From NCBI GenBank assembly GCA_003566455.1, contig PXDF01000101.1, positions 1 to 60,625 of the forward strand: 60,625 nt of DNA. The letters run 5' to 3'. Every line of letters begins with the position of its first letter. Position 1 is the stretch's first letter. The position numbers and the translations under genes are program-made. Positions 1 through 60,625 of the stretch are shown here, one piece after another. This DNA comes from Desulfonatronovibrio sp. GTDB lineage: Bacteria; Desulfobacterota; Desulfovibrionia; Desulfovibrionales; Desulfonatronovibrionaceae. The notes below the pieces were generated by a model. That model had not been told where the DNA came from. It searched no databases and saw nothing but the letters and a program-made list of their open reading frames with translations.

Positions 1-291
1 AAGTTTGGTCCTGATTATTGGGAACTTAAAAATAATAACTTAAATTATCTGGAAAAGAGACTCGTCAGCGTAGCCAGGGCTTTTATCAGTCGCAAGCAGG
101 GCAGCCTGGATCTTTTGTTTGAAAGGCTGGCCGGCCTGGATCCCCACAGCCCCCTAAAGCGCGGATATTCTCTGGTTACAGTGGAAAGGACCGGGAAGTA
201 TCTGCGCAGCGTCAACGATGTCCTGATTGATGATGAACTGGAAATCACGGTTATAGACGGGCGGGTCAGGGCAAGAACGGTTGAACAGTAA
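1..291 (+). CDS. xseA: Exodeoxyribonuclease VII large subunit, C-terminal part (truncated by the window edge)
   Basis: The frame is open from base 1 to a TAA at 289-291 and gives the last 96 residues of a protein. The segment with HSPLKRGYSLV followed by a short beta-rich tail (SVNDVLIDDELEITVIDGRV) is the usual C-terminal end of XseA, the large subunit of exonuclease VII, which degrades single-stranded DNA together with XseB. The N-terminal OB fold and most of the nuclease domain lie outside the window. It is followed after 93 bases by uvrB on the same strand, so a DNA-repair grouping is plausible. The call rests on the C-terminal motif only. Confidence 0.8.
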   Translation, partial: KFGPDYWELKNNNLNYLEKRLVSVARAFISRKQGSLDLLFERLAGLDPHSPLKRGYSLVTVERTGKYLRSVNDVLIDDELEITVIDGRVRARTVEQ

Positions 292-384
292 TCATTTTAT
301 GATTTATTATCAGAGAAGGCATCTTAATTTTCATTATCCACCAACTGTCATCAGATAACAGGCAATCCGAAACAGCAGGCAAAT

Positions 385-2379
385 ATGCCTCCATTCAAAC
401 TTGTATCAGAATACTCCCCCAGGGGAGATCAGCCCCAGGCCATTGAAGCTCTGGTAAGAAATCTGGGGCAGGGCGTTCCCAGCCAGGTTCTCCTGGGTGT
501 GACAGGATCAGGCAAGACCTTTACCATGGCCAATGTCATTGCCCGCTTGAACCGTACCGCCCTGGTCATGGCTCCCAACAAGACACTGGCTGCTCAGCTT
601 TACAACGAGTTCCGCCTTCTTTTTCCGGAAAACGCTGTGGAATATTTTGTGAGCTATTATGATTATTATCAGCCTGAAGCGTATCTGCCCCGCACAGACA
701 CATATATTGAAAAAGATTCGTCCATCAACGACGATATTGACAAGCTCAGACATTCAGCCACCCATGCTCTTCTGACCAGAAGAGACGTGATAATTGTCGC
801 ATCGGTTTCATGTATTTATGGACTTGGTTCACCCGACTACTACGCGAAGATGATCATTCCAATTGAAGAGGGCCAGGTCATGGAAATGGACGATCTCATG
901 GGCAGACTGGTTGAAGTCCAGTATGAGCGCAATGACTATGATTTTCACAGGGGCACCTTCCGGGTGCGGGGAGATGTTCTGGAGCTTATTCCCGCCTACA
1001 GGCTTGAGCAGGCCTTGAGGATAGAGTTTTTCGGTGATGAGGTTGAAGCCATTTATGAAGCAGACCCCCTTACCGGAGAGATAAAGGGAAGACTGAAAAA
1101 AACCATCATCTATCCGGGAAGCCACTATGTTTCAGATCAGAACAACCTGGAAAGGGCCATGGACGATATCCGGGAGGAACTCCGGCACAGGCTGACCTGG
1201 TTTGAAAAGAACAACAAGCTGGTGGAAGCCCAGAGACTGGAACAAAAAACCCAGCTGGACCTGGAAATGATCCAGGAGATGGGTTACTGCAACGGCATTG
1301 AAAATTATTCCAGACACCTGGATGGCAGAAAAAAGGGTCAGCCGCCTTCCTGTCTGCTTGATTATTTTCCTGAAGACTATCTGCTGTTCATGGATGAGTC
1401 CCATATTTCTGTTTCTCAGGTTGGAGGCATGTACAACGGGGATATTTCCAGGAAAAAGACCCTGGTGGATTATGGCTTCCGGCTTCCTTCCGCTTTGGAT
1501 AACAGGCCCTTAAGCTTTGATGAATTTCTTGAGCGTATGGGCCAGACGGTTTTTGTTTCAGCAACCCCTGGTGACTGGGAAATTGATCGTTCCCAGGGCA
1601 TAGTGGTGGAGCAGATTATCCGGCCCACAGGCCTGGTTGACCCGGAGGTGGAGGTCCGCCCCACAAAAGGCCAGATGGATGACCTGTTAAATGAATGCCT
1701 CAAAAGACAGAACAATGACCAGAGGGTCCTGGTTACTACTCTGACCAAGAGAATGGCTGAAGATCTTACCGATTACGTCCAGGACCGGGGCGTAAAATCC
1801 AGGTATCTGCACTCGGATATTGATACCCTGGAAAGGGTGGCCATTATTCAGGCTTTGCGCGGCGGTGAATTTTTTGTCCTGGTGGGGATTAATCTTTTGC
1901 GTGAAGGACTGGATATCCCCGAGGTATCCCTTGTAGCCATTCTGGACGCGGATAAGGAGGGTTTTCTGCGTTCCTTCAGATCCCTGATCCAGACTTTTGG
2001 CAGGGCGTCGCGAAATGTTTCCGGACGGGTTATAATGTACGCGGACCAGATAACCGGATCCATGCGCAGGGCCATGGATGAGACGAACCGCAGAAGAGAC
2101 AGGCAGATTCAATTCAACAGGGATCATGATATTATCCCCGCCACCATCATCAAAAAAGGCGCTAACGCCCTTTATGATCTGCACCTGCATGAAAAACCGG
2201 AAAATCAGGGTCTGGCAGCGGAAGAGATTATGGCCTATGGTACAGATAAGAACAGACTGGAAAAGGAAATTAAAAAGCTGGACAGGGAGATGAGGGTATT
2301 GGCCAGAGAGCTGGAATTTGAAAAGGCCGCCCTGGTCCGTGACAAAATTCAGGCTTTGAATAAGGTTTTGATGTTGTAA
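385..2379 (+). CDS. uvrB: Excinuclease ABC subunit B
   Basis: UvrB, the damage-verifying helicase-like subunit of nucleotide excision repair; it is loaded by UvrA and recruits UvrC. The 664-residue length is normal for the family. Visible features are Walker A GVTGSGKT (residues 38-45), the beta-hairpin segment [12 protein letters not shown] (about 87-98) that clamps DNA, a DESH Walker B motif near 335, helicase motifs in the C-terminal half ([23 protein letters not shown]), and a terminal UVR coiled coil ([15 protein letters not shown]) that contacts UvrC. The ATG start follows a weak GCAGG site. The stop codon directly abuts the nadD start, so the two are probably co-transcribed. Confidence 0.98.
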
Positions 2380-3057
2380 ATGGAATCAGGCAGTTCTAAA
2401 AATATTCCCAGAACAGGCCTTCTGGGAGGGAGTTTTAATCCTCTGCACATCGGACATTTGAGGTTGTGTGTGGAAATCCTGGAACAGACCTCTCTGAACA
2501 GGGTTCAAATTGTCCCTGCATACATTCCTCCGCACAAGGACATTAAAACCATACTGCCCTTTGAAACGCGCAGCGCCATGATTGAGGCTTCAATTGAAAA
2601 CTTTTCAGGAATAAGCGTGAATTATCTGGAAAAAGAGAGGTCCGGTCCATCATTTACCTTTGATACCCTGCAGACATTGACCAGGGAAAACCCTGATGAA
2701 CAATTTGTTTTCATCATGGGTGACAGTGATCTTCTGTCCATGCCCAAATGGTACAAGGGCAGGGAGATCGGGTATCTGAGCGATCTGATTGTTGTAAGCA
2801 GAGAAGGCGACGACGGGAAAACCCTTGATGATTTCATATCCAGCTTCTGGGACGCTCAAAAGCAGGCCAAGGGAATGTGGCAGATCAACCAGGGCAGACA
2901 GATCAGCTACTTATCCGTTCCAAGAATTGACGTCAGCTCAAGCATGATCAGATCCAGATGGCTGGCTGGAAAGAGTGTTCAGTGGCTGGTTCCTGACCAG
3001 GTCAAAAATTATCTGGACTTGAATGAGGATAAGATAAGCAGGTTCTGGGGGAAATAG
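2380..3057 (+). CDS. nadD: Nicotinate-nucleotide adenylyltransferase
   Basis: NadD adenylylates nicotinate mononucleotide to deamido-NAD in NAD synthesis. The nucleotidyltransferase signature GGSFNPLHIGH is at residues 16-26, and the second conserved motif is seen as DVSSSMIRSRW near the C-terminus. At 225 residues the length is typical. The ATG follows the uvrB TAA with no spacer, which suggests translational coupling, although this uvrB-nadD pairing is not a functional unit in general. About 15 residues precede the catalytic core; an internal start is possible but no better candidate is visible. Confidence 0.95.
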   Translation: MESGSSKNIPRTGLLGGSFNPLHIGHLRLCVEILEQTSLNRVQIVPAYIPPHKDIKTILPFETRSAMIEASIENFSGISVNYLEKERSGPSFTFDTLQTLTRENPDEQFVFIMGDSDLLSMPKWYKGREIGYLSDLIVVSREGDDGKTLDDFISSFWDAQKQAKGMWQINQGRQISYLSVPRIDVSSSMIRSRWLAGKSVQWLVPDQVKNYLDLNEDKISRFWGK

Positions 3058-3153
3058 CCTGTCTTTGCTTATATGGGCATTTTAGCAATCTGGCCGGCTG
3101 GTAAGTCTTGATGCGCCTGTATGTTCTTTGCAAAAATTCTGCTGAATTTGTTT

Positions 3154-3588
3154 TCAAGATTTAATTATTCTCGGAAGATCAAGAACAAATTGTTTAATTT
3201 CATCCCTGACTCTTCGGTAATGACCAAGAGCCTCTTCCTCGCTTGAAGTTTTCAGGGCAAGGGCAGGGGGATCGTCAAAGCTTTTGTGTATTTTTTTGAC
3301 GGGACCCGGAAAAAAGGGACAGCTTTCCTGGGCGTGATCACAAAGGGTAATCACATAGTCAGGTTCTAAATGGGAGAGTTCGTCAACAAGTTTTGAAGAA
3401 TTGCCGGAAATGTCTATGCCCTCCTCGCCCATGACCTTGATGGCCCTGGGATCAACCCTTGTTTTAAGCACTCCTGCTGAATAAGCCTTGAATAAATCCC
3501 TTTGCAGATGATTGGTCCATGCTTCAGCCATCTGGCTGCGGCAGGAATTTCCCGTGCAAAGAAACAGAATTTTTTGTGTCTTGTCCAT
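3154..3588 (-). CDS. arsC: Arsenate reductase, thioredoxin-coupled (low-molecular-weight phosphatase fold)
   Basis: ArsC reduces arsenate to arsenite. The N-terminus carries the CX5R phosphate-binding loop CTGNSCRSQMAEA, and two further cysteines occur in LCDHAQESC, the pair used to relay electrons to thioredoxin. The frame can start at ATG 3597 (MAAMDK) or ATG 3588 (MDK). The second is preferred because AAAGGA lies about 8 bases upstream, while the first would sit against it. The protein is 144 residues. No efflux gene (acr3, arsB) or ArsR regulator is adjacent, so it appears as a lone reductase. A general tyrosine phosphatase role is less likely given the extra cysteine pair. Confidence 0.9.
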   Translation of the reverse strand: MDKTQKILFLCTGNSCRSQMAEAWTNHLQRDLFKAYSAGVLKTRVDPRAIKVMGEEGIDISGNSSKLVDELSHLEPDYVITLCDHAQESCPFFPGPVKKIHKSFDDPPALALKTSSEEEALGHYRRVRDEIKQFVLDLPRIIKS

Positions 3589-3711
3589 GGCTGCCATCCT
3601 TTATCGCGCAATTTTTTAACACCGCCTTCCAATACACGGTTTACTGTAAAAATATTACAATCTCATGACAGATTATTTACAAAAAGATGAAGACGTGTGT
3701 TATGATAGATT

Positions 3712-3763
3712 AACCCATAAGAGCTCCTTTTGCCCCGCGGGGCAAAAGGAGCTCTTATGGGTT
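3712..3763. repeat. Perfect 52-bp palindrome in an intergenic gap
   Basis: Two 26-base arms (first half beginning AACCCATAAGAGCTCC) meet with no spacer and pair perfectly. It lies 19 bases downstream of the uspA-like stop on the minus strand and upstream of arsC. No run of T follows on either strand, so it is not a standard intrinsic terminator. It may act as an RNA-stabilising or terminating hairpin, or be a mobile palindrome. Confidence 0.9.
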
Positions 3764-3781
3764 TCCAAAAGACATGGGGAT

Positions 3782-4255
3782 CTATTTTACTTTACTTACA
3801 CAGATAAACTGGTCATCAAAATCACCGCGAACCACAAGTACTGAGCACTTGGCATAGCGGACCACCCTGGAGGCGTTGGAGCCGATCAGGTAGTCCTGAA
3901 GCTTCATCTGCTGGGCGGGCATGATTATCAGGTCAGCATTGACTTTTTCAGCCATTTTAAGGATTCGTTTGTATACAGTTCCCTGTGCTACCAGGTGTTG
4001 AACATCTATGTCGTCGGGTATGTTTTTGTTCACCAGTTCGTGTAGAAAACGTTCAGATTCTTCAACAATTTTATCCTCTGTTTCAGTGGGAAAGTAATAA
4101 CCCACAATGGGCATGCCTACATCGGGAACTACTGTGAGTACGTGGAGCTGGGCATCATAAACCCTGCACAGTTCAATGGCCTTGTGAAGAGCCATGGTGC
4201 GCGGACGTTCATCTTCCTCTTGCAGATCAATGGGAATCAGAATGTGTTTAAACAT
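3782..4255 (-). CDS. Universal stress protein, UspA family
   Basis: A 157-residue single USP domain. It begins MFKHILIPIDL, as these proteins usually do, and ends with the nucleotide-binding type motif GSNASRVVRYAKCSVLVVRG. It is transcribed with, and lies 21 bases downstream of, the fused TRAP permease. A UspA protein next to a TRAP transporter is a recurrent arrangement (TeaD beside TeaABC is the known example, where it modulates uptake), so a role in controlling this transporter is a reasonable inference. A clear start with GGAGGAAAAAAT upstream supports the chosen ATG. Confidence 0.93.
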   Translation of the reverse strand: MFKHILIPIDLQEEDERPRTMALHKAIELCRVYDAQLHVLTVVPDVGMPIVGYYFPTETEDKIVEESERFLHELVNKNIPDDIDVQHLVAQGTVYKRILKMAEKVNADLIIMPAQQMKLQDYLIGSNASRVVRYAKCSVLVVRGDFDDQFICVSKVK

Positions 4256-4276
4256 GTATTTTTTCCTCCAAAAAAT

Positions 4277-6493
4277 CTAACTTTTCTTGAAAATCAGTTT
4301 AAGTTTCTTGTCTCTGTAAAGCTGAAAAAAGAAAATCCCGAAATAAATCAAAACGCCTGTCAATTGGAGGCCGAACCTTCCCATGGGAACATAAGATTCG
4401 AGTACCCCCGGCCTGAGGACGGTCACTGTATTCAAAAGAAGGACCAGACGCAAGAGCCAGGAACATTTAGTCACCATAAAGCCCTGAAGGGCCGAGGCAA
4501 AGGAGAACATGGCAATGAGACCGGAAAAGAAAATCCATGATATCTGAAAATAGCTGTCAATCCAGATGGGCATTCCCGAGTCTGTGACCCCGCTTATCAT
4601 GAGCAGTTCGGTGTTGAAAATGAAAATAAAGGGTAAAATAGCTGTGCGCAGGTCATAGGTAAATCCCTGGATGCCGGTCTTAATGGGATCTGTCCTGGCA
4701 ATGGCCGCACCCGCGTAAGCAGCTAGTCCAACCGGCGGAGTGTCATCGGCCAGTATTCCAAAATAGAATACAAACAGATGAGCAGCGATCAAAGGAAAGA
4801 CCAGACCAGCGTCGGTTCCAAGATGTACAATAACCGGAGCGGTCAGTGTGGCCATGATTATATAGTTGGCTGTGGTGGGCATTCCCATGCCCAGAATAAG
4901 GCTGGTCATGGCAGTTAATACAAGCATAAGGCTGATGTTGCCCATGGCCAGGGTGTCAATAAGATTGATAAATCTTCCCACAAGACCGGTTATGGTCACA
5001 ACCCCGACGATTATACCGGCAGCGGCTGTTGCCACCCCCACCGAGATCATGTTTCTGGCGCCGCTTATAAGACCGTTCCAGATGTCCCTGAGACCTTCCA
5101 CGAAGGCATAGCCAAGAAAGGAGCCCAGGTTGATATCGGGATCCAGGGTACCGGCTCTTTTGTGGACACCCAGGCTTAAGAAGGCGATTATGGGCCTCTG
5201 AACGAACATTATTATAAGAAGGGACTGGATGGCCATCAAGGCTGAGGCCACAGGGGAGCGCCTCAGTATGACCAGGTAGAATATAAGGAATCCAAGGGGA
5301 ATGATAAAATGGCAACCGCGCAGAAAGGTTTTTAAGAATTTGGGCAGTTCATCTTTAGCTATGGCTTTAAGCCCCAGTTTCAATGCTTCTAAATGAACAA
5401 CATAAAACAGCGTAAGATACGATAACAGAGCCGGGATCAGGGCCGCTCTGATTACATCAAGGTAGGGCATGCCGATTATTTCAGCCATGATAAAGGCGGC
5501 AGCGCCCATAATTGGAGGCATGAGCTGTCCATTGGTAGAAGCGGCTACTTCAACAGCCGCAGCCTTATGTGGCGGGAAGCCGACTCTTTTCATCAGGGGA
5601 ATGGTAAAGGTCCCGGTGGTTACTGTATTGGCAATGGACGAACCTGAGACCATGCCTGTCAGACCAGAGGCCAGGACCGCGGCCTTGGCCGGCCCTCCCT
5701 TGTAATTCCCCAGAACTGAAAAGGCCACGTCAATAAAATACTTGCCCCCTCCGGCCTTATCCAGCAGAGCTCCGAAAAGAACAAATAAAAATACAAACCC
5801 CACAGATACACCCAGGGGCACCCCAAATATGCCAGTGGTAGTCAGGTACATATCACTGATCATAAAATCCAGGGGAAGGCCTCTGTGCCTGATAACCTCG
5901 GGCAGATACGGACCGATAAAATTGTATAAGAGAAAAATCATGGCAAGAATAGCCAGGGCAGGTCCAAGGGATCTTCTGGCGGCTTCCAGAAGCAGAATTA
6001 TCAGGATAGTTCCCATGATAATATCAGTCATGTTGGGCATTCCCTGTCTGTATATCAGATTATCGTAGTCCCACACGATATACAGGGCTGTAATGGCTCC
6101 AAGCGCGGCAAAGATCAGATCGTAAAAAGGTATGTATTTACGGTTGGATTTACGGGCAAATGAAGGAATGATCTTCGCGGTCCAGTTGACCCAGATGGGA
6201 GGACTCTGCTGTTTATACGCGGGATAGGCCAGAAAAGCCAGGGTCAGGGCAAAAGCCAGATGCCAGGCCCTGGCAATGTGAGAGTTGATGGGATCATAGG
6301 CAATCTTCAGCTGAAATAAAGACCAGGCAAGGCAGATGAAGATTATCAGGGACTTCATGATTATATTTTTGGGATCACGAGCCCCTGCCTCGGTCATCAT
6401 TACGATGTCCTGGGCGGCTTGTCTGGTGGATTCCTTTCTTGACGGATGATCTTCTGGATTTTCCAGTTCAGGCTTACTCTGATTTTCTTGCAT
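4277..6493 (-). CDS. TRAP transporter permease, fused small (4TM) and large (12TM) subunits
   Basis: A 738-residue integral membrane protein. The first part has an acidic cytoplasmic N-terminus followed by about four hydrophobic segments resembling the DctQ subunit, and the rest resembles DctM with repeated conserved stretches such as SGSSIANTVTTGTF and GMGMPTTANYIIMA. Such fusions go with TAXI-type binding proteins, one of which is encoded just upstream at 6692-7651. It should drive Na+ or H+ dependent uptake of an organic acid or related solute; the substrate cannot be read from the sequence. The uspA-like gene follows downstream. Confidence 0.95.
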   Translation of the reverse strand: MQENQSKPELENPEDHPSRKESTRQAAQDIVMMTEAGARDPKNIIMKSLIIFICLAWSLFQLKIAYDPINSHIARAWHLAFALTLAFLAYPAYKQQSPPIWVNWTAKIIPSFARKSNRKYIPFYDLIFAALGAITALYIVWDYDNLIYRQGMPNMTDIIMGTILIILLLEAARRSLGPALAILAMIFLLYNFIGPYLPEVIRHRGLPLDFMISDMYLTTTGIFGVPLGVSVGFVFLFVLFGALLDKAGGGKYFIDVAFSVLGNYKGGPAKAAVLASGLTGMVSGSSIANTVTTGTFTIPLMKRVGFPPHKAAAVEVAASTNGQLMPPIMGAAAFIMAEIIGMPYLDVIRAALIPALLSYLTLFYVVHLEALKLGLKAIAKDELPKFLKTFLRGCHFIIPLGFLIFYLVILRRSPVASALMAIQSLLIIMFVQRPIIAFLSLGVHKRAGTLDPDINLGSFLGYAFVEGLRDIWNGLISGARNMISVGVATAAAGIIVGVVTITGLVGRFINLIDTLAMGNISLMLVLTAMTSLILGMGMPTTANYIIMATLTAPVIVHLGTDAGLVFPLIAAHLFVFYFGILADDTPPVGLAAYAGAAIARTDPIKTGIQGFTYDLRTAILPFIFIFNTELLMISGVTDSGMPIWIDSYFQISWIFFSGLIAMFSFASALQGFMVTKCSWLLRLVLLLNTVTVLRPGVLESYVPMGRFGLQLTGVLIYFGIFFFQLYRDKKLKLIFKKS

Positions 6494-6576
6494 AATTAGC
6501 CTCAGTCATAGTGCTGTTTTTGGACTTGAGTAAGAATTGACTGATTGTTCAAAACATTCCAGGAGGATCCACCTTG

Positions 6577-6630
6577 CAAGTTTAAGGTTGGTCCAATCTT
6601 TTACCCAAGATTGAGCCAACCTTAAACTTG
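6577..6630. repeat. Long imperfect inverted repeat between binding-protein and permease genes
   Basis: Arms of 24 bases (first arm starting CAAGTTTAAGGTTGG) pair with only two mismatched positions around a 6-base loop TTACCC. It sits in the 198-base gap between the TAXI binding-protein gene and the downstream permease gene. With the hairpin at 6651-6680 it could limit read-through or protect the upstream mRNA, giving more binding protein than permease; this is an inference. Confidence 0.8.
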
Positions 6631-6650
6631 TCCGATAACGCAGTGAAGAA

Positions 6651-6680
6651 TTCCGGTGTCCGGATACCCGGACACCGGAA
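6651..6680. terminator. GC-rich hairpin just downstream of the TAXI binding-protein gene
   Basis: TTCCGGTGTCCGG and CCGGACACCGGAA form a perfect 13-bp stem with a 4-base loop, 11 bases beyond the stop of the minus-strand binding-protein gene. There is no strong T tract, so it is a partial terminator or mRNA-stabilising element rather than a textbook intrinsic terminator. Confidence 0.55.
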
Positions 6681-6691
6681 AAGATATCAGA

Positions 6692-7651
6692 CTACATCCA
6701 GCCCTGTTCCTTGTAATATTTTTCAGCGCCTGGATGCAGGGGAGCTGAAAGACCCTGCAGCATCTCTTCCACCTTCAGGTTACGGAATGAGGCGTGAGCT
6801 GCCCTGACTTCATCAAGGTTTTCAAATACTGTTTTGACCAGGTCATAAACCACGTCATCAGCAACGTTTTCACTGGTGACAACGGTGGCTGTTACAGCGT
6901 AAGTTTCAATGTCTTCATCCACGCCGCGGTACATGCCGCCCGGGATTGTGGTCATGATATAGTAGGGCTTTTCCTCAACCATTTCCTTGATTCCAGGATG
7001 ATTTAGATGGACCATGCGGATATCAACGGATGTGGCCGGTTCTTCAATGGCCGCACTGGGGTTGCCGATGGTGTAAAAGAAGGCGTCAATATTGCGGTCC
7101 ACAAGGGCCCTGGCTGCTTCGTGATGCTGCAGCCCCTCAGCCCTGAAATCGCTGGCCGGGTCAATCCCGTAGATGCGCAGAACATCAGTGGCGTTGCCGC
7201 GCTGTCCTGATCCAGGATTGCCGATATTGACTCTTTTGCCCTTGATGTCTTCAACTTTTTCAATTCCGGTATCCTTGCGGGCCACCAGCATAACTGTCTC
7301 AGGATGCATGCTGAACAGGCTGCGCAGAGAAGTGATTGGTTTTCCTTCCCATTCAGCAGCACCGTTGTAGGCCTGCCAGTTGCGATCGGACTGGGCTACT
7401 CCAAAATCAAAAGCTCCTCTTTCCAGGGCGTTGATATTGAAAACAGAACCACCTGTGGGACGGCCAATAAAGTTGTATTTATCGCCTTGATGTTTGTTCA
7501 TTATGTTGCTGAGCTGCAGGGCCACCTGGTAGTAAACTCCCACAATGGAAGCTCCCCCGAACAGTATGTCCTGTTTGGCCTTGGCCTGTGGAGCTGATAA
7601 GGCCAGACCCAAGATTACAGCCAGTGTGATAAAAAGTTTTTTGCCAGTCAT
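6692..7651 (-). CDS. TAXI-family TRAP transporter solute-binding protein
   Basis: Periplasmic binding protein for the fused TRAP permease downstream. ATG 7651 is chosen because AGGAGG lies 7 bases upstream; a start 21 bases earlier would overlap that site. The 319-residue product has a signal peptide (MTGKKLFITLAVILGLALS, likely cleavage after AKA) and then the TAXI-type core with GGASIVGVYYQVA near the mature N-terminus, GRPTGGS and GNPGSGQRGNA. The substrate is unknown. Two hairpins separate it from the permease gene, consistent with higher expression of the binding protein. Confidence 0.93.
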   Translation of the reverse strand: MTGKKLFITLAVILGLALSAPQAKAKQDILFGGASIVGVYYQVALQLSNIMNKHQGDKYNFIGRPTGGSVFNINALERGAFDFGVAQSDRNWQAYNGAAEWEGKPITSLRSLFSMHPETVMLVARKDTGIEKVEDIKGKRVNIGNPGSGQRGNATDVLRIYGIDPASDFRAEGLQHHEAARALVDRNIDAFFYTIGNPSAAIEEPATSVDIRMVHLNHPGIKEMVEEKPYYIMTTIPGGMYRGVDEDIETYAVTATVVTSENVADDVVYDLVKTVFENLDEVRAAHASFRNLKVEEMLQGLSAPLHPGAEKYYKEQGWM

Positions 7652-7796
7652 AATAATACCTCCTGAAAACAATTTGGTTTCAATGTTGATTCATGAACCG
7701 TCCACTAACATATTAAAGTATTATGCCCTAAATCATATTTTTTTGTCAAACTTTTACTTGGTAAATTCTGAGACTGAATAATAATAAAAAATTTTA

Positions 7797-9230
7797 TCAC
7801 ATCGAGGAATGAATGCCCAGAAGCCATGTGGCAATGCTGAAGTATATAAGTATTCCGCCGACATCCGCTATGGAAGTGATAAGTGGAGCACTGGCCGTGG
7901 CCGGGTCCAGATTGAATTTTGTTAATAGAAAAGGAAGAAGACAACCCACCAGACTTCCAAAAAGAACAACTGCCATCATGGTCAGGGCGACTACAACAGC
8001 TACTTCAGGGCCGGCCCTGAAAACACCAATGAAGGAAACCGCCAGGGCCATGCCAACTCCCAGAAACATGGCGATTCCCACTTCCCTTCCAAGAAGCCTT
8101 ACCCAGTCTTTGGTCTGAACATCACCAGTGGCAATAGCCCGGACCATAAGCGTAGCTGACTGGGCACCAGCGTTTCCGCCGCTGGCGATGAGCAGGGGCA
8201 GAAAGAACACCAGGGCTACAACAGCCTGAATCGTGTCTTCAAAAAAAGCTATCCCGGCACCGGACAGAAGATTTACAAAAACCAGGGCCAAAAGCCATGG
8301 CAGACGTTTTTGAATAAGCAGCCATGGACTGACCTGAAGGAAATTAATACCGGTTATGCTTTCACCATGTCCAGAGATGGATCCCATTTTATGGAAGTCT
8401 TCTGTAGCTTCTTCTTCAATGATATCATGCACATCATCAAAGGTAACAATCCCCACGAGTTTGTCGTTTCCATTGATGATAGGCAGGGCCATGAGGTCGT
8501 ATTTGGCCATGATGTCGGCTATATCCTCAGACTCGTCCTCGGCCCGGCCGAAAATAGGCTGAGTGTTCATGATATCTTTGACCTTAACCCCGGGAGATGC
8601 CACCAGAAGCTCCCTTAATGACACTACTCCCAGAAGTTTTCTCTGAGAATCGATTACAAAGGACTGATATATGGTTTCCTTGTCAGGTGCCTCACGCCGG
8701 AGTTTATCTATTGCTTCCCTGGCTGTAATATCGGGTTGCAGAGCGCAATAGTCTGAAGTCATTACTGAACCGGCTGTATCTTCCGGATAGGAAGCCAGCT
8801 TTCTTATGTCTTCTCTTTCAGCCTGAGCCAGGGCAGGGAGGATTTCTTCCTGTTGATCCGGGGAAAGTCTGTTGAAGAGGTCGGCCCGTTCATCATGGGA
8901 CATGGCGCTGACGATTTTGGCCAGTTCCTTTCTCCCGAGTATCTGAGCCATCTGAGCTTCAAAGTTGGCCGGCAGATAATTGAATATCCTGGCCTGATCT
9001 TCAATATCCAGAAATTTAATTAAAGCGCAGGCCTTTTCAGCCGTAAAAAGCTCCAGAACCTGGGCTGAGTCAGCCGGGTGAAGGCGCATGAAGAATTCAC
9101 GCAGAAGCTCCCTGTCATCTGAAAGGAGATAATGGTCTAGTTTGGTAATGAGTGATTTGCTGCTTGAATAATCACCGGCAAGAGCGGCATTGAGGATATC
9201 TTGCTCTTCCAGAAGGATCTTGTCTGTCAT
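7797..9230 (-). CDS. mgtE: Magnesium transporter MgtE
   Basis: A 477-residue MgtE: an N-terminal superhelical domain with repeated short helices (about 1-140), a tandem CBS pair (about 145-265; [12 protein letters not shown] marks its beginning), a connecting helix, and five transmembrane helices with conserved [18 protein letters not shown] and [12 protein letters not shown]. The CBS and N domains gate the Mg2+ channel in response to intracellular Mg2+. An AAAGGAG ribosome-binding site precedes the ATG. No M-box riboswitch was recognised upstream. The gene is monocistronic as far as can be seen. Confidence 0.97.
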
Positions 9231-9583
9231 GGCCCGTCTCCTTTACTTCAGCCCCCGGGGGCGGCAAAGGCGGACAAGACCAATTAGATCAGGCTCTGGT
9301 CAGTCACTGAAGCTGGCCGCAGGGGCATAAAGATTAAGACATCAGTTGAAAAGATTGAACAAAAATAAAAAAAACAATTTGCTGATCGAGTACTCGGAAG
9401 GTCCATCTTATTGGTCAAACCTCGATAAATAAAATTGGATCAAAAAAATCATCACCTCACCACACAACTCAAAAGCGCATAATGTATGTCCAGACTGAAA
9501 GTCAACAGTTAATTGCTTTTAGAACTATAAAGAAAAGCAGGCAGTTTTTAAAGGAAGTAATTTCAGGGGGATAGAGTACCTGA
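9231..9583. other. Intergenic stretch upstream of mgtE
   Basis: The 353 bases hold the mgtE leader (a GC-rich segment at about 9253-9275) and an AT-rich portion. I see no ORF, tRNA, clear riboswitch or repeat related to the other families in this window. Confidence 0.5.
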
Positions 9584-10012
9584 CTAATACATTGCCCGGC
9601 TTTTAATTCCAGTCAGGTTGTTTGCGGTTTCCATTTCATCCCAGCAGGAACCAACCCATCCATAAATCCTTCCCTTATCGCCGCATTCAGGGCAATGCCA
9701 GAAAATGCTTCCATCGCCCAGATGATCAACATAGATTATTTCAATTCTTCCAGGGCAGGGTTTACTGCGGGGTCTTCTCCTGCATTTTATTCCGGTACAG
9801 AATGGGCCAAAAGTGGCCTGGCGGGTGGCGGCTGAAATAATACGACCGAAGTATCCGGCAATAATTATGGATGATCTTGTAATACAAGGATGGAGATTTC
9901 CCTGCTCATCAAGATATTCTCTGACATCTGTTTTCCAGGAGTATTTCATCTCCTCCTGACTGAAGTAATTGTATACAGCCTGTCTGGTCAGCCTCAAAAG
10001 TGAAAAAATCAT
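9584..10012 (-). CDS. Hypothetical cysteine-containing protein
   Basis: A 142-residue reading frame of unknown function. The C-terminal half has a CPECG knuckle within WHCPECGDKGRIYGWVGSCWD and another CR/CPG pair upstream, suggesting a metal-binding or zinc-ribbon-like fold. The tryptophans and the GWxGxxWD ending look conserved rather than random. Two starts are possible: ATG 10012 with no visible ribosome-binding site, or ATG 9949 (MKYSW), which has AGGAGG only 2 bases upstream; the latter would give 121 residues. It is transcribed divergently from the globin-coupled kinase. Confidence 0.65.
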   Translation of the reverse strand: MIFSLLRLTRQAVYNYFSQEEMKYSWKTDVREYLDEQGNLHPCITRSSIIIAGYFGRIISAATRQATFGPFCTGIKCRRRPRSKPCPGRIEIIYVDHLGDGSIFWHCPECGDKGRIYGWVGSCWDEMETANNLTGIKSRAMY

Positions 10013-10243
10013 AACTTATCAATAAATCGGGTTAATTTGATGAGTCTTCATCCTCCGCAATGAATCAGCTTATAATTTTCATTTAACAACAACTTGAAAA
10101 TCATGTGTTTTCAAACTATTGACTTGGGCATAGTACCTGACAAAATAATTTTTGTCCATGAATGAGACAGCAAGGCTTGTACCTGAAACATGTGGCGGAA
10201 TACAAGCAAAAAATCATGAAAAGAAGATGAATCGAGCAGCATT

Positions 10244-11401
10244 ATGATTAACAGTGTTCCATATGACCGGCTTATGTTTTTCAAGGAACAGGTAGGACTG
10301 GATCAAAAGGCCCTGGACAATTTACACAGGCACGCAAACTTGTTTGCTTCGCATAAAGAAAAATTTGCTGCTTACTTTGAAAAAGTCTTCAGCAATATCG
10401 GCCAGACCAGGCCATACCTTGAAGTCCAGGACTATCCCGGGCAACTGCAGAAAGTATGGATGAACTGGTTCGCGCGGTTGTTCTCAAGTCCAATTGATCA
10501 AAAATTTATGGACAGGATGTGGAAAAGCGGTCAGACACATGTCCGCATCAACCTGGATCACAGATTTGTCAACCTGGGATACTGTCTGGCCAGAGGATTC
10601 TGCAAGGATATTGTAGAAAAACACGTGACCCCTGATGAAAGGTCTTCAGTTGATAATGCCGTAGAAAAACTGCTTGACCTTTGTCTCCTCATCGAGACCG
10701 ATGCTTTTGTAACCAGCACCTTTCAATGTGACAGCGAAGTCATAAAGGGGATAACCCACCAGATCAGAAACCCTATTATGGTAATCGGGGCCAGCATGAT
10801 GCGGCTCATGCGCAGAGACCAGGTGTCTCATGAGACTGCCTCACAAACTTATGAGACTGTCCTGGACGAATCCAGGCGCATGGAAAAGATGCTGTCGGAC
10901 GTAAGTATTTTCAATGAAATTTTTCATTCGACCTCACAATGGTCTGTTTCTTCTTTACATGAGCAATTGAAAAGGTCCGTGGAAGAATGCCTGAAAAAGA
11001 AGGAGTTGAAAAATCTCAATCTGCAGATGGGATTTGCTGACGCGGACATTGAGGTACTGGGCAATCCCAGAGAAATTCATCTTCTCTTCAAGCATCTCCT
11101 GGAGAACGCTTTTGAGTCCGTGGATCTCCTCAATCCGGTCATAAGCATCCAGACTTCCCTGGATCCTGGCACGCCGAGGTTCGCCCTGGTGGAAATTTTC
11201 AACACTGGAAAGATTACCAATCCTGAGGAGACTGAAACCTTATTTACTCCGTTTTATTCCACCAAGGCTACGGGTACCGGCATGGGGCTGCCCATTGCCA
11301 GGGCGGTTGTCCAGAAAATTAAAGGCAAGGTCAGTCTTCAGGCTATTGAAGATGGAGTGATCTGTTTCATTACCCTGCCCAGGGGTGACAGCCGGATATA
11401 A
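10244..11401 (+). CDS. Globin-coupled sensor histidine kinase
   Basis: A soluble 385-residue kinase. Residues 1-155 resemble the protoglobin/globin-coupled sensor fold; the segment KSGQTHVRINLDHRFVNLGY places the probable haem-ligating histidine at His99. The kinase core follows: an H box (GITHQIRNPIMVIG, phospho-acceptor His172), an N box (LLENAFES), and a G2 region GTGMGLPIARAVV. The D/F box is reduced to FNTGKIT, lacking the usual DNGxG. No membrane segment or signal peptide is present, so the likely cue is cytoplasmic O2, NO or CO. No response regulator is adjacent, which makes it an orphan kinase. Confidence 0.85.
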   Translation: MINSVPYDRLMFFKEQVGLDQKALDNLHRHANLFASHKEKFAAYFEKVFSNIGQTRPYLEVQDYPGQLQKVWMNWFARLFSSPIDQKFMDRMWKSGQTHVRINLDHRFVNLGYCLARGFCKDIVEKHVTPDERSSVDNAVEKLLDLCLLIETDAFVTSTFQCDSEVIKGITHQIRNPIMVIGASMMRLMRRDQVSHETASQTYETVLDESRRMEKMLSDVSIFNEIFHSTSQWSVSSLHEQLKRSVEECLKKKELKNLNLQMGFADADIEVLGNPREIHLLFKHLLENAFESVDLLNPVISIQTSLDPGTPRFALVEIFNTGKITNPEETETLFTPFYSTKATGTGMGLPIARAVVQKIKGKVSLQAIEDGVICFITLPRGDSRI

Positions 11402-11502
11402 CAAACACGTTTTTTCATGACCTGGCCATTGGGAGCCCAGTGAAGCAGGAATTTTTGACGAAACAGCGCAGAAGCTGAATCAGTTAATTACCTGGAATAA
11501 AA

Positions 11503-12648
11503 ATGACCAACAGAAATAATCACAACTTTATGAGCCCTCTGCAGCAGCGCTTTATCAGTTTGGCCCTTGTCATCCTGGCCCTTAACCTGATGGGAGCTTT
11601 TTTTCTGGGCGTGTTTTTGTCTCTTCGCTGGGCCGTTGGTTATCTGTCTGATATCCTGTGGCCTCTGGCTGTTGCCGGCATTCTGGCCCTTTTGCTGCGC
11701 CCAGTTGTTTTGTGGTTTCAGCTCAGGCTCAAGACAGGCCGAGCAGGTGCTATCATTCTTCTCTACACTTTGGCTCTGATTTTTATCCTGGCGCTTGCCG
11801 CGTTGATCCTGCCCGTGATTATTCGCCAGGCCGGATCATTCATTGAATACCTTCCCACTCTTCTGGACAGGTTTTCAAACTTCCTGGCGCGTATTTTCCC
11901 GGTCAGCCCTGATTGGATTAATAATTACCTGAGCACTGACGCTTTTAAGGAGCATTTGGGAAATATTTCCAGACATTTCCGGGAAATTCTTGAAACTTCA
12001 ATGCCCGCCCTGAGCACGGTGGGTGAGTTTATTTTACAAACATTCACAATAATCGCCGGCTTTTTGATCATTCCCATCTATCTGTTCTTTTTCCTTCTTG
12101 CTGATCAGAGCCCTGTCCGCGTTCTCAAAGACGAACTCTCTTTTATCCCTGATAAAATCCGAGAAGACATTGCATTTCTGGCAGAAGAGTTCGCCCGGAT
12201 TATGGTCGCTTTTTTCCGAGGGCAGATACTTATCGGTCTTATTATGGGAATCCTTATGGCCATCGGGTTCTCAATTGTTAATTTAAAGTTCGGCGCCTTT
12301 CTGGGAATCATGGTTGGTCTGTTAAATATCATTCCTTACCTGGGAAGCATTCTGGGACTGCTCACGGTCCTGCCCCTTGCCTTTATTCAGGATGGAGGAG
12401 GACTCTTACTTGTGTTGTTGGTTCTGGGTATTTTTATTGTTGTCCAGCTTCTGGAAAGCTATGTGCTGACCCCGAAAATCATGGGGCGCAGCACCGGGCT
12501 GCACCCATTAGCCATCATCATATCCATCTTTTTCTGGGGCAAAGCGTTAAACGGTATCCTGGGCATGATCCTGGCAATTCCTCTTACTGCTTTTTTTGTG
12601 GTGGCCTGGAGGCTGATCCGCAGAAAATACCTGGATACTGAAGCATGA
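11503..12648 (+). CDS. AI-2E family transporter (PerM/YdiK type)
   Basis: A 381-residue membrane protein with the AI-2E exporter family layout: two to three N-terminal helices, a periplasmic amphipathic stretch (about 120-190), and a C-terminal helix bundle with the family signature NIIPYLGSILG and LLESYVLTPKIMGRSTGLHPLAIIIS (split here across two conserved blocks). Members have been linked to autoinducer-2 export, to Na+/H+ exchange and to permease roles, so the substrate should be left open. It begins about 100 bases after the globin-coupled kinase on the same strand; no functional link is established. Confidence 0.9.
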   Translation: MTNRNNHNFMSPLQQRFISLALVILALNLMGAFFLGVFLSLRWAVGYLSDILWPLAVAGILALLLRPVVLWFQLRLKTGRAGAIILLYTLALIFILALAALILPVIIRQAGSFIEYLPTLLDRFSNFLARIFPVSPDWINNYLSTDAFKEHLGNISRHFREILETSMPALSTVGEFILQTFTIIAGFLIIPIYLFFFLLADQSPVRVLKDELSFIPDKIREDIAFLAEEFARIMVAFFRGQILIGLIMGILMAIGFSIVNLKFGAFLGIMVGLLNIIPYLGSILGLLTVLPLAFIQDGGGLLLVLLVLGIFIVVQLLESYVLTPKIMGRSTGLHPLAIIISIFFWGKALNGILGMILAIPLTAFFVVAWRLIRRKYLDTEA

Positions 12649-12962
12649 TACGGGAAAAACGGTTATATTTTTATCAATAGAATATAATCGCGTTGTGTCA
12701 AAAAAATGAAGTCCCCCTTAAAAATTGGTCAGGGGATTAAGAAAGATTTTATGAATACCTGCAAGTTCGTATCTGCCTGGCAGGTGAAGAGGGTTAAAAA
12801 TTATGAAAGGCCCCGGAAAAACAAAGTCCCAGGGCCAGTCTATAGTGTCTCCCTTAAGCAGGGAGTTTAACGCTTTGTAATGGCTTATAACCGTCTGTCA
12901 ACCTTTGCCGTTAAGCAAAAGTAGAAATGAAACAGGGAGTTGAGGTAAGGCCTTGATCGCGT
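12649..12962. other. Intergenic stretch between convergent genes
   Basis: The 314 bases lie between the AI-2E gene and the end of the methyltransferase operon. A short stem CTCCCT/AGGGAG occurs at about 12849-12868. I see no convincing gene or RNA here. Confidence 0.4.
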
Positions 12963-13145
12963 TTATTTTTTATTGGCGGGCAGTGCCAGGGATATGTCCA
13001 CTGCTTGATTAGGTCCTTGAGCTTTATCATTAATACAGCCTGGAGTTTGATGCCTGGACTGACCAGCTTCGTGCGCCCAAAGATACACTGCGGCCATCAA
13101 ACCTATTATAACAGAGAGAATCAATATTACACATCTTCTTTTCAT
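12963..13145 (-). CDS. Small putative membrane-anchored or secreted protein
   Basis: A 60-residue frame beginning MKRRCVILILSVIIGLMAA, a basic start followed by a hydrophobic helix that fits a signal anchor, then a polar tail with one Cys. It lies about 57 bases past the end of the asparagine-synthetase-like gene on the same strand, so it could be the last gene of that operon. No clear ribosome-binding site is seen, and the frame could be chance. The family is not recognised. Confidence 0.35.
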   Translation of the reverse strand: MKRRCVILILSVIIGLMAAVYLWAHEAGQSRHQTPGCINDKAQGPNQAVDISLALPANKK

Positions 13146-13202
13146 GTGAAGAATCACGAGTTAACTTTTTTGATATCCAACAGTACCAGACTCAAAGCCT
13201 GA

Positions 13203-14654
13203 TCATTTGAATGGATCCCACCTGACCGTCAGTTTTTCATAGCCTTTGGGGAAATACTTTCTGAACAGTCTGTAAAAATATAGTTCCTTGGGGGATCCGA
13301 GCATGAGCCCCTGCTCAGTTTTCCTGCAGGCCTCAAAATCACCGGATGATACCTTTCCTGCGATCGCCTGGTCCATAAGCGAATCAACGCCTACACCCCG
13401 GGCAAAACGCAGCTTGGGGCGATCAGCGATTTCCCCGGGCAACATGTCGCGGAACGCTTCCCTTAGGATCCATTTTTCTACAGGACGCTCACCAATATAG
13501 ACCTTGAGGTCAAGGGGGATTTTTTCGCTGAAGGCCACAACTGCCGGATCCAGGAAGGGCGCCCGGTAGTCAACGGAATTCGCGGTCCAGGCCCGGTCCA
13601 GCCGTCGAAGGGCCGTGTTGTAGGCTATGTCCACCAGTTTCCGGGCCACCCTTTCCTTTTCATCTGTTTCTGCTATATCCCTGAATTCCCGAAAATATCC
13701 CCCGAACAGCTCATCTGCTCCTTCACCGACCAGAACGCAATCGGTGTACTCCGAAGCAAGCCTGGAAGTATAATAATTGGCTATAAATCCTGAAACGCAA
13801 TCCTCGTCAAAAGACTCAAGATGCCAGACAGCCTTTGGAATGGCCAGGACAATATCCTCGTTGTCCAGTGCATAAGTATAAAGCTTGATCCCTGAACGGT
13901 CAGCCATAAGCCTGGCGTATTCCAGATCTTCGCCAGGATGTTCTTTGATGGTGGCGCTGAAGGCCTTCAGGTCGGGATTGAATTCCCGAGCCACGGCCAG
14001 AATAATAGAGCTGTCCAGTCCTCCGCTCAATGAAACCCCCATTATAGGGCCGGTGGAAACAGCCTTTTCCACGGCCCTGATAATCAATTCCCGAAGCACC
14101 CGGGCTGCTTCTTCAGGACTGTCAAAATCGGGTACCTGCGAAGCAAAAGGGGAAAAAGGCTGAAGGCCTTCCACCGTGGAAAAAATGTGGCCGGGCATAA
14201 GCTCATGAACCTCGTCCAGGTGTTCACGCAGGGCCTTGGCCTCGGAAGCGAAATAAAAGGTCTTGTCCGGACCGGTCCCGTACATAACGGGCCGGGCGCC
14301 CACAGCGTCACGCGCCAGTATGGTCTCGTCCTTGTCCACGATGGCACAGGCAAAGCTCCCATCCAAATTGGAAAAACTTTTCTTGCCAAGACGACGGTAC
14401 AACCCTCTGACCAAAGAAGTATCCGACTCGGAACCGTCATTGTAAAGCGAGCCGTCCAGAAGTACCACGGGCGCGGAGTTCTTCTCACCATCAGGTTCCG
14501 GGGGGAAAAAACCCATTTCCACTGATCCGACCACGCCTTGGACCAGGGCAGTTCGCTTACAGCGCCCAGGCCCCCTGTGACAAATGGCCTCAAGCATGCT
14601 GCCCAGCTTATCAATTTTTGCTCCGTTTCCAATGATGCCGGCTATTCCAGACAC
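13203..14654 (-). CDS. Asparagine synthetase-like protein with Ser in place of catalytic Cys2
   Basis: Homologue of class B asparagine synthetase: an N-terminal class II glutaminase-like domain and a C-terminal ATP pyrophosphatase domain with the PP-loop SLSGGLDSS and later LVGEGADELFGGY. The best start is GTG 14654 with GAGGGA 5 bases upstream, which makes the protein MSGIAGIIG with 483 residues; the longer in-frame extension (to 14777) looks non-coding. At position 2 the nucleophilic Cys that normally hydrolyses glutamine is Ser, so the enzyme may use free ammonia or another amine, or act on a different acceptor. It is the most downstream sizeable gene of the methyltransferase operon; its role there is unknown. 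Confidence 0.88.
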   Translation of the reverse strand: MSGIAGIIGNGAKIDKLGSMLEAICHRGPGRCKRTALVQGVVGSVEMGFFPPEPDGEKNSAPVVLLDGSLYNDGSESDTSLVRGLYRRLGKKSFSNLDGSFACAIVDKDETILARDAVGARPVMYGTGPDKTFYFASEAKALREHLDEVHELMPGHIFSTVEGLQPFSPFASQVPDFDSPEEAARVLRELIIRAVEKAVSTGPIMGVSLSGGLDSSIILAVAREFNPDLKAFSATIKEHPGEDLEYARLMADRSGIKLYTYALDNEDIVLAIPKAVWHLESFDEDCVSGFIANYYTSRLASEYTDCVLVGEGADELFGGYFREFRDIAETDEKERVARKLVDIAYNTALRRLDRAWTANSVDYRAPFLDPAVVAFSEKIPLDLKVYIGERPVEKWILREAFRDMLPGEIADRPKLRFARGVGVDSLMDQAIAGKVSSGDFEACRKTEQGLMLGSPKELYFYRLFRKYFPKGYEKLTVRWDPFK

Positions 14655-14784
14655 AATTTCCCTCTTTTTTTCGGTTTGAATATTTATTGGTACCCTGTAG
14701 GGCCTGTACTTGCCTCTCGGCCGGCATGTCCAGGGCCATGCTGCCGGGGCCTGGCAGGCCCGGAGGTAAAGTATCACTTATGGC

Positions 14785-14954
14785 TCAGAAATGTGTGGAA
14801 ACAATCTCCAACCTGTCCGGATTAACCAGACCGAGATTTCTATAGATCTCAAGAGTGGACTTGGAGCGATTAAGAGTAAAGAAATGAATGCCTTCCTGAC
14901 AAGCTCTTCTATCCGCTCCTGGTCAAGGTTTAATTTTTCAGGGAATTGACTCAT
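14785..14954 (-). pseudogene. Remnant of a methylenetetrahydrofolate reductase gene (C-terminal fragment)
   Basis: On the minus strand, codons from 14901 to the TGA at 14785-14787 read CQEGIHFFTLNRSKSTLEIY and on to a short tail; the GIHFFTLNRS block is the C-terminal hallmark of MetF. Upstream, an ATG at 14952-14954 overlaps the stop of the MttB gene (TAATG) and opens MSQFPEKLNLDQERIEEL, but in a different frame from the MetF tail; read through, that frame ends near 14779 after about 58 residues. This looks like an internal deletion that joined a gene start to the last 38 codons of metF. MetF would have taken methyl-THF toward oxidation or synthesis, so it belongs logically to the pathway. 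Confidence 0.7.
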
Positions 14955-16414
14955 TATGCCAACTCCTGTTTAGATTCCAGCCCGGATATATCCAGCGGAG
15001 CCTCAATTCGCTTTCCAATATACAGCCAGCCGGCTCGCAATCCTTTCCTGGCGCCCTTCATGAACACTAAGCTGCTGGACGGACTTTCAACGGCCGAACA
15101 GATAAAAGTCTGCTGGCTGTCCATCGACTCCTTGGAATACTCTTCCTTACGTGTGTTAACAAAAGCAACCCTGGACCTCAGCTCCCTGTCCATAAGCTCA
15201 TCAACCTCCACTCCTAACCGGACCATGGCCTCCTTAGCCGCGGCCACGGCCGCATCTGCAACGCCTCTTTCATCAAAGGCCTGCGCCTTGCCGAGCTCCG
15301 ATTCAACCAAAGCCGCAATCATATTGTCTATGACGTACTGCTCCGGTGCCACGCTCATAATCCTGTCCAGCATTCCAAATGCGCTGTTGATGTACTGTGC
15401 ACCTGCAGCAACCTGATAGGTCAAGCTTACCGCCTTCTCGGAGACCGCCTGGACCGAGGGCACGGGCTCATCGGAAACACCTGCCGTGCCGCAGCAGGGT
15501 ACACCGTAATACCGACACATTTCAGCGGCCAGGGCGACTCTTCGGATGCTCTCAGGTTGGCACCACCGGGGTGATCCATCGCTCAAAAGGTCGGCCGTAA
15601 TGGGGATGCCCCTGTAAAGCACCGGAGCACCGGGGTTCACGGCTTGGACAAGTACGATCCCGAATAGCACCTCGGCGTTGAGCTGGATCATTTCGCCGAC
15701 CTCGGACAGGGGAGCAGTGGTTCCTGCCTGGGAGCAGCTCGATATGCACACAGGTATACCCTGTCCGGAAATGGCCAGGAGTTTATCCGCCGCCGTATCA
15801 TCCACGGCAAGCGGACTTGTAACCAGACAAACAATAAATGAAAGATACGCAGGGTCGCCCACGATCTCTATTACCTTTGAAAGCTTGCCGGGATCGATCA
15901 GGTTGGCCAGGTTCATGGGCTTGGTAGTGTTTGAGGCAAAGATCCTTGCCTTTTCCTCGTCCATCCTGTCCAGAGCCACGTCGCACTCCATAGGTCTTGT
16001 AATAAAATCCACCTTGGACAATCGTTGGCAAAGGGAGACAATTTCCTCCAAGTCTCTGCATCCGGCCGGTTGCCTGGTCCACACCCCCCTGTTGGATCGC
16101 AATACATAAAGAGCCTGTCCGCCGGTACCCAGAAACACATCTTTGCCTGCCGCGTCCACCGTGAATGAACGGTCCGGGTCAGGAGCGCGGAATCGGATAG
16201 TTCCTGGAACAGATTCCAGAGCGTTTTCCACCATGGATTGCGGGACGCTTATCCGCCCGTTCTCATAAATGGCTCCGCACGCTACAAGCGCATCAATGAT
16301 CCGGGCATTCTTAACTCTGAGTCCGGCCTGGTCGAGAACAAAACAAGATGACGCATGAATACGTTCTTTTTCTTTTGTAGTCATCATTTCCAGGGGTTGA
16401 TGCTTAAGTTTCAT
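14954..16414 (-). CDS. Trimethylamine/betaine methyltransferase family protein (MttB superfamily, non-pyrrolysine), copy 1
   Basis: A 486-residue TIM-barrel methyltransferase of the MttB superfamily, which transfers a methyl group from a quaternary or tertiary amine to a corrinoid protein. The frame is open throughout, so the amber-encoded pyrrolysine of true MttB is absent, as in glycine betaine methyltransferase MtgB and relatives; the actual substrate is unknown. Recognisable stretches are FLGTGGQALYVL, SSCSQAGTTAPLS, GAPVLYRGIP and CCGTAGVSDEP. AAGGATC precedes the ATG. It follows the corrinoid-protein gene, from which repeat A1 separates it. It is shorter at the N-terminus than copies 2 and 3. 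Confidence 0.92.
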   Translation of the reverse strand: MKLKHQPLEMMTTKEKERIHASSCFVLDQAGLRVKNARIIDALVACGAIYENGRISVPQSMVENALESVPGTIRFRAPDPDRSFTVDAAGKDVFLGTGGQALYVLRSNRGVWTRQPAGCRDLEEIVSLCQRLSKVDFITRPMECDVALDRMDEEKARIFASNTTKPMNLANLIDPGKLSKVIEIVGDPAYLSFIVCLVTSPLAVDDTAADKLLAISGQGIPVCISSCSQAGTTAPLSEVGEMIQLNAEVLFGIVLVQAVNPGAPVLYRGIPITADLLSDGSPRWCQPESIRRVALAAEMCRYYGVPCCGTAGVSDEPVPSVQAVSEKAVSLTYQVAAGAQYINSAFGMLDRIMSVAPEQYVIDNMIAALVESELGKAQAFDERGVADAAVAAAKEAMVRLGVEVDELMDRELRSRVAFVNTRKEEYSKESMDSQQTFICSAVESPSSSLVFMKGARKGLRAGWLYIGKRIEAPLDISGLESKQELA

Positions 16415-16465
16415 AAGCTGATCCTTATCTCGTCTCTATAACAGCCTGAAAAAGTCCCTATTGAG

Positions 16466-16589
16466 CAGGGCGTTCAAAAATTCCAAGTGCAAGGAGCAAA
16501 AAAAGTTCAAGGTCGATGCGTATTTAGACATACGTGAGAGTTTGAAGTTTTGGACGCGACGAAGCAATTGGGAGATTTTCAACGCCCTG
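16466..16589 (+). repeat. Repeat family A, copy A1 (MITE-like, about 124 bp)
   Basis: Ends are inverted: CAGGGCGTT at 16466-16474 and AACGCCCTG at 16581-16589, with the similarity continuing inward (TTCAAAAATTCC against GGGAGATTTTC). The interior matches copy A2 at 57386-57578 in reverse orientation, including AGCAAAAAAAGTTCAAGGTC and GCAATTGGGAGATTTTC. Similarity extends about 20 bases outside the left end. It sits between the corrinoid-protein gene and MttB copy 1, and its right end contains the corrinoid gene's stop codon. Confidence 0.85.
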
Positions 16590-17271
16590 ATAAGGCGTCC
16601 TGCATCTGTTCAAGCTTGGCCACCGCATGCAGGGCATCGCGGCAATAACCGTCAGCTCCGATTTTTAAGGCGAATTCCTCGGAAGTCGGAGCCCCTCCGA
16701 TAAGCACCTTAACGTCGTTTATACCCGCTTCCTTGAGCTTTTTGATCACTGCTTCCATCTCTGTCATGGTTGTGGTCAGAAGCGCAGACAGGCCGAGAAA
16801 ATCGGGCTTAAATTCCTTGACTGCGGCAACAATATCATTCACTGAAACATCGATTCCCAGATCCTTCACCTGATACCCGGCACCCTTGAGAATGGTTGAG
16901 ACAATATTCTTGCCGATGTCATGCAGGTCTCCCTTGACCGTAGCTATGAGGAATTTTCCTTTCTGATTCTCCTGTTTGCCCACCAGATGGGGTTCAAGAA
17001 TGTCCATGGCGTTCCCGACACACTCGGCACTGGCAAGCATATCCGGAAGCAGGTACTTTCCGGACTCAAAGAGTTTTCCCACCTCTTCCATGGACTCGTT
17101 GAAAATGTTCAGTATTTCCTGCGGATTAACGTCGACATCAAGCGCCTCTCTGACCAGGTCAACGGTCCCGGGCTCGCCCTCCATGGTTCCGTCAAAGCCC
17201 TCGTCGTTCTCGTCCACATGACCCATAACAATAGAATGTCTTATTCTGTCCAGACTGCTTTCCTGGTTCAC
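16579..17271 (-). CDS. Corrinoid (cobalamin-binding) protein, MtbC/MttC/MtgC type
   Basis: A 230-residue methyl carrier. The N-terminal four-helix cap domain (about 1-95, with ESGKYLLPDMLASAECV) precedes a Rossmann-like B12 domain holding the histidine-on ligand motif KGDLHDIGKN and the downstream GLSALLTTTM and IGGAPTS loops. It should accept methyl groups from the neighbouring MttB-type proteins and pass them to the pterin methyltransferase. The start is GTG 17271 with AAGGAGG 6 bases upstream; it overlaps the stop of MttB copy 2 (GTGA). Its final residues LSGR and stop are encoded within the end of repeat A1, so the original C-terminus may have been altered. Confidence 0.95.
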   Translation of the reverse strand: MNQESSLDRIRHSIVMGHVDENDEGFDGTMEGEPGTVDLVREALDVDVNPQEILNIFNESMEEVGKLFESGKYLLPDMLASAECVGNAMDILEPHLVGKQENQKGKFLIATVKGDLHDIGKNIVSTILKGAGYQVKDLGIDVSVNDIVAAVKEFKPDFLGLSALLTTTMTEMEAVIKKLKEAGINDVKVLIGGAPTSEEFALKIGADGYCRDALHAVAKLEQMQDALSGR

Positions 17272-18902
17272 TCTTTTCCTCCTTGTTTGAATATATCAAA
17301 TTCTCGTCGATCCGCCAGGCCCGGCACAGACCGGTAGATCCTGTCCACCGTATCCTGGTCGAGTCTCTTCCCCGGGGATTGATACAGATCATTCAATTTA
17401 TTTTGCGCATTTTCCAGAACCTGATCCGCATTCCCCTGACCCACCAGTTCATAAGCATCGGAAACAACACCCCTTCGCAGCTGCCTGCGCACTCCCCTGG
17501 CAAAAAATCCAGACTTTCCGGTAACCTTGCGTATTTCCTGCACGGCGTCCTGCACATCATCCCCTGTAAATACACAGGGGCGGAGTATATCCTTGACCAG
17601 GCCGACGGCCGCATTATCCAGTACTGCCTGAAGCGGAGAAAATATGTTGGTCCGGTCCAGGAGACCGAATGCGTAATGGATATACTGGGCCCCGGACCCT
17701 GCCACAGAAAGGTACGCCGGCAGCTTTTCAATGGTGGACTGCATGCCGGGACGCCTGGCATCGCCTGCGCCTGCTGTGGAATAGCATGGGATCTCGTAAT
17801 GCCGGGCCATCTGCACGCAATCGACATTGTAGTGAATAAATTCCGGGGCACCATAGAAATCATGCAGGTTATCCAGGCGGGCCCTTACAGGAACTGCTCC
17901 GTAGAGCACCGGTGTGCCGGGACGGACCAGCTGCGTCAGGATCACCCCTGCCAAGATCTCGGCATTGATCTGGGCGACTATCCCTTCTTCCTGGATGGGT
18001 GCGGTGGACCCTCCCTGAGGTGAAGATGAAATGACCAGAGGCATTCCAGCCTCGGCTATCGCTATAACCTTGTCTGACGTATCAGCCACCATCTGAAGGG
18101 GACTCTTCACTGGACAGGCAATAAAGGATACCGGGCTGAGCCCTTTGAAAACGGGATCACTGAATTTGCCAATGTCAGCTCGCGTATTCTGGCCCTGGCC
18201 AGTCCTTTTGTCTGCGGAACACTTTTCCAACGGGCCTGCTTCAGCCACGATCCCGGCCAGGCGGAGCACCTGCTCCAGGGCGTTGATATTTTCCAGCCCG
18301 CTCTGGACGTGCTTGGTAGTATAGAGCAGGGCAGCAAAAAAAACATTTACGTCCTTGTTATCGCATGAATTCCCCGCAGCCTGTATGTTTACATTGCGGA
18401 TGAAAAAATCCACGTGGGAGAGCTGCTCCGCCAAATGGGCTGAAACACAGAGCCGGCCGATGGAACCGGATTCTTCGGTATAGACCGGAAGCATGACTGA
18501 ATGCTTGGACGCTCCAGTGGAGACGAATCTCTCCAGACGTGAGTCTAAAAACACGTTGGTCTCTGAACCGGTTCCGAAGTAAACCCCGGTATTTTTACCA
18601 TCTAAAAATAGAGCGTTTTCCGGATCTCTCGCTCCCAGGATTATCTGGGACGGAACAGACAAAAGCGCTTGACTAACCACTGACTCAGGGATCCTCACCC
18701 GCCATCCAGACGCTTTTTGCCCCTGGTTGTCACGGGTGATGGTGCATCCTCCGGAGTCAAAAATCGATGCCGCCCTGTCACCGGAACAACGAATGCCCGG
18801 ATCATCCAGTAATTCCAGGGAAGCCCGGTGAATATCCTGAACCTGTCCCGGAGAAAGTCTTTCAGTCGGCTGAACAACCAGGTGTTTACGATAATTCAAC
18901 AT
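17268..18902 (-). CDS. MttB superfamily methyltransferase, copy 2
   Basis: A second non-pyrrolysine MttB homologue, 544 residues from ATG 18902, which has AGGGAA upstream; an in-frame extension to 19025 would overlap the MtgA-like gene and is not needed. Family stretches include YFGTGSETNVFLD, ISSSPQGGSTAPIQ, RPGTPVLYGAVPV and CYSTAGAGDARRPG. It carries an insertion around residues 210-240 (LEKCSADKRTGQGQN) compared with copy 1. It overlaps the corrinoid gene by 4 bases and follows the pterin methyltransferase by 13 bases, so all are in one operon. The substrate is unassigned. Confidence 0.92.
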   Translation of the reverse strand: MLNYRKHLVVQPTERLSPGQVQDIHRASLELLDDPGIRCSGDRAASIFDSGGCTITRDNQGQKASGWRVRIPESVVSQALLSVPSQIILGARDPENALFLDGKNTGVYFGTGSETNVFLDSRLERFVSTGASKHSVMLPVYTEESGSIGRLCVSAHLAEQLSHVDFFIRNVNIQAAGNSCDNKDVNVFFAALLYTTKHVQSGLENINALEQVLRLAGIVAEAGPLEKCSADKRTGQGQNTRADIGKFSDPVFKGLSPVSFIACPVKSPLQMVADTSDKVIAIAEAGMPLVISSSPQGGSTAPIQEEGIVAQINAEILAGVILTQLVRPGTPVLYGAVPVRARLDNLHDFYGAPEFIHYNVDCVQMARHYEIPCYSTAGAGDARRPGMQSTIEKLPAYLSVAGSGAQYIHYAFGLLDRTNIFSPLQAVLDNAAVGLVKDILRPCVFTGDDVQDAVQEIRKVTGKSGFFARGVRRQLRRGVVSDAYELVGQGNADQVLENAQNKLNDLYQSPGKRLDQDTVDRIYRSVPGLADRREFDIFKQGGKE

Positions 18903-18915
18903 AGCTTTCCCTGCC

Positions 18916-19734
18916 TTAAGCCTCACCAAAGAGACCTTCCCGGTAAGCTCTGGAAAACTTCCGGCAAAACCGGTCTCTGCCGGCAAGTAGTTCCCCCAGG
19001 ACGATGGCCCGCCGGATTTCCCCACGGTCCGGATCGCAGATGGCCGAAAACAGTCCGCAGCAAATGGCTACTGTAAGGAAGGCGGCGTTGATGGTTGTTC
19101 TTTTCTTGAGTCCGTAAGAAATATTGGAAAGGCCCAGGGTAGTCTTGGCGGCCGGTATACGCCTTTTGATTCCCTCGATGGTCTTAAAGGTCACCATTGC
19201 TTGAGATACATCAGTGGATACCGGCAAGACCAGGGGATCAAAAAACAAGAGTTCCTGGTCAAGACCGCGGCGCTCGGCTGCCTCGGTAATGGTTTCACAG
19301 ATGGCTATACGCCGCTCTGTCTCCGATGGGATCCCATCCTGGTCCATGGCCAGAGCAATCAGCGGCGCCTGGAATTCTGAAGCAAGATCGATAACTGCCA
19401 AAGCACTGCCTTCAAGCTCGCCGTTTATGGAATTGAGCATCCAGGCACGTCTGTTATTCAGATGGCTTGCTGCATGCTGAAGAACTTCAGGACCGGCGGC
19501 GTCAAGTACCAGTTTTTTTTCTGTGCATTCCAGGGCAATATCGATCAGCCAGCAAAGGTCGTTTTTCTCCTGGTCAGTGTCACCTGAACCGGTGCCTGCG
19601 TTCAGGTCGATATAGTCCGCCCCGGCACGATCCTGACTGATGATCTCTGCGGCTATGGCGCTTCGATCCTTGTCCTGGATAGCCGTGCGAATGATTTTGC
19701 GGGTTGCGTTGACCCGCTCTCCAATGATGATCAT
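18916..19734 (-). CDS. Methylcorrinoid:tetrahydrofolate methyltransferase (MtgA/AcsE-like, DHPS fold)
   Basis: A 272-residue pterin-binding TIM-barrel protein. It starts MIIIGERVNATRK, followed by GADYIDLNAGTG, both typical of the THF methyltransferase domain found in AcsE, MtgA and MetH. Here it would move the methyl group from the corrinoid protein to tetrahydrofolate, completing demethylation of a methylated amine. It lies between MttB copies 3 and 2 with short gaps (22 and 13 bases). The sequence does not exclude the reverse reaction, methylation of the corrinoid from methyl-THF. Confidence 0.93.
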   Translation of the reverse strand: MIIIGERVNATRKIIRTAIQDKDRSAIAAEIISQDRAGADYIDLNAGTGSGDTDQEKNDLCWLIDIALECTEKKLVLDAAGPEVLQHAASHLNNRRAWMLNSINGELEGSALAVIDLASEFQAPLIALAMDQDGIPSETERRIAICETITEAAERRGLDQELLFFDPLVLPVSTDVSQAMVTFKTIEGIKRRIPAAKTTLGLSNISYGLKKRTTINAAFLTVAICCGLFSAICDPDRGEIRRAIVLGELLAGRDRFCRKFSRAYREGLFGEA

Positions 19735-19756
19735 GAAACACTCCCAGTTTTTGTAT

Positions 19757-21322
19757 CTAATCCGGCTGTTCCAAGCGAATGTTAAAAATTGAACTGATCT
19801 TTTTTCTTATTCCCTCGTCCAAAAAAAATTCAGGCCTTTTCTCCAGGATGTCCAGGACAATGCGATGGGCACGTTGGGCGCTGGTGGAAGCACCTTTGGA
19901 TTCCCAGACAGGTCGTTGTTCCAGATCGCTCAGCACCGGGTGATAATGCTCGCTGCGCATAAACTTGCGGGTTTTGGGGCAGGTGAGAAAGTTCCCTCCA
20001 GGACCGATCCTGAAAATATCATCCAGACACAGCGTCTCTTCCGATACCTCTATCCCCCGAATGACCCGTTTCGCCATACCCAGGATTTCATTGTCCATGA
20101 CCAGCTTTTCCAGGCTTATGGTTAAGGCGAATTCCATCAGGCCCGCTGCATCGTGGATAAAATCGGCTCCTGCCAACCCGACCAGCAGCGAACTTATGGC
20201 GGATTCATAACCGCATTGCAAATCAAGGGTTTTGGAATCACTGATGCCCGCGGTGGCATAGCAGGGGATCCGGTAATACTGAGTCAACTGGGCTGCGGCC
20301 GCGTTGAGCATGCCGCTTTCCACCGGAGCACCCAAATAGCTGAGATTGCGCAAATCAGTGGAAGAGGCCACACATCCATAGATGACCGGACAGCCCGGAC
20401 TGGCCAGTTGAGTCAGCATCACATGAATCAGGGCATCACAGTTCTGAATGACCAGGGTACCTGCCAGGGACATAGGGGCAGTGGCACCGCACAGAGGTTC
20501 AGCAGGCACAACCAGGGGGATACCTTCCCGGGCTATCTGGATCATATAGGCCCCGTACCTGCTGTCCAGACGAAGCGGGCTGATGCCGCATGTTATCATA
20601 GAAATAATTGGTCGCTCCCTAAGAGCCGAACTGGACCCTGCGACCACTTCGGCCATCTGAATCACATCCTTGATCCCTTTGGAGGTGTAAACGCCACCCA
20701 TAACGTGTTTGGCAGTATATTTCAGGCCTGTGTAGAAGCGGTGCACATCTACATCTTCCACAGGGAGATCGCTGGGATAGGTTGGGAGCAGAAACAAGTC
20801 GACATTGTCCATCTCCTGCACCACTCTGGCGATATCCTCCAGGTCCCTGAGCTCGGCGCGCCGCGTAGTTCCGGACTCATAATCCAGCATGTCAAGGGCA
20901 GTTCCCCCGGTTCCGTAATATACTCGGCCGGAACCGAGCACGCAGTCATGCTTCCCGTCCCGTGCATAAAGGGTCACGGTCTGAGGGACCATGCCAAGGA
21001 GGTCCCTGATGACATTCTCCTTTAAACGTACAGTCCGACGCTCGCTGTCAATGGAGCACGCAACACCCTTGAAGAGTTCCAGGGCTTCAGGCGAACGAAC
21101 TTCAAACCCGACCTGCGACAAAACCTCCATGGTTGCTGCGTCTATTTTTTTGATGTCCTCATCTGGCAATAGATTGTATCTGTGTCTGGACCTTTCCAAT
21201 TGTATCCCCTGATCGTTTTCTGGCGTATGCTGGTCTGTGTGAGCAGCGTCGGTGCGGACATCCTTGCTGTTGACAATGCATGCATACAATCCCATTTTCC
21301 CGGATGCTGGCTGATTCACCAA
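19757..21322 (-). CDS. MttB superfamily methyltransferase, copy 3
   Basis: The third MttB homologue, first of the three in the operon and again free of in-frame amber codons. Conserved stretches are YYGTGGTALDMLDYESG, VPAEPLCGATAPMS, SPGCPVIYGCVAS and CYATAGISDSKTLDLQ. The start is uncertain: the longest frame opens with TTG at 21322 (521 residues), ATG 21295 is also possible, and TTG 21199 has AGGGG at good spacing and would give 480 residues starting just before the conserved RYNLLPDEDIKKI. All choices overlap the upstream reactivation gene in another frame. The substrate is unknown; glycine betaine, proline betaine and carnitine-like compounds are used by relatives. Confidence 0.92.
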   Translation of the reverse strand: MVNQPASGKMGLYACIVNSKDVRTDAAHTDQHTPENDQGIQLERSRHRYNLLPDEDIKKIDAATMEVLSQVGFEVRSPEALELFKGVACSIDSERRTVRLKENVIRDLLGMVPQTVTLYARDGKHDCVLGSGRVYYGTGGTALDMLDYESGTTRRAELRDLEDIARVVQEMDNVDLFLLPTYPSDLPVEDVDVHRFYTGLKYTAKHVMGGVYTSKGIKDVIQMAEVVAGSSSALRERPIISMITCGISPLRLDSRYGAYMIQIAREGIPLVVPAEPLCGATAPMSLAGTLVIQNCDALIHVMLTQLASPGCPVIYGCVASSTDLRNLSYLGAPVESGMLNAAAAQLTQYYRIPCYATAGISDSKTLDLQCGYESAISSLLVGLAGADFIHDAAGLMEFALTISLEKLVMDNEILGMAKRVIRGIEVSEETLCLDDIFRIGPGGNFLTCPKTRKFMRSEHYHPVLSDLEQRPVWESKGASTSAQRAHRIVLDILEKRPEFFLDEGIRKKISSIFNIRLEQPD

Positions 21323-21959
21323 TCCCCATGATGGCGGTCACTGTCTTGCAAGGCTTCATCAAACAGGATGCGGACAGGCTGACTCCAATCTCTTTGGCAG
21401 GCAACAATGCAAATATTTCATGCTGCCCTTGAATCGGCCAGTCACAATAGCCTGGACTGTATCGTATGGTAAGGGCCTGTCCTGGACCGCAATAGCGTTT
21501 GCTTAATGTTGTTTCCAGATCATCCATGACCGCCTCCATGGCAGCCGAGGCTGTCCGGTCCAAAACAAACCGGTCATAGGCGCAAAGCTTATCATCGGCT
21601 AAAACCGCGTCAAATTGATGCCCCAGGGTTGCCGCACAAACCACGGCCTCATGGCAAAGATTAAGTACCCGCGATATGCGAAGGCTTTTGACGCGGTAAC
21701 GGAAATCATTCAAAAAACAGTATGGATGTTCACCCAGGACCGGCAATACTCTGACCATAGCGCGCGGCCTGGAGACCTGGCGAAGCATTGCAATGGCTCG
21801 TTTAACTGAACTTTTCAACCGGCGCGAGGGATGCTTCCACCTGCCGGCAAACACTTTACGACCCAGATCCGCAGGCATTCCAACAAACAGGACTTCACCG
21901 TATTTCCTGGCAGTTGCCTTCATTGATTTTTCTTTGGTGCTTTGATCTTTTTTAAACAT
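21159..21959 (-). CDS. Corrinoid reactivation protein with MetH activation-like domain
   Basis: A protein of about 267 residues related to the S-adenosylmethionine-binding activation domain of B12-dependent methionine synthase: it has RYSPGYCDWPIQGQHEIF (the RxxxGY-type motif) and SLSASCLMKPCKTVTAIMGIG. Such stand-alone domains reductively reactivate oxidised corrinoid in methyltransferase systems. A Cys cluster CMHCQQQGC lies near the C-terminus; no 2[4Fe-4S] ferredoxin domain like that of RamA is visible. The start is unclear: ATG 22070, 21959 and 21923 are in frame and none has a good ribosome-binding site. It is the first gene of the operon and overlaps MttB copy 3. Confidence 0.8.
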   Translation of the reverse strand: MFKKDQSTKEKSMKATARKYGEVLFVGMPADLGRKVFAGRWKHPSRRLKSSVKRAIAMLRQVSRPRAMVRVLPVLGEHPYCFLNDFRYRVKSLRISRVLNLCHEAVVCAATLGHQFDAVLADDKLCAYDRFVLDRTASAAMEAVMDDLETTLSKRYCGPGQALTIRYSPGYCDWPIQGQHEIFALLPAKEIGVSLSASCLMKPCKTVTAIMGIGESASIRENGIVCMHCQQQGCPHRRCSHRPAYARKRSGDTIGKVQTQIQSIAR

Positions 21960-22062
21960 TGTATAGCGAACTGTTTTGAATAAATGCAGGTAACTTTGTC
22001 CCGGAATCGAATATAGTAAATTAAAACAATTTGTTGAGCAGACAGGCGTTGAGTCGGAAGAC

Positions 22063-22263
22063 ATGGACATGGAACATGCGCTGCCGATTCTCTTTCGCCC
22101 TGAAGCGAGGCTGGTTATTTTTTTGAATTTCTGTTATGAGGACGAAGTCCCTGCTGAATGTTCTGCCATTGTCTGTTCGATAGCGCAGGGTTTACGGGAA
22201 AAATTAGCTTCTGATGCTGCACAGCTTCTGCAAGCAGTCGAGAATAAAGAGTTTGGTGGATAA
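22063..22263 (+). CDS. Small hypothetical protein
   Basis: A 66-residue frame with protein-like composition (SIAQGLREKLASDAAQLLQA suggests helices) starting divergently from the methyltransferase operon. A GGAAG lies just upstream of the ATG. No family is recognised, and the stretch after it appears degenerate, so this may be the leftover start of a longer gene. Confidence 0.3.
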   Translation: MDMEHALPILFRPEARLVIFLNFCYEDEVPAECSAIVCSIAQGLREKLASDAAQLLQAVENKEFGG

Positions 22264-22435
22264 TGGTTCCAGCAAAAAGATCGGTTAACAAGTTGAAACC
22301 GATCCTGCAAACAATCTACACCGGGCATTGTAATTCGATAACCTGCATAAAAAATTATATAATTATATATTTAACTCTCTATTGGCAATATGTCAAATCC
22401 GTGGAAGTCTTCTGCAAGGAAAAACATCTTATTAA

Positions 22436-22678
22436 GCATTCTCAGGAGCTGCTGTTGAATTTTTTAAAAGGCCTGAGGATAATCATGCCTTTAAGAAAGA
22501 TGATCCCGCATTGTGGTGGATAGTTACCGATAAATTTCACTCATCGCTGGAAGCCTCACCAGACAAAGATTGCTCACCAGTTACATATCCGTTTACCCTT
22601 CCAAAAAATCTACATGATTGCCATTATTTACACCTCACAGACACGGACTTACTAACAGAGCAACAGAAAAACCCATAA
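22436..22678 (+). pseudogene. Open frame without start, possible gene remnant
   Basis: Eighty codons are open in one frame between a TAA at 22433-22435 and the TAA at 22676-22678, with protein-like content such as PEDNHAFKKDDPALWWIVTD and SPVTYPFTLPKNL but no ATG, GTG or TTG at a sensible place. This suggests the end of a decayed gene. The rest of the gap 22264-22804 is AT-rich with no feature I can name apart from the probable leader of the glycosidase gene. Confidence 0.4.
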
Positions 22679-22804
22679 AAAAATGGATAACATGACAAAA
22701 TTTAGGATTAACATTATTCAGAACTGTAAAGTAGATGCAAAATCCAGAACAAATAAGCACTTTTTTCAAATTATTTTTCCAACTGGAGACATAGATTATT
22801 TAGC

Positions 22805-25081
22805 ATGTTAACATATTGGTTACCTTGGAAATTTTTGGTTAAGCGTGCGGCAAGGGCTTACGGGATCATAGATCCGTTGAACTTCCTTGCCAGGTTCAGA
22901 CAGTTTGCCCAACCGTCTGAAGTACAGGAACCCATTGAATTGCTCCGGGCGGGCATTATCTTTCATGCCAGAGGGCTGATCAACAAGGCCATCCAGCATA
23001 ACCTTGACTGGGTCTGGCCCTACTGGGTGGAACGCCAGTTTAATCCTGTGGACGTCTCATTTGTGCCAAGAGCCTTTTCCTTCAGCCATATCAACCTGAC
23101 TCATCGCAACTGGACCGCGGTTGGACATCCTGACCTGCCTCTTTACCCCATTGTGGACCCCAGAGGACTGGTGACCCCTCATTACGACGGATGGTCCATA
23201 GACCTTTGGATAATCTCCGAAAATGGAGACTTCCTGTTTCCTTCAAAAAACCAGAACACCATCCAGAAGTGGATTTTATCCCCTAATCTCGAGGTTCAGA
23301 CAATTTCCCGCAAGAAAGAAATGAGACTGGAGTCCCTGGTGAGTCTGGACATTAATGACGGTTCGCCTTTTTTGAACATTAATGTTACCGGAAAATGCCC
23401 TGAGAAGGGGTGGCTGGCAGTCGCCCTCAGGCCATACAACCCTGAGGGCATTCAATTCATAGACAACGTCCTCTACCAGGAAAAAAACCCCGGCTGGGTG
23501 GTCAACGCAAAAAATCCGGTCAAATTCGGCAGCACTCCGGAAAAGGTGTTTTTTTCCAATTATCATGACGGAGACGTTACCCACCAGCTGATTAAAACAG
23601 AGGGCTCCAGACAAACAGCCTGCAGAGTTGGAATGGCTACTTCAGCAGCGTTGTTTCCGGTTTCAGATGATGAAAGCGGCCCTGTTCAGGTTCAAATTCC
23701 CCTGGATATGGATTTGCCCAGGAAAAAATTTTTCTCCTGTCGTCCTGCTCCGGGACCTGTCATTGAATCATGGGATAATGCCCTGTCGTCTGTGGCGTCT
23801 TTGCAGGTTCCTGATGAAAAAATTCAGTTTCTATACGATGCCGCTGTCAGAACCATGGTCTTGCTTTCCGCTGACAGCGTCGTGCCCGGCCCGTATACTT
23901 ACAGGCGATTCTGGTTTCGAGACGCCTGCATGATGCTCAACGCGATCATGGCCATAGGCATGACTGAGCGGGCCTTCCGTCTTCTGGATACCTTTCCGGA
24001 CCTCCAGAAAATCACAGGGTATTTTCATTCCCAAAAAGGAGAATGGGATTCCAACGGACAGGTTCTCTGGATCATGGACCGATTTCAGCGCATGACCAAT
24101 CATTCTTTCAACCGAGCCTGGATGAAGGCCGTGAATAGAGGCGCTGAATGGATTATCAGGAAGCGGGTCAGAAAAAAACCGGAAAGTCCGCACGCGGGCC
24201 TCCTGCCGGCCGGATTCAGTGCCGAACATCTTGGTCCCAATGACTATTACTACTGGGATGATTTCTGGGGAGTGGCCGGGCTTCGCGGGGCCGCCCGTCT
24301 GGCCGGGCTTTTCGATACCCGGAACAAAAAACATAAATACGAATCAGAAGCCGAAAGTTTTGAACTAAGCATCTACAGAAGTATAGACACTATTCCTGAA
24401 CACCGTTCTAAGGGCGGGATTCCAGCTTCTCCATACAGACGCATGGACGCCGGGGCCATCGGGTCCATGGTGGCGGACTACCCGCTCCAGCTCACCCCTG
24501 CGGATGACCCTTTGATTAAAAACACTACTGATTTCCTGTTGAAAAACTGTTTCCACAAGGGAGCCTTTTTTCAGGATATGATCCATTCAGGACTCAATGC
24601 TTACCTGACCCTGGATATTGCCCAGACCCTGCTTCGAGCCGGAGACGATCGCTTCATGGACCTGCTTCGCTCTGTTGCGGATATGGCAAGTCCCACCGGT
24701 CAATGGCCTGAAGCGGTCCATCCCCTCACACAAGGCGGCTGCATGGGGGACGGCCAGCACGGATGGGCTGCAGCAGAATGGATTATGATGATTCGAAACC
24801 TGTTTATCAGGGAAGAAAGAGAAACTTTGATTCTTGGTTCAGGTATTTTTCCTGAATGGACTTCGAGCGGAGAGTCCGTCGGTTTTGGTCCGTCAAGCAC
24901 CCTGTTTGGACCGGTTGAAGTGAGCATGATAAAACAAAACAATAAAGGCATCTTTACCATAAAGACTGATTTCTCGAATGCTCCTTCCAGGCCGGCCGGC
25001 ATTATCATAGACGTTCCAGGTTTTCAGAAAATCAAGGTAGCTGATCCTGATCAGCAAAGGTTCACTTTGGAGGCATTATAA
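22805..25081 (+). CDS. Six-hairpin glycosidase-like protein (amylo-alpha-1,6-glucosidase/GH15-related)
   Basis: A 758-residue protein with an N-terminal beta-rich region (about 80-300) and a C-terminal (alpha/alpha)6 barrel (about 330-700). The barrel shows YRRFWFRDACMML, GEWDSNGQVLW, YYWDDFWGVAGL, and WPEAVHP followed by GDGQHGWAAAEW, acidic motifs placed as in GH15, GH63 and glycogen-debranching enzymes. It probably hydrolyses an alpha-glucoside, but the exact linkage is not predictable. No signal peptide is obvious. The stop is immediately followed by the GT4 glycosyltransferase gene, so the pair may remodel one glycan. The ribosome-binding site is weak and distant. Confidence 0.75.
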   Translation: MLTYWLPWKFLVKRAARAYGIIDPLNFLARFRQFAQPSEVQEPIELLRAGIIFHARGLINKAIQHNLDWVWPYWVERQFNPVDVSFVPRAFSFSHINLTHRNWTAVGHPDLPLYPIVDPRGLVTPHYDGWSIDLWIISENGDFLFPSKNQNTIQKWILSPNLEVQTISRKKEMRLESLVSLDINDGSPFLNINVTGKCPEKGWLAVALRPYNPEGIQFIDNVLYQEKNPGWVVNAKNPVKFGSTPEKVFFSNYHDGDVTHQLIKTEGSRQTACRVGMATSAALFPVSDDESGPVQVQIPLDMDLPRKKFFSCRPAPGPVIESWDNALSSVASLQVPDEKIQFLYDAAVRTMVLLSADSVVPGPYTYRRFWFRDACMMLNAIMAIGMTERAFRLLDTFPDLQKITGYFHSQKGEWDSNGQVLWIMDRFQRMTNHSFNRAWMKAVNRGAEWIIRKRVRKKPESPHAGLLPAGFSAEHLGPNDYYYWDDFWGVAGLRGAARLAGLFDTRNKKHKYESEAESFELSIYRSIDTIPEHRSKGGIPASPYRRMDAGAIGSMVADYPLQLTPADDPLIKNTTDFLLKNCFHKGAFFQDMIHSGLNAYLTLDIAQTLLRAGDDRFMDLLRSVADMASPTGQWPEAVHPLTQGGCMGDGQHGWAAAEWIMMIRNLFIREERETLILGSGIFPEWTSSGESVGFGPSSTLFGPVEVSMIKQNNKGIFTIKTDFSNAPSRPAGIIIDVPGFQKIKVADPDQQRFTLEAL

Positions 25082-25083
25082 TT

Positions 25084-26394
25084 ATGAACATATGCATGTT
25101 TACCAATGCCTATCTGCCCCATGTGGGAGGGGTGGCCAGATCGGTGGCCTATTTTACAGAGGATCTGCGCAGGCGAGGTCACCGGGTCCTGGTTGTATGT
25201 CCGACATTTCCCGGGAATCATGAAAAACAGATTGACCAGGAGGACGTACTCCGGGTGCCTGCCATCCAAAACTTCAAAGGCAGCGACTTTTCAGTAATTA
25301 TTCCAATTCCTTTCATTATCAGTAATAAAATAAACGATTTCCAGCCGGACATTATTCACAGCCATCATCCCTATCTGTTGGGAGACGCGGCCTTGAGAGC
25401 GGCTTATCGTCGAAACCTGCCCCTGGTTTTCACCCACCATACCCTGTATGAAAAGTATACTCATTATGTTCCAATGGATTCCGAGGTTATGAAGCGCCTG
25501 GCCGTGCTCCTCTCCACCAGGTATGCCAATCTCTGCACACAGGTGGTGGCCCCAAGCAAAAGCATTGCAGATCTTATCTCCCAAAGAGGAGTAAAGACTC
25601 CCATTGAGATAATTCCCACAGGGGTTGATATTGACTTCTTTAAATCAGGTCATGGAGAAGATTTCCGCCGTGATCACGGGATCTCTCCTGATGTTCCAGT
25701 CATCGGTCATCTGGGCAGGCTTGCTCCGGAAAAGAACCTGGAATACCTGAGCCTGGCGATAATCAAAGCCATGAAAAAAATTTCTCCAAAGCCCTTTTTC
25801 CTGGTAGTAGGTTCCGGACCAAGCCAGGATTTCATCAAAAAGATATTCAAGGATAATGGCTTTGCCGACCGGCTGGTCATGGCCGGGAAACAAAGCGGGC
25901 CAGATCTGGCATCTGCTTACCGGGCAATGGATATTTTTGTCTTTTCCTCAAAAACAGAGACCCAGGGAATGGTCCTGGCTGAAGCCATGGCAGCCGGGGT
26001 CCCGGTGATAGCCCTTGACGCTTCGGGTACCAGGGAAATAGTCAGTAATAATTATAACGGCAGGCTTTTGCCTGAAAACGTCGACACAGATCTGTTTGCC
26101 CGGGTTGTCACGGAGTTTTTTGAAAACCCGGAAACTGCACGTTCCTGGAAAAAGGCAGCCATAGATACCGCACACAAATTCTCCAGGGAAATATCTGCTG
26201 AAAAGCTGGTAAGATTGTTCCAGAACATAATGCGGATAAAAGGGAGAAATGAGTATGCCGAAAAGGATGTTCTCGATCCCTGGGACAGGCTGCTCATGTC
26301 TCTGAAAACTGAATGGACCCTGCTTTCTGAAAGAGCCAACATTATAAAACGCGCGGTCCAGAAAGAAAATATCAAAAACAGGCAGAACCAATGA
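25084..26394 (+). CDS. Glycosyltransferase family 4
   Basis: A 436-residue GT-B retaining glycosyltransferase. The N-terminal half starts MNICMFTNAYLPHVGGVARSV, and the C-terminal half has GRLAPEKNLEYL, SKTETQGMVLAEAMAAGVPVIA and an EX7E-type region, the nucleotide-sugar binding signature of GT4. The ending is extended with a basic helix rich in Lys and Arg. Close relatives include glycolipid synthases that add glucose to diacylglycerol, so a membrane-lipid acceptor is possible; the adjacent VTT-family membrane protein fits that idea but does not prove it. It overlaps the next gene by 4 bases (ATGA). Confidence 0.9.
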   Translation: MNICMFTNAYLPHVGGVARSVAYFTEDLRRRGHRVLVVCPTFPGNHEKQIDQEDVLRVPAIQNFKGSDFSVIIPIPFIISNKINDFQPDIIHSHHPYLLGDAALRAAYRRNLPLVFTHHTLYEKYTHYVPMDSEVMKRLAVLLSTRYANLCTQVVAPSKSIADLISQRGVKTPIEIIPTGVDIDFFKSGHGEDFRRDHGISPDVPVIGHLGRLAPEKNLEYLSLAIIKAMKKISPKPFFLVVGSGPSQDFIKKIFKDNGFADRLVMAGKQSGPDLASAYRAMDIFVFSSKTETQGMVLAEAMAAGVPVIALDASGTREIVSNNYNGRLLPENVDTDLFARVVTEFFENPETARSWKKAAIDTAHKFSREISAEKLVRLFQNIMRIKGRNEYAEKDVLDPWDRLLMSLKTEWTLLSERANIIKRAVQKENIKNRQNQ

Positions 26395-27035
26395 CCAGGT
26401 CCAATAAATTTTTATTGACTGCTTCCATTATTCTGATTGCAGGGCTGTTAGCCGCGGGTATTTACCTGGCCGTCAGTCCCGAATATTTCCGGCAGACCTT
26501 ATCCCTTATGGACCAGAACATGTCCCCGGCCTTGTTCATCGCGCTGATGGTCATTCTGCCGGTGGTTGGTTTTCCCATCAGTGTATTTCTCATCATGGGA
26601 GGAATCAAATTTGGAATATTTTATGCCGCTCTCCTCTGGATGCTTATTCTCCCTGTCCATGCCCTGATTAGTTACTATCTGGCTGTCAGGCTGCGCGTAC
26701 CACTTAAAAATTTTTTCTACAAAATGGGCTATCCTATACCCAAGTTGCCTGAAAAAGGCGTTGGTCCTTTTATCTTTCTGTTTCTGGCCATTCCGGGAAT
26801 TCCTTACGCAGGGAAGAATTATGCCCTCCCTCTGGCCGGAGTGCCATTCAGCTATTGTGTCTTGATGAACGTAGCTGTTCAGTGGCCTCAGGGAATTCCT
26901 TTCATAGTTCTTGGAAGGTCATTCATGGAACTCGATCTCACCCTCTTTTACATCGCCCTGGCTGCTATTTTGATTCTTTTTATATTTCTCAGGTGGCTTA
27001 GAGAGGAGTATGGAGACAAAGTCCGGGGAGCTTGA
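26391..27035 (+). CDS. TVP38/TMEM64-type (VTT/DedA) membrane protein
   Basis: A 214-residue membrane protein with about five hydrophobic segments. The central MGGIKFGIFYAALLWM and FLFLAIPGIPYAGKNYALPLAGV stretches resemble the conserved VTT domain with its re-entrant loops and a buried Gly-rich motif; members act as lipid scramblases or transporters. The start overlaps the glycosyltransferase stop, so they are translationally coupled. Compared with full DedA proteins the conserved acidic and arginine motifs are weak, so the subfamily assignment is moderate. Confidence 0.75.
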   Translation: MTRSNKFLLTASIILIAGLLAAGIYLAVSPEYFRQTLSLMDQNMSPALFIALMVILPVVGFPISVFLIMGGIKFGIFYAALLWMLILPVHALISYYLAVRLRVPLKNFFYKMGYPIPKLPEKGVGPFIFLFLAIPGIPYAGKNYALPLAGVPFSYCVLMNVAVQWPQGIPFIVLGRSFMELDLTLFYIALAAILILFIFLRWLREEYGDKVRGA

Positions 27036-27270
27036 ATTTTTCAGTCTGGAACTTATCGCTGATCCGGACAGACTTGGATCTGTCAGACCGTTACTGTAAA
27101 ATGGCCAGAGAAATGAAGTCCGTATTGCCATATCCAGGGATACCCCCAGCCGGTCGGATCTTAACTTCATGCGCTTTAGGGTGGACCAGGTCAGAAGGGG
27201 ATGGCTGGAGGCAAAAGACATAATCAATACCCGCTCCTTGAAAGAGCTCAAAAAGATATTGCAGAGGTAA
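27010..27270 (+). pseudogene. Small gene interrupted by an in-frame TAA
   Basis: An ATG at 27010 with GAGAGGAG directly upstream opens a frame starting METKSGELEFFSLELIADPD; it runs 29 codons to TAA at 27097-27099, then continues in the same frame for 56 codons (NEVRIAISRDTPSRS, MRFRVDQVRRGWLEAKDI) to a second TAA at 27268-27270. Both halves look coding and no frameshift is needed, so a single nonsense change appears to have broken an 86-residue protein. It overlaps the end of the VTT gene by 26 bases. The family is not recognised. Confidence 0.6.
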
Positions 27271-27367
27271 AAGACGCTCCCATGGATTATTAAAGAAATC
27301 CTCCTGATAGTTTCAAAGACATTGAAGAGATAACATAAGAGGATGACCTCAACTCAGGGGCCTCTTA

Positions 27368-27709
27368 TTACTCATGATCACTGGCACACTCAATACAAAG
27401 AGTTGTTCCCGGCATGGCCTGCAGCCTTGCTTCAGCAATTTCCTCACCGCACTCCAGGCACAGGCCGAATGTACCCGCTTCAATGCGCTGTAAAGCCATA
27501 TTTATTTGATAAAGCTCATCCCGGATCATTCTTTCCTGCTCTTCAAGTACCTGCTGCATTTTTTCCTGCTGGGCATGCTCTTCAAGCTCAACCTGTGATT
27601 CACTCATGCGGATACCAGAATCATCTGTTTCCCGGCGCATCTTCTCCAGAACATCCCGCCTGTTCAGCAGATTCTTGCGAACCTTTTCTATGGATTCTGC
27701 ACTGATCAT
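27368..27709 (-). CDS. DksA/TraR-family zinc-finger protein
   Basis: A 113-residue protein: an N-terminal coiled-coil helix pair (about 1-75; EEHAQQEKMQQVLEEQERMI) and a C-terminal zinc finger CLECGEEIAEARL with CIEC 17 residues later, the C-x2-C-x17-C-x2-C spacing of DksA. It probably binds the RNA polymerase secondary channel to adjust transcription with ppGpp or stress. It lies downstream of the coiled-coil and BON-domain genes on the same strand. AGGAGAAAGC precedes the ATG. Confidence 0.92.
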   Translation of the reverse strand: MISAESIEKVRKNLLNRRDVLEKMRRETDDSGIRMSESQVELEEHAQQEKMQQVLEEQERMIRDELYQINMALQRIEAGTFGLCLECGEEIAEARLQAMPGTTLCIECASDHE

Positions 27710-27738
27710 GCTTTCTCCTGCTTTGATTCACTGAAATA

Positions 27739-28053
27739 TCATTTTTTGTCGTCTTCAATATCTTTCTTAAATATGGACTTAGCTTCACCATATTTTTCTT
27801 TTAACGCTTCCCAAGATGATTCAACACCGTATTTGAGGCCTTCCCACGAGGTTTCTTCTGCTTCCTTCATATCCGCAATCTTTTCTTCAAGATTCTTGCG
27901 TCTTGTGGACAATGTTTCCATCCATTTCTTGTACTCGGCTTTTTTTTCCTCTTTCACCCGGCCTGCCTTTTGTGCCAGATCGCTTATTTCAGTGTTCCAT
28001 TCATCAATCTTTGCCTTTAGTTTGTTTATGTATTCTTGTCTTTTTTCACTCAT
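27739..28053 (-). CDS. Coiled-coil protein, sll1863-like
   Basis: A 104-residue, highly charged, almost entirely helical protein (KLKAKIDEWNTEISDLAQK, RRKNLEEKIADMKE) ending in a pattern with conserved tryptophans SWEGLKYGVESSWEALKEKY. This layout matches small coiled-coil proteins found in stress loci, such as the cyanobacterial sll1863 type. ATG 28053 is preferred: AAGGAGG lies 8 bases upstream, whereas the alternative ATG 28059 is only 2 bases from it. The function is unknown. It is flanked by a BON-domain gene and a DksA-like gene on the same strand. Confidence 0.8.
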   Translation of the reverse strand: MSEKRQEYINKLKAKIDEWNTEISDLAQKAGRVKEEKKAEYKKWMETLSTRRKNLEEKIADMKEAEETSWEGLKYGVESSWEALKEKYGEAKSIFKKDIEDDKK

Positions 28054-28151
28054 GATCATGTCCTCCTTAAATAATATAAGTAATGTTTCATCTGTTTATC
28101 AGAAAATAAGGGCAGTCCTATATTTTGTTCTTCTCATCCTTGCAGCTGGGG

Positions 28152-28574
28152 TTAATCTACACTGATCTTTGATACCACCTCGCGAACCCCTTCAGTTTCC
28201 AGGGCCAGTGCAGTGGCTCTGCCCACGTGTTGAGGGGACCCCACATTACCTGTAAGTGTTACTCTGCCTTCTGAAGTCGATACTGAAATATCGAATATGG
28301 ACAACTCAGGATCTGTGGCCATTTTTGCTTCAACAGTGGCGGTTATGCGCAGATCATGAGCCGTATCAACAGCCTCATCACTTATCTCACGTGCTTTGCG
28401 GCGCACCACTTGACCATGCTCGGCCAGCTCCTGCAAAATATCATCAGCCCGCAATTCAAAAGCTTCCATTCTGGCCTCCAGACCGTCATCTTCGGGCTGG
28501 TCCGTGGTCAAAAAAAGAACCGCTCCAGCGCCGATAATAATGCCGATAAGCAATAAAATAATAATTCTCATCAT
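28152..28574 (-). CDS. BON-domain protein with N-terminal membrane anchor
   Basis: A 140-residue protein that begins with a single hydrophobic helix (MMRIIILLLIGIIIGAGAV), continues with a charged helical linker, and ends with a BON domain (about 78-140: DLRITATVEAKM, VTLTGNVGSPQHVGRAT, GVREVVSKISV). BON domains bind phospholipid and occur in periplasmic stress proteins such as OsmY. AAAGGAG lies before the ATG pair. Together with the coiled-coil and DksA-like genes downstream it forms a small envelope-stress-like set; that reading is an inference from family membership. Confidence 0.9.
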   Translation of the reverse strand: MMRIIILLLIGIIIGAGAVLFLTTDQPEDDGLEARMEAFELRADDILQELAEHGQVVRRKAREISDEAVDTAHDLRITATVEAKMATDPELSIFDISVSTSEGRVTLTGNVGSPQHVGRATALALETEGVREVVSKISVD

Positions 28575-28814
28575 ACTTCTCCTTTAGTTAAAGGTTATCA
28601 ATTTTTAGAAAAAAAGGACTACAACCATCCCATACCGGTGGCCAGTCCCGCAGAATCAGCAGCAGGCCACTCCAGCTGACTGCAATCTTTATCAGGAGTT
28701 CAGTATTTCGGGAGTGACGAACACAGGCAATCCCTGAACACTTTACTCTTTTCGCGAAACTTTTTTAATTTATGAATTTCTGCCATTATGGCTCACCTGA
28801 TTCTCATGCATTTA

Positions 28815-29567
28815 TCAACCAAGGCTGCGAACGTCCCATACTCCCGCATGCAGTCTCTGCAGACCGGATGACATAAGATCCACCAGCGCTGATGCTGATT
28901 CTTCAGGAGATATGAGCATGCCTTTTTCCTTCCATGATCTGAATACTTTCTGGACTTCCCGGGCCGCTCCGCCTTTGGATTCCCTGGCCTGTTTCTGCAT
29001 CCTGGTTTCTACAATGCCCGGCCGGTACACAAAGGTGGTAATTTCCGGGGCCTCTGCTGCGAGCTGGTTCGCCAGGTGTTCTTCAGCAGCTTTGGCTGCA
29101 CAATATGCAGCTATGCCGGGTTGGGTTTTTTCAGCCGCACCGGAGCCGAAAAAAACCGCAAGACCCTGTTTCTGTTTCAAAAGAACGGGAATACATAAGC
29201 GGACAAGAAGAAACGCGGCATAAACATTAGCCTGAAAAATAGTCTGGAAATCATGTTCATCCAGCTCCCAAATATAGGGACCGGGATGAAGCACCCCTGC
29301 GGCATGAATAAAACCGAAAAAATTGCCCATGGCCTGACCTTTTTCAACCATGGTCTCAACTGTTCTGGACTTGGAAACATCACCTGTCACGTATTCAGCT
29401 GATATGCCGGCATCCAGGCATTGTTCCCAGGTTTCCCTGAGCGGATCTTCGCTGCGCGCATTAATTACAAGGTTTACTTTTTCCCTGGCTAACTTCAGGG
29501 CCAGAGCTTTTCCTATGCCCATTGAAGCGCCGCTCAAAAGCAGGGTTTTTCCTTGAAGTTCATGCAT
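28815..29567 (-). CDS. SDR-family NAD(P)-dependent oxidoreductase
   Basis: A 250-residue classical short-chain dehydrogenase. It shows the cofactor motif SGASMGIGKA (TGxxxGxG type), an NAG-equivalent region HAAGVLH, and the catalytic Tyr-Lys pair in AAYCAAKAA, with a Ser in GSGAAE upstream. GGAGG precedes the ATG. The substrate is not predictable. It lies between the BON-domain gene and ppsA but with gaps of over 100 bases on both sides, so it may be transcribed alone. Confidence 0.9.
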   Translation of the reverse strand: MHELQGKTLLLSGASMGIGKALALKLAREKVNLVINARSEDPLRETWEQCLDAGISAEYVTGDVSKSRTVETMVEKGQAMGNFFGFIHAAGVLHPGPYIWELDEHDFQTIFQANVYAAFLLVRLCIPVLLKQKQGLAVFFGSGAAEKTQPGIAAYCAAKAAEEHLANQLAAEAPEITTFVYRPGIVETRMQKQARESKGGAAREVQKVFRSWKEKGMLISPEESASALVDLMSSGLQRLHAGVWDVRSLG

Positions 29568-29676
29568 GGTATTCCTCCAGCTGTTTCATGTTTATTGCGG
29601 GCTGACCTGACAAAATGGTGAATAGATACAATATGGACACTAATTGAGTACTCTTTCAGCACTGTTGATGCCTGAT

Positions 29677-32079
29677 TCATGATCCCTGATCATTGCTTTC
29701 CAGTTCAGCCAGCCGTTCAATAACCCTGATCACGCTGTCCGGCTGCAGGGAAATGGAATCGATTCCCTCTTTAACCAGAAAGGCGGCGAATTCACTGTCA
29801 TTGCTGGGCGCTTCTCCACAGATGCCTACCTTGCTTCCGGCCTTGTGCGCGGTTTCAATGAGCATACTGATCATGCGCTTCACTGATTCTTCACTTTCAT
29901 CAAACAGATGAGCCAGCTTTTCCGAGTCACGGCTGATGCCCAGGACCAGCTGGGTCAGATCATTGGAACCGATGGAAAATCCGTCAAAACGACTGGCAAA
30001 AGCTTCCGCTTCAATAATATTGCTGGGAATCTCAGCCATAACATAAACCTCAAGATCCTGTTTCCCGCGCAAAAGCCCGTTTTCCGCAAGAACTTCAAGA
30101 ACCTTGTCAGCTTCAGCAGGGGTTCGGCAGAAAGGAATCATGATCACCACGTTGAAAAAGCCCATCTTCTCGCGCACCCTGCGGATTGCCCGGCATTCCA
30201 GGGCGAATCCGTCCCGGTATTCATCACTGTAGTAACGTGAGGCACCGCGCCATCCCAGCATGGGATTTTCCTCGTCAGGTTCAAACTGCCTGCCGCCGAT
30301 AAGATCGGCGTATTCATTGGTCTTGAAATCGCTCATGCGCACAATTACCGGGTGAGGATATCTGGAAGCGGCTATCACGGCTATGCCCCGGGCCAGAAGC
30401 TCCACAAAGTATTCTTCCTTGTCTTCATAACCGCGGGTCAGTTCCCTGATCCTGGACCTGACTTTTTTGTCTTTCAGCTTATCAAACCTGGTCAGGGCCA
30501 GGGGATGAATCTTGATCACATTGTTGATCAGGTATTCCATGCGGGCCAGTCCAACGCCACTGCAGGGCAGCTTCCACCAGCGCATGGCCGCTTCCGGAGC
30601 GCCGATATTAAGCATTATGCTTGTCTTGATGTCCGGCACCTGTTCAAGATCAAGATCCTTTTCTTCAAATTCAAGATGCCCTTCGTAGACATGCCCCTTG
30701 TCGCCCTCAGCACAGGAAACAGTTATTTTCTGATCTTCCTTGAGAATTTTGGTGGCATCCCCGGCTCCGACTATAGCCGGGATGCCCATTTCTCTGCTGA
30801 CTATGGCCGCGTGAGAGGTTCTCCCGCCCAGCTCTGTAACAATGGCCGAAGCCTTCTTCATTATGGGAACCCAGTCCGGATCGGTCATGGTGGTTACCAG
30901 AATGGAACCTTTTCTGAACTTGTCAATCTGATCAGCGCTTTTAATCACCCCGGCTTTTCCCACCGCAATGCTCTGACCAATGCTCAAACCGGTTAAGAGG
31001 CGCTTTCCCTGCTCCAGAAGCCTGTAAGTCTTGAGAGTGGCGGCAGCTTTCTGGGAATGCACTGTCTCAGGCCGGGCCTGGACAATATAAATGCGGTCCT
31101 CTTCTCCATCCTTGGCCCATTCAATATCCATGGGTCTCTCATAATGATCCTCAATCGCTGTGCTCCAGCGGGCAAGCTGCATGATTTCACCGTCTGTCAG
31201 AACAAACGAGGCCCGTTCCTTGCCTGTGGTTTTTATATTTTTGGTTGGATTCTTGCCCCTGTCCGCGTAAACCATCTTTTTTTCTTTGGAACCCAGTGTC
31301 TTTTCAATTATGGGTTCAATATCCTTCTTTTCAAGAAACGGTTTAAAAACCGTGTACTGATCAGGATTGACAGTTCCCTGGACAACGTTTTCGCCAAGCC
31401 CCCACGCGGCATTGATGAGAACCACATCAGGAAATCCCGAATCCGTATCCAGGGTGAACAATACTCCGGAACCGGCCAGATCGGACCTGACCATCTTCTG
31501 AATGCCCACGGACAAAGCAACGTTCATGTGCTTGAAGTTATTTTCTTCGCGGTAGGCTATGGCTCTGTCTGTAAACAGGGACGCAAAGCATTTTTTGCAG
31601 ACCTGGGTCAAATGATCCTCACCGGTAATATTCAGAAAAGACTCCTGCTGACCGGCAAAGCTGGCCTCAGGCATGTCTTCGGCTGTGGCGCTGGAACGTA
31701 CAGCCACATCGGCAGCGTCCGCGTTATAGCGTTTACTTAATTCCACGTAAGCTTCCCTGATATCCCGGGCTACTTCTTCAGGCATGTTTCCGTCATTGAA
31801 CAGCTTGCGGATGGCTTTGCCTGTTTCCTTGAGGGACTTCTTGTCCTTCTGGTAATCATCAAGCATCCGGTTGAGTTTTTCCTCTATCTTGTTTTCATCA
31901 ATAAACTTCCAGTATGCTTTCGTTGTTGTGGCAAACCCGTCAGGAACGCGAATATTTCTGTTTTTCAAGGTCTTGATCATTTCACCCAGGGAAGCGTTTT
32001 TACCTCCAACAATGGACAGATCATCAGAGCTCAGATTTTCAAACCACAACACGAATTTTTCCTGTTTACTGTTATTCAT
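29677..32079 (-). CDS. ppsA: Phosphoenolpyruvate synthase (pyruvate, water dikinase)
   Basis: An 800-residue PEP synthase that converts pyruvate and ATP to PEP, AMP and phosphate for gluconeogenesis. The N-terminal ATP-grasp domain has GGKNASLGEM and RSSATAEDMPEASFAGQQ; the swivelling domain has the phosphohistidine motif GGRTSHAAIVSREMGIPAIVG; the C-terminal TIM barrel ends with GICGEAPSN carrying the catalytic Cys. The domain order and length are normal. A GGGGGTGG site is upstream of the ATG. The role fits an anaerobe growing on C1 to C3 compounds. Confidence 0.97.
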   Translation of the reverse strand: MNNSKQEKFVLWFENLSSDDLSIVGGKNASLGEMIKTLKNRNIRVPDGFATTTKAYWKFIDENKIEEKLNRMLDDYQKDKKSLKETGKAIRKLFNDGNMPEEVARDIREAYVELSKRYNADAADVAVRSSATAEDMPEASFAGQQESFLNITGEDHLTQVCKKCFASLFTDRAIAYREENNFKHMNVALSVGIQKMVRSDLAGSGVLFTLDTDSGFPDVVLINAAWGLGENVVQGTVNPDQYTVFKPFLEKKDIEPIIEKTLGSKEKKMVYADRGKNPTKNIKTTGKERASFVLTDGEIMQLARWSTAIEDHYERPMDIEWAKDGEEDRIYIVQARPETVHSQKAAATLKTYRLLEQGKRLLTGLSIGQSIAVGKAGVIKSADQIDKFRKGSILVTTMTDPDWVPIMKKASAIVTELGGRTSHAAIVSREMGIPAIVGAGDATKILKEDQKITVSCAEGDKGHVYEGHLEFEEKDLDLEQVPDIKTSIMLNIGAPEAAMRWWKLPCSGVGLARMEYLINNVIKIHPLALTRFDKLKDKKVRSRIRELTRGYEDKEEYFVELLARGIAVIAASRYPHPVIVRMSDFKTNEYADLIGGRQFEPDEENPMLGWRGASRYYSDEYRDGFALECRAIRRVREKMGFFNVVIMIPFCRTPAEADKVLEVLAENGLLRGKQDLEVYVMAEIPSNIIEAEAFASRFDGFSIGSNDLTQLVLGISRDSEKLAHLFDESEESVKRMISMLIETAHKAGSKVGICGEAPSNDSEFAAFLVKEGIDSISLQPDSVIRVIERLAELESNDQGS

Positions 32080-32655
32080 AGTAGTTCCACCCCCTGCGGA
32101 GAGTTGCGCTTCTTTTATCCATTTTTTTGAAATCTTTTCTGAATCAGGGTTTGCCCCCCTGAAATTTCAGGCGCTGCTTTTTTCTGCTCAGATTGTAAAA
32201 ACACGCTGTTATGCTTTTATAAAATTGTTTTTAATAAAAAAGCTAAGCCGCAGGAGAGCAGCGTCAAGTACTGTCTGCAGATTAATGAGGTATGCATGTT
32301 CCGCCCATTGCATTCAAGGCGATACTATGCATTCAGTGAAAGAAAGGGTAATGAAGATTATTAAATAAAGGGATGTCTCCAAATTGGATGCTGGCTATTG
32401 ACTGATATGAACAACAAACGATTATGACGGCAGAATTAGCCATGAAATATTGGTGGAGGCTGATAAACCTAACGATGGGCACCAGATGGACCAGCCTAAT
32501 GTTTGAATTTTTCTCTTACAGCCTGCCTTAACTCCTTGTCCGGTTTGGGGGGAACTTCACATGACCCAAAGTTAATAGATTATTAACTTTGGGTCATGAC
32601 TAGAACAGCGATGGAAAAATCGCTAGAAGCAGAAGTGGCTTCAACTTGTGGACAT
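32080..32655. other. Intergenic stretch between ppsA and the DsrC-like gene
   Basis: The 576 bases upstream of ppsA carry its leader and the palindrome at 32560-32598. I find no supported ORF, tRNA or copy of repeat families A or B. Confidence 0.5.
32560..32598. repeat. 39-bp palindrome downstream of the DsrC-like gene
   Basis: CATGACCCAAAGTTAAT pairs perfectly with ATTAACTTTGGGTCATG around a 5-base loop. It lies about 60 bases beyond the stop of the minus-strand DsrC-like gene. No T run follows on either strand, so it is not a typical intrinsic terminator. It resembles in style the other long intergenic palindromes of this window but shares no sequence with them. Confidence 0.8.
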
Positions 32656-33018
32656 TTATGCAGCGGAAATTAATTTATACACCTTATGAGCGTCATCATG
32701 GGATTCAGAATAAAAGGTGCCTGGCTTGGGCAAACCAGCTGCTTTCCATGCCAGGAGAGGATCCAGAAATTTTTCCTGCACACACTCCCTGGGCTGATCC
32801 AGTCTCTTGCACACCGACCTCAATACAGGAAAAGCATTGAATTTTTGGTAGTAACTGCGCATAAACCCTAAAATTTCCAATGTTTCCTTATCAAGTTCCG
32901 GGCCATTTGAATTCTTTAAAATGGCCTGGGCTACATCTTCATCCCATTCATCCTGGTTGACCAAAAATCCTTCTTCATCAACTTCAATCTCTTTGTTCTT
33001 GATGTTTAACTTAGGCAT
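32656..33018 (-). CDS. DsrC/TusE/DsvC-family protein lacking the C-terminal cysteines
   Basis: A 120-residue protein that begins MPKLNIKNKEIEVDEEGFL and continues with DEWDEDVAQAIL, a pattern diagnostic for the family. In true DsrC the C-terminal arm ends with two redox cysteines (CysB in the segment before GLPKP and CysA in the final GCV), which carry sulfur between DsrAB and the membrane. Here the arm reads LLAWKAAGLPKPGTFYSESH and goes on to KLISAA with no Cys. Two other Cys occur earlier (VCKRLDQPREC). It is therefore more likely a regulatory or structural paralogue than a sulfur-transfer protein. AAAGGAG lies upstream. Confidence 0.88.
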   Translation of the reverse strand: MPKLNIKNKEIEVDEEGFLVNQDEWDEDVAQAILKNSNGPELDKETLEILGFMRSYYQKFNAFPVLRSVCKRLDQPRECVQEKFLDPLLAWKAAGLPKPGTFYSESHDDAHKVYKLISAA

Positions 33019-33329
33019 GTTCCTTAACTCCTTTAAAAAGAAATAGGGTTAATATCACAGAAAAAGTTATCTTTAAATGTCTGATTAAAAAGGTAATTAA
33101 TACAATCAAGTTGTCAAGTGTTTCCTGAAAAAACCTCGATCCTGCTAATTTTAACTGCTGCATTTGATCCAATGGCAACAAAAGTCAGTGCACTTCGCAA
33201 AAATTGCAATATTATGTTGAGATTCTTGAAAAACATATTGTTGGGCTGCTTTTGAAGGGTAGCCGGAGGCTCAGTTCTTGAGTTATTATCAGGACTATAC
33301 CTGAAAAAAAAGCATATTAACGGGATTCA

Positions 33330-33381
33330 CATCCGGTCCGCCGCATGAAAAAATTTTTTCTTCCGGGCGACTGACCGGATG
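33330..33381. terminator. Hairpin downstream of the histidine-rich protein gene
   Basis: CATCCGGTC and GACCGGATG form a 9-bp outer stem, and a nested GAAAAAA/TTTTTTC lies inside the loop. It begins 12 bases beyond the stop of the minus-strand gene. The gap 33019-33392 otherwise contains only the AT-rich leader of the DsrC-like gene. Confidence 0.5.
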
Positions 33382-33392
33382 GTCCTGGACTG

Positions 33393-33659
33393 CTAATGAG
33401 TGTGATCGTCATGTGGTACCCTGGCGTGGTCCGGGTGGTCGTGTTCGTGGGGTCCGTGCTCCTTGTCGTGCGTGTGGTCGTGTATTCCTTCCGGTCCGGA
33501 ATGGTCATGGGCATGCTGGTGTTCGTGCAAGTGTTCGTGCTCGTGGACATGCGCATGCTTGTGCACATGTCTGCCAATGCCGGGATGCTCGTGTTCGTGT
33601 TCATGTTCATGGGTGTGCTCATGAGTGTGAACGTGCTTATGTTCATGATTTCCTTTCAT
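33393..33659 (-). CDS. Histidine-rich putative metal-binding protein
   Basis: An 88-residue protein with 34 histidines (39%), mostly in alternating His-Glu, His-Val and His-Asp pairs (HTHEHTHEHEHEHEH), and no Cys. ATG 33659 is used because AAAGGAGG lies 6 bases upstream; the frame extends 24 bases further without a better start. There is no signal peptide. Such sequences buffer or store Ni2+, Zn2+ or Cu2+, as in nickel chaperones; no hydrogenase or transport gene is beside it. The opposite-strand frames, rich in Val and Met, are consequences of this repeat-like composition. Confidence 0.82.
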   Translation of the reverse strand: MKGNHEHKHVHTHEHTHEHEHEHEHPGIGRHVHKHAHVHEHEHLHEHQHAHDHSGPEGIHDHTHDKEHGPHEHDHPDHARVPHDDHTH

Positions 33660-33774
33660 AATGCCTCCTTTCTTAAATTCCACTTATCAAGAAATGTTTA
33701 AGCCGCGACAGCCAAAAGTCAAGATGGCACATTGGTGCTGACTGATTATCTTAGCGTGCATCAGGGTCTTGATA

Positions 33775-35187
33775 TCAGGTGGAGGTAAGCTCAGAATCAA
33801 GCCTTCGGTAAAGAGTTCTTCTGTTGATTCCCAGGATAGCCGCTGCCTTTCGTTTGTTGCCGCCAGTAATTTTAAGAATCCTTTTTATATAATCCTGCTC
33901 AACCTGTAACAGTGTAGGCAGGGTTTGATTCTGGTAAGCATCGAAAATATTATCTTCGGAATTAAGGTCTGGGATGGATGACTGTTCCCTGATTCTGGCC
34001 GGCAGGTGTTCGGGCAGGATTATCTTCCCGTCGCAAAAGGTCACAGCCCGTTCAATGGCGTTTTTCAGTTCGCGAACATTTCCGGGAAATGGATATTTTT
34101 TAAGCAGGTTCAAGGTTTTTTTGTCAAAACCGTGAATTTTTCTGCCTGCCTGGATGCTGCACTTGCACAGGAAACGACCGGCCAGAAGCTCAAGGTCGTC
34201 TTCTCTATCCCTCAGTGGAGGTATTTTCAGGGAAAAAGTTTCCAGTCTGAAGAAAAGGTCCTGGCGAAAGTTACCCTGATTCACTTCTTTTTCAATATCC
34301 TGATGAGTAGCAGCCACTACGCGCACATTTACCTGCTCCTCTTGATCCGCCCCCACCGGGCGCACCTTGCCGTCCTGAAGCATTCTCAAGAGCTTGACCT
34401 GTAGAGCCAGAGACATTTCCGAAATTTCATCAAGAAGCAGGGTGCCGTCTTTTGCTTCCGCGAAGAGACCCCGCCTTGATTTCCCAGCGCCGGTAAATGC
34501 CCCGGCTTTGTGCCCGAAAAATTCGCTTTCCAGAAGATGTTCAGGAATTCCAGCGCAATTCACCGCCAGGAATGATCCTTTATGGTTAATGCTCAATCTG
34601 TGTATGGCTCTGGCCACCAGTTCCTTACCCGTGCCTGATTCCCCGAGGATCAGAACCGGTCCTTCAGCCCTGGCAACTCTGGCAATCTGATTGAAAAGGT
34701 CGCGCATTGGACGGCTTTGACCGATAATCCCCTCAAAACCATCCTCATTCAGAAGGTTCTTTATCCGGCTGATTTCATGGCGAAGATTTCTGTTCCTGAG
34801 GATTCGATTGACACAGATCATGAAATGATCCAGGTCTAGAGGTTTGGTCAAAAAATCCTCAGCTCCGGCCTTGAGGGTATCCACAGCCTTGGAAATAGTG
34901 CCAAATGCCGTAATTATCAGAAAGTCCGGCTGAGTTTCAGAAAATTCAGTCCCTACTTTTTTCAGAAATTCAAGCCCATCCATTCCTGGCAGGCGAAGAT
35001 CACTTACAATCAGGTCGGGAATCCATTGAGACATGACAGAAAATGCCTGTTCAGCGCTGCCCACCAGTCTGCAATGGAAATGATGATCCCTTACTTCCTG
35101 TTCCAGCAGTTTTCCCAGGGCCTGGTCATCTTCTATGATAAGTATCCGGCTGTCCGCTGTGTGTTGCTCTGACAAGGTCTCCTCCAT
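33775..35187 (-). CDS. Sigma-54-dependent response regulator (NtrC family)
   Basis: A 470-residue regulator: receiver domain (1-125) with acidic pocket IIEDD and probable phospho-acceptor Asp63 in VSDLRLPGMDG; AAA+ domain (about 145-380) with Walker A GESGTGKE, the sigma-54 contact loop GAFTGA and DEISEM; and a Fis-type HTH at the end (NKRKAAAILGINRRTLYRRL). Its ATG overlaps the stop of the kinase gene (TAATG), so the pair is co-translated. The likely target is the sigma-54 promoter at 36820, just beyond the kinase gene, which reads away from it. Confidence 0.96.
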   Translation of the reverse strand: MEETLSEQHTADSRILIIEDDQALGKLLEQEVRDHHFHCRLVGSAEQAFSVMSQWIPDLIVSDLRLPGMDGLEFLKKVGTEFSETQPDFLIITAFGTISKAVDTLKAGAEDFLTKPLDLDHFMICVNRILRNRNLRHEISRIKNLLNEDGFEGIIGQSRPMRDLFNQIARVARAEGPVLILGESGTGKELVARAIHRLSINHKGSFLAVNCAGIPEHLLESEFFGHKAGAFTGAGKSRRGLFAEAKDGTLLLDEISEMSLALQVKLLRMLQDGKVRPVGADQEEQVNVRVVAATHQDIEKEVNQGNFRQDLFFRLETFSLKIPPLRDREDDLELLAGRFLCKCSIQAGRKIHGFDKKTLNLLKKYPFPGNVRELKNAIERAVTFCDGKIILPEHLPARIREQSSIPDLNSEDNIFDAYQNQTLPTLLQVEQDYIKRILKITGGNKRKAAAILGINRRTLYRRLDSELTST

Positions 35188-36674
35188 TATTGATTCATGT
35201 CCAAAGGCAGTCTGATGCGGAAAAAGGCTCCTCCCAGGTCACTCTTCCCAAATTCTATCCGGCCGTTGTGATCCCGGACTATTCCGTGAACAACAGCCAG
35301 ACCCAGCCCGGTCCCGGTTCCCACCTGCTTGGTGGTAAAAAATGGTTCAAAGAGCCTGTCCTCGATGTCCCCTGGTATTCCTGGTCCATTGTCATCCACC
35401 TGAAAGCATGCCTGATCATGATCAATCCACCAGGAGAGAACTACTTTACCCGGGGAGGCCGACTGGATAGCGTTGCGCAACAGATTTACCAGTGCCTGTT
35501 CGATCCTGGTGGGATCAACCTTTATCATGGAGCTGTCCTCATCACCGCGAAATTCCAGTTCAACCCCCAGATTCTCAGCTTCCTCTGCGGCAGCAGATAA
35601 AGAAGAATGAGCCAGTCTGGCCGGTTGAGCCGGTTTTGTTCTGGTTCTGCTGTCGCGGCTGAAGTCCAGAAGCTGTCGGATAATGTATTCCATTCTGTCC
35701 ACTTCCCGGCGAATTTCCTTTAGGGTTTTGCTCAGGTTGGAACTCAGCTCTGGATCTCTGAGAGCCCTCTGGGCCTTGCCGCTGATCACACTTAAAGGAG
35801 TACCCAGTTCGTGGGCTATGCCTGCTGATAACTGTCCAATGGCTGCCAGCTTTTCCGACTGTCTCAGCTGGGCCTTTAATATTTCCTGTTTATTTCTTCT
35901 TTCTTTTAACTCTGTCCTGGCATTTTCCATGCTGTCCAGCATATGATTGAACCGCCGCCCGATTACCGCGATTTCCTTTGGTCCGTGAGGTTTAAATCGA
36001 TGGTCTGTATCTCCACCGGCCACCCTGGACATGCTGGTTATAAAGCTTGAAAAATATTTTCCAAGGGCTCTGTGATGCCCGTACAAAACCAGTAAAGTCA
36101 TCACCATAAGGCTCAATCCCAGCCATGTTGCTCCCTGAATCTTCATGGCTCTGATTTCGTTTTGGATGTCGCTTTCCCGTCTGGTCAGCTGGAGCAGGCC
36201 GTTTATGCGACCGCCCGAGTCGGTAAGGGGCACGAAATAAGAATAAACTTCTCTTCCGGCCACACGGCCGTATTCACCAATTTCTTTACCGTCCTCAGCC
36301 AGTTCGGTCAGCCTGTCCTTTTCAACATCCGGCCCTGTCCTTCCGGCTGTAGCTATTTGCCTGCCGCTGTGGTCGTAAACATAAGCGCTGTAAACCCTGC
36401 CTATGGAAAATGCAGATTCAAGAGCGCTGGAAACCGTTCCTACGCGACCCAGTTCCAGGGCGTGACTTAATGGAAGCTGTATGGCCCTTGCCACGAGCTC
36501 CAGATCCTTTTGCATGCGTTTTTCCATGTTTTGCTCCACCGCGTTCAGGGCCAGATAGCCGAAAGTCACTACTGCCAGTGCCAGAGGAGCAATCACGTAA
36601 ATCACAAGAGCCAGACGCAGGCTGAAATAGTTTGAAAAATAAGAAATATGCTTCATCATTTTCACTTCATGCAC
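35187..36674 (-). CDS. Membrane sensor histidine kinase (NtrB/ZraS-like)
   Basis: A 495-residue kinase: first membrane helix at about 18-44, a periplasmic sensing region of about 140 residues with a PAS/Cache-like beta pattern ([17 protein letters not shown]), a second helix at about 187-205, a HAMP-like linker, an H box [16 protein letters not shown], an N box [16 protein letters not shown] and [13 protein letters not shown]. The start may be ATG 36674 or an internal ATG 15-18 bases later. It is paired with the sigma-54 regulator downstream. The signal is probably an envelope or metal stress; the histidine-rich protein lies nearby on the same strand. Confidence 0.94.
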
Positions 36675-36819
36675 GATTATTTATTACCCATGTGACAAAA
36701 TTAAACATATTTTATGCCGATTTTCAAGGTCAAAAATCAATATAAAAAAGAAAGAAAACAATTCACCGCGGGCAACACACAGCGTGACCCTGCGCGGCCA
36801 GATTTTCTAAATTTTATTC

Positions 36820-36835
36820 TGGCACATCATATGCT
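36820..36835 (+). promoter_or_regulatory. Sigma-54 (-24/-12) promoter for the DUF4168 gene
   Basis: TGGCAC at 36820-36825 and ATGCT at 36831-36835 give GG and GC dinucleotides separated by exactly 10 bases, matching the TGGCAC-N5-TTGCW consensus with one mismatch. It reads toward the DUF4168 gene, whose ATG is at 36903, and away from the two-component genes. Confidence 0.75.
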
Positions 36836-36902
36836 TGATCAAGATCAATGCCGCTGGATGTGCAGTGGTAAAATTACAGAATTTTCATAGTTGGAGGTAT
36901 TT

Positions 36903-37307
36903 ATGAAAAAGAGTTGTTTTATTGGTTTGTTCGCCATGACAATGCTGTGCCTGTTTTTTGTCCTTCCCGATTCCAGCGCCTATTCGCAGGAAGGATACGG
37001 TCAACAGCAGCAGGAAATGATGCAACAGCCAGAGACTGAAATTCAGGTAACCGATTCAGAACTGGACAAGGTTGCCAGGGCCTATAGTGAGATCTCGGAG
37101 ATCAGGGAAGAATTTCAGATGTCCCTGACAGGCGTGGAAGATCCTGAAGCCGCCCAGAAAATGCAGGAACAGGCTGGGAAGGCCATGGTAGAGGCCGTGG
37201 AGAACTCAGGTCTGGATGTCCAGACCTATAACGACGTAATGCAAGCAGCTCAGTACGATGAAGAGCTCAGGGAAAAGCTCTTATCCAGGCTGGAACAGAT
37301 GAGATAA
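36903..37307 (+). CDS. DUF4168 exported protein
   Basis: A 134-residue protein with a signal peptide (MKKSCFIGLFAMTMLCLFFV, likely cleaved after SSA) and a Gln-rich spacer, then the DUF4168-type domain: VTDSELDKVARAYSEISEI at one end and SGLDVQTYNDVMQAAQYDEEL at the other, mostly helical. ATG 36903 has GGAGG 5 bases upstream; an ATG 12 bases earlier lies before that site. The molecular function is unknown. It is predicted to be switched on by the neighbouring sigma-54 system, and is followed after 28 bases by the Pro-rich protein gene. Confidence 0.88.
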   Translation: MKKSCFIGLFAMTMLCLFFVLPDSSAYSQEGYGQQQQEMMQQPETEIQVTDSELDKVARAYSEISEIREEFQMSLTGVEDPEAAQKMQEQAGKAMVEAVENSGLDVQTYNDVMQAAQYDEELREKLLSRLEQMR

Positions 37308-37335
37308 TTTGTTTTAAAATAAGGAGTTCTAACTG

Positions 37336-37521
37336 ATGGATATCAAAAAGATGATCTTTTCAGTCATGTTTGTGGCAACCATAGGACTTTGCCCGGCCTG
37401 TGAGGCGCCGGATGAAGAATATGAATTGCCTCCCGCCCCGGGTGAAACCCCTGGCGGATTCGAAACCCCGGGCGCTCCTCCATCTCCAGACGCGCCCGAT
37501 GAACCGTCTGATGGCTATTAA
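37336..37521 (+). CDS. Small proline-rich exported protein
   Basis: A 61-residue protein with a hydrophobic start (MDIKKMIFSVMFVATIGLC) and a mature part rich in Pro, Glu and Asp (PPAPGETPGGFETPGAP). The cysteines in LCPACE could be lipid-modified, but the lipobox is not canonical. AAGGAG lies 8 bases before the ATG. It appears to form an operon with the DUF4168 gene under the sigma-54 promoter and is closed by the terminator at 37603. Confidence 0.72.
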   Translation: MDIKKMIFSVMFVATIGLCPACEAPDEEYELPPAPGETPGGFETPGAPPSPDAPDEPSDGY

Positions 37522-37602
37522 TTCCCGGGAAATGACTTAAAAAGAAAACCCTGGTTTGCCATGACTGAGCGGGAAAGGAAAAGAAAAACAATCAACACCA
37601 GA

Positions 37603-37638
37603 ACAGGTCTCTGTTTTAGGGCAGAGGCCTGTTTTTTT
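37603..37638 (+). terminator. Rho-independent terminator of the DUF4168 operon
   Basis: ACAGGTCTCTG pairs with CAGAGGCCTGT (one G-T pair) across an 8-base loop and is followed by seven T. It lies about 80 bases after the Pro-rich protein stop on the plus strand. Confidence 0.85.
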
Positions 37639-37758
37639 GGATCATTGCCAGGTTGACCAGAGATATTGTTGTAAGCATAATTTTATATCCAGGGTTAAAG
37701 GCTTTGTCCCTGCTTTTCGGCTATCAAGCTGAAAAGCACAGGATTTCACCCGTCGCCT

Positions 37759-38544
37759 TCAAGGCTTGAATGCTGTAGCAATGGTTCGATAATTCATAAA
37801 ACCGAAATCTGATTTCATCTTCTGAGAAGAAAAGCCGCTCAGGACCTGGACCCTCTCAAAACCGGCCCTGCCAAGCAATGCCGAAACCGCCTCGGGTTTG
37901 TAGTACCGGATGGCATATGTACAGTCCCGGACCTGGCCATGTTTTTTGCTGATGACGATTTCCCGGGCTTTCACCAGGCCATCTTCAAGTTCTCTCTCCC
38001 TGCAGACCAGAATGTCCTCACCAATCTCATGCCAGGCTTGCGGCCTGAATGAACTTTTAAGCTCAGCACCGTCAACGACATCAACAATGATTGCACCTCC
38101 CGGACTCAGGACCCGGTTCGCCTCCATCAGGATCTGCAGGTCAGATTCATGTTCAACCTGGTACCCCAATGAGTTTCCCATGAGCAGGACATAATCGAAA
38201 CTGCCGGTGGAAAATCCCGTCCACCGGGCATCCCCCTGGACGCAAGAGAGATTATATTTTTTTTCCTGAGCGGCAGTTCTTGCCCGGCCGATGAGACCAC
38301 GTGAATAATCCAGCAGAACACAGCACTGCGCCCCCCGGGACAGGAGCTCCATGCTGTGACGGCCATGTCCTCCGCACAGGTCCAGAATCCTGTGATGGGC
38401 ATTGATGGGAAGAAGTTCACTTATGAGGTCGACTTCAAGACTTGTAATCTCTTGATTGCAGACAGAACGTGCATCGGTGAGCAGATAAACCTCATCAAAA
38501 AGGGATTTCCACCAGTCCGGGTCAACCACGATGCTCATGGTCAT
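37759..38544 (-). CDS. Class I SAM-dependent methyltransferase
   Basis: A 261-residue methyltransferase of the Rossmann type: motif I ILDLCGGHGRHS, an acidic residue after the second strand (CVLLDYSR), QGDARW, and FDYVLLMGNSLGY. Its start overlaps the end of the ATP-grasp-like gene by 4 bases (ATGA), so the two are co-translated. A C, N or O acceptor cannot be told apart from sequence. With the ATP-grasp-like ligase and DUF885 hydrolase upstream it could tailor a small amide product. Confidence 0.9.
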   Translation of the reverse strand: MTMSIVVDPDWWKSLFDEVYLLTDARSVCNQEITSLEVDLISELLPINAHHRILDLCGGHGRHSMELLSRGAQCCVLLDYSRGLIGRARTAAQEKKYNLSCVQGDARWTGFSTGSFDYVLLMGNSLGYQVEHESDLQILMEANRVLSPGGAIIVDVVDGAELKSSFRPQAWHEIGEDILVCRERELEDGLVKAREIVISKKHGQVRDCTYAIRYYKPEAVSALLGRAGFERVQVLSGFSSQKMKSDFGFMNYRTIATAFKP

Positions 38545-39926
38545 TCCTGTGTATCCATGAAGTTGAACAGGCCGTCTGAGGCTATAATGGCTGAAGAACC
38601 TTCCCAGGGATGCATCCGGGCGATGCTCAGTTCTTCCTCCTCCATCTGAACCAGATGGTCCAGTTCACCGGCCTTCCACATTGTCTCCAGGGTCAGGCAG
38701 TCAGCCCACACGGCTGCGCAATAATCTTTGAGAGCGTCAATTTGGTCATGGTTGATCAGCCTGGGTCGCAACGCAATCTTGATGGGACCAAGGAGATAAG
38801 TGAAGCTTTCCTTAATGGCCATCCGGTTCTGCATCTCAAATACCTGCTCCAGATCATTGTAGTTAATCCCGCAAATTCCCTGGTTGATGAGCTCAACCGA
38901 CTCCCGCACGCTGACTCCAGGACCAAGGACCGCCAGAGGCTGAACCCCTCCGCCGCTTCCCACATTGGTTGGCACCCCGCCGTAGCGGCCCAGAAAGCCC
39001 TGCAGGCCTTCACGACCCATGAGGCAGCGAAAGTCTGTCTGGATCCGCTCAAGGACGATTCTCCTAAGTTCCGCATCAAGTACGGGGATCTCCTCGGACC
39101 AGAGATCAAGGGGAATTTTTTCCTGAACAATATAGCCGCCTTCATTGAGGGCCAGGTTGATGGCTTCATCTGCCGAGCTGTGCACCTTTCCCACACGAAC
39201 CCCTTTTCCCGAATAACCTCTTTCAGGTTTCAGGACCAGATCATCCCAGTTATGGCGGGTCCATTCCATGAGATCATCAATGTCTTCTCCTGAAGGTCCC
39301 AGGGTTTTCCGGGGGTAAAACTGCCGGGTCCAGGGGGTTCTCTGGACGATCTCCTGATGGAAGCGTGGTCCGTTTTTACCGGTGATCACCTCAAACATGC
39401 TCTTGACATTGATGGGTTCAGTGCCGCGCGGATTTATAACCCGATGTTCCTGAACGGCCCGCAGCAACGGGGCCAGGTTACGCTCCCGGTGGAGCCTGAG
39501 CAGGACATCAGTGTTGAAATCCATGAAAATCAGGGAAACGGGCCGGCCTTTCCAGCTTACCTTCCCGTTTTGCAGTTCAAGCTCATGGGGGGCCATGAGG
39601 GCGGAGGATATACCCTCAACAAGGTTTAAATGGTCGACCAGGTTCCTGTTTTCAACAACGTCCTGAAGGGTCTCTTCCTCGGCCACCAGGGCGATGAGTC
39701 CCTGTCCGCCTGCATCAAGCCGCTTGTATGCCTTAAGGAGCATGTCAATGAAACCGCGGATGGGATAAAGCATTGGATGATCAAAATCCAGGACCACGGG
39801 AATGGGCTTTATGCGGTTGATTTCAGCCCAGACAGCCTTGCCGATGATCTGGGTTGTGCGCTGATAATCCCATCCCCCCGGACTGCCGAGGTTCCATTCG
39901 GAATGATATCCCAGAAATGTCTTCAA
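38541..39926 (-). CDS. ATP-grasp-like ligase of unknown substrate
   Basis: A 461-residue soluble protein. The stretch LVLKPERGYSGKGVRVG, followed by GGYIVQEKIPL, is the Lys-containing nucleotide-binding pattern of ATP-grasp ligases, and later Gly-rich VPTNVGSGGGVQPLAV fits the phosphate or substrate end. General similarity is to glutathionylspermidine-synthase-like and circularly permuted ATP-grasp proteins, which form amide bonds through acyl phosphates. It lies 3 bases from the DUF885 gene and overlaps the methyltransferase gene. The acceptor and donor are unknown; I do not recognise a named family with certainty. Confidence 0.7.
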   Translation of the reverse strand: MKTFLGYHSEWNLGSPGGWDYQRTTQIIGKAVWAEINRIKPIPVVLDFDHPMLYPIRGFIDMLLKAYKRLDAGGQGLIALVAEEETLQDVVENRNLVDHLNLVEGISSALMAPHELELQNGKVSWKGRPVSLIFMDFNTDVLLRLHRERNLAPLLRAVQEHRVINPRGTEPINVKSMFEVITGKNGPRFHQEIVQRTPWTRQFYPRKTLGPSGEDIDDLMEWTRHNWDDLVLKPERGYSGKGVRVGKVHSSADEAINLALNEGGYIVQEKIPLDLWSEEIPVLDAELRRIVLERIQTDFRCLMGREGLQGFLGRYGGVPTNVGSGGGVQPLAVLGPGVSVRESVELINQGICGINYNDLEQVFEMQNRMAIKESFTYLLGPIKIALRPRLINHDQIDALKDYCAAVWADCLTLETMWKAGELDHLVQMEEEELSIARMHPWEGSSAIIASDGLFNFMDTQE

Positions 39927-39929
39927 TCG

Positions 39930-41597
39930 TCACCTCTTGACTTTATCGTTGTTATTTTGAAGCAACCCCTGAAACCGCTTCTCCATGAGATGAAACGGCA
40001 ACTGGCCTGCCGTGAGCATTTCCCTGTGAAAACGATCCTGACCCATGCGGGTTCCGTAAACTTTCCTGAGTTTCATGATTTCATGGCGCCCCAGACTGTA
40101 GCACAATTGATAACCCGGGTTCAGCCGGAATCGATCCAGGTGCCGCCCGGCTTCCTCCCTGCTGTAACCTGTTTTCATCAACAGGTCCACGGCATTCTGA
40201 GCAGAAAGTTCCCCGGTGCTTGTCCCCACATCGATCCAGCAACGGGCAGCCCTCCACAACCTGCGCCTGGCGTCCACGAGTTCATCCAGGGGGTCATAAA
40301 CATAACCGCACCCGGTCAAGAGCGATTCCACATAATACGCCCATCCTTCATAAAAAAGGGGGGATTCAATCTGCGCCCTTACCGGATTGGGAATTTTTCT
40401 GCGATTGTCATCCAGGAGATGATGTCCGGGAAAGGTTTCGTGAGCGGTCAGGAACCGGTATTCGCGATGCAGGCGTTCCCGCAGAAGATTCTGGGCCTCT
40501 CTTCCCAGACTTTCTTCAATACGTGTTGTTATGTAGAAGAAACTCTTTTCACGGAAGTCAGCGGAAAAGGCCGCGCTGAAAGAGGCGGAAGCCCGGATTG
40601 ATCTGAGATACGCCGGGGTCTGGGCAACTTCCGGCGACACCCCGGGTTCAACAGCCCTGAACCCGTGATCGCGGAAGAAGACCCTCAACCGTTCCGACTC
40701 CCTGGCATAAAGATAAAAGGTGTCAAGACCGGCTGAGTCTTCGGGAAAATAATCTTCATAAATCCGCAGCCAGTTCTTTCTGGGATTGATCCGGTCCTGA
40801 AGGGTTCTCAGCCGGGTCATGGCTTCCTCCCATTCAGACCTGCCTATCTCCAGGATATCCGACAACTCTGTTGCGCAGCCGAAATGGTTTCTCAGCGTAT
40901 CTTCCAGGGACGGGGCAGCCAATTGATGGTCCGGAACAAATGTAAGGGTCTGGACAAACCTCTGGAATCCTTCCAGGGCATGGTTGGCTCGGTCCATGCC
41001 TGGAAGCATCGATGACCGGAGGGTTTCAGGAATAATCTCTTTGATCTGGTAAAGGTATTCCCGGCAGTCCTTAATCATCAAAAGGCAAGCCTGACCGTGG
41101 GTGACTGAGACTTTTTTCAGATTCACTGCGGCCTGTTTAAGCAGCCTGGGCAGGGCATCCAGGCGGGCCAGAGCCCTGTGGGCGATTTCGTCAGTTCCGG
41201 AGGCGGGCTTGCCCAGGGCGTGGTCAAGGCCTATAAAAGCAACTTTCAGATACAGTAAAGGATTGTTGCTCCAGGATGCTTTTGTTTCCAGCTCAATTAA
41301 AACCCCAGCAATACTGTTCCTGAGCATTTCCAGATCGATGCGGCCTTCAAGATCATCTTCATCCGGTTCCAGGGAGGCAAGTCTGGTTTGAAAAAGCTTC
41401 AGGGTGCTGATGCATGATTTTATTTCATCAGGGCCGAGACTGTCCAGTTGGTCATAATAACCGGCGGCACTCATCGCCCGGGGCATGAAATGAAATTCAT
41501 CGCTGGCGCACATGACGGGAAAAACTGATGCCAGATAATGGAAATAATCTGATGCCAGCTCGCTCAGGATGTGCTGATATGCTTTTTGTTCGCTCAT
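39930..41597 (-). CDS. DUF885 family putative metallohydrolase
   Basis: A 555-residue mostly helical protein. The HETFPGHH segment (HExxxHH-like) with a downstream Glu-rich EGWAYYVESLL is the DUF885 signature, similar to thermolysin-like metal sites; a few members have been reported as peptidases or hydrolases. ATG 41597 (MSEQKAY) is used; an extension to GTG 41660 is possible but has no ribosome-binding site either. No signal peptide is seen. It is the first gene of the three-gene set with the ATP-grasp-like ligase and methyltransferase, where it might process a peptide-like intermediate. Confidence 0.85.
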   Translation of the reverse strand: MSEQKAYQHILSELASDYFHYLASVFPVMCASDEFHFMPRAMSAAGYYDQLDSLGPDEIKSCISTLKLFQTRLASLEPDEDDLEGRIDLEMLRNSIAGVLIELETKASWSNNPLLYLKVAFIGLDHALGKPASGTDEIAHRALARLDALPRLLKQAAVNLKKVSVTHGQACLLMIKDCREYLYQIKEIIPETLRSSMLPGMDRANHALEGFQRFVQTLTFVPDHQLAAPSLEDTLRNHFGCATELSDILEIGRSEWEEAMTRLRTLQDRINPRKNWLRIYEDYFPEDSAGLDTFYLYARESERLRVFFRDHGFRAVEPGVSPEVAQTPAYLRSIRASASFSAAFSADFREKSFFYITTRIEESLGREAQNLLRERLHREYRFLTAHETFPGHHLLDDNRRKIPNPVRAQIESPLFYEGWAYYVESLLTGCGYVYDPLDELVDARRRLWRAARCWIDVGTSTGELSAQNAVDLLMKTGYSREEAGRHLDRFRLNPGYQLCYSLGRHEIMKLRKVYGTRMGQDRFHREMLTAGQLPFHLMEKRFQGLLQNNNDKVKR

Positions 41598-41882
41598 GGT
41601 TCCAGGCTGTATTTTTGAAGGTCTCCGAGCTGGAAGCTGGGTATCAGGGAACAGCCGCACTTCACAAATTTATCTGACCTGACATCTTCTCCGGCACATG
41701 GGGCACATCAACCCTTTGTTCAGCCCGCCACAGGATAATTATGTCTCTGGAAACAGTCAGCTCATGAGGTGGAAGCAATGATCAAGGTTACTTCATATTC
41801 TGATGAAAAATGTTGCTTGAGGATAAAGGCTTTCAGCTGGAATTGGAAAGAACCGAGTTTATTGCTTACTATTTGCTTACTT

Positions 41883-41938
41883 TAAAAAATAAGGGGTTAA
41901 TGCCTGCTTTTCATTCTTAACACTAACCCCTTTATTTT
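41883..41938 (-). terminator. Terminator of the tRNA-Leu gene
   Basis: On the minus strand AAGGGGTTA and TAACCCCTT form a 9-bp stem with a 24-base loop followed by a run of six T. It begins a few bases past the tRNA 3' end. Confidence 0.7.
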
Positions 41939-41942
41939 ATAA

Positions 41943-42028
41943 TGGTGCCGGAGGAGAGACTCGAACTCTCATGACCAAAGGCCGCGGGATTTTGAGTCCC
42001 GTGCGTCTACCAATTTCACCACTCCGGC
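41943..42028 (-). tRNA. tRNA-Leu, anticodon CAA
   Basis: The minus strand reads GCCGGAGTGGTGAAATTGG at the 5' end and closes with CTCCGGC, discriminator A and encoded CCA. The anticodon stem CGGGA/TCCCG holds the loop CTCAAAA, giving anticodon CAA. A T arm with GTTCGAGTC and a long variable arm, as expected for a class II leucine tRNA, are present. It reads UUG codons. The gene stands alone. Confidence 0.97.
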
Positions 42029-42038
42029 ATAAACAATA

Positions 42039-42067
42039 ACCTTAATTTGCAGATATATTGACGTCAA
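42039..42067 (-). promoter_or_regulatory. Probable sigma-70 promoter of the tRNA-Leu gene
   Basis: On the minus strand TTGACG, a 17-base spacer and TAAGGT precede the tRNA by 10 bases. The -35 is close to consensus and the -10 is weak; the placement is what makes it likely. Confidence 0.4.
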
Positions 42068-42217
42068 GATAATTTTCCTCAACTGCAATCTATATAGATT
42101 TTGACCAGAAGCAAATAATATGGCAAAAGTAAAGCTCCTGGCAGGAAGATAAAGTTTTACCGTCACTAAACCTGCTGCTGGAAACACGCAATTAAATCAA
42201 ATAAAAAGCGGTGATAC

Positions 42218-42436
42218 ATGTTAAGTGAAAAATATCTCAGTGATTTGGAAAAGTACTTAAAATCAGGAAATCTGGAAGAAGACTTTGAATATTCCTCTGA
42301 AGAGAGGCGTATTGAAATTCTGGATTATCTGGAAAGACTCATGGATCTGGCGGAAATTGCTGATGAAATCGCCACCAGGCTGATTTTTAAAAATACCGGA
42401 TTCGGTCAGATGTTTGAGTCCAGAGCCCAGAAATAG
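42218..42436 (+). CDS. Small conserved-looking hypothetical protein
   Basis: A 72-residue acidic helical protein (EERRIEILDYLERLMDLAEI) with GGTGAT before the ATG. The composition and regular heptad-like leucines suggest a real gene. It is convergent with rsmG and overlaps its end by 31 bases. The family is not recognised. Confidence 0.6.
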   Translation: MLSEKYLSDLEKYLKSGNLEEDFEYSSEERRIEILDYLERLMDLAEIADEIATRLIFKNTGFGQMFESRAQK

Positions 42437-43038
42437 CGTTTTTTATTGTCTACCCGGTATTCCATGGTTTCAACCATTCTCATTCCTGACAAATCCTGAC
42501 CATCGTATTTACTTCCACTAAGTATAATAAGCATCGCCTCATTGCTCATCATTTCTTTTGCAAGGGGCAACAGCTTCGGCCAGGGCATGAAGGCCCTGCT
42601 GATGACCAGCCTGGCTGGAAGAATTTTTGGGTCGATATCCTGAACCCTTGTGTTGATTACAAATGTATTTTCAATATTCATGGCCGCTATGGCCTGATTC
42701 ATAAAAGCAGCCCTCTTTATCCTGCTTTCAACCAGATAATATAAGCCCTGTTTCCAGACCAGACGGAGGGGGATGCCCGGCAGTCCAGCCCCGGACCCAA
42801 GGTCGAGACCCGTCTCTTTTTTATCAAGCTTGACCAGACCGGACAAAAATGAGCCAAGATAGAAGCTGTCCAGAACAAGATCGTTCAGAATAAGCTTCCA
42901 TTCTGATCTTCCCACCAGATTAATGACCCGGTTCCATTTAAGAAGCAGATCCAGGTAGACCCGCAGGTCCTTGACCTGATCCTTAGAAAGGCTGAAACCT
43001 TTACTGTCTAATTCATCTCTCAGTTGTTTAGAGTTCAC
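42406..43038 (-). CDS. rsmG: 16S rRNA (guanine-527-N7) methyltransferase
   Basis: A 210-residue RsmG (GidB) protein that methylates G527 of 16S rRNA using SAM. Motif I is LDLGSGAGLPGIPL, followed by VESRIKRAAF and SRAFMPWPKLL, characteristic of the family. It follows the cysteine desulfurase gene by 65 bases on the same strand. The final residues overlap the convergent small gene. Confidence 0.95.
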   Translation of the reverse strand: MNSKQLRDELDSKGFSLSKDQVKDLRVYLDLLLKWNRVINLVGRSEWKLILNDLVLDSFYLGSFLSGLVKLDKKETGLDLGSGAGLPGIPLRLVWKQGLYYLVESRIKRAAFMNQAIAAMNIENTFVINTRVQDIDPKILPARLVISRAFMPWPKLLPLAKEMMSNEAMLIILSGSKYDGQDLSGMRMVETMEYRVDNKKRYFWALDSNI

Positions 43039-43103
43039 TTAGGCCCTGTGAAACTGAATGCGTTTAAAAAACTGCTTCAGGATGTTACTATCATGGGCGA
43101 TTA

Positions 43104-44273
43104 TCAGCCACTATATTCAGACCGGGATTTTTCATGACTGTCAGGCACTTTTAAAAAAACCGTAAAAATATATTCCAGTCTTTTTAATAAGTCATCAATG
43201 TCATCAAGAGTGGTCATTCTGCCCCAGGAAAACCTGATGGTCCCCATTCCATAATATGGATCAACTCCCATCGCCTCCAGAACACTGCTCATCTTTTGAG
43301 AATCACCATGGCAGGCTGCTCCGGCTGAAGCTGATAAACTGCAGGCCACCATGCCGGACAGGATATCACCGGCTCTGTATCCTCCAAAACCTATAGACAT
43401 GGTTCCTGGCAGCCTTGGCGCTTTTTCCCCGTAAAGACAAAAGTCAGAAACAGCAATTTTTAATCCCTTAAGAAACCTATTTCCCAGATCGGTCTGGCGC
43501 TTCATCTCCATCTCCAGATCATGGGCGGCCAGCTTCGCGGCCCGGCCAAGGCCGACAATATAGGGAATATTTTCCGTTCCCGGCTTTAAACCTTTTTCCT
43601 GACCTCCTCCAAAAAGCAAAGGCTTTAACAGCCCTGGGCACCGGGAGTATAACGCGCCTATACCCTTGGGGGCGTACATTTTATGTCCGGCAATGGTCAT
43701 AAAGTCCACTCCAAGTCTGTCCACGTCAACCGGGATCTTACCCACGGCCTGAGCCGCGTCTGTATGAAAAAGGATGCATCTGGCTTTTAGCCTTGACGCT
43801 ATTTCTGCCACCGGCTGAATTACTCCGACTTCATTGTTGGCCAGCATGACGCTGACAAGCTTTGTTTTTTCGGAGACAAGACTTGAAATATGATCAGGAT
43901 CAACCAGCCCATTCCTGTCCACTGGAGCTATTTTCAGGATAACTCCTTTTTTTTGAAGGTTGATTGATGGCTGGACGATTGAAGGATGCTCAACAGATGA
44001 AATAATCAGCTCGTCCCCAGGAGTGAGAAGACCAGATAATACCGTGTTGTTGGATTCAGTGGCACAGGATGTGAAATACAACTGATCAGGTTCAGCCTTG
44101 ATAAGTCCGGCCAGATCTGCCCTTGAGAGGTCAATGCTCGTCCTGGCTTCAAGGCCGTGCATGTGTCCGCATCCAGGATTGCCGAATTTTTCAGTAAAAT
44201 AGGGCAGCATGGCCTGTAGCACCTGTTTATGAACCGGGGTGGTGGCATTGTAATCAAAATATAAAAGGTTCAT
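43104..44273 (-). CDS. Cysteine desulfurase (NifS/IscS-like)
   Basis: A 389-residue PLP enzyme of class V aminotransferase fold. The N-terminus is YFDYNATTPV, the PLP lysine is in TIAGHKMYAPKGIGALY, and the catalytic loop Cys is in SASAGAACHGD. It releases sulfur from cysteine for Fe-S clusters or thiolated tRNA. No scaffold protein (IscU/NifU) is adjacent, so it may be a housekeeping or NifS-like paralogue. The gene precedes rsmG in the same direction. Confidence 0.93.
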   Translation of the reverse strand: MNLLYFDYNATTPVHKQVLQAMLPYFTEKFGNPGCGHMHGLEARTSIDLSRADLAGLIKAEPDQLYFTSCATESNNTVLSGLLTPGDELIISSVEHPSIVQPSINLQKKGVILKIAPVDRNGLVDPDHISSLVSEKTKLVSVMLANNEVGVIQPVAEIASRLKARCILFHTDAAQAVGKIPVDVDRLGVDFMTIAGHKMYAPKGIGALYSRCPGLLKPLLFGGGQEKGLKPGTENIPYIVGLGRAAKLAAHDLEMEMKRQTDLGNRFLKGLKIAVSDFCLYGEKAPRLPGTMSIGFGGYRAGDILSGMVACSLSASAGAACHGDSQKMSSVLEAMGVDPYYGMGTIRFSWGRMTTLDDIDDLLKRLEYIFTVFLKVPDSHEKSRSEYSG

Positions 44274-44383
44274 TGGCTTTTATTCGGGTTTTATGTTGAC
44301 AGAATTCAATACCAAACACTATCATTCTATCTTTATTGATTAAAATTTTCAATGCGCATTATGGCTTACCTTACAGGAAAAAC

Positions 44384-44815
44384 ATGAAAAATTATTACAG
44401 AATGACAGATGAAGCCCTGATAGCCGGAGTAGTAGCCGGAATCGCTGAAAAGACAGGGCTGAACCGGGTTGGTCTGAGAATAGCCTTTTTTCTGGTTTTT
44501 GTTCTGATTAACTTTATTCCAGGAACAGGCATGGGCATATCCATCCTGCCCCTGCTCATATATACAGTGGCCTGGATGGCTCTGCCCGCAAGGGAGCAGG
44601 GCTTATCGCAAGCCGAAATCAAGAAAAAAATCGAAACCAGAAAGACATTCTATAATTACGCTATGCTCGGTGTAACCGGCAACCTGATTCCACTTATTGC
44701 CATGGGGTTTTTCTATCCTGACCAGCTCCTGCTGCTTCTGTTTACTGTGCCGGTTTTTCTGCTGTTATTGCCAGCCACTGTCTTTATTATACTGGGCATT
44801 GTCAAGGCGGGATGA
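44384..44815 (+). CDS. PspC-domain membrane protein
   Basis: A 143-residue protein. The PspC domain covers the N-terminal 60 residues (DEALIAGVVAGIAEKTGLNRVGLRIAF, with a following helix and WMALP), and two more hydrophobic helices follow near 95-140. ATG 44384 with AGGAAAAAC upstream fits better than the in-frame ATG 44336. PspC proteins sense or respond to membrane stress. A methyltransferase gene follows 9 bases downstream; no pspA is in view. Confidence 0.88.
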   Translation: MKNYYRMTDEALIAGVVAGIAEKTGLNRVGLRIAFFLVFVLINFIPGTGMGISILPLLIYTVAWMALPAREQGLSQAEIKKKIETRKTFYNYAMLGVTGNLIPLIAMGFFYPDQLLLLLFTVPVFLLLLPATVFIILGIVKAG

Positions 44816-44824
44816 TTATTTCTC

Positions 44825-45370
44825 ATGGACCCGGTAATTCCCTCGGAATATCTAACTGACCACCTGGGTTTGCTGCTGGACACTGCCGGAACCGGTCCGG
44901 TCCTGGATCTTGCCTGCGGAGCAGGCCGGAATGGATTGTTTCTGGCTGAAAAGGGCATTGAAGTTCACTTCTGGGATAGAAATGAACAGGACCTTGCTAA
45001 AATTAAATCCATTGCCCGAAGTAAAGGTATCATGGTTTTCACCAGGCAGATCGATCTTGAAACAGGGCAGGGCGGTTTATTTCCAAGTGATCATTTCAGC
45101 CTGGTCATGGTCTTCAGGTACCTGCACAGGCCTCTGATTCCAGAGATTAAAAACGCGGTTCTGCCTGAAGGAATAGTGATCTACGAAACCTTTACCACCA
45201 GGCAGGCGGAAATTGGAAAACCCAGTAATCCGGATTTCCTGCTCAAAGAAAATGAACTGCTGGAATGGTTCACTGATTGGGAGGTTATTGACCATCAACA
45301 GGGAAGGCTTGAAAATCCTGAACGGTACATGGCTGGCATTATCGCCCGTAAATTTCAAGCTAAGCTTTAA
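44825..45370 (+). CDS. Class I SAM-dependent methyltransferase (TehB-like)
   Basis: A 181-residue methyltransferase with motif I LDLACGAGRNGLFLAEKG and VHFWDRNEQDL, similar to the small TehB/tellurite-resistance-like methyltransferases. Its later motif FSLVMVFRYLHRPL is also typical. It is separated by 9 bases from the PspC gene. The substrate is unknown. Confidence 0.87.
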   Translation: MDPVIPSEYLTDHLGLLLDTAGTGPVLDLACGAGRNGLFLAEKGIEVHFWDRNEQDLAKIKSIARSKGIMVFTRQIDLETGQGGLFPSDHFSLVMVFRYLHRPLIPEIKNAVLPEGIVIYETFTTRQAEIGKPSNPDFLLKENELLEWFTDWEVIDHQQGRLENPERYMAGIIARKFQAKL

Positions 45371-45409
45371 TGATCTGCCAGGATATTGTTTTTTATCCAG
45401 ATTATTCAT

Positions 45410-45547
45410 CTGAAGTGAGCGATTTTTATCTGTCACTGCGAGAACCAGGAGGGTGCGTGGCAACCTCATGATAACTGACTGAGATTGCTTCGCTTCCCTC
45501 GCAATGACAGGTTTATCAAACAGTTACAGAAAAAATCTCTATTCAGG
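45410..45547 (-). repeat. Repeat family B, copy B1 (MITE-like, about 138 bp)
   Basis: The ends are inverted relatives (CTGAAGTGAGCGATTTTT and the complement of AAAAAATCTCTATTCAGG). Read on the minus strand it matches B2 at 59103: CTGTAACTGTTTGATAAACC, then GTCATTGCGAG, and a GAAGCAATCTCAGTCAGTTAT block. It lies in the 227-base gap between the TehB-like and DGK1-like genes and lacks the 66-bp cassette found in B2. Confidence 0.82.
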
Positions 45548-45597
45548 TATTCAGCAGCAATAGGATAGATAATATAACTTGTTAAAGGGTCGCGTCC

Positions 45598-46248
45598 ATG
45601 CCTGACCGAAGTAAAAGCCCTTCATTGCAAAACCGGGATAACAATCATCTGCCTTACAAGCATGAGCTGTTGCGCAAGGCCGTGCATATCCCCGCCCTGA
45701 TCATTCCCGCGGGCATGCTGATACTTGAAAGGAACCAGTCCATTCTCGCCCTTGGCGTTATTTGTATAATCGCTGTTGGTCTGGACTTACTGAGGTTTCG
45801 TCTGAAATTTTTGAATCTCTGGCTGCAAAAAATTTTCGGGTTACTCATGCGCCCGGAAGAAAAATCTGGCCCAGAGGGAAAAGTGGTCCTCAATGGGGCT
45901 TCATGGGCCTTAGTCTCTGCTTTTCTGCTGATCCTGATCTTTCCTGTGCACGTTGCAGCTGCTTCATTCAGTATATTCCTGGTTGGAGATGCTGCCGCCG
46001 CTCTTGCGGGCCGGCGCTTCGGCCGCATCAAATGGGGCAGGGGCAGTAAAACCCTTGAAGGATCTTTGGCCTTTCTGGTTTCGGCCATAATCGTGCTGCC
46101 CATGATTCCAGATGTCAAATTCTGGATCGGTGTCGCGGCATGCCTTGGCGCTTCCCTGGCTGAAGCCCTGCCCGGACCTTTTAACGATAATCTGAGGGTG
46201 CCTCTGTCTGCCGCCGGAATAATGGTCTTTCTGGAATATATTCTATAA
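45598..46248 (+). CDS. SEC59/DGK1/VTE5-family kinase (CTP-dependent lipid kinase-like)
   Basis: A 216-residue integral membrane protein with about six hydrophobic segments. The conserved LVGDAAAALAGRRFGRIKWG and GSKTLEGSLAF stretches are the signature of the dolichol kinase/diacylglycerol kinase/phytol kinase family and also resemble CDP-DAG synthases. It may phosphorylate a prenol or diacylglycerol. Its end overlaps that of the convergent lipoprotein gene by 6 bases. Confidence 0.88.
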   Translation: MPDRSKSPSLQNRDNNHLPYKHELLRKAVHIPALIIPAGMLILERNQSILALGVICIIAVGLDLLRFRLKFLNLWLQKIFGLLMRPEEKSGPEGKVVLNGASWALVSAFLLILIFPVHVAAASFSIFLVGDAAAALAGRRFGRIKWGRGSKTLEGSLAFLVSAIIVLPMIPDVKFWIGVAACLGASLAEALPGPFNDNLRVPLSAAGIMVFLEYIL

Positions 46249-46863
46249 CAAATTCAGGACAGAGGCCAAATCTTTCTCCAGACTGGCTAAGATATCCTTA
46301 AGGCACGCATTCAGAGCTTCAATCAAAAATGGAGCTCCATGGTCCCTCATTTTTGTTTCAGATCTGTATTTTTTCTGAAAAACAATCTCAAAGTCAAAGT
46401 CTGAATTTTTCAACAATAAAAAATTGATTTCCACAACAGCTCCAGGTTGAGCCGGATTACGCAAGTCCCCATAAATTGAGCTTACCGCTCCTTCCAGAAC
46501 ATAATCCGCGACTTTATGGCTGGACATGGGAATAACAGAAGCAAAAAGCCCTGAATCCCTGATCCAGGACCTGGTCAACTGCGCCATCATGGGACCGGGG
46601 AGAACGAAATAATGGTTGTAAAAATCAGCCCTTGCAATGCTTTTATCTGTTTTATAAATGATTTCCCTGCCCTGGTAACCTGGTGAAACTGAAAAATCCC
46701 GGACAGCCAGGGCCGCTGAAATGCTTTTCTGACGCGGAGGCTGTTCACGGGATAGTTCCAGAATATAGTGATTTCTTTCAATGGCTGGTTTTTTGGGCGC
46801 GCAGGAAAATACCGAAAGAGACATCACGAAAAATATCATTATGGGCAGAAGATAATTATTCAC
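46243..46863 (-). CDS. ABC-type transport auxiliary lipoprotein (PqiC/LptE-like partner of MlaD)
   Basis: A 206-residue lipoprotein: the signal peptide ends with lipobox SVFSC, and the mature protein starts APKKPAIERNHYILEL. The ABC_trans_aux-type domain continues through VRDFSVSPGYQGREI and FVLPGPMMAQLTRSWI. Such proteins form the outer-membrane or periplasmic partner of MCE systems. It is the last gene of the mla-type operon, 2 bases past mlaD, and should help move lipid between membranes. Confidence 0.88.
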   Translation of the reverse strand: MNNYLLPIMIFFVMSLSVFSCAPKKPAIERNHYILELSREQPPRQKSISAALAVRDFSVSPGYQGREIIYKTDKSIARADFYNHYFVLPGPMMAQLTRSWIRDSGLFASVIPMSSHKVADYVLEGAVSSIYGDLRNPAQPGAVVEINFLLLKNSDFDFEIVFQKKYRSETKMRDHGAPFLIEALNACLKDILASLEKDLASVLNLL

Positions 46864-46865
46864 TT

Positions 46866-47984
46866 TTATTCGAGCTCCAGAGGTTTATCTCCAAAGAAAA
46901 TATATGAAGGGTAGCTTTTGGCGTCTGTGGAAAGTTCCCTAAGATTGCGGCTGGTTATTTCCAGATCGCGCATTATGGATTCAATCTTCTCATTCTGAGC
47001 GGCCAGAAGAGAGTAAGTGCCCCTGGTGAAACGGTTGAATCCTTCGGTGCTTTGGCGCATTGATTCTGCTGCCTCTCTAATGCTTTCCAGGGTTTCCGGC
47101 ATACTCGCTGACGCCAGGCGCATGTCGGAGATAGCCTGGGCCAGCTGATCCATGGCTCCGTCATCCTGATCAATTTTAAGCCGGTCAAGACCTGCTCGAA
47201 TTTCCCTGGCCAATGCACCGGTGTCAGCCATTACACTATAAAAACTCACGTCTTTTTCCATGATATCGCTGTCAGGACCCATAATCATGGATAATTTCCT
47301 GTTGCTCTCCCTCATTTCCTCGAGAAAAAGGCTCGCGTGAGTGGACAGCCCCTCCACGTCCAGAGAATCCACCGTGCTGGAAAGACTGGTGATGAGGTGA
47401 TCAAGATGCTCCAGAGTCTGATCCAGTCTCAGTTCCTCCAGCTTGGCCAGAGTATTGCTTATGGTCTCGAAAGTTTCTTCCAGCCTGGCAAAAGTACCCG
47501 GAGCTGAGGGTATATAAGGGGTTTCCGGGGTCCATTCTATAGGAAGGGGAGGGTGACGAACGGGATCAAGATAATCCATTTCCATGTAGGCTGAGCCGGT
47601 CAGTCCCATGGGCAGCATTCTTATTCGCAGACCGTTTTTAACCTCTTCCTGAAGAAAAACCGCAAGCTGCGGCGCTGTCATGTCGCCAAAGGCCCTCAGG
47701 GAAACACTTATCTCCAGCATTACATAGCGTTGTTTCGCTCCAGTGGCTTCTGGATAGTTGATGTTGACAAAACCGATTCTCTGAACGTTACCAATCTGGA
47801 CTCCCCGCATTTTTACGGCTGATCCCACGTCAATTCCCTGGATGGATTCGTCGACATATGTTTCAATATAAACATGTTCCCTCCAGATGGCGCCAGCTCC
47901 AAGAATAATCAGAGCCGCCAGGATAAGAACAAGGCCGGCGGAAACAAATATTCCAATGGTGTAATAATTCGGTTTCGTGCGCAT
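46866..47984 (-). CDS. mlaD: MCE-family periplasmic lipid-binding protein (MlaD-like)
   Basis: A 372-residue protein: an N-terminal membrane anchor (YYTIGIFVSAGLVLILAALII), an MCE domain (about 40-145; GIDVGSAVKMRGVQIGNV, LRIRMLPMGLTGSAYMEMDYL) and a long coiled-coil C-terminus reaching residue 360. The long helical tail is more like the PqiB/YebT or Mycobacterium type than E. coli MlaD, which is shorter. It collects phospholipid for or from the MlaE/MlaF membrane complex encoded just upstream. Confidence 0.93.
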   Translation of the reverse strand: MRTKPNYYTIGIFVSAGLVLILAALIILGAGAIWREHVYIETYVDESIQGIDVGSAVKMRGVQIGNVQRIGFVNINYPEATGAKQRYVMLEISVSLRAFGDMTAPQLAVFLQEEVKNGLRIRMLPMGLTGSAYMEMDYLDPVRHPPLPIEWTPETPYIPSAPGTFARLEETFETISNTLAKLEELRLDQTLEHLDHLITSLSSTVDSLDVEGLSTHASLFLEEMRESNRKLSMIMGPDSDIMEKDVSFYSVMADTGALAREIRAGLDRLKIDQDDGAMDQLAQAISDMRLASASMPETLESIREAAESMRQSTEGFNRFTRGTYSLLAAQNEKIESIMRDLEITSRNLRELSTDAKSYPSYIFFGDKPLELE

Positions 47985-48000
47985 ATGCTGTTAACTGTTC

Positions 48001-48777
48001 TTATTGTTGCCTTTTCAGCGGCTCCCTGTTTAAAAATGAACGCACCCAGGGGTCAGGGCTGTTCAGCCTCAAATCCTCAGGTTGTCCTTGGGCGGCAATG
48101 GTTTTTCTTTTTTTATCCAGAATGATCATCCTCCGGCCTATCTTGAAAATGCTGCTCAGTTCATGGGTCACAATAACAAAGGTGATTCTCAGGCTTCTGC
48201 TCAGATTGAGGACCAGTTCGTCCAGTTCCATGGAAGTTATGGGATCCAGGCCGGCTGAAGGCTCATCCAGAAACAGGATGGCCGGATCAAGAGCCATGGC
48301 TCTGGCTATGGCCGCTCTTTTCTGCATTCCCCCGCTGAGTTCAGAAGGCATATGATTTTCATACCCTATAAGTCCGACCTGATAAAGTTTAATCCGGCTT
48401 ACGAGATCCATGGCGGATTTTGAAAGATTGGTAAATTCTTCAAGGGGCAGACGAACATTTTCCAGCAAAGTCATGGATCCAAAAAGGGCGCCGCTCTGAT
48501 AACTGATGCCGATTTCCCGCAGAATCTGCATTTTTCCCGATTCATCAGCACCGGTCAAGTCCTGACCGTTTATTATTATCCGGCCGGAAAGGGGCGGATA
48601 GAGCCCGATCATATGCTTGAGAAGGGTGCTTTTACCGCTGCCTGACCCTCCCAGGATGACGAATATTTCCCCGGAATAGATATCAAAGGAAATATTTTCC
48701 ATGATTATTACATCGTCAAATCCCATGCTCAGATTTTTGACCGATACTACCGGGTTTTCCGAGTGAGACATTTTCAT
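48001..48777 (-). CDS. mlaF: MlaF-like ABC transporter ATP-binding protein
   Basis: A 258-residue ATPase with Walker A GGSGSGKST, signature MPSELSGGMQKRAAIARAMA and Walker B ILFLDEPSAGLDP followed by the switch His in VTHE. It powers the MlaE/MlaD lipid transport complex. The start overlaps the mlaE stop (ATGA). The ordering mlaE, mlaF, mlaD, lipoprotein is that of an Mla-type system, though mlaB and mlaC are missing; here the MlaB-like STAS domain is fused to the permease. Confidence 0.95.
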   Translation of the reverse strand: MKMSHSENPVVSVKNLSMGFDDVIIMENISFDIYSGEIFVILGGSGSGKSTLLKHMIGLYPPLSGRIIINGQDLTGADESGKMQILREIGISYQSGALFGSMTLLENVRLPLEEFTNLSKSAMDLVSRIKLYQVGLIGYENHMPSELSGGMQKRAAIARAMALDPAILFLDEPSAGLDPITSMELDELVLNLSRSLRITFVIVTHELSSIFKIGRRMIILDKKRKTIAAQGQPEDLRLNSPDPWVRSFLNREPLKRQQ

Positions 48778-49922
48778 ATTCCCAGAACATAAAAAGTTAC
48801 GGCAAATATTCCATCCACAACCGCGATAAGAACAATTCCGCTGACCACAGCGCTGGTGGTGGAAAGACCGACAGCCCTGGCTCCGGTGGTGGTTTGAAGT
48901 CCCCGTACGCAGCCGATCCAGGCAACCAGGAGACTGAAAACAACAGCCTTGAATATTCCGCCGGCAAAATCAACCATACTCAGGGACATGGTTATCTGAT
49001 TAAGATATGTTATCAGGGGATAGCCAAGGGAAAGCATCACTATGGCTCCGCCGATAAGACTGAAAAGGATGAAAAACATGGTCAGAAAGGGCATGACCAG
49101 CATGGCCGCGAGCATTCTTGGCACAACCAGAAATTTGACAGGATTCAGACCCATGGTAGTGAGGGCGTTAATTTCCTCGTTTATTTTCATGGTTCCGATT
49201 TCCGCGGCAAATGAAGATCCGGTCCTGCCGGCCATGATAATGGCTGTCACCAGAGGGCCCAGTTCTCTGACCATTGACAGACCCAAAAGTCTGGCCACGA
49301 ATATTTCCGCGCCGAACATCCGAAGAGGCATGGCTGACTGGAAGGAGATAATAAGTCCCATGAGAAAGCCTATGAGAGCTACAATGAGGACTGCTTTGGC
49401 TCCAACATTTTCGATATGCAGGAAGACATCTTTCCAGCGGATCGTACCCGGCCGGATCAGGGAGTGACTGAAAGCGGAAACAAACTGGCCCACAAAGGTG
49501 AAAAAATCCCTGGCGTCCCGGCCCAGTTTAACGGTGGCCCTGCCAATTTCCTCAAGAACAGATCTTCTGGGATAAACAGGTCTGTCCAGGCAATCAAAAC
49601 ATGAAAGCTGTTCAAGGGTATCCTGGAAATCACGGCGCAAACCCTTGATATGGGTTTTTCCGCCTCTACGCTCCAAAAGACTGGTAAAATGAAGCAGAAA
49701 GGCCTGTCCGCTCATGTCCAGGTATTGGATATCCGTGGCGTCAACAGTCAGATTTCTGAACTTTCCAGACAGCTTGTCTTCTGTTTCCTTCCATAGCCCT
49801 CCAACAGTCTGTGAATTCAGGCTGCCCCCGATGTTCAGGACCAATTGGTCTTCAGATGAAGACTCAAAGGACCAGGTCAGGGGATTATACTGAGCTGGCT
49901 TGGAAAATTGATATTTGACCAT
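48774..49922 (-). CDS. mlaE: MlaE-like permease with N-terminal STAS domain
   Basis: A 382-residue protein. The first 110 residues are a STAS domain (LVLNIGGSLNSQTVGGLW, VDATDIQYLDMSGQAFLL), equivalent to MlaB. The remainder is the MlaE permease with VLIVALIGFLMGLIIS, MVRELGPLVTAIIMAGRTGS and EINALTTMGLNPVKFLVVPR. The fusion is common in non-enteric bacteria. The gene lies 59 bases downstream of the second GT9 gene, so LPS core synthesis and lipid asymmetry genes are likely co-expressed. Confidence 0.94.
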   Translation of the reverse strand: MVKYQFSKPAQYNPLTWSFESSSEDQLVLNIGGSLNSQTVGGLWKETEDKLSGKFRNLTVDATDIQYLDMSGQAFLLHFTSLLERRGGKTHIKGLRRDFQDTLEQLSCFDCLDRPVYPRRSVLEEIGRATVKLGRDARDFFTFVGQFVSAFSHSLIRPGTIRWKDVFLHIENVGAKAVLIVALIGFLMGLIISFQSAMPLRMFGAEIFVARLLGLSMVRELGPLVTAIIMAGRTGSSFAAEIGTMKINEEINALTTMGLNPVKFLVVPRMLAAMLVMPFLTMFFILFSLIGGAIVMLSLGYPLITYLNQITMSLSMVDFAGGIFKAVVFSLLVAWIGCVRGLQTTTGARAVGLSTTSAVVSGIVLIAVVDGIFAVTFYVLGI

Positions 49923-49981
49923 TAAAAAACCATAATCAAACAGGTTGTTTTTTTCAAGAAAAAGGGCGTCTGTCAGCTGAT

Positions 49982-50965
49982 CTATGGCAGGACCCGCATC
50001 ACCTCATCAGGTTCAAGGGAGTTCATGCATTTTGCCTGGCATTTTCCAATGAACCTGCCATGAAGAGAACATGGTCTGCACAAAAGATGTGATTCAATAA
50101 TTCTATCTTCCGGTCCTGAAGGATAAAAACCCCATTCCCTGCTGGTAGGCCCAAAAAGACCTATTACCCGGGTGTCCACCGCGGCTGCCAGGTGCATGGG
50201 CCCGGAATCACCCGTGATCAGCACGCTGCAAATACTGATAATCGCGCCTGTTTCCCGGATGGATGTCTGATTGGTCAGGTCCCTGGAATTGGACGGCGAT
50301 ATGGGATGCGAATTCTGACCTATGACAATCCAGTCGCGGCCTTTTTTTTCCAGAAGGGCCATGAGATCTTTCCATTTTTCAGCTGGCCAGGCCTTGGCCT
50401 GATGGGTGGCGTAGGGATGAAGACAGACAATACTGTCGCTGAGATCAAGACTGGCCAGTTTCTTTTTAGCACCCAGGATTTCAGCTGAGCTGAGGTAAAG
50501 CCTGGGTCTGAGAATCGATTGATCCTGAGTGATGCTGGAGAGGGCAGCCGCGTACCTCTGGGGGACATTTTTTGCCAGCAGTCTGCTCTGAAGAGACTTC
50601 AGTCTTGTTCTGGAATAAACCCTGCGCGTGATCCCCATTTTGGGATATCCAGAAACTTTTCCTTTCCAGATGCTTTTTAAAAACATTGTTCTGATATTGC
50701 CATGAAGATCAATAAGCCCCATTGAGGGATAAATACTCTGGAGATAATGGCAGAAATCCCACCAGCCTTTGACTGTAAGATCCTGTTCTTTAACCGGAAT
50801 AACTTTATCAACAGCTGGGTGGAATGCAAAAATATCGGAAAAAGCCGCTCTGGTGACAATATGAAATCGACAGCCCATTTTCTGATTCCAGTGAGTCAGC
50901 ACTCCTGTTGTCAACAGGACATCGCCGAAAGATCCCAGACGGACCACCAGGAATTTATCAGCCAT
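49982..50965 (-). CDS. Glycosyltransferase family 9 (heptosyltransferase-like)
   Basis: A 327-residue GT-B protein with the ADP-heptose transferase layout: N-terminal VVRLGSFGDVLLTTGVLTHW and C-terminal SVLITGDSGPMHLAAAVDTRVIGLFGPT. It likely adds a heptose to the LPS inner core. The ATG at 50965 lies inside the waaF stop region (GATGGCTGA), showing translational coupling. It is a second heptosyltransferase-like gene and may correspond to WaaC or a further core transferase. Confidence 0.9.
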   Translation of the reverse strand: MADKFLVVRLGSFGDVLLTTGVLTHWNQKMGCRFHIVTRAAFSDIFAFHPAVDKVIPVKEQDLTVKGWWDFCHYLQSIYPSMGLIDLHGNIRTMFLKSIWKGKVSGYPKMGITRRVYSRTRLKSLQSRLLAKNVPQRYAAALSSITQDQSILRPRLYLSSAEILGAKKKLASLDLSDSIVCLHPYATHQAKAWPAEKWKDLMALLEKKGRDWIVIGQNSHPISPSNSRDLTNQTSIRETGAIISICSVLITGDSGPMHLAAAVDTRVIGLFGPTSREWGFYPSGPEDRIIESHLLCRPCSLHGRFIGKCQAKCMNSLEPDEVMRVLP

Positions 50966-51986
50966 CAAGTTTTTCCTTTATCCTGGCCATGACTGTTTCC
51001 GGAAGAATATCCTTCATGCATCTGTGATGTTTTTCAGGACAGGTTTTATGGCCATGCAGGCCGCAAGGCCTGCAGTGAAGATCGGTTTCAAGAACTGTCG
51101 CGCTTTCCCCCCTGGGGAAAAAGCCAAGATTTCTGGTGGTTGGCCCAAACATGGCTATTGTTGACACTCCTTGAGGCCAGGCCAGGTGCATTGGTCCGGA
51201 ATCATTGGTCAGATAGCAGTCCAGCCTTGCCAGGAAAGCAGCCAGTTCAGGCAGGTTCAGCTTTCCGGCCAGATTTATTACATGTTTTGTATTGGAGATA
51301 CTGGAGATAATTTCCTCAACAATACCCTCTTCACCAGGTCCGGCAAACATGATGACCTGGGTTTCAGGCAGATCTCCAGCCATGCGGATAACCTCAGCAA
51401 AGTATTCCACGGGCCATTTCTTTGTGGGCCAGGTTGAGCCGGGATGGATACCCAGTGTTTTTCCCCGGATGTTATTGTGCCAGAATTCATCAGCCTTATC
51501 TTTTGCTTCCCGCGACAAGATTATGTCCGGCCAGGTTTCTCTGTGCCCCAGGTTCAGTGGATTGACAAGTTCGAGGATTCTTTCGATTTCGTCAAGTTCA
51601 TTGAAACGCCTGGACACGGTAGTGGTAAAAGCCACACGGTTATGCAGGGGGTGATTGTAGCCTATGCGCTTATCCGCGCCGCTTGAAAAAGATATGATGG
51701 CGCTTCTCAGGCTGGCGTGAGGGGAGAGCCAAAGATCAAAGTTCAGGTTTCTGACCCTGGAAACCATCCTGGCAATCCCTTTCAACCCCCTGTCCCGGCC
51801 ATATTTATCAAACTCCACGACCCTGTAGCGAGGATCTGTCTCGAATACAGGCTTCAAGCCTTGACGGACGAAAAAATAAACCTCTGAATCAGGAAATGAT
51901 CCAGCCAGGGACTGCAGAAGGGGCAGGGTCAGGACGGCATCGCCGAGAAAAGCGGTCTGCCAGATACCTATGCGTTTAATGGGCAT
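50958..51986 (-). CDS. waaF: Lipopolysaccharide heptosyltransferase II-like
   Basis: A 342-residue GT9 enzyme from ATG 51986 (MPIKRIGIWQTAFLGDAVLT); the extension to 52073 would overlap gmhB and lacks support. C-terminal LTNDSGPMHLAWPQGVSTIAMFGPT fits the ADP-heptose site. Cys-rich CRPCGLHGHKTC near the end is the common WaaF-type tail. It sits between gmhB and a second GT9 gene, so the three genes make and add heptose. Confidence 0.88.
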   Translation of the reverse strand: MPIKRIGIWQTAFLGDAVLTLPLLQSLAGSFPDSEVYFFVRQGLKPVFETDPRYRVVEFDKYGRDRGLKGIARMVSRVRNLNFDLWLSPHASLRSAIISFSSGADKRIGYNHPLHNRVAFTTTVSRRFNELDEIERILELVNPLNLGHRETWPDIILSREAKDKADEFWHNNIRGKTLGIHPGSTWPTKKWPVEYFAEVIRMAGDLPETQVIMFAGPGEEGIVEEIISSISNTKHVINLAGKLNLPELAAFLARLDCYLTNDSGPMHLAWPQGVSTIAMFGPTTRNLGFFPRGESATVLETDLHCRPCGLHGHKTCPEKHHRCMKDILPETVMARIKEKLDG

Positions 51987-52575
51987 CAATGAGCCTTTGT
52001 TTAATCCAGTTCCAGGCTGAGTATATATCTCTGGCCACTGCTGTGGGATATGGCATTTGTGATCCGGGCTCAAACCATGGCCCTTGCTTCTGTTTTATTC
52101 CAAGATCCCGCAGGCTTTTAACTCCATATCCGGTCAGGGTCAGGATTGTGGCCTTGAATCCGCAGTTGTAACCAAAAAGAATATCCGACTCTTTGTCGCC
52201 AACAATGACCGACTCTTGCGGAGAAAGCCCGTGCGTTTCAGATAACCGGGTCCACATGCCTGGATCAGGTTTGCGGCAGCTACATTTATCTCCAGGTTTA
52301 TGGGGACAGAAGAGAGAGTCTGTTAATTCTATTCCTTGATGACAAAGCATGCTGGCAAGTCTTTCCTGAACCAGATGATGTTGTTCGGAACTCAAAAATC
52401 CCCGGCCAATTCCGCTTTGATTGGTCACCAGAAAAATATTCAGTCCGGACTGGTTCATCTCGCGCATGGCCTCAATGGCGCCGGGAATAAAAACAATTTT
52501 ATCAGGATCGCATAAATAGTGCGTGTCCTGAATTATTGTACCGTCCCGGTCCAGAAAAATGTTACTTATCTTCAA
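51976..52575 (-). CDS. gmhB: D-glycero-beta-D-manno-heptose-1,7-bisphosphate 7-phosphatase
   Basis: A 199-residue HAD phosphatase of the histidinol-phosphatase subfamily. The nucleophile motif is FLDRDGTIIQD, followed by VTNQSGIGRGF and a Cys zinc site in CPHKPGDKCSCRKPDPGM, all diagnostic for GmhB, and then VGDKESDI. It makes heptose 1-phosphate for the ADP-heptose that the adjacent GT9 enzymes use. It is the first gene of the envelope operon; its end overlaps waaF by 11 bases. Confidence 0.94.
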   Translation of the reverse strand: MKISNIFLDRDGTIIQDTHYLCDPDKIVFIPGAIEAMREMNQSGLNIFLVTNQSGIGRGFLSSEQHHLVQERLASMLCHQGIELTDSLFCPHKPGDKCSCRKPDPGMWTRLSETHGLSPQESVIVGDKESDILFGYNCGFKATILTLTGYGVKSLRDLGIKQKQGPWFEPGSQMPYPTAVARDIYSAWNWIKQRLIDAH

Positions 52576-52752
52576 GTAATTATCCAGTTCTTATCTCAAT
52601 ATTTTCTCTAATTCTGGCGTTGACCAGAAGCATTGAAAGGGCAATACTGGTCAACAACATTACCCTCAACCGCGAAGAAAGCAGGCATGACCTGATCTTC
52701 TTAATCTTTATGCTTGCCGGGCGTCAATCCTTCTGATAGACGCCATGAATAT

Positions 52753-53793
52753 ATGTGGGAGCTGATAATTGCCTTCTCCCTGGCGGTAATAATTTCGGCG
52801 TTCTGTTCCATAGCCGAGGCCGCGTTGTACTCCGTTCCCTGGAGTTACATTGAGAGACTGAAAAAGGAAAATCGCAAAAGCGGTCGTGTGCTTTACGCCT
52901 TGCGAACCAGAATTGATCAGCCTATAACCGCCATCCTTACCTTAAACACCATCGCCAACACAGCAGGAGCAGCCATTGCCGGTGCCGCCGCAGCGCATGT
53001 GTTCGGCGCTCAGAATCTTGTCTATTTCACAATTGTCTTCACCCTGACCATACTGATATTTTCAGAGATAATTCCCAAGACTCTGGGGGTAATTTACAGC
53101 AAACCGCTGGCATCCATTCTGGCCGAACCTCTTCAGGTTCTGGTCTGGATCATGTCGCCCATGATATTCGTGTGCAGAAAGATAATAAGCCTTGTGGAAA
53201 AAAGAAAACACGGTCCAGGCGCTTCTGAAGAAGACCTTCTGGCCATGATCAGCTTGACCAGAAAATCAGGCATTATCAAGCCGTATGAAGAACTTTCCAT
53301 CCAGAACATCCTCTCTCTGGATAAAAAAATGGTCAAGGATATCATGACTCCCAGAATGGTGGTATTTTCCCTTCCCAGCCATATTACCGTTGCCCAGGCC
53401 AGACAGCATAAGGCCATCTGGCCCCACAGCCGTATTCCGGTATATGAAAATAATGATCCTGAAGATATTGTGGGCATCATATACAGAAGAGAAGTCCTGA
53501 ATGCCCTGGCCAATGATCAGGACAATATCAAGCTTGAAAAACTTATGAAGCCGGCCAATTTCGTTGTTGAGACCATGAGTCTGGACAAATTACTCATTAA
53601 ATTTCTGGAATCAAGACTGCATTTGTTCATTGTAATTGATGAATACGGAGGGATCGCCGGACTGGTTACCCTTGAGGATGTTCTTGAAGAAATTCTGGGC
53701 AAGGAAATCGTTGACGAGACAGATGAAGTGGTCGATATGCGGGAACTGGCCAGGCAGAGAAAGAAAATGCTGACCAGTCAAAACTCGGAATAA
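52753..53793 (+). CDS. CNNM/CorC/HlyC-type transporter with CBS domains
   Basis: A protein of about 346 residues. The DUF21/CNNM membrane domain (residues 1-180) has SIAEAALYSVPWSYIERLKKEN and IPKTLGVIYSKPLA, and the tandem CBS pair follows (VKDIMTPRMVVFSLP, GIIYRREVLNAL, LFIVIDEYGGIAGLVTLEDV). The usual CorC_HlyC C-terminal domain is absent, so the protein ends soon after the CBS pair. It may export Mg2+ or Co2+. The start at ATG 52753 is a best guess with no strong ribosome-binding site; an in-frame ATG at 52714 adds 13 residues. Confidence 0.9.
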   Translation: MWELIIAFSLAVIISAFCSIAEAALYSVPWSYIERLKKENRKSGRVLYALRTRIDQPITAILTLNTIANTAGAAIAGAAAAHVFGAQNLVYFTIVFTLTILIFSEIIPKTLGVIYSKPLASILAEPLQVLVWIMSPMIFVCRKIISLVEKRKHGPGASEEDLLAMISLTRKSGIIKPYEELSIQNILSLDKKMVKDIMTPRMVVFSLPSHITVAQARQHKAIWPHSRIPVYENNDPEDIVGIIYRREVLNALANDQDNIKLEKLMKPANFVVETMSLDKLLIKFLESRLHLFIVIDEYGGIAGLVTLEDVLEEILGKEIVDETDEVVDMRELARQRKKMLTSQNSE

Positions 53794-54006
53794 AAAAACA
53801 ATGGTCAGGAAAAAGATACCCGCAATCCAAATTAAATTTTAATATTTTTTTCGATTACAGCCTTCCAGCCAATTTCCTGACAATCAAAGACCGCGGCGCC
53901 TGCAACCCCAAAAAATACCAGTCAATGTTAAAACCACTCCGCGAAAAATGAATTCTCAGGTGACAATATTTTTCAGCGGCATGGAACGCTTTGTTTTATA
54001 CTTTAC

Positions 54007-54085
54007 CAAGCTGTTCAAAAATTCTCACGCCTTGGCGTGAGAATTTTTGAAAGGTCTGTCTAATAAGGACTTTTTTAACACGCTG
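54007..54085. repeat. Repeat family A, short copy A3 with perfect hairpin
   Basis: TTCAAAAATTCTCACGCC at 54014-54031 pairs perfectly with GGCGTGAGAATTTTTGAA at 54034-54051 around two T. The flanking TCTAATAAGGACTTTTTTAA (within 54058-54080) matches the outer part of copies A1 and A2 (complement of AAAAAGTCCTTATCAGGCAG), but the middle of the family is missing. It lies in the 368-base gap between the CorC-like and MucR genes, which holds no other feature I can support. Confidence 0.75.
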
Positions 54086-54161
54086 CCAGTTTATTATTTC
54101 AGAAAAAATATCAAAAGTTATACCAGTCAAGATTATAAATTGACCGGCTTTTCCAGACCAG

Positions 54162-54560
54162 TTATTTAACCTTGGCGGTTCTTTTCTTCCATAATTCCAT
54201 TTTCTGCATGTTCTTGCGTCTGTCCCTGGCCAGAGCCTTGCAAACCAGAGAAGTATTTTTCTTGAAACCCCATTTTTTCTTGTACTCTTCTGGAGTCAGT
54301 TCATGCTTGGCCAAATGTTTCTTGGTAATAACCTTGAATTGCTTGCCGCACTCAAGACATACAATGCTTCTTTCTCTGATTGATTTTTTGGGATCTACTG
54401 CTGGATCTTGCTCATCATTAGTCAGCTGTTCTTCGGAAACTGCGGATTTTATTCCTTTGATCACATTCATGATCATAGAATTAATTTCTTCTTCTGTCAT
54501 GTTGCGTACGCTTGCCTGAGCCTTAACTATTTCAATAGCCTGTTTAATATAATCTTCCAT
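54162..54560 (-). CDS. Ros/MucR-family zinc-finger transcriptional regulator
   Basis: A 132-residue regulator from ATG 54560, which has GGAGG 5 bases upstream. The C-terminal half carries the MucR domain: CLECGKQFKVITKKHLAKHE (C2H2-like, with CX2C and HX4H), then LTPEEYKKKWGF and a basic tail that binds AT-rich DNA. The N-terminal helix (residues 1-50) likely mediates oligomerisation. It reads away from the structured leader and umuC. The homologues act as H-NS-like silencers in alphaproteobacteria; many deltaproteobacteria carry several copies. Confidence 0.93.
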   Translation of the reverse strand: MEDYIKQAIEIVKAQASVRNMTEEEINSMIMNVIKGIKSAVSEEQLTNDEQDPAVDPKKSIRERSIVCLECGKQFKVITKKHLAKHELTPEEYKKKWGFKKNTSLVCKALARDRRKNMQKMELWKKRTAKVK

Positions 54561-54836
54561 TTTTACCTCCGAAATTATGCTCAATTGGGTATTAATAATT
54601 TTAATTTATATCTCTTTTTTTTATTAAAGTAAAGTTAAATTCTAAAATGTAAAGGCCGGAATGTAAAGTTGTGTCATAAAACATTACGATGTTATCTTCC
54701 AATGCCTTTGTTCATTCAGACTTAATTTTTAAAATGTATTTTTCTTAAATACACTTTGCAATAAAATATATCCGAAGCTGTAAAAAATCCCCTTATCCTG
54801 AAGCCTGTAAAATTTGCCGGCAGGTGAAAATTTTTA

Positions 54837-54864
54837 TTGACATTGCTTTTACTTTAGTTAATAT
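54837..54864 (+). promoter_or_regulatory. Strong sigma-70 promoter driving the leader and umuC operon
   Basis: TTGACA (54837-54842), a 16-base spacer and TAATAT (54859-54864). Both hexamers are near consensus. Predicted transcription start is at about 54871, immediately before the structured leader. Confidence 0.7.
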
Positions 54865-54876
54865 TTTTTTTAAAAA

Positions 54877-55015
54877 GGTGCCTTGGAGGCTTTAAGGAAG
54901 CCTGCCCAAAATCATCAGGACCAAAGGCCTGCTGTCTTCATAGCTCGTTGCCGGATCTTGTCGGGGAGGTAAAATCAACGACTTGAAAATTACAGTCAAG
55001 ATACTGGCCGGCACC
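54877..55015 (+). ncRNA. Candidate structured leader or small RNA, unidentified
   Basis: GGTGCC at 54877-54882 can close with GGCACC at 55010-55015. Inside are AGGCTT/AAGCCT (54887-54903), CAGG/CCTG (about 54916-54931), TCGTTG/CAACGA (54945-54981) with a nested CCG/CGG, and CTTGA/TCAAG (54982-55000). GGA triplets occur at least five times. An AT-rich stretch with a T run follows (about 55031-55041). This could be a riboswitch, a regulator-binding sRNA or a 5' UTR. No known RNA class was recognised; the structure was derived by eye. Confidence 0.4.
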
Positions 55016-55051
55016 GGCGATTATTCTTAATATATTTTTTTCGCTATTAAG

Positions 55052-55065
55052 TTTACATAAGTAAA
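55052..55065 (+). promoter_or_regulatory. Operator-like inverted repeat before the Cys-protein gene
   Basis: TTTAC-ATAA-GTAAA is a perfect 5-bp inverted repeat 17 bases before the ATG of the 52-residue protein gene, overlapping the region just upstream of its ribosome-binding site. A repressor (for example a LexA-type SOS protein) could act here, but no known consensus was matched. Confidence 0.35.
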
Positions 55066-55082
55066 TAAAAAGGAGGATGAGA

Positions 55083-55241
55083 ATGCAGGAAAGATTTTGT
55101 ACATGCGGACATAAAATTTTTGTGGCCTATGTAGTGACCTCAAGGGGAATCTACCACCTTTACAAACCCCTGGCCAGGATGAAAGAACTGATGAAGTGTC
55201 CTTCCTGCGGACGCTCGATTAATATTGACGACCTGTGCTGA
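55083..55241 (+). CDS. Small zinc-ribbon-like protein upstream of umuC
   Basis: A 52-residue protein with two Cys pairs, CTC near the start and CPSC before the end (RFCTCGHKIF and MKCPSCGRSIN), which fit a single zinc ribbon. AGGAGG lies 7 bases before the ATG. The stop TGA directly abuts the umuC ATG, so the two are co-translated. It stands where umuD is normally found but shares no UmuD features (no Ala-Gly cleavage site or Ser-Lys protease pair). The function is unknown. Confidence 0.7.
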   Translation: MQERFCTCGHKIFVAYVVTSRGIYHLYKPLARMKELMKCPSCGRSINIDDLC

Positions 55242-56546
55242 ATGACCAGGTTTTACGCCCTTGTTGACTGCAATAACTTTTACGTATCCTGCGAGCGGGT
55301 CTTCAATCCCAGGCTTAACAATATCCCGGTTGTGGTCCTGTCCAACAATGACGGGTGCGTAATAGCCAGGTCCAACGAAGCCAAGGCCCTGGGCATAAAG
55401 ATGGGGGCCCCTGCTTTTAAAAACACAGATCTGTTTGAAAAACACGGGGTCCAGGTCTTTTCGTCGAATTATGCTCTGTATGGAGACATGTCCTGCCGGG
55501 TCATGAGCAGCCTGTCCGGATTTGTTCCGGATATGGAGATTTATTCCATAGATGAAGCCTTCCTCTTGTTAAACAACCTGCCTCAAAAACCAGATCCTTT
55601 TGCCCGGGAGATAAGGGAAAAAATACTCAAATGGAATGGCATACCTGTTTCCATCGGCATCGGCGTCACCAAGACCCTGGCCAAGATCGCCAACCGGTTC
55701 GCCAAAAAACATGCTGCTCATGAAGGTGTCCTGGACCTGACGGACAATCCCCGGTTTAAGGAATATCTCCAGCAGACCGACATTGAAAATATATGGGGGA
55801 TAGGGCGCAGGTATGGTCTTGTCCTGAAAAGCTACGGGATCAGGACAGCCTGGGATTTTTCAAGACAGGACAGGGACTGGGTTAAATCCAGGATGACCAT
55901 AACGGGCCTGCAGACCTTGCTCGAAATCCAGGGCAGACCATGTTTTTCCCTGGAAAGAACTCCAAAGCCCAACAAAACCATCATCAGCTCCAGGTCATTC
56001 GGCAGCGGCGTTGAATCTCTGGAAGAGCTGGAAGAGGCATTGGCCGGTTACGTGACCAGGGCCGCTGAAAAGCTGAGGGGGCAAGGTTCAGTCTGCTCAA
56101 ACCTTACGGTTTTCGTCCTTACCAACAGGTTCAGAAAAGACCTGCCTCAATATACCAACTCTCAGACTATAAGAATGCCCCATCCTACTGACTATACGCC
56201 GCGTATTATCAAACACGCCCACAATGTTTTGAAAAAAATTTACAAACAAGGGTATGCCTACAAAAAAACCGGAGTCGTGCTGTCAGCAATCGAGCCAAAA
56301 AAACGGAAACAGCTCACTTTTTTCATGCCTTCCAGGGAAAGGGAAAAAAAAGAACAAAAGGTCATGTCGGTTATGGAAAAAATAAACAGCAGATGGGGCA
56401 GGGGAGCTATCAGGCCTGCGGCCGCCGGCACAAATAACAACGACAAGTCATGGAAAATGCGGAGAAACCTGCTCTCCCCCAGATACACCACCTGCTGGAG
56501 CGAGTTGCCTGTTGCTGACGCAGACATTAATATATCAGGTACTTGA
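55242..56546 (+). CDS. umuC: Y-family DNA polymerase UmuC (Pol V catalytic subunit)
   Basis: A 434-residue translesion polymerase. Catalytic carboxylates are in [17 protein letters not shown] and YSIDEAF, and the palm and little-finger regions follow, ending with a typical [11 protein letters not shown] region near residue 385. The length is normal. It is preceded by the small Cys-rich protein gene rather than umuD; no umuD is seen anywhere in the window. The unusual partner may be supplied in trans, or the small protein may take part. Confidence 0.95.
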
Positions 56547-56616
56547 AGTCATTCCCGTTCCAGGATATAAGGAAAACAAAACTTATTAAATACTAAATTT
56601 TATAAGGAGCTGTGAA

Positions 56617-57363
56617 ATGGCGCAATATCGAATTCATCCCCTGGTAATCGGCACCAAGCGTTTTGACAAATCCATGATGACCTACCAGCATGGATATGGG
56701 ACTCCTTATATCATCCCCATATATTCGTGGTACCTGGAAGGAGGAGACAGGAAGATCCTGATTGATACCGGGGAAATGAGCCCGGTCTGTTCTGAAGACA
56801 GGGAAAGGGACCTGGGAGGGCCCATCTATACTTTTGAAAAGGGTCTGTCCCGGGTAGGCCTTTCGCCCAAAGATATTGATGTGGTCATTCATACCCATCT
56901 GCACAACGACCATTGTGAAAATGACTACAAGTGTGAAAACGCCGAAATATATGTTCACCCCCTGGAACTGGAGCATGTTCATGATCCCCATCCCCTGGAC
57001 TACAGGTATCTGGAAGACTATATCCTGGAAGTGGAAGAAAACGGGCAAATCAAAACCGTGGAAAAGGATGGTGAACTTTTGCCCGGGATCAGCGTTGTGC
57101 ATACACCTGCTCACAGCCCGGGAGGATTGAGTGTTCTCATAGATACTCCCGGGGGTACTGCCCTGATCACAGGTTTTTGTGTAATCCAGGAAAATTTTGA
57201 TCCCCCGATAGAAATCAGGGGCATGGAGATGGAGGTTATACCTCCTGGCACTCATGTTAACGTCTATGAGGCCTATGACATCATGCTCAAAACCAGGAAG
57301 ATGGGGGATATTCTATTGCCCCTGCATGAACCTCGTTTCGCCGCTGGCGAGGTCATAGGCTGA
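56617..57363 (+). CDS. MBL-fold metallohydrolase (AHL-lactonase-like)
   Basis: A 248-residue metallo-beta-lactamase-fold protein. The metal motif HTHLHNDH is at residues 92-99, a further His (166) is in TPAHSPGG, and a last His (237) is in LLPLHEP. At the place where an Asp normally bridges the two metals the sequence reads ITGFCV, so that residue is replaced by Phe. General layout matches N-acyl homoserine lactonase-like proteins, yet the substrate may be different and the protein may bind one metal only. AAGGAGCTGTGAA precedes the ATG. Confidence 0.85.
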   Translation: MAQYRIHPLVIGTKRFDKSMMTYQHGYGTPYIIPIYSWYLEGGDRKILIDTGEMSPVCSEDRERDLGGPIYTFEKGLSRVGLSPKDIDVVIHTHLHNDHCENDYKCENAEIYVHPLELEHVHDPHPLDYRYLEDYILEVEENGQIKTVEKDGELLPGISVVHTPAHSPGGLSVLIDTPGGTALITGFCVIQENFDPPIEIRGMEMEVIPPGTHVNVYEAYDIMLKTRKMGDILLPLHEPRFAAGEVIG

Positions 57364-57385
57364 TTAGCTGAACAATACAGATTAA

Positions 57386-57598
57386 CAGGCTGAAAATCTC
57401 CCAATTGCTGCGTCGCTTCAAAAAGTTCAAACTCTTACGTATGGATAAATACGCTGCGACCTTGAACTTTTTTTGCTCTTTATCCGGCACCCACTTGCGT
57501 AGGTATTATCCCGGCATAAATATTTACTAACATCACAAGTGGGTGCCGGACTGTCGCTTGGAATTTTTGAACAGCCTGCCTGATAAGGACTTTTTCAC
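57386..57598 (-). repeat. Repeat family A, copy A2, carrying the 66-bp cassette C1
   Basis: Core element 57386-57578 with inverted ends CAGGCTG and its complement. On the minus strand it matches A1: GTCCTTATCAGG, CTGTTCAAAAATTCC, GAGCAAAAAAAGTTCAAGG, then CAATTGGGAGATTTTCAG. Without the 66-bp insert it is 127 bp, against 124 bp for A1. It fills the gap between the MBL and GDH genes. Confidence 0.85.
57484..57549. repeat. 66-bp cassette C1 with 14-bp perfect inverted ends, inserted in A2
   Basis: CCGGCACCCACTTG at 57484-57497 and CAAGTGGGTGCCGG at 57536-57549 flank a 38-base core. A1 lacks this segment at the corresponding place, showing it is an insertion into family A. The only other copy in the window is C2 at 59156, also 66 bp long. 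The cores of the two copies differ. Confidence 0.85.
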
Positions 57599-57620
57599 AC
57601 TGTTAAGCAAAGGATGAAGC

Positions 57621-58883
57621 ATGAAAAAAATACCTGATTCCGAGTCTTTTACTGACTGCCACAAAGCTTCCAGGATGCAGTTTGACAGAGCTGCCGACAT
57701 AATGGAGCTGGACCAGGAAGTGCGTCAGTGGCTTAACACGTCATTCAGGGAACTGGCCGTTCGCATGCCCGTGCGTCTGGATGATGGAAGCGTCAGGGTG
57801 TTCAGCGGGTACAGGGTTCAGCATAATAATGTGCGCGGTCCCCATAAAGGTGGGCTGCGTTACCATCCGGATGTTTCACTTGATGACGTGCGCGGGCTTG
57901 CCGCCTGGATGACCTGGAAATGCGCCTTGCTGGGCCTTCCCCTGGGAGGAGCCAAAGGCGGAATCACCTGTGATCCCAAAAAAATGTCCCCTGGAGAGAT
58001 TGAAAGACTGACCAGGGAGTACACCCATGGAGTGGGGGATCTGATCGGACCCACAAAGGACATCCCCGCTCCTGACGTTAACACCAATGCGCAGATCATG
58101 GCCTGGATAATGGATGAATACAGTAAAAGAGAAGGTTATTCGCCAGGAGTGGTAACAGGAAAACCAATAGAACTGGGAGGTTCGGCCGGCAGAATCGACG
58201 CAACCGGAAAGGGGGTCTCAATAATTGTTCAGAAATGGGCCCACAAAGAAAATATCCGTCTGGATAAAACAACAATCGCGGTCCAGGGTTTCGGCAATGT
58301 TGGTTATTACGCAGCCCTTCATTTGAGCAGACTTGGCTGCAGGATAATCGCGGTCTCTGATTCCAGGTCCGCGACATTCAATAAACACGGTCTGGATATT
58401 GAGTCCGCGAAAGAACACAAAATCAGAAAAGGAGATTTATTCGACTTTAATGGAGGAGAAAATATTAACCCTGAAGACGTTCTTACTCAAAAATGTGATT
58501 ACCTGATTCCGGCGGCTCTTCAGAATGCCATACACGGCGGCAACTTTGAGCGGCTTCAGGCCAGGGTGATCTTTGAGGCTGCCAACGGCCCCATCTGTCC
58601 ATTTACAGAACCCAGGCTTCCTGAAATTGGAATAACCGTACTTCCTGACATCCTGGTCAATGGCGGCGGGGTCACTGTTTCATATTTTGAATGGGTTCAG
58701 AACATCCAGCACTTTGAATGGAAGGAAGACATAATCAGCAGAGAGCTTGAGATGATCATGAGTAAAACTTTTGACGCTGTGATTTCACTGGCCCAGGAGA
58801 GAAATATCGCCCCGCGTCTGGCGGCCTTTATCCTGGCCATAGAAAAGGTGGTCCGGGCCGGACATCTGCGGGGTATTTATTAA
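57621..58883 (+). CDS. gdhA: Glutamate dehydrogenase (Glu/Leu/Phe/Val family)
   Basis: A 420-residue dehydrogenase. Substrate-binding KGGLRYHPDV and catalytic Lys in GGAKGGI, followed by DIPAPDVNT, are conserved; the nucleotide fold has VAVQGFGNVGYYAA in shape (TIAVQGFGNVGYYAAL). The sequence after the fold contains a typical EAANGP segment and LVNGGGVTVSYFEW. It interconverts glutamate and 2-oxoglutarate with NAD or NADP. A ribosome-binding site AAAGGATGA lies before the ATG. It is monocistronic apart from a possible small downstream ORF. Confidence 0.95.
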   Translation: MKKIPDSESFTDCHKASRMQFDRAADIMELDQEVRQWLNTSFRELAVRMPVRLDDGSVRVFSGYRVQHNNVRGPHKGGLRYHPDVSLDDVRGLAAWMTWKCALLGLPLGGAKGGITCDPKKMSPGEIERLTREYTHGVGDLIGPTKDIPAPDVNTNAQIMAWIMDEYSKREGYSPGVVTGKPIELGGSAGRIDATGKGVSIIVQKWAHKENIRLDKTTIAVQGFGNVGYYAALHLSRLGCRIIAVSDSRSATFNKHGLDIESAKEHKIRKGDLFDFNGGENINPEDVLTQKCDYLIPAALQNAIHGGNFERLQARVIFEAANGPICPFTEPRLPEIGITVLPDILVNGGGVTVSYFEWVQNIQHFEWKEDIISRELEMIMSKTFDAVISLAQERNIAPRLAAFILAIEKVVRAGHLRGIY

Positions 58884-58913
58884 AAACAAGCTTCAACCGA
58901 AAGAACATGAACA

Positions 58914-59054
58914 ATGAAAAAAATTATCTTTGTTTTATTTATCCTGATCTGCCTCTATTTTGTGATCAGCTTTTTCAATGACAATGTTGATAATTATATC
59001 CTCATTCTGCTGGATAGAATGGTACACAGAATGAATATCAATATTGGATTATAA
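58914..59054 (+). CDS. Possible single-helix membrane micro-protein
   Basis: A 46-residue frame (MKKIIFVLFILICLYFVISF, then a polar tail) directly downstream of gdhA. Strong hydrophobic composition and the lysine start fit a small membrane protein, but the ribosome-binding site is weak and the frame could be chance in AT-rich sequence. Confidence 0.35.
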   Translation: MKKIIFVLFILICLYFVISFFNDNVDNYILILLDRMVHRMNINIGL

Positions 59055-59102
59055 GCAAACAATTGAATTCTAAACATATAATTCAATTCACAGTATTTAT
59101 TT

Positions 59103-59299
59103 CCTAAATTGAGCGATTTTTCCTGTAACTGTTTGATAAACCTGTCATTGCGAGCCCGGCACCCACTTGAGATGTCTATAATGACATTGGCCTATATAAT
59201 ATTAACCCAAGTGGGTGCCGGGGCGTGGCAATCTCAAAATAATTGACTGAGATTGCTTCGGTTCCCTCCCAAAGACATAGAAAAATCGCTCAATTTAGG
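59103..59299 (+). repeat. Repeat family B, copy B2 (MITE-like, 197 bp) with cassette C2 inside
   Basis: Terminal inverted repeats are perfect over 20 bp: CCTAAATTGAGCGATTTTTC at 59103-59122 and its complement at 59280-59299. The interior carries GTCATTGCGAG and GACTGAGATTGCTTCG blocks shared with B1 at 45410. Without C2 the element is 131 bp. It is the principal feature of the gap 58884-59391. No transposase is encoded, so movement would require one in trans. Confidence 0.88.
59156..59221. repeat. 66-bp cassette C2 with 14-bp perfect inverted ends, inserted in B2
   Basis: CCGGCACCCACTTG at 59156-59169 and CAAGTGGGTGCCGG at 59208-59221 with a 38-base AT-rich core. The ends and total length equal those of C1; the core is different, sharing only short matches such as TATTAT when one copy is inverted. 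It lies in the middle of B2, at a position where B1 has an unrelated short segment. Confidence 0.85.
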
Positions 59300-59391
59300 T
59301 ATTTTTCAAGTGTTGGCAAGGATTGGCTGAATACTGAGGGCAGAAATAATTTCAGATTGTTTATACTATTGAAGGGTAGGCAAGAATGCTC

Positions 59392-60480
59392 CTATCTCAC
59401 CGGCCTGTAAATGGGGCCGAAGGGAGTATCCAATCTGCGCATGGTTCCCTGGGCCACCTGTCTTTCAAGATCTTCGACTGAACCGCTGTGTTCTCCCTGA
59501 TCCCCGGAGCCGTCTTCCTCAAGGCTTGCATTGTTTTGTTGCCCCGACGATTCATCCGTCAACTGATCAGCTCCTGGTTGAAGCTGGCTCGAGGCTGGAG
59601 TGGTCTCAACAGTTCCTGAAGATGAAGTATCCCTGTGTTTTCTTTGAGTGGGCGTTTTAATATTTGAATGTGCTTGAGCAGCTAAATTTTGATCAAGAGA
59701 CGCGACCTGAACAGGCTCGCCTGTTCCGCCGATAACCACTGACATTCTGTCCTTGCCGGACGCCACCTTTTCCTGACGCTGGTGGCTGAAAAGACCAATT
59801 TGAAATGAATCCCCGGCTGATTCAACAGTTATTGACTCCCTTGAAATGGCAACCACCCTGAAGGCCTGGTCTTTGCCCCCATGGTTCAGATGGACTGCTT
59901 CCCCTTCACTGATGAAAAGATTCCCTGTTTTATCCCGCGCTGAAGGGTAATGAACCAGGGCCATTTTTCGGTCTTCACTCCGGGTTATACCGTAGAGCTT
60001 CAGTTTGTCCGGATCTATCCCGGCTCTTCTGGCTGCCTCGGGCTCATCCTTATGTTCGTTCCCGGGTTGAGGCTCCCATTCCTTCCTGTCTGGAGAGAAA
60101 AGGTTGTTTTGAGCAATAATCCTGAAATCCGCGGGCTCAGCCTTTCTGAATTCAAGCCCTGAACCCTTTGCCACGCGAAAACGAACTTCACTTCCAAAGT
60201 TCATGTCTCTGTCAATTGGCCTGGAATACTGAATATTGCCCTGGTCAGAATTCGCGTATTTTTCCGGGGATGATCCTTTTGAAGCAAACAACGAATGCAG
60301 TCTCTCAAGGGATACCTCGGGTTCTGAATGACCTGGAGAAGATAAGGCACGGATGTCGGCCATGGAGTGAGTTTTATAGTTATGGGCACCGCAAACCAGG
60401 ACCAGAAAACCAAGTCCCAGAAAGATCAAGAAGATTGAAAACTCCGGCCCCTTGAGCCTGATGAAAAAATTTTTAATCAC
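59392..60480 (-). CDS. GspC/PulC-like single-span membrane protein
   Basis: A 362-residue bitopic protein. Residues 11-33 form one membrane helix (FSIFLIFLGLGFLVLVCG), and residues 95-235 include IIAQNNLFSPDRKEWEP and LKLYGITRSEDRKMALV, with a beta-rich stretch like the HR domain of type II secretion subunit C. The C-terminal third is Ser, Gln and Thr rich and low in complexity, ending with DTPFGPIYRPVR. Subunit C links inner-membrane assembly to the secretin. No other secretion gene is in the window, but they could lie beyond its right end. Confidence 0.55.
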   Translation of the reverse strand: MIKNFFIRLKGPEFSIFLIFLGLGFLVLVCGAHNYKTHSMADIRALSSPGHSEPEVSLERLHSLFASKGSSPEKYANSDQGNIQYSRPIDRDMNFGSEVRFRVAKGSGLEFRKAEPADFRIIAQNNLFSPDRKEWEPQPGNEHKDEPEAARRAGIDPDKLKLYGITRSEDRKMALVHYPSARDKTGNLFISEGEAVHLNHGGKDQAFRVVAISRESITVESAGDSFQIGLFSHQRQEKVASGKDRMSVVIGGTGEPVQVASLDQNLAAQAHSNIKTPTQRKHRDTSSSGTVETTPASSQLQPGADQLTDESSGQQNNASLEEDGSGDQGEHSGSVEDLERQVAQGTMRRLDTPFGPIYRPVR

Positions 60481-60544
60481 TTATTTATCCAGACAATTCA
60501 TTGGTCAAATATTTTTTGCTGAGACGGAATTATCGCGGTTGGAC

Positions 60545-60584
60545 GCAAAAAGCAGGGCTGAGAGTGATCTGCCCTGCTTTTTGC
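60545..60584. terminator. Strong hairpin, probable intrinsic terminator near the window end
   Basis: GCAAAAAGCAGGGC and GCCCTGCTTTTTGC make a perfect 14-bp stem with a 12-base loop; the A and T blocks at the stem base make it work as a bidirectional terminator. It lies just upstream of the GspC-like gene and would end transcription arriving from the right. Confidence 0.65.
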
Positions 60585-60625
60585 TGTCCAGGGATGCTTT
60601 TTTCTTCAGCGAAAGAAACACCCGC

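Follow-up and report, generated by a model that had tools for sequence, protein, structure and literature searches.

RecA-triggered self-cleavage is established for LexA, CI, HdiR and UmuD and is the chemistry of S24 repressors. In a few clades, captured phage repressors are known to run SOS control independently of LexA, and the described systems closest to the locus analysed here resemble it in the following respects. HdiR of Lactococcus and Streptococcaceae is presented as an S24 regulator that lies outside LexA, is independent of it, clusters with phage repressors and governs a minimal regulon of mainly error-prone polymerases (PMC8565304). The same source describes non-canonical S24 SOS repressors of Bacteroidetes, in which a CI-like N-terminus, a conserved Ala-Gly site and a Ser-Lys dyad are found and SOS genes are controlled (PMC8565304). 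In Acinetobacter, dispersed umuDC copies are under the LexA-free control of UmuDAb with DdrR, the latter encoded by a small partner gene beside the repressor gene (PMC7273328), and FddR of Francisella is an S24-family phage repressor that was co-opted, regulates itself and runs a small damage response (PMC13148647).

The window, i.e. the whole stretch of 60,625 nt that was analysed, belongs to a metagenome-assembled genome (MAG, labelled G000) of a Desulfonatronovibrio sp., with 2.75 Mb in 245 contigs and 4.4% contamination. It was compared with genomes of relatives labelled G001 and onwards, among which G001, G002 and G005 are of the same genus. In the relatives, presumably across the order Desulfovibrionales, a cassette occurs in the order operator O1, gene of a repressor of CI type with S24 peptidase, operator O2 and gene of a 52-aa zinc-ribbon protein, with or without umuD and umuC. 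Of these, the window retains O1, O2, the ribbon gene and umuC; absent from the locus are the repressor gene and umuD (Table 1). Very probably the locus is a derived copy of this cassette, in which the cis repressor gene decayed, umuD left and the operators were kept for a repressor acting in trans, the whole forming an SOS-like mini-regulon of DNA polymerase V that works without LexA. A first-pass annotation had described a strong promoter, an operator-like palindrome (TTTAC-ATAA-GTAAA), a 52-residue ORF whose stop abuts the ATG of umuC, and a umuC without umuD. Each of these was confirmed: P1 matches the promoter consensus at 10/12 positions, and nothing encoding umuD lies between the ribbon ORF and umuC.

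Table 1. Features of the umuC locus, in positions of the window
Feature	Position	Strand	Basis
P1, sigma-70-like promoter (TTGACA - 16 nt - TAATAT)	54837..54864	+	sequence; by homology the ancestral repressor-gene promoter
Operator O1 TTTACTTTAGTTAA, within P1 spacer/-10	54848..54861	.	position matches relatives
CI/S24 repressor gene relic (the 'structured leader')	54862..55030	+	C-terminal match; fold not significant
T7 tract	55035..55041	+	also after the repressor stop codon in relatives
Operator O2 TTTACATAAGTAAA	55052..55065	.	identical 14-mer at the same place in same-genus G001 (L008)
AAGGAGG ribosome-binding site of ribbon gene	55070..55076	+	sequence
Gene of 52-aa C4 zinc-ribbon-like protein	55083..55241	+	conserved partner of repressor in relatives
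umuC (DNA polymerase V catalytic subunit)	55242..56546	+	directly abuts ribbon gene; no umuD between

O1 and O2 are one palindrome, TTWAC-W4-GTWAA, which is present twice in the complete cassette of the relatives: O1 inside the repressor promoter just past TTGACA, and O2 upstream of the ribbon gene. The window's copy within the strong promoter (TTTAC-TTTA-GTTAA) had been missed in the first-pass annotation; TTGACA and operator read CTTGACATTGAGTTTACTTTTGTTAAT upstream of the repressor ATG in G001 and ATTGACATTGCTTTTACTTTAGTTAAT in the window. Allowing up to 2 mismatches, the operator was found in the 110 nt upstream of 21/22 repressor genes, compared with 2.7% of shuffles. The distance between O1 and O2 is ~680 bp where the repressor gene is present in relatives and 204 bp in the window.

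Sites of the form TTWACWWWWGTWAA number three in the window's assembly, namely O1, O2 and one before umuD on contig C108. Operators with the W4 core occur twice per genome in G001, G009, G025, G028 and G055, both at such loci, and in G040 and G052 two of three are at such loci; further W4 operators in relatives (L191-L195) adjoin unrelated genes. Scanned genome-wide in the window assembly, the pattern gave 7 sites with an N4 core (16 when reversed) and 3 with an A/T core (1 when reversed), so the motif is informative only with an A/T core. Repressor control of the polymerase, as proposed earlier, is well supported at the sequence level by an operator that appears real, duplicated and nearly private to such loci.

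The bases following P1 had also been interpreted as a structured 5' leader, with RNA-level control as a consequence. From its alignment with the relatives' genes, this leader is a worn-down remnant of the repressor gene and not a new regulatory RNA. In the frame ending with TAA at 55028-55030, the last 25 codons (54953-55027) read GSCRGGKINDLKITVKILAGTGDYS and align stop-to-stop with the repressor C-terminus, which ends in HGDEVDSLRIVGRVLWSSREYS in G009. Scored with its end anchored against 22 repressors, this peptide ranked first among the 4,745 stop-anchored peptides of the window (z 5.2), and 0/20,000 nucleotide or codon shuffles did as well; stop codon, T7 tract and O2 follow in the same order as in relatives. 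The relic is recognisable at the 3' end only, and only with stop-codon anchoring; unanchored local protein alignment of the spacer with the repressor was not significant (28/300 shuffles as good), and a candidate for the N-terminal part, IFFKKVP against DFFQRVA, is suggestive only. Nucleotide identity to the relatives in register is 39-49%, versus 60-75% among those relatives. No significant relic was detected in the O1-O2 spacer of G002. An assembly of so many contigs could bring forth a short O1-O2 spacing by misassembly, but this is hardly credible here, where the spacer carries a diverged relic with no clean junction and an independent short-spacer locus exists in G002.

That the leader instead evolved as a structured RNA controlling umuC (as riboregulator, attenuator or CsrA target), or as a free sRNA ending near 55040, is very improbable. 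A strong promoter stands ahead of it, and the part of the earlier claim that concerned its shape holds, as the MFE fold of 54870-55045 is a multibranch closed by GGTGCC/GGCACC with four internal elements. The part that concerned stability does not, since the fold is ordinary (z -1.70, with 14/200 dinucleotide shuffles folding at least as well; z -1.46 for a longer leader stretch). The GGA motifs, also singled out earlier, are five against a shuffle mean of 2.6 (p 0.09), which is not exceptional. The Rfam search of the leader gave no family match at gathering or permissive thresholds, the terminator search at the leader found none, and a homologous leader was sought in 60 relatives without a hit, only the promoter/operator and O2-ribbon parts being matched. 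Neither stability beyond chance nor covariation in homologues, by which a structured cis-regulatory RNA is recognised, was obtained, and the 3' part matches the repressor C-terminus; the proposed RNA-level control is thus not supported. A convincing 'structured leader' can turn out to be a gene relic.

The intact repressor of the relatives has 209 aa and joins an HTH of phage-CI type to an S24 domain. PF07022 (Phage_CI_repr) and PF00717 (Peptidase_S24) are both above cut-off in it, the window having the relic only, and its best PHROG match is the transcriptional repressor phrog_4 (E 1e-39 to 1e-42). An A87-G88 cleavage site, S127 and K164 are invariant in the repressor alignment (A1). The relatives' protein thus combines a phage-CI-type HTH and Peptidase_S24 with the Ala-Gly site and Ser-Lys dyad of the CI/HdiR type, and the distribution of operators fits putative binding at its own and at SOS-type promoters. 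Two other identities were considered for this protein and rejected. Canonical LexA does not fit an N-terminus of PF07022 instead of the LexA winged-HTH PF01726, nor scores of 19-25 bits with TIGR00498 (lexA) against a cut-off of 111, and a UmuD derivative of the UmuDAb type does not fit the PF07022 N-terminal domain and a phage repressor as best PHROG match.

LexA runs umuDC in many bacteria and could in principle control this site as well. Such control is extremely unlikely: the S24 search of the window genome returned no LexA, only a 24-bit partial match to the LexA DNA-binding domain is present there, and the operator tracks the CI/S24 repressor. Among 101 genomes, LexA DNA-binding matches of at least 45 bits were obtained in 10.

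The repressor seems, from the sequences at hand, to act in trans on the window's operators. By profile search, the first 28 repressor codons (MKFEDFFQRVARVTEINSQKQLADLLEV, E 4e-8) were found at positions 3-86 of contig C124 of the window genome, preceded by TTGACA and TTCACTTTTGTTAA, one mismatch from the operator. These codons lie at the very edge of the contig; no complete repressor gene was found in the window assembly, the part beyond them being absent from it. Given the 4.4% contamination, contigs C108, C124 and C245 are not certain to share one cell. A parallel to this dispersal is offered by G002, in which two operators with a short spacer precede ribbon-umuD, the full-length repressor gene, behind an operator of its own, is located 110 kb away, and umuC stands alone with an operator 211 bp upstream. 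In G005, also of the same genus, a repressor gene (L190, C203:531-1154) has no recognisable operator upstream and no detected ribbon gene.

The lack of a complete repressor gene in the assembly would also agree with an unregulated cassette, in which the repressor is gone, the operators are left over as relics and umuC is expressed constitutively from P1. We regard this as quite unlikely, as neither window operator departs from the consensus despite decay of the intervening ORF to the identity given above, C124 carries the 5' end of a repressor gene together with its promoter-operator, and an intact trans copy is kept in G002. The perfect operators around a decayed ORF suggest that something still binds them. 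The -35 region of P2 is TTTCGC in the window compared with TTTG[CT]C in relatives; P1 may accordingly be the principal promoter here, with the relic as its passive leader.

The UmuC of the window is ordinary, with the domains IMS, IMS_C and DUF4113, and scores 410.5 bits against the NCBIfam UmuC subfamily, just under the cut-off of 431. The relocated umuD on C108 lies behind the operator TTTACATTTGTTAA. A second umuDC pair is present in the assembly (L122, C245:1-3000), with a UmuC 68% identical to that of the window; C245 starts inside or just before umuD, so the upstream operator region is absent, and the pair may be a paralogue or a contaminant. Many relatives have repressor and ribbon genes but an unlinked umuDC without recognisable operator, hence polymerase V is not a universal target and the core of the regulon may be the repressor-ribbon pair alone. 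Upstream of four unlinked umuDC loci (L213, L217, L218 and L219) the best operator-like string is the same non-matching TTGACGGAAGCCAA, possibly a different shared promoter element.

The 52-aa ORF is, by its conservation, a real gene. Its product was found in 39/101 relatives, well beyond the family, and Q2, R4, C6, C8, V14, C39, P40, C42, I48 and L51 are invariant in 28 sequences, in all of which C6, C8, C39 and C42 form the two knuckles (CxC, CxxC) of a C4 protein. The dN/dS against two same-genus homologues is ~0.10-0.11, with dS near 1. An AlphaFold model (pLDDT 72.6) contains strands only; its fold search against the PDB gave no match, all Pfam and NCBIfam matches of the protein were below cut-off, and no homologue was found in plasmid and phage collections. 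In 38/40 cases (repressor profile search) the gene follows the repressor gene on the same strand at a distance of 51-395 bp, and only the window and same-genus G002 depart from this; upstream of most copies are the 3' end of another gene, which is the one encoding the repressor, a T tract and the palindrome, in this order.

Earlier, the small protein had been taken for a possible new accessory protein in place of UmuD. Two findings had been named as refuting the first-pass annotation, a lack of compensatory changes in homologous leaders and a lack of conservation of the small ORF: on the first count, no homologous leader turned up in which such changes could show, but on the second the ORF is indeed conserved in relatives, with umuC as a neighbour only in some. 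It is followed directly by umuD in 8/30 loci examined, in some also by umuC (ribbon-umuD-umuC in G009), and in most by neither, so that the protein is not a stand-in for UmuD, whose gene lies elsewhere here behind the same operator. A dedicated accessory factor of polymerase V, as UmuD-like manager or UmuC partner and not as partner of the repressor, would agree with the operons that the gene forms with umuD and/or umuC in several lineages and with its abutting umuC here; this is rather unlikely when nearly all copies follow a repressor gene, most without adjoining umuDC. The ribbon protein would act as a co-regulator or as a damage-induced effector: its linkage to the repressor gene favours the former, as for the small DdrR partner beside its repressor gene (PMC7273328), and its operon with umuDC in some lineages the latter. 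A further reading, which we hold to be rather unlikely, goes beyond this: the CI/S24 repressor and its closely linked ribbon protein might belong together throughout Desulfovibrionales as a conserved unit that responds to DNA damage without LexA, the ribbon protein linking metal or redox state to the activity of the repressor and polymerase V being only one lineage-specific target.

Some further elements were noted in the window. A dispersed repeat of ~216 bp (57385-57600, and 16447-16581; inverted arms 57483-57550) is matched 35 times in the genome, on many different contigs. In another family, an ORF between ribbon and umuD (L012) resembles part of this repeat, which therefore looks mobile or REP/MITE-like. 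At 54014-54051 there is a perfect 18-bp inverted repeat with a 2-nt loop, whose flank on the right (54041-54075) is 86% like 57561-57595, a section of that dispersed repeat; by this likeness it is probably a degenerate or related element. A regulator of the MucR/Ros family (PF05443) is encoded at 54162-54557 on the minus strand, divergent from P1, and in G055 the gene that comes next after the ribbon gene on its downstream side is mucR-like (L028).

For the derived cassette we propose the following course of events. The repressor would bind TTWAC-W4-GTWAA in its own promoter (O1) and in the ribbon/polymerase promoter (O2). In the window lineage the cis repressor ORF would have decayed to a short relic and umuD would have left the operon, and both operators would have been retained for a repressor that is encoded at another place in the genome and still acts on them in trans. 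Upon DNA damage, activated RecA would trigger self-cleavage of the repressor and release of O1 and O2, after which transcription of the ribbon gene and umuC would start from P1 and P2. Release of the C108 operator would induce umuD, restoring UmuD'2C in trans, and damage would induce all three proteins (ribbon, UmuC and UmuD) jointly. The relic would then be transcribed from P1 as an untranslated leader that has evolved no function. The window illustrates how such a regulon becomes dispersed: the repressor gene in cis is lost and its operators persist, it seems because they are still in use by a copy in trans.

That phage-type S24 repressors can control damage genes is already known, and a Desulfovibrionales case with a zinc-ribbon partner was not found described; literature on LexA or S24 control in Desulfovibrio was searched and none was found, which is no proof of absence, and the RegPrecise paper has no detail for the order Desulfovibrionales. 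The locus would add another clade to those with captured phage repressors, one of sulfate reducers mostly without recognisable LexA, and would bring in a new type of partner protein, the ribbon gene accompanying the same repressor in dozens of related sulfate reducers. The Bacteroidetes repressors differ in being reported as exclusive to Bacteroidetes and in a broader regulon, with no ribbon partner mentioned in the available part of the source (PMC8565304). FddR differs in its motif, GTG-N11-CAC, and its divergent gene targets, umuDC not being mentioned (PMC13148647). Compared with HdiR (PMC8565304), the present system is in another phylum and has the palindrome TTWAC-W4-GTWAA and a linked zinc-ribbon gene. 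In Acinetobacter the repressor is UmuD-derived and DdrR is divergently transcribed and unique to the genus (PMC7273328), whereas here a CI-type repressor is combined with a downstream, co-directional Cys4 protein.
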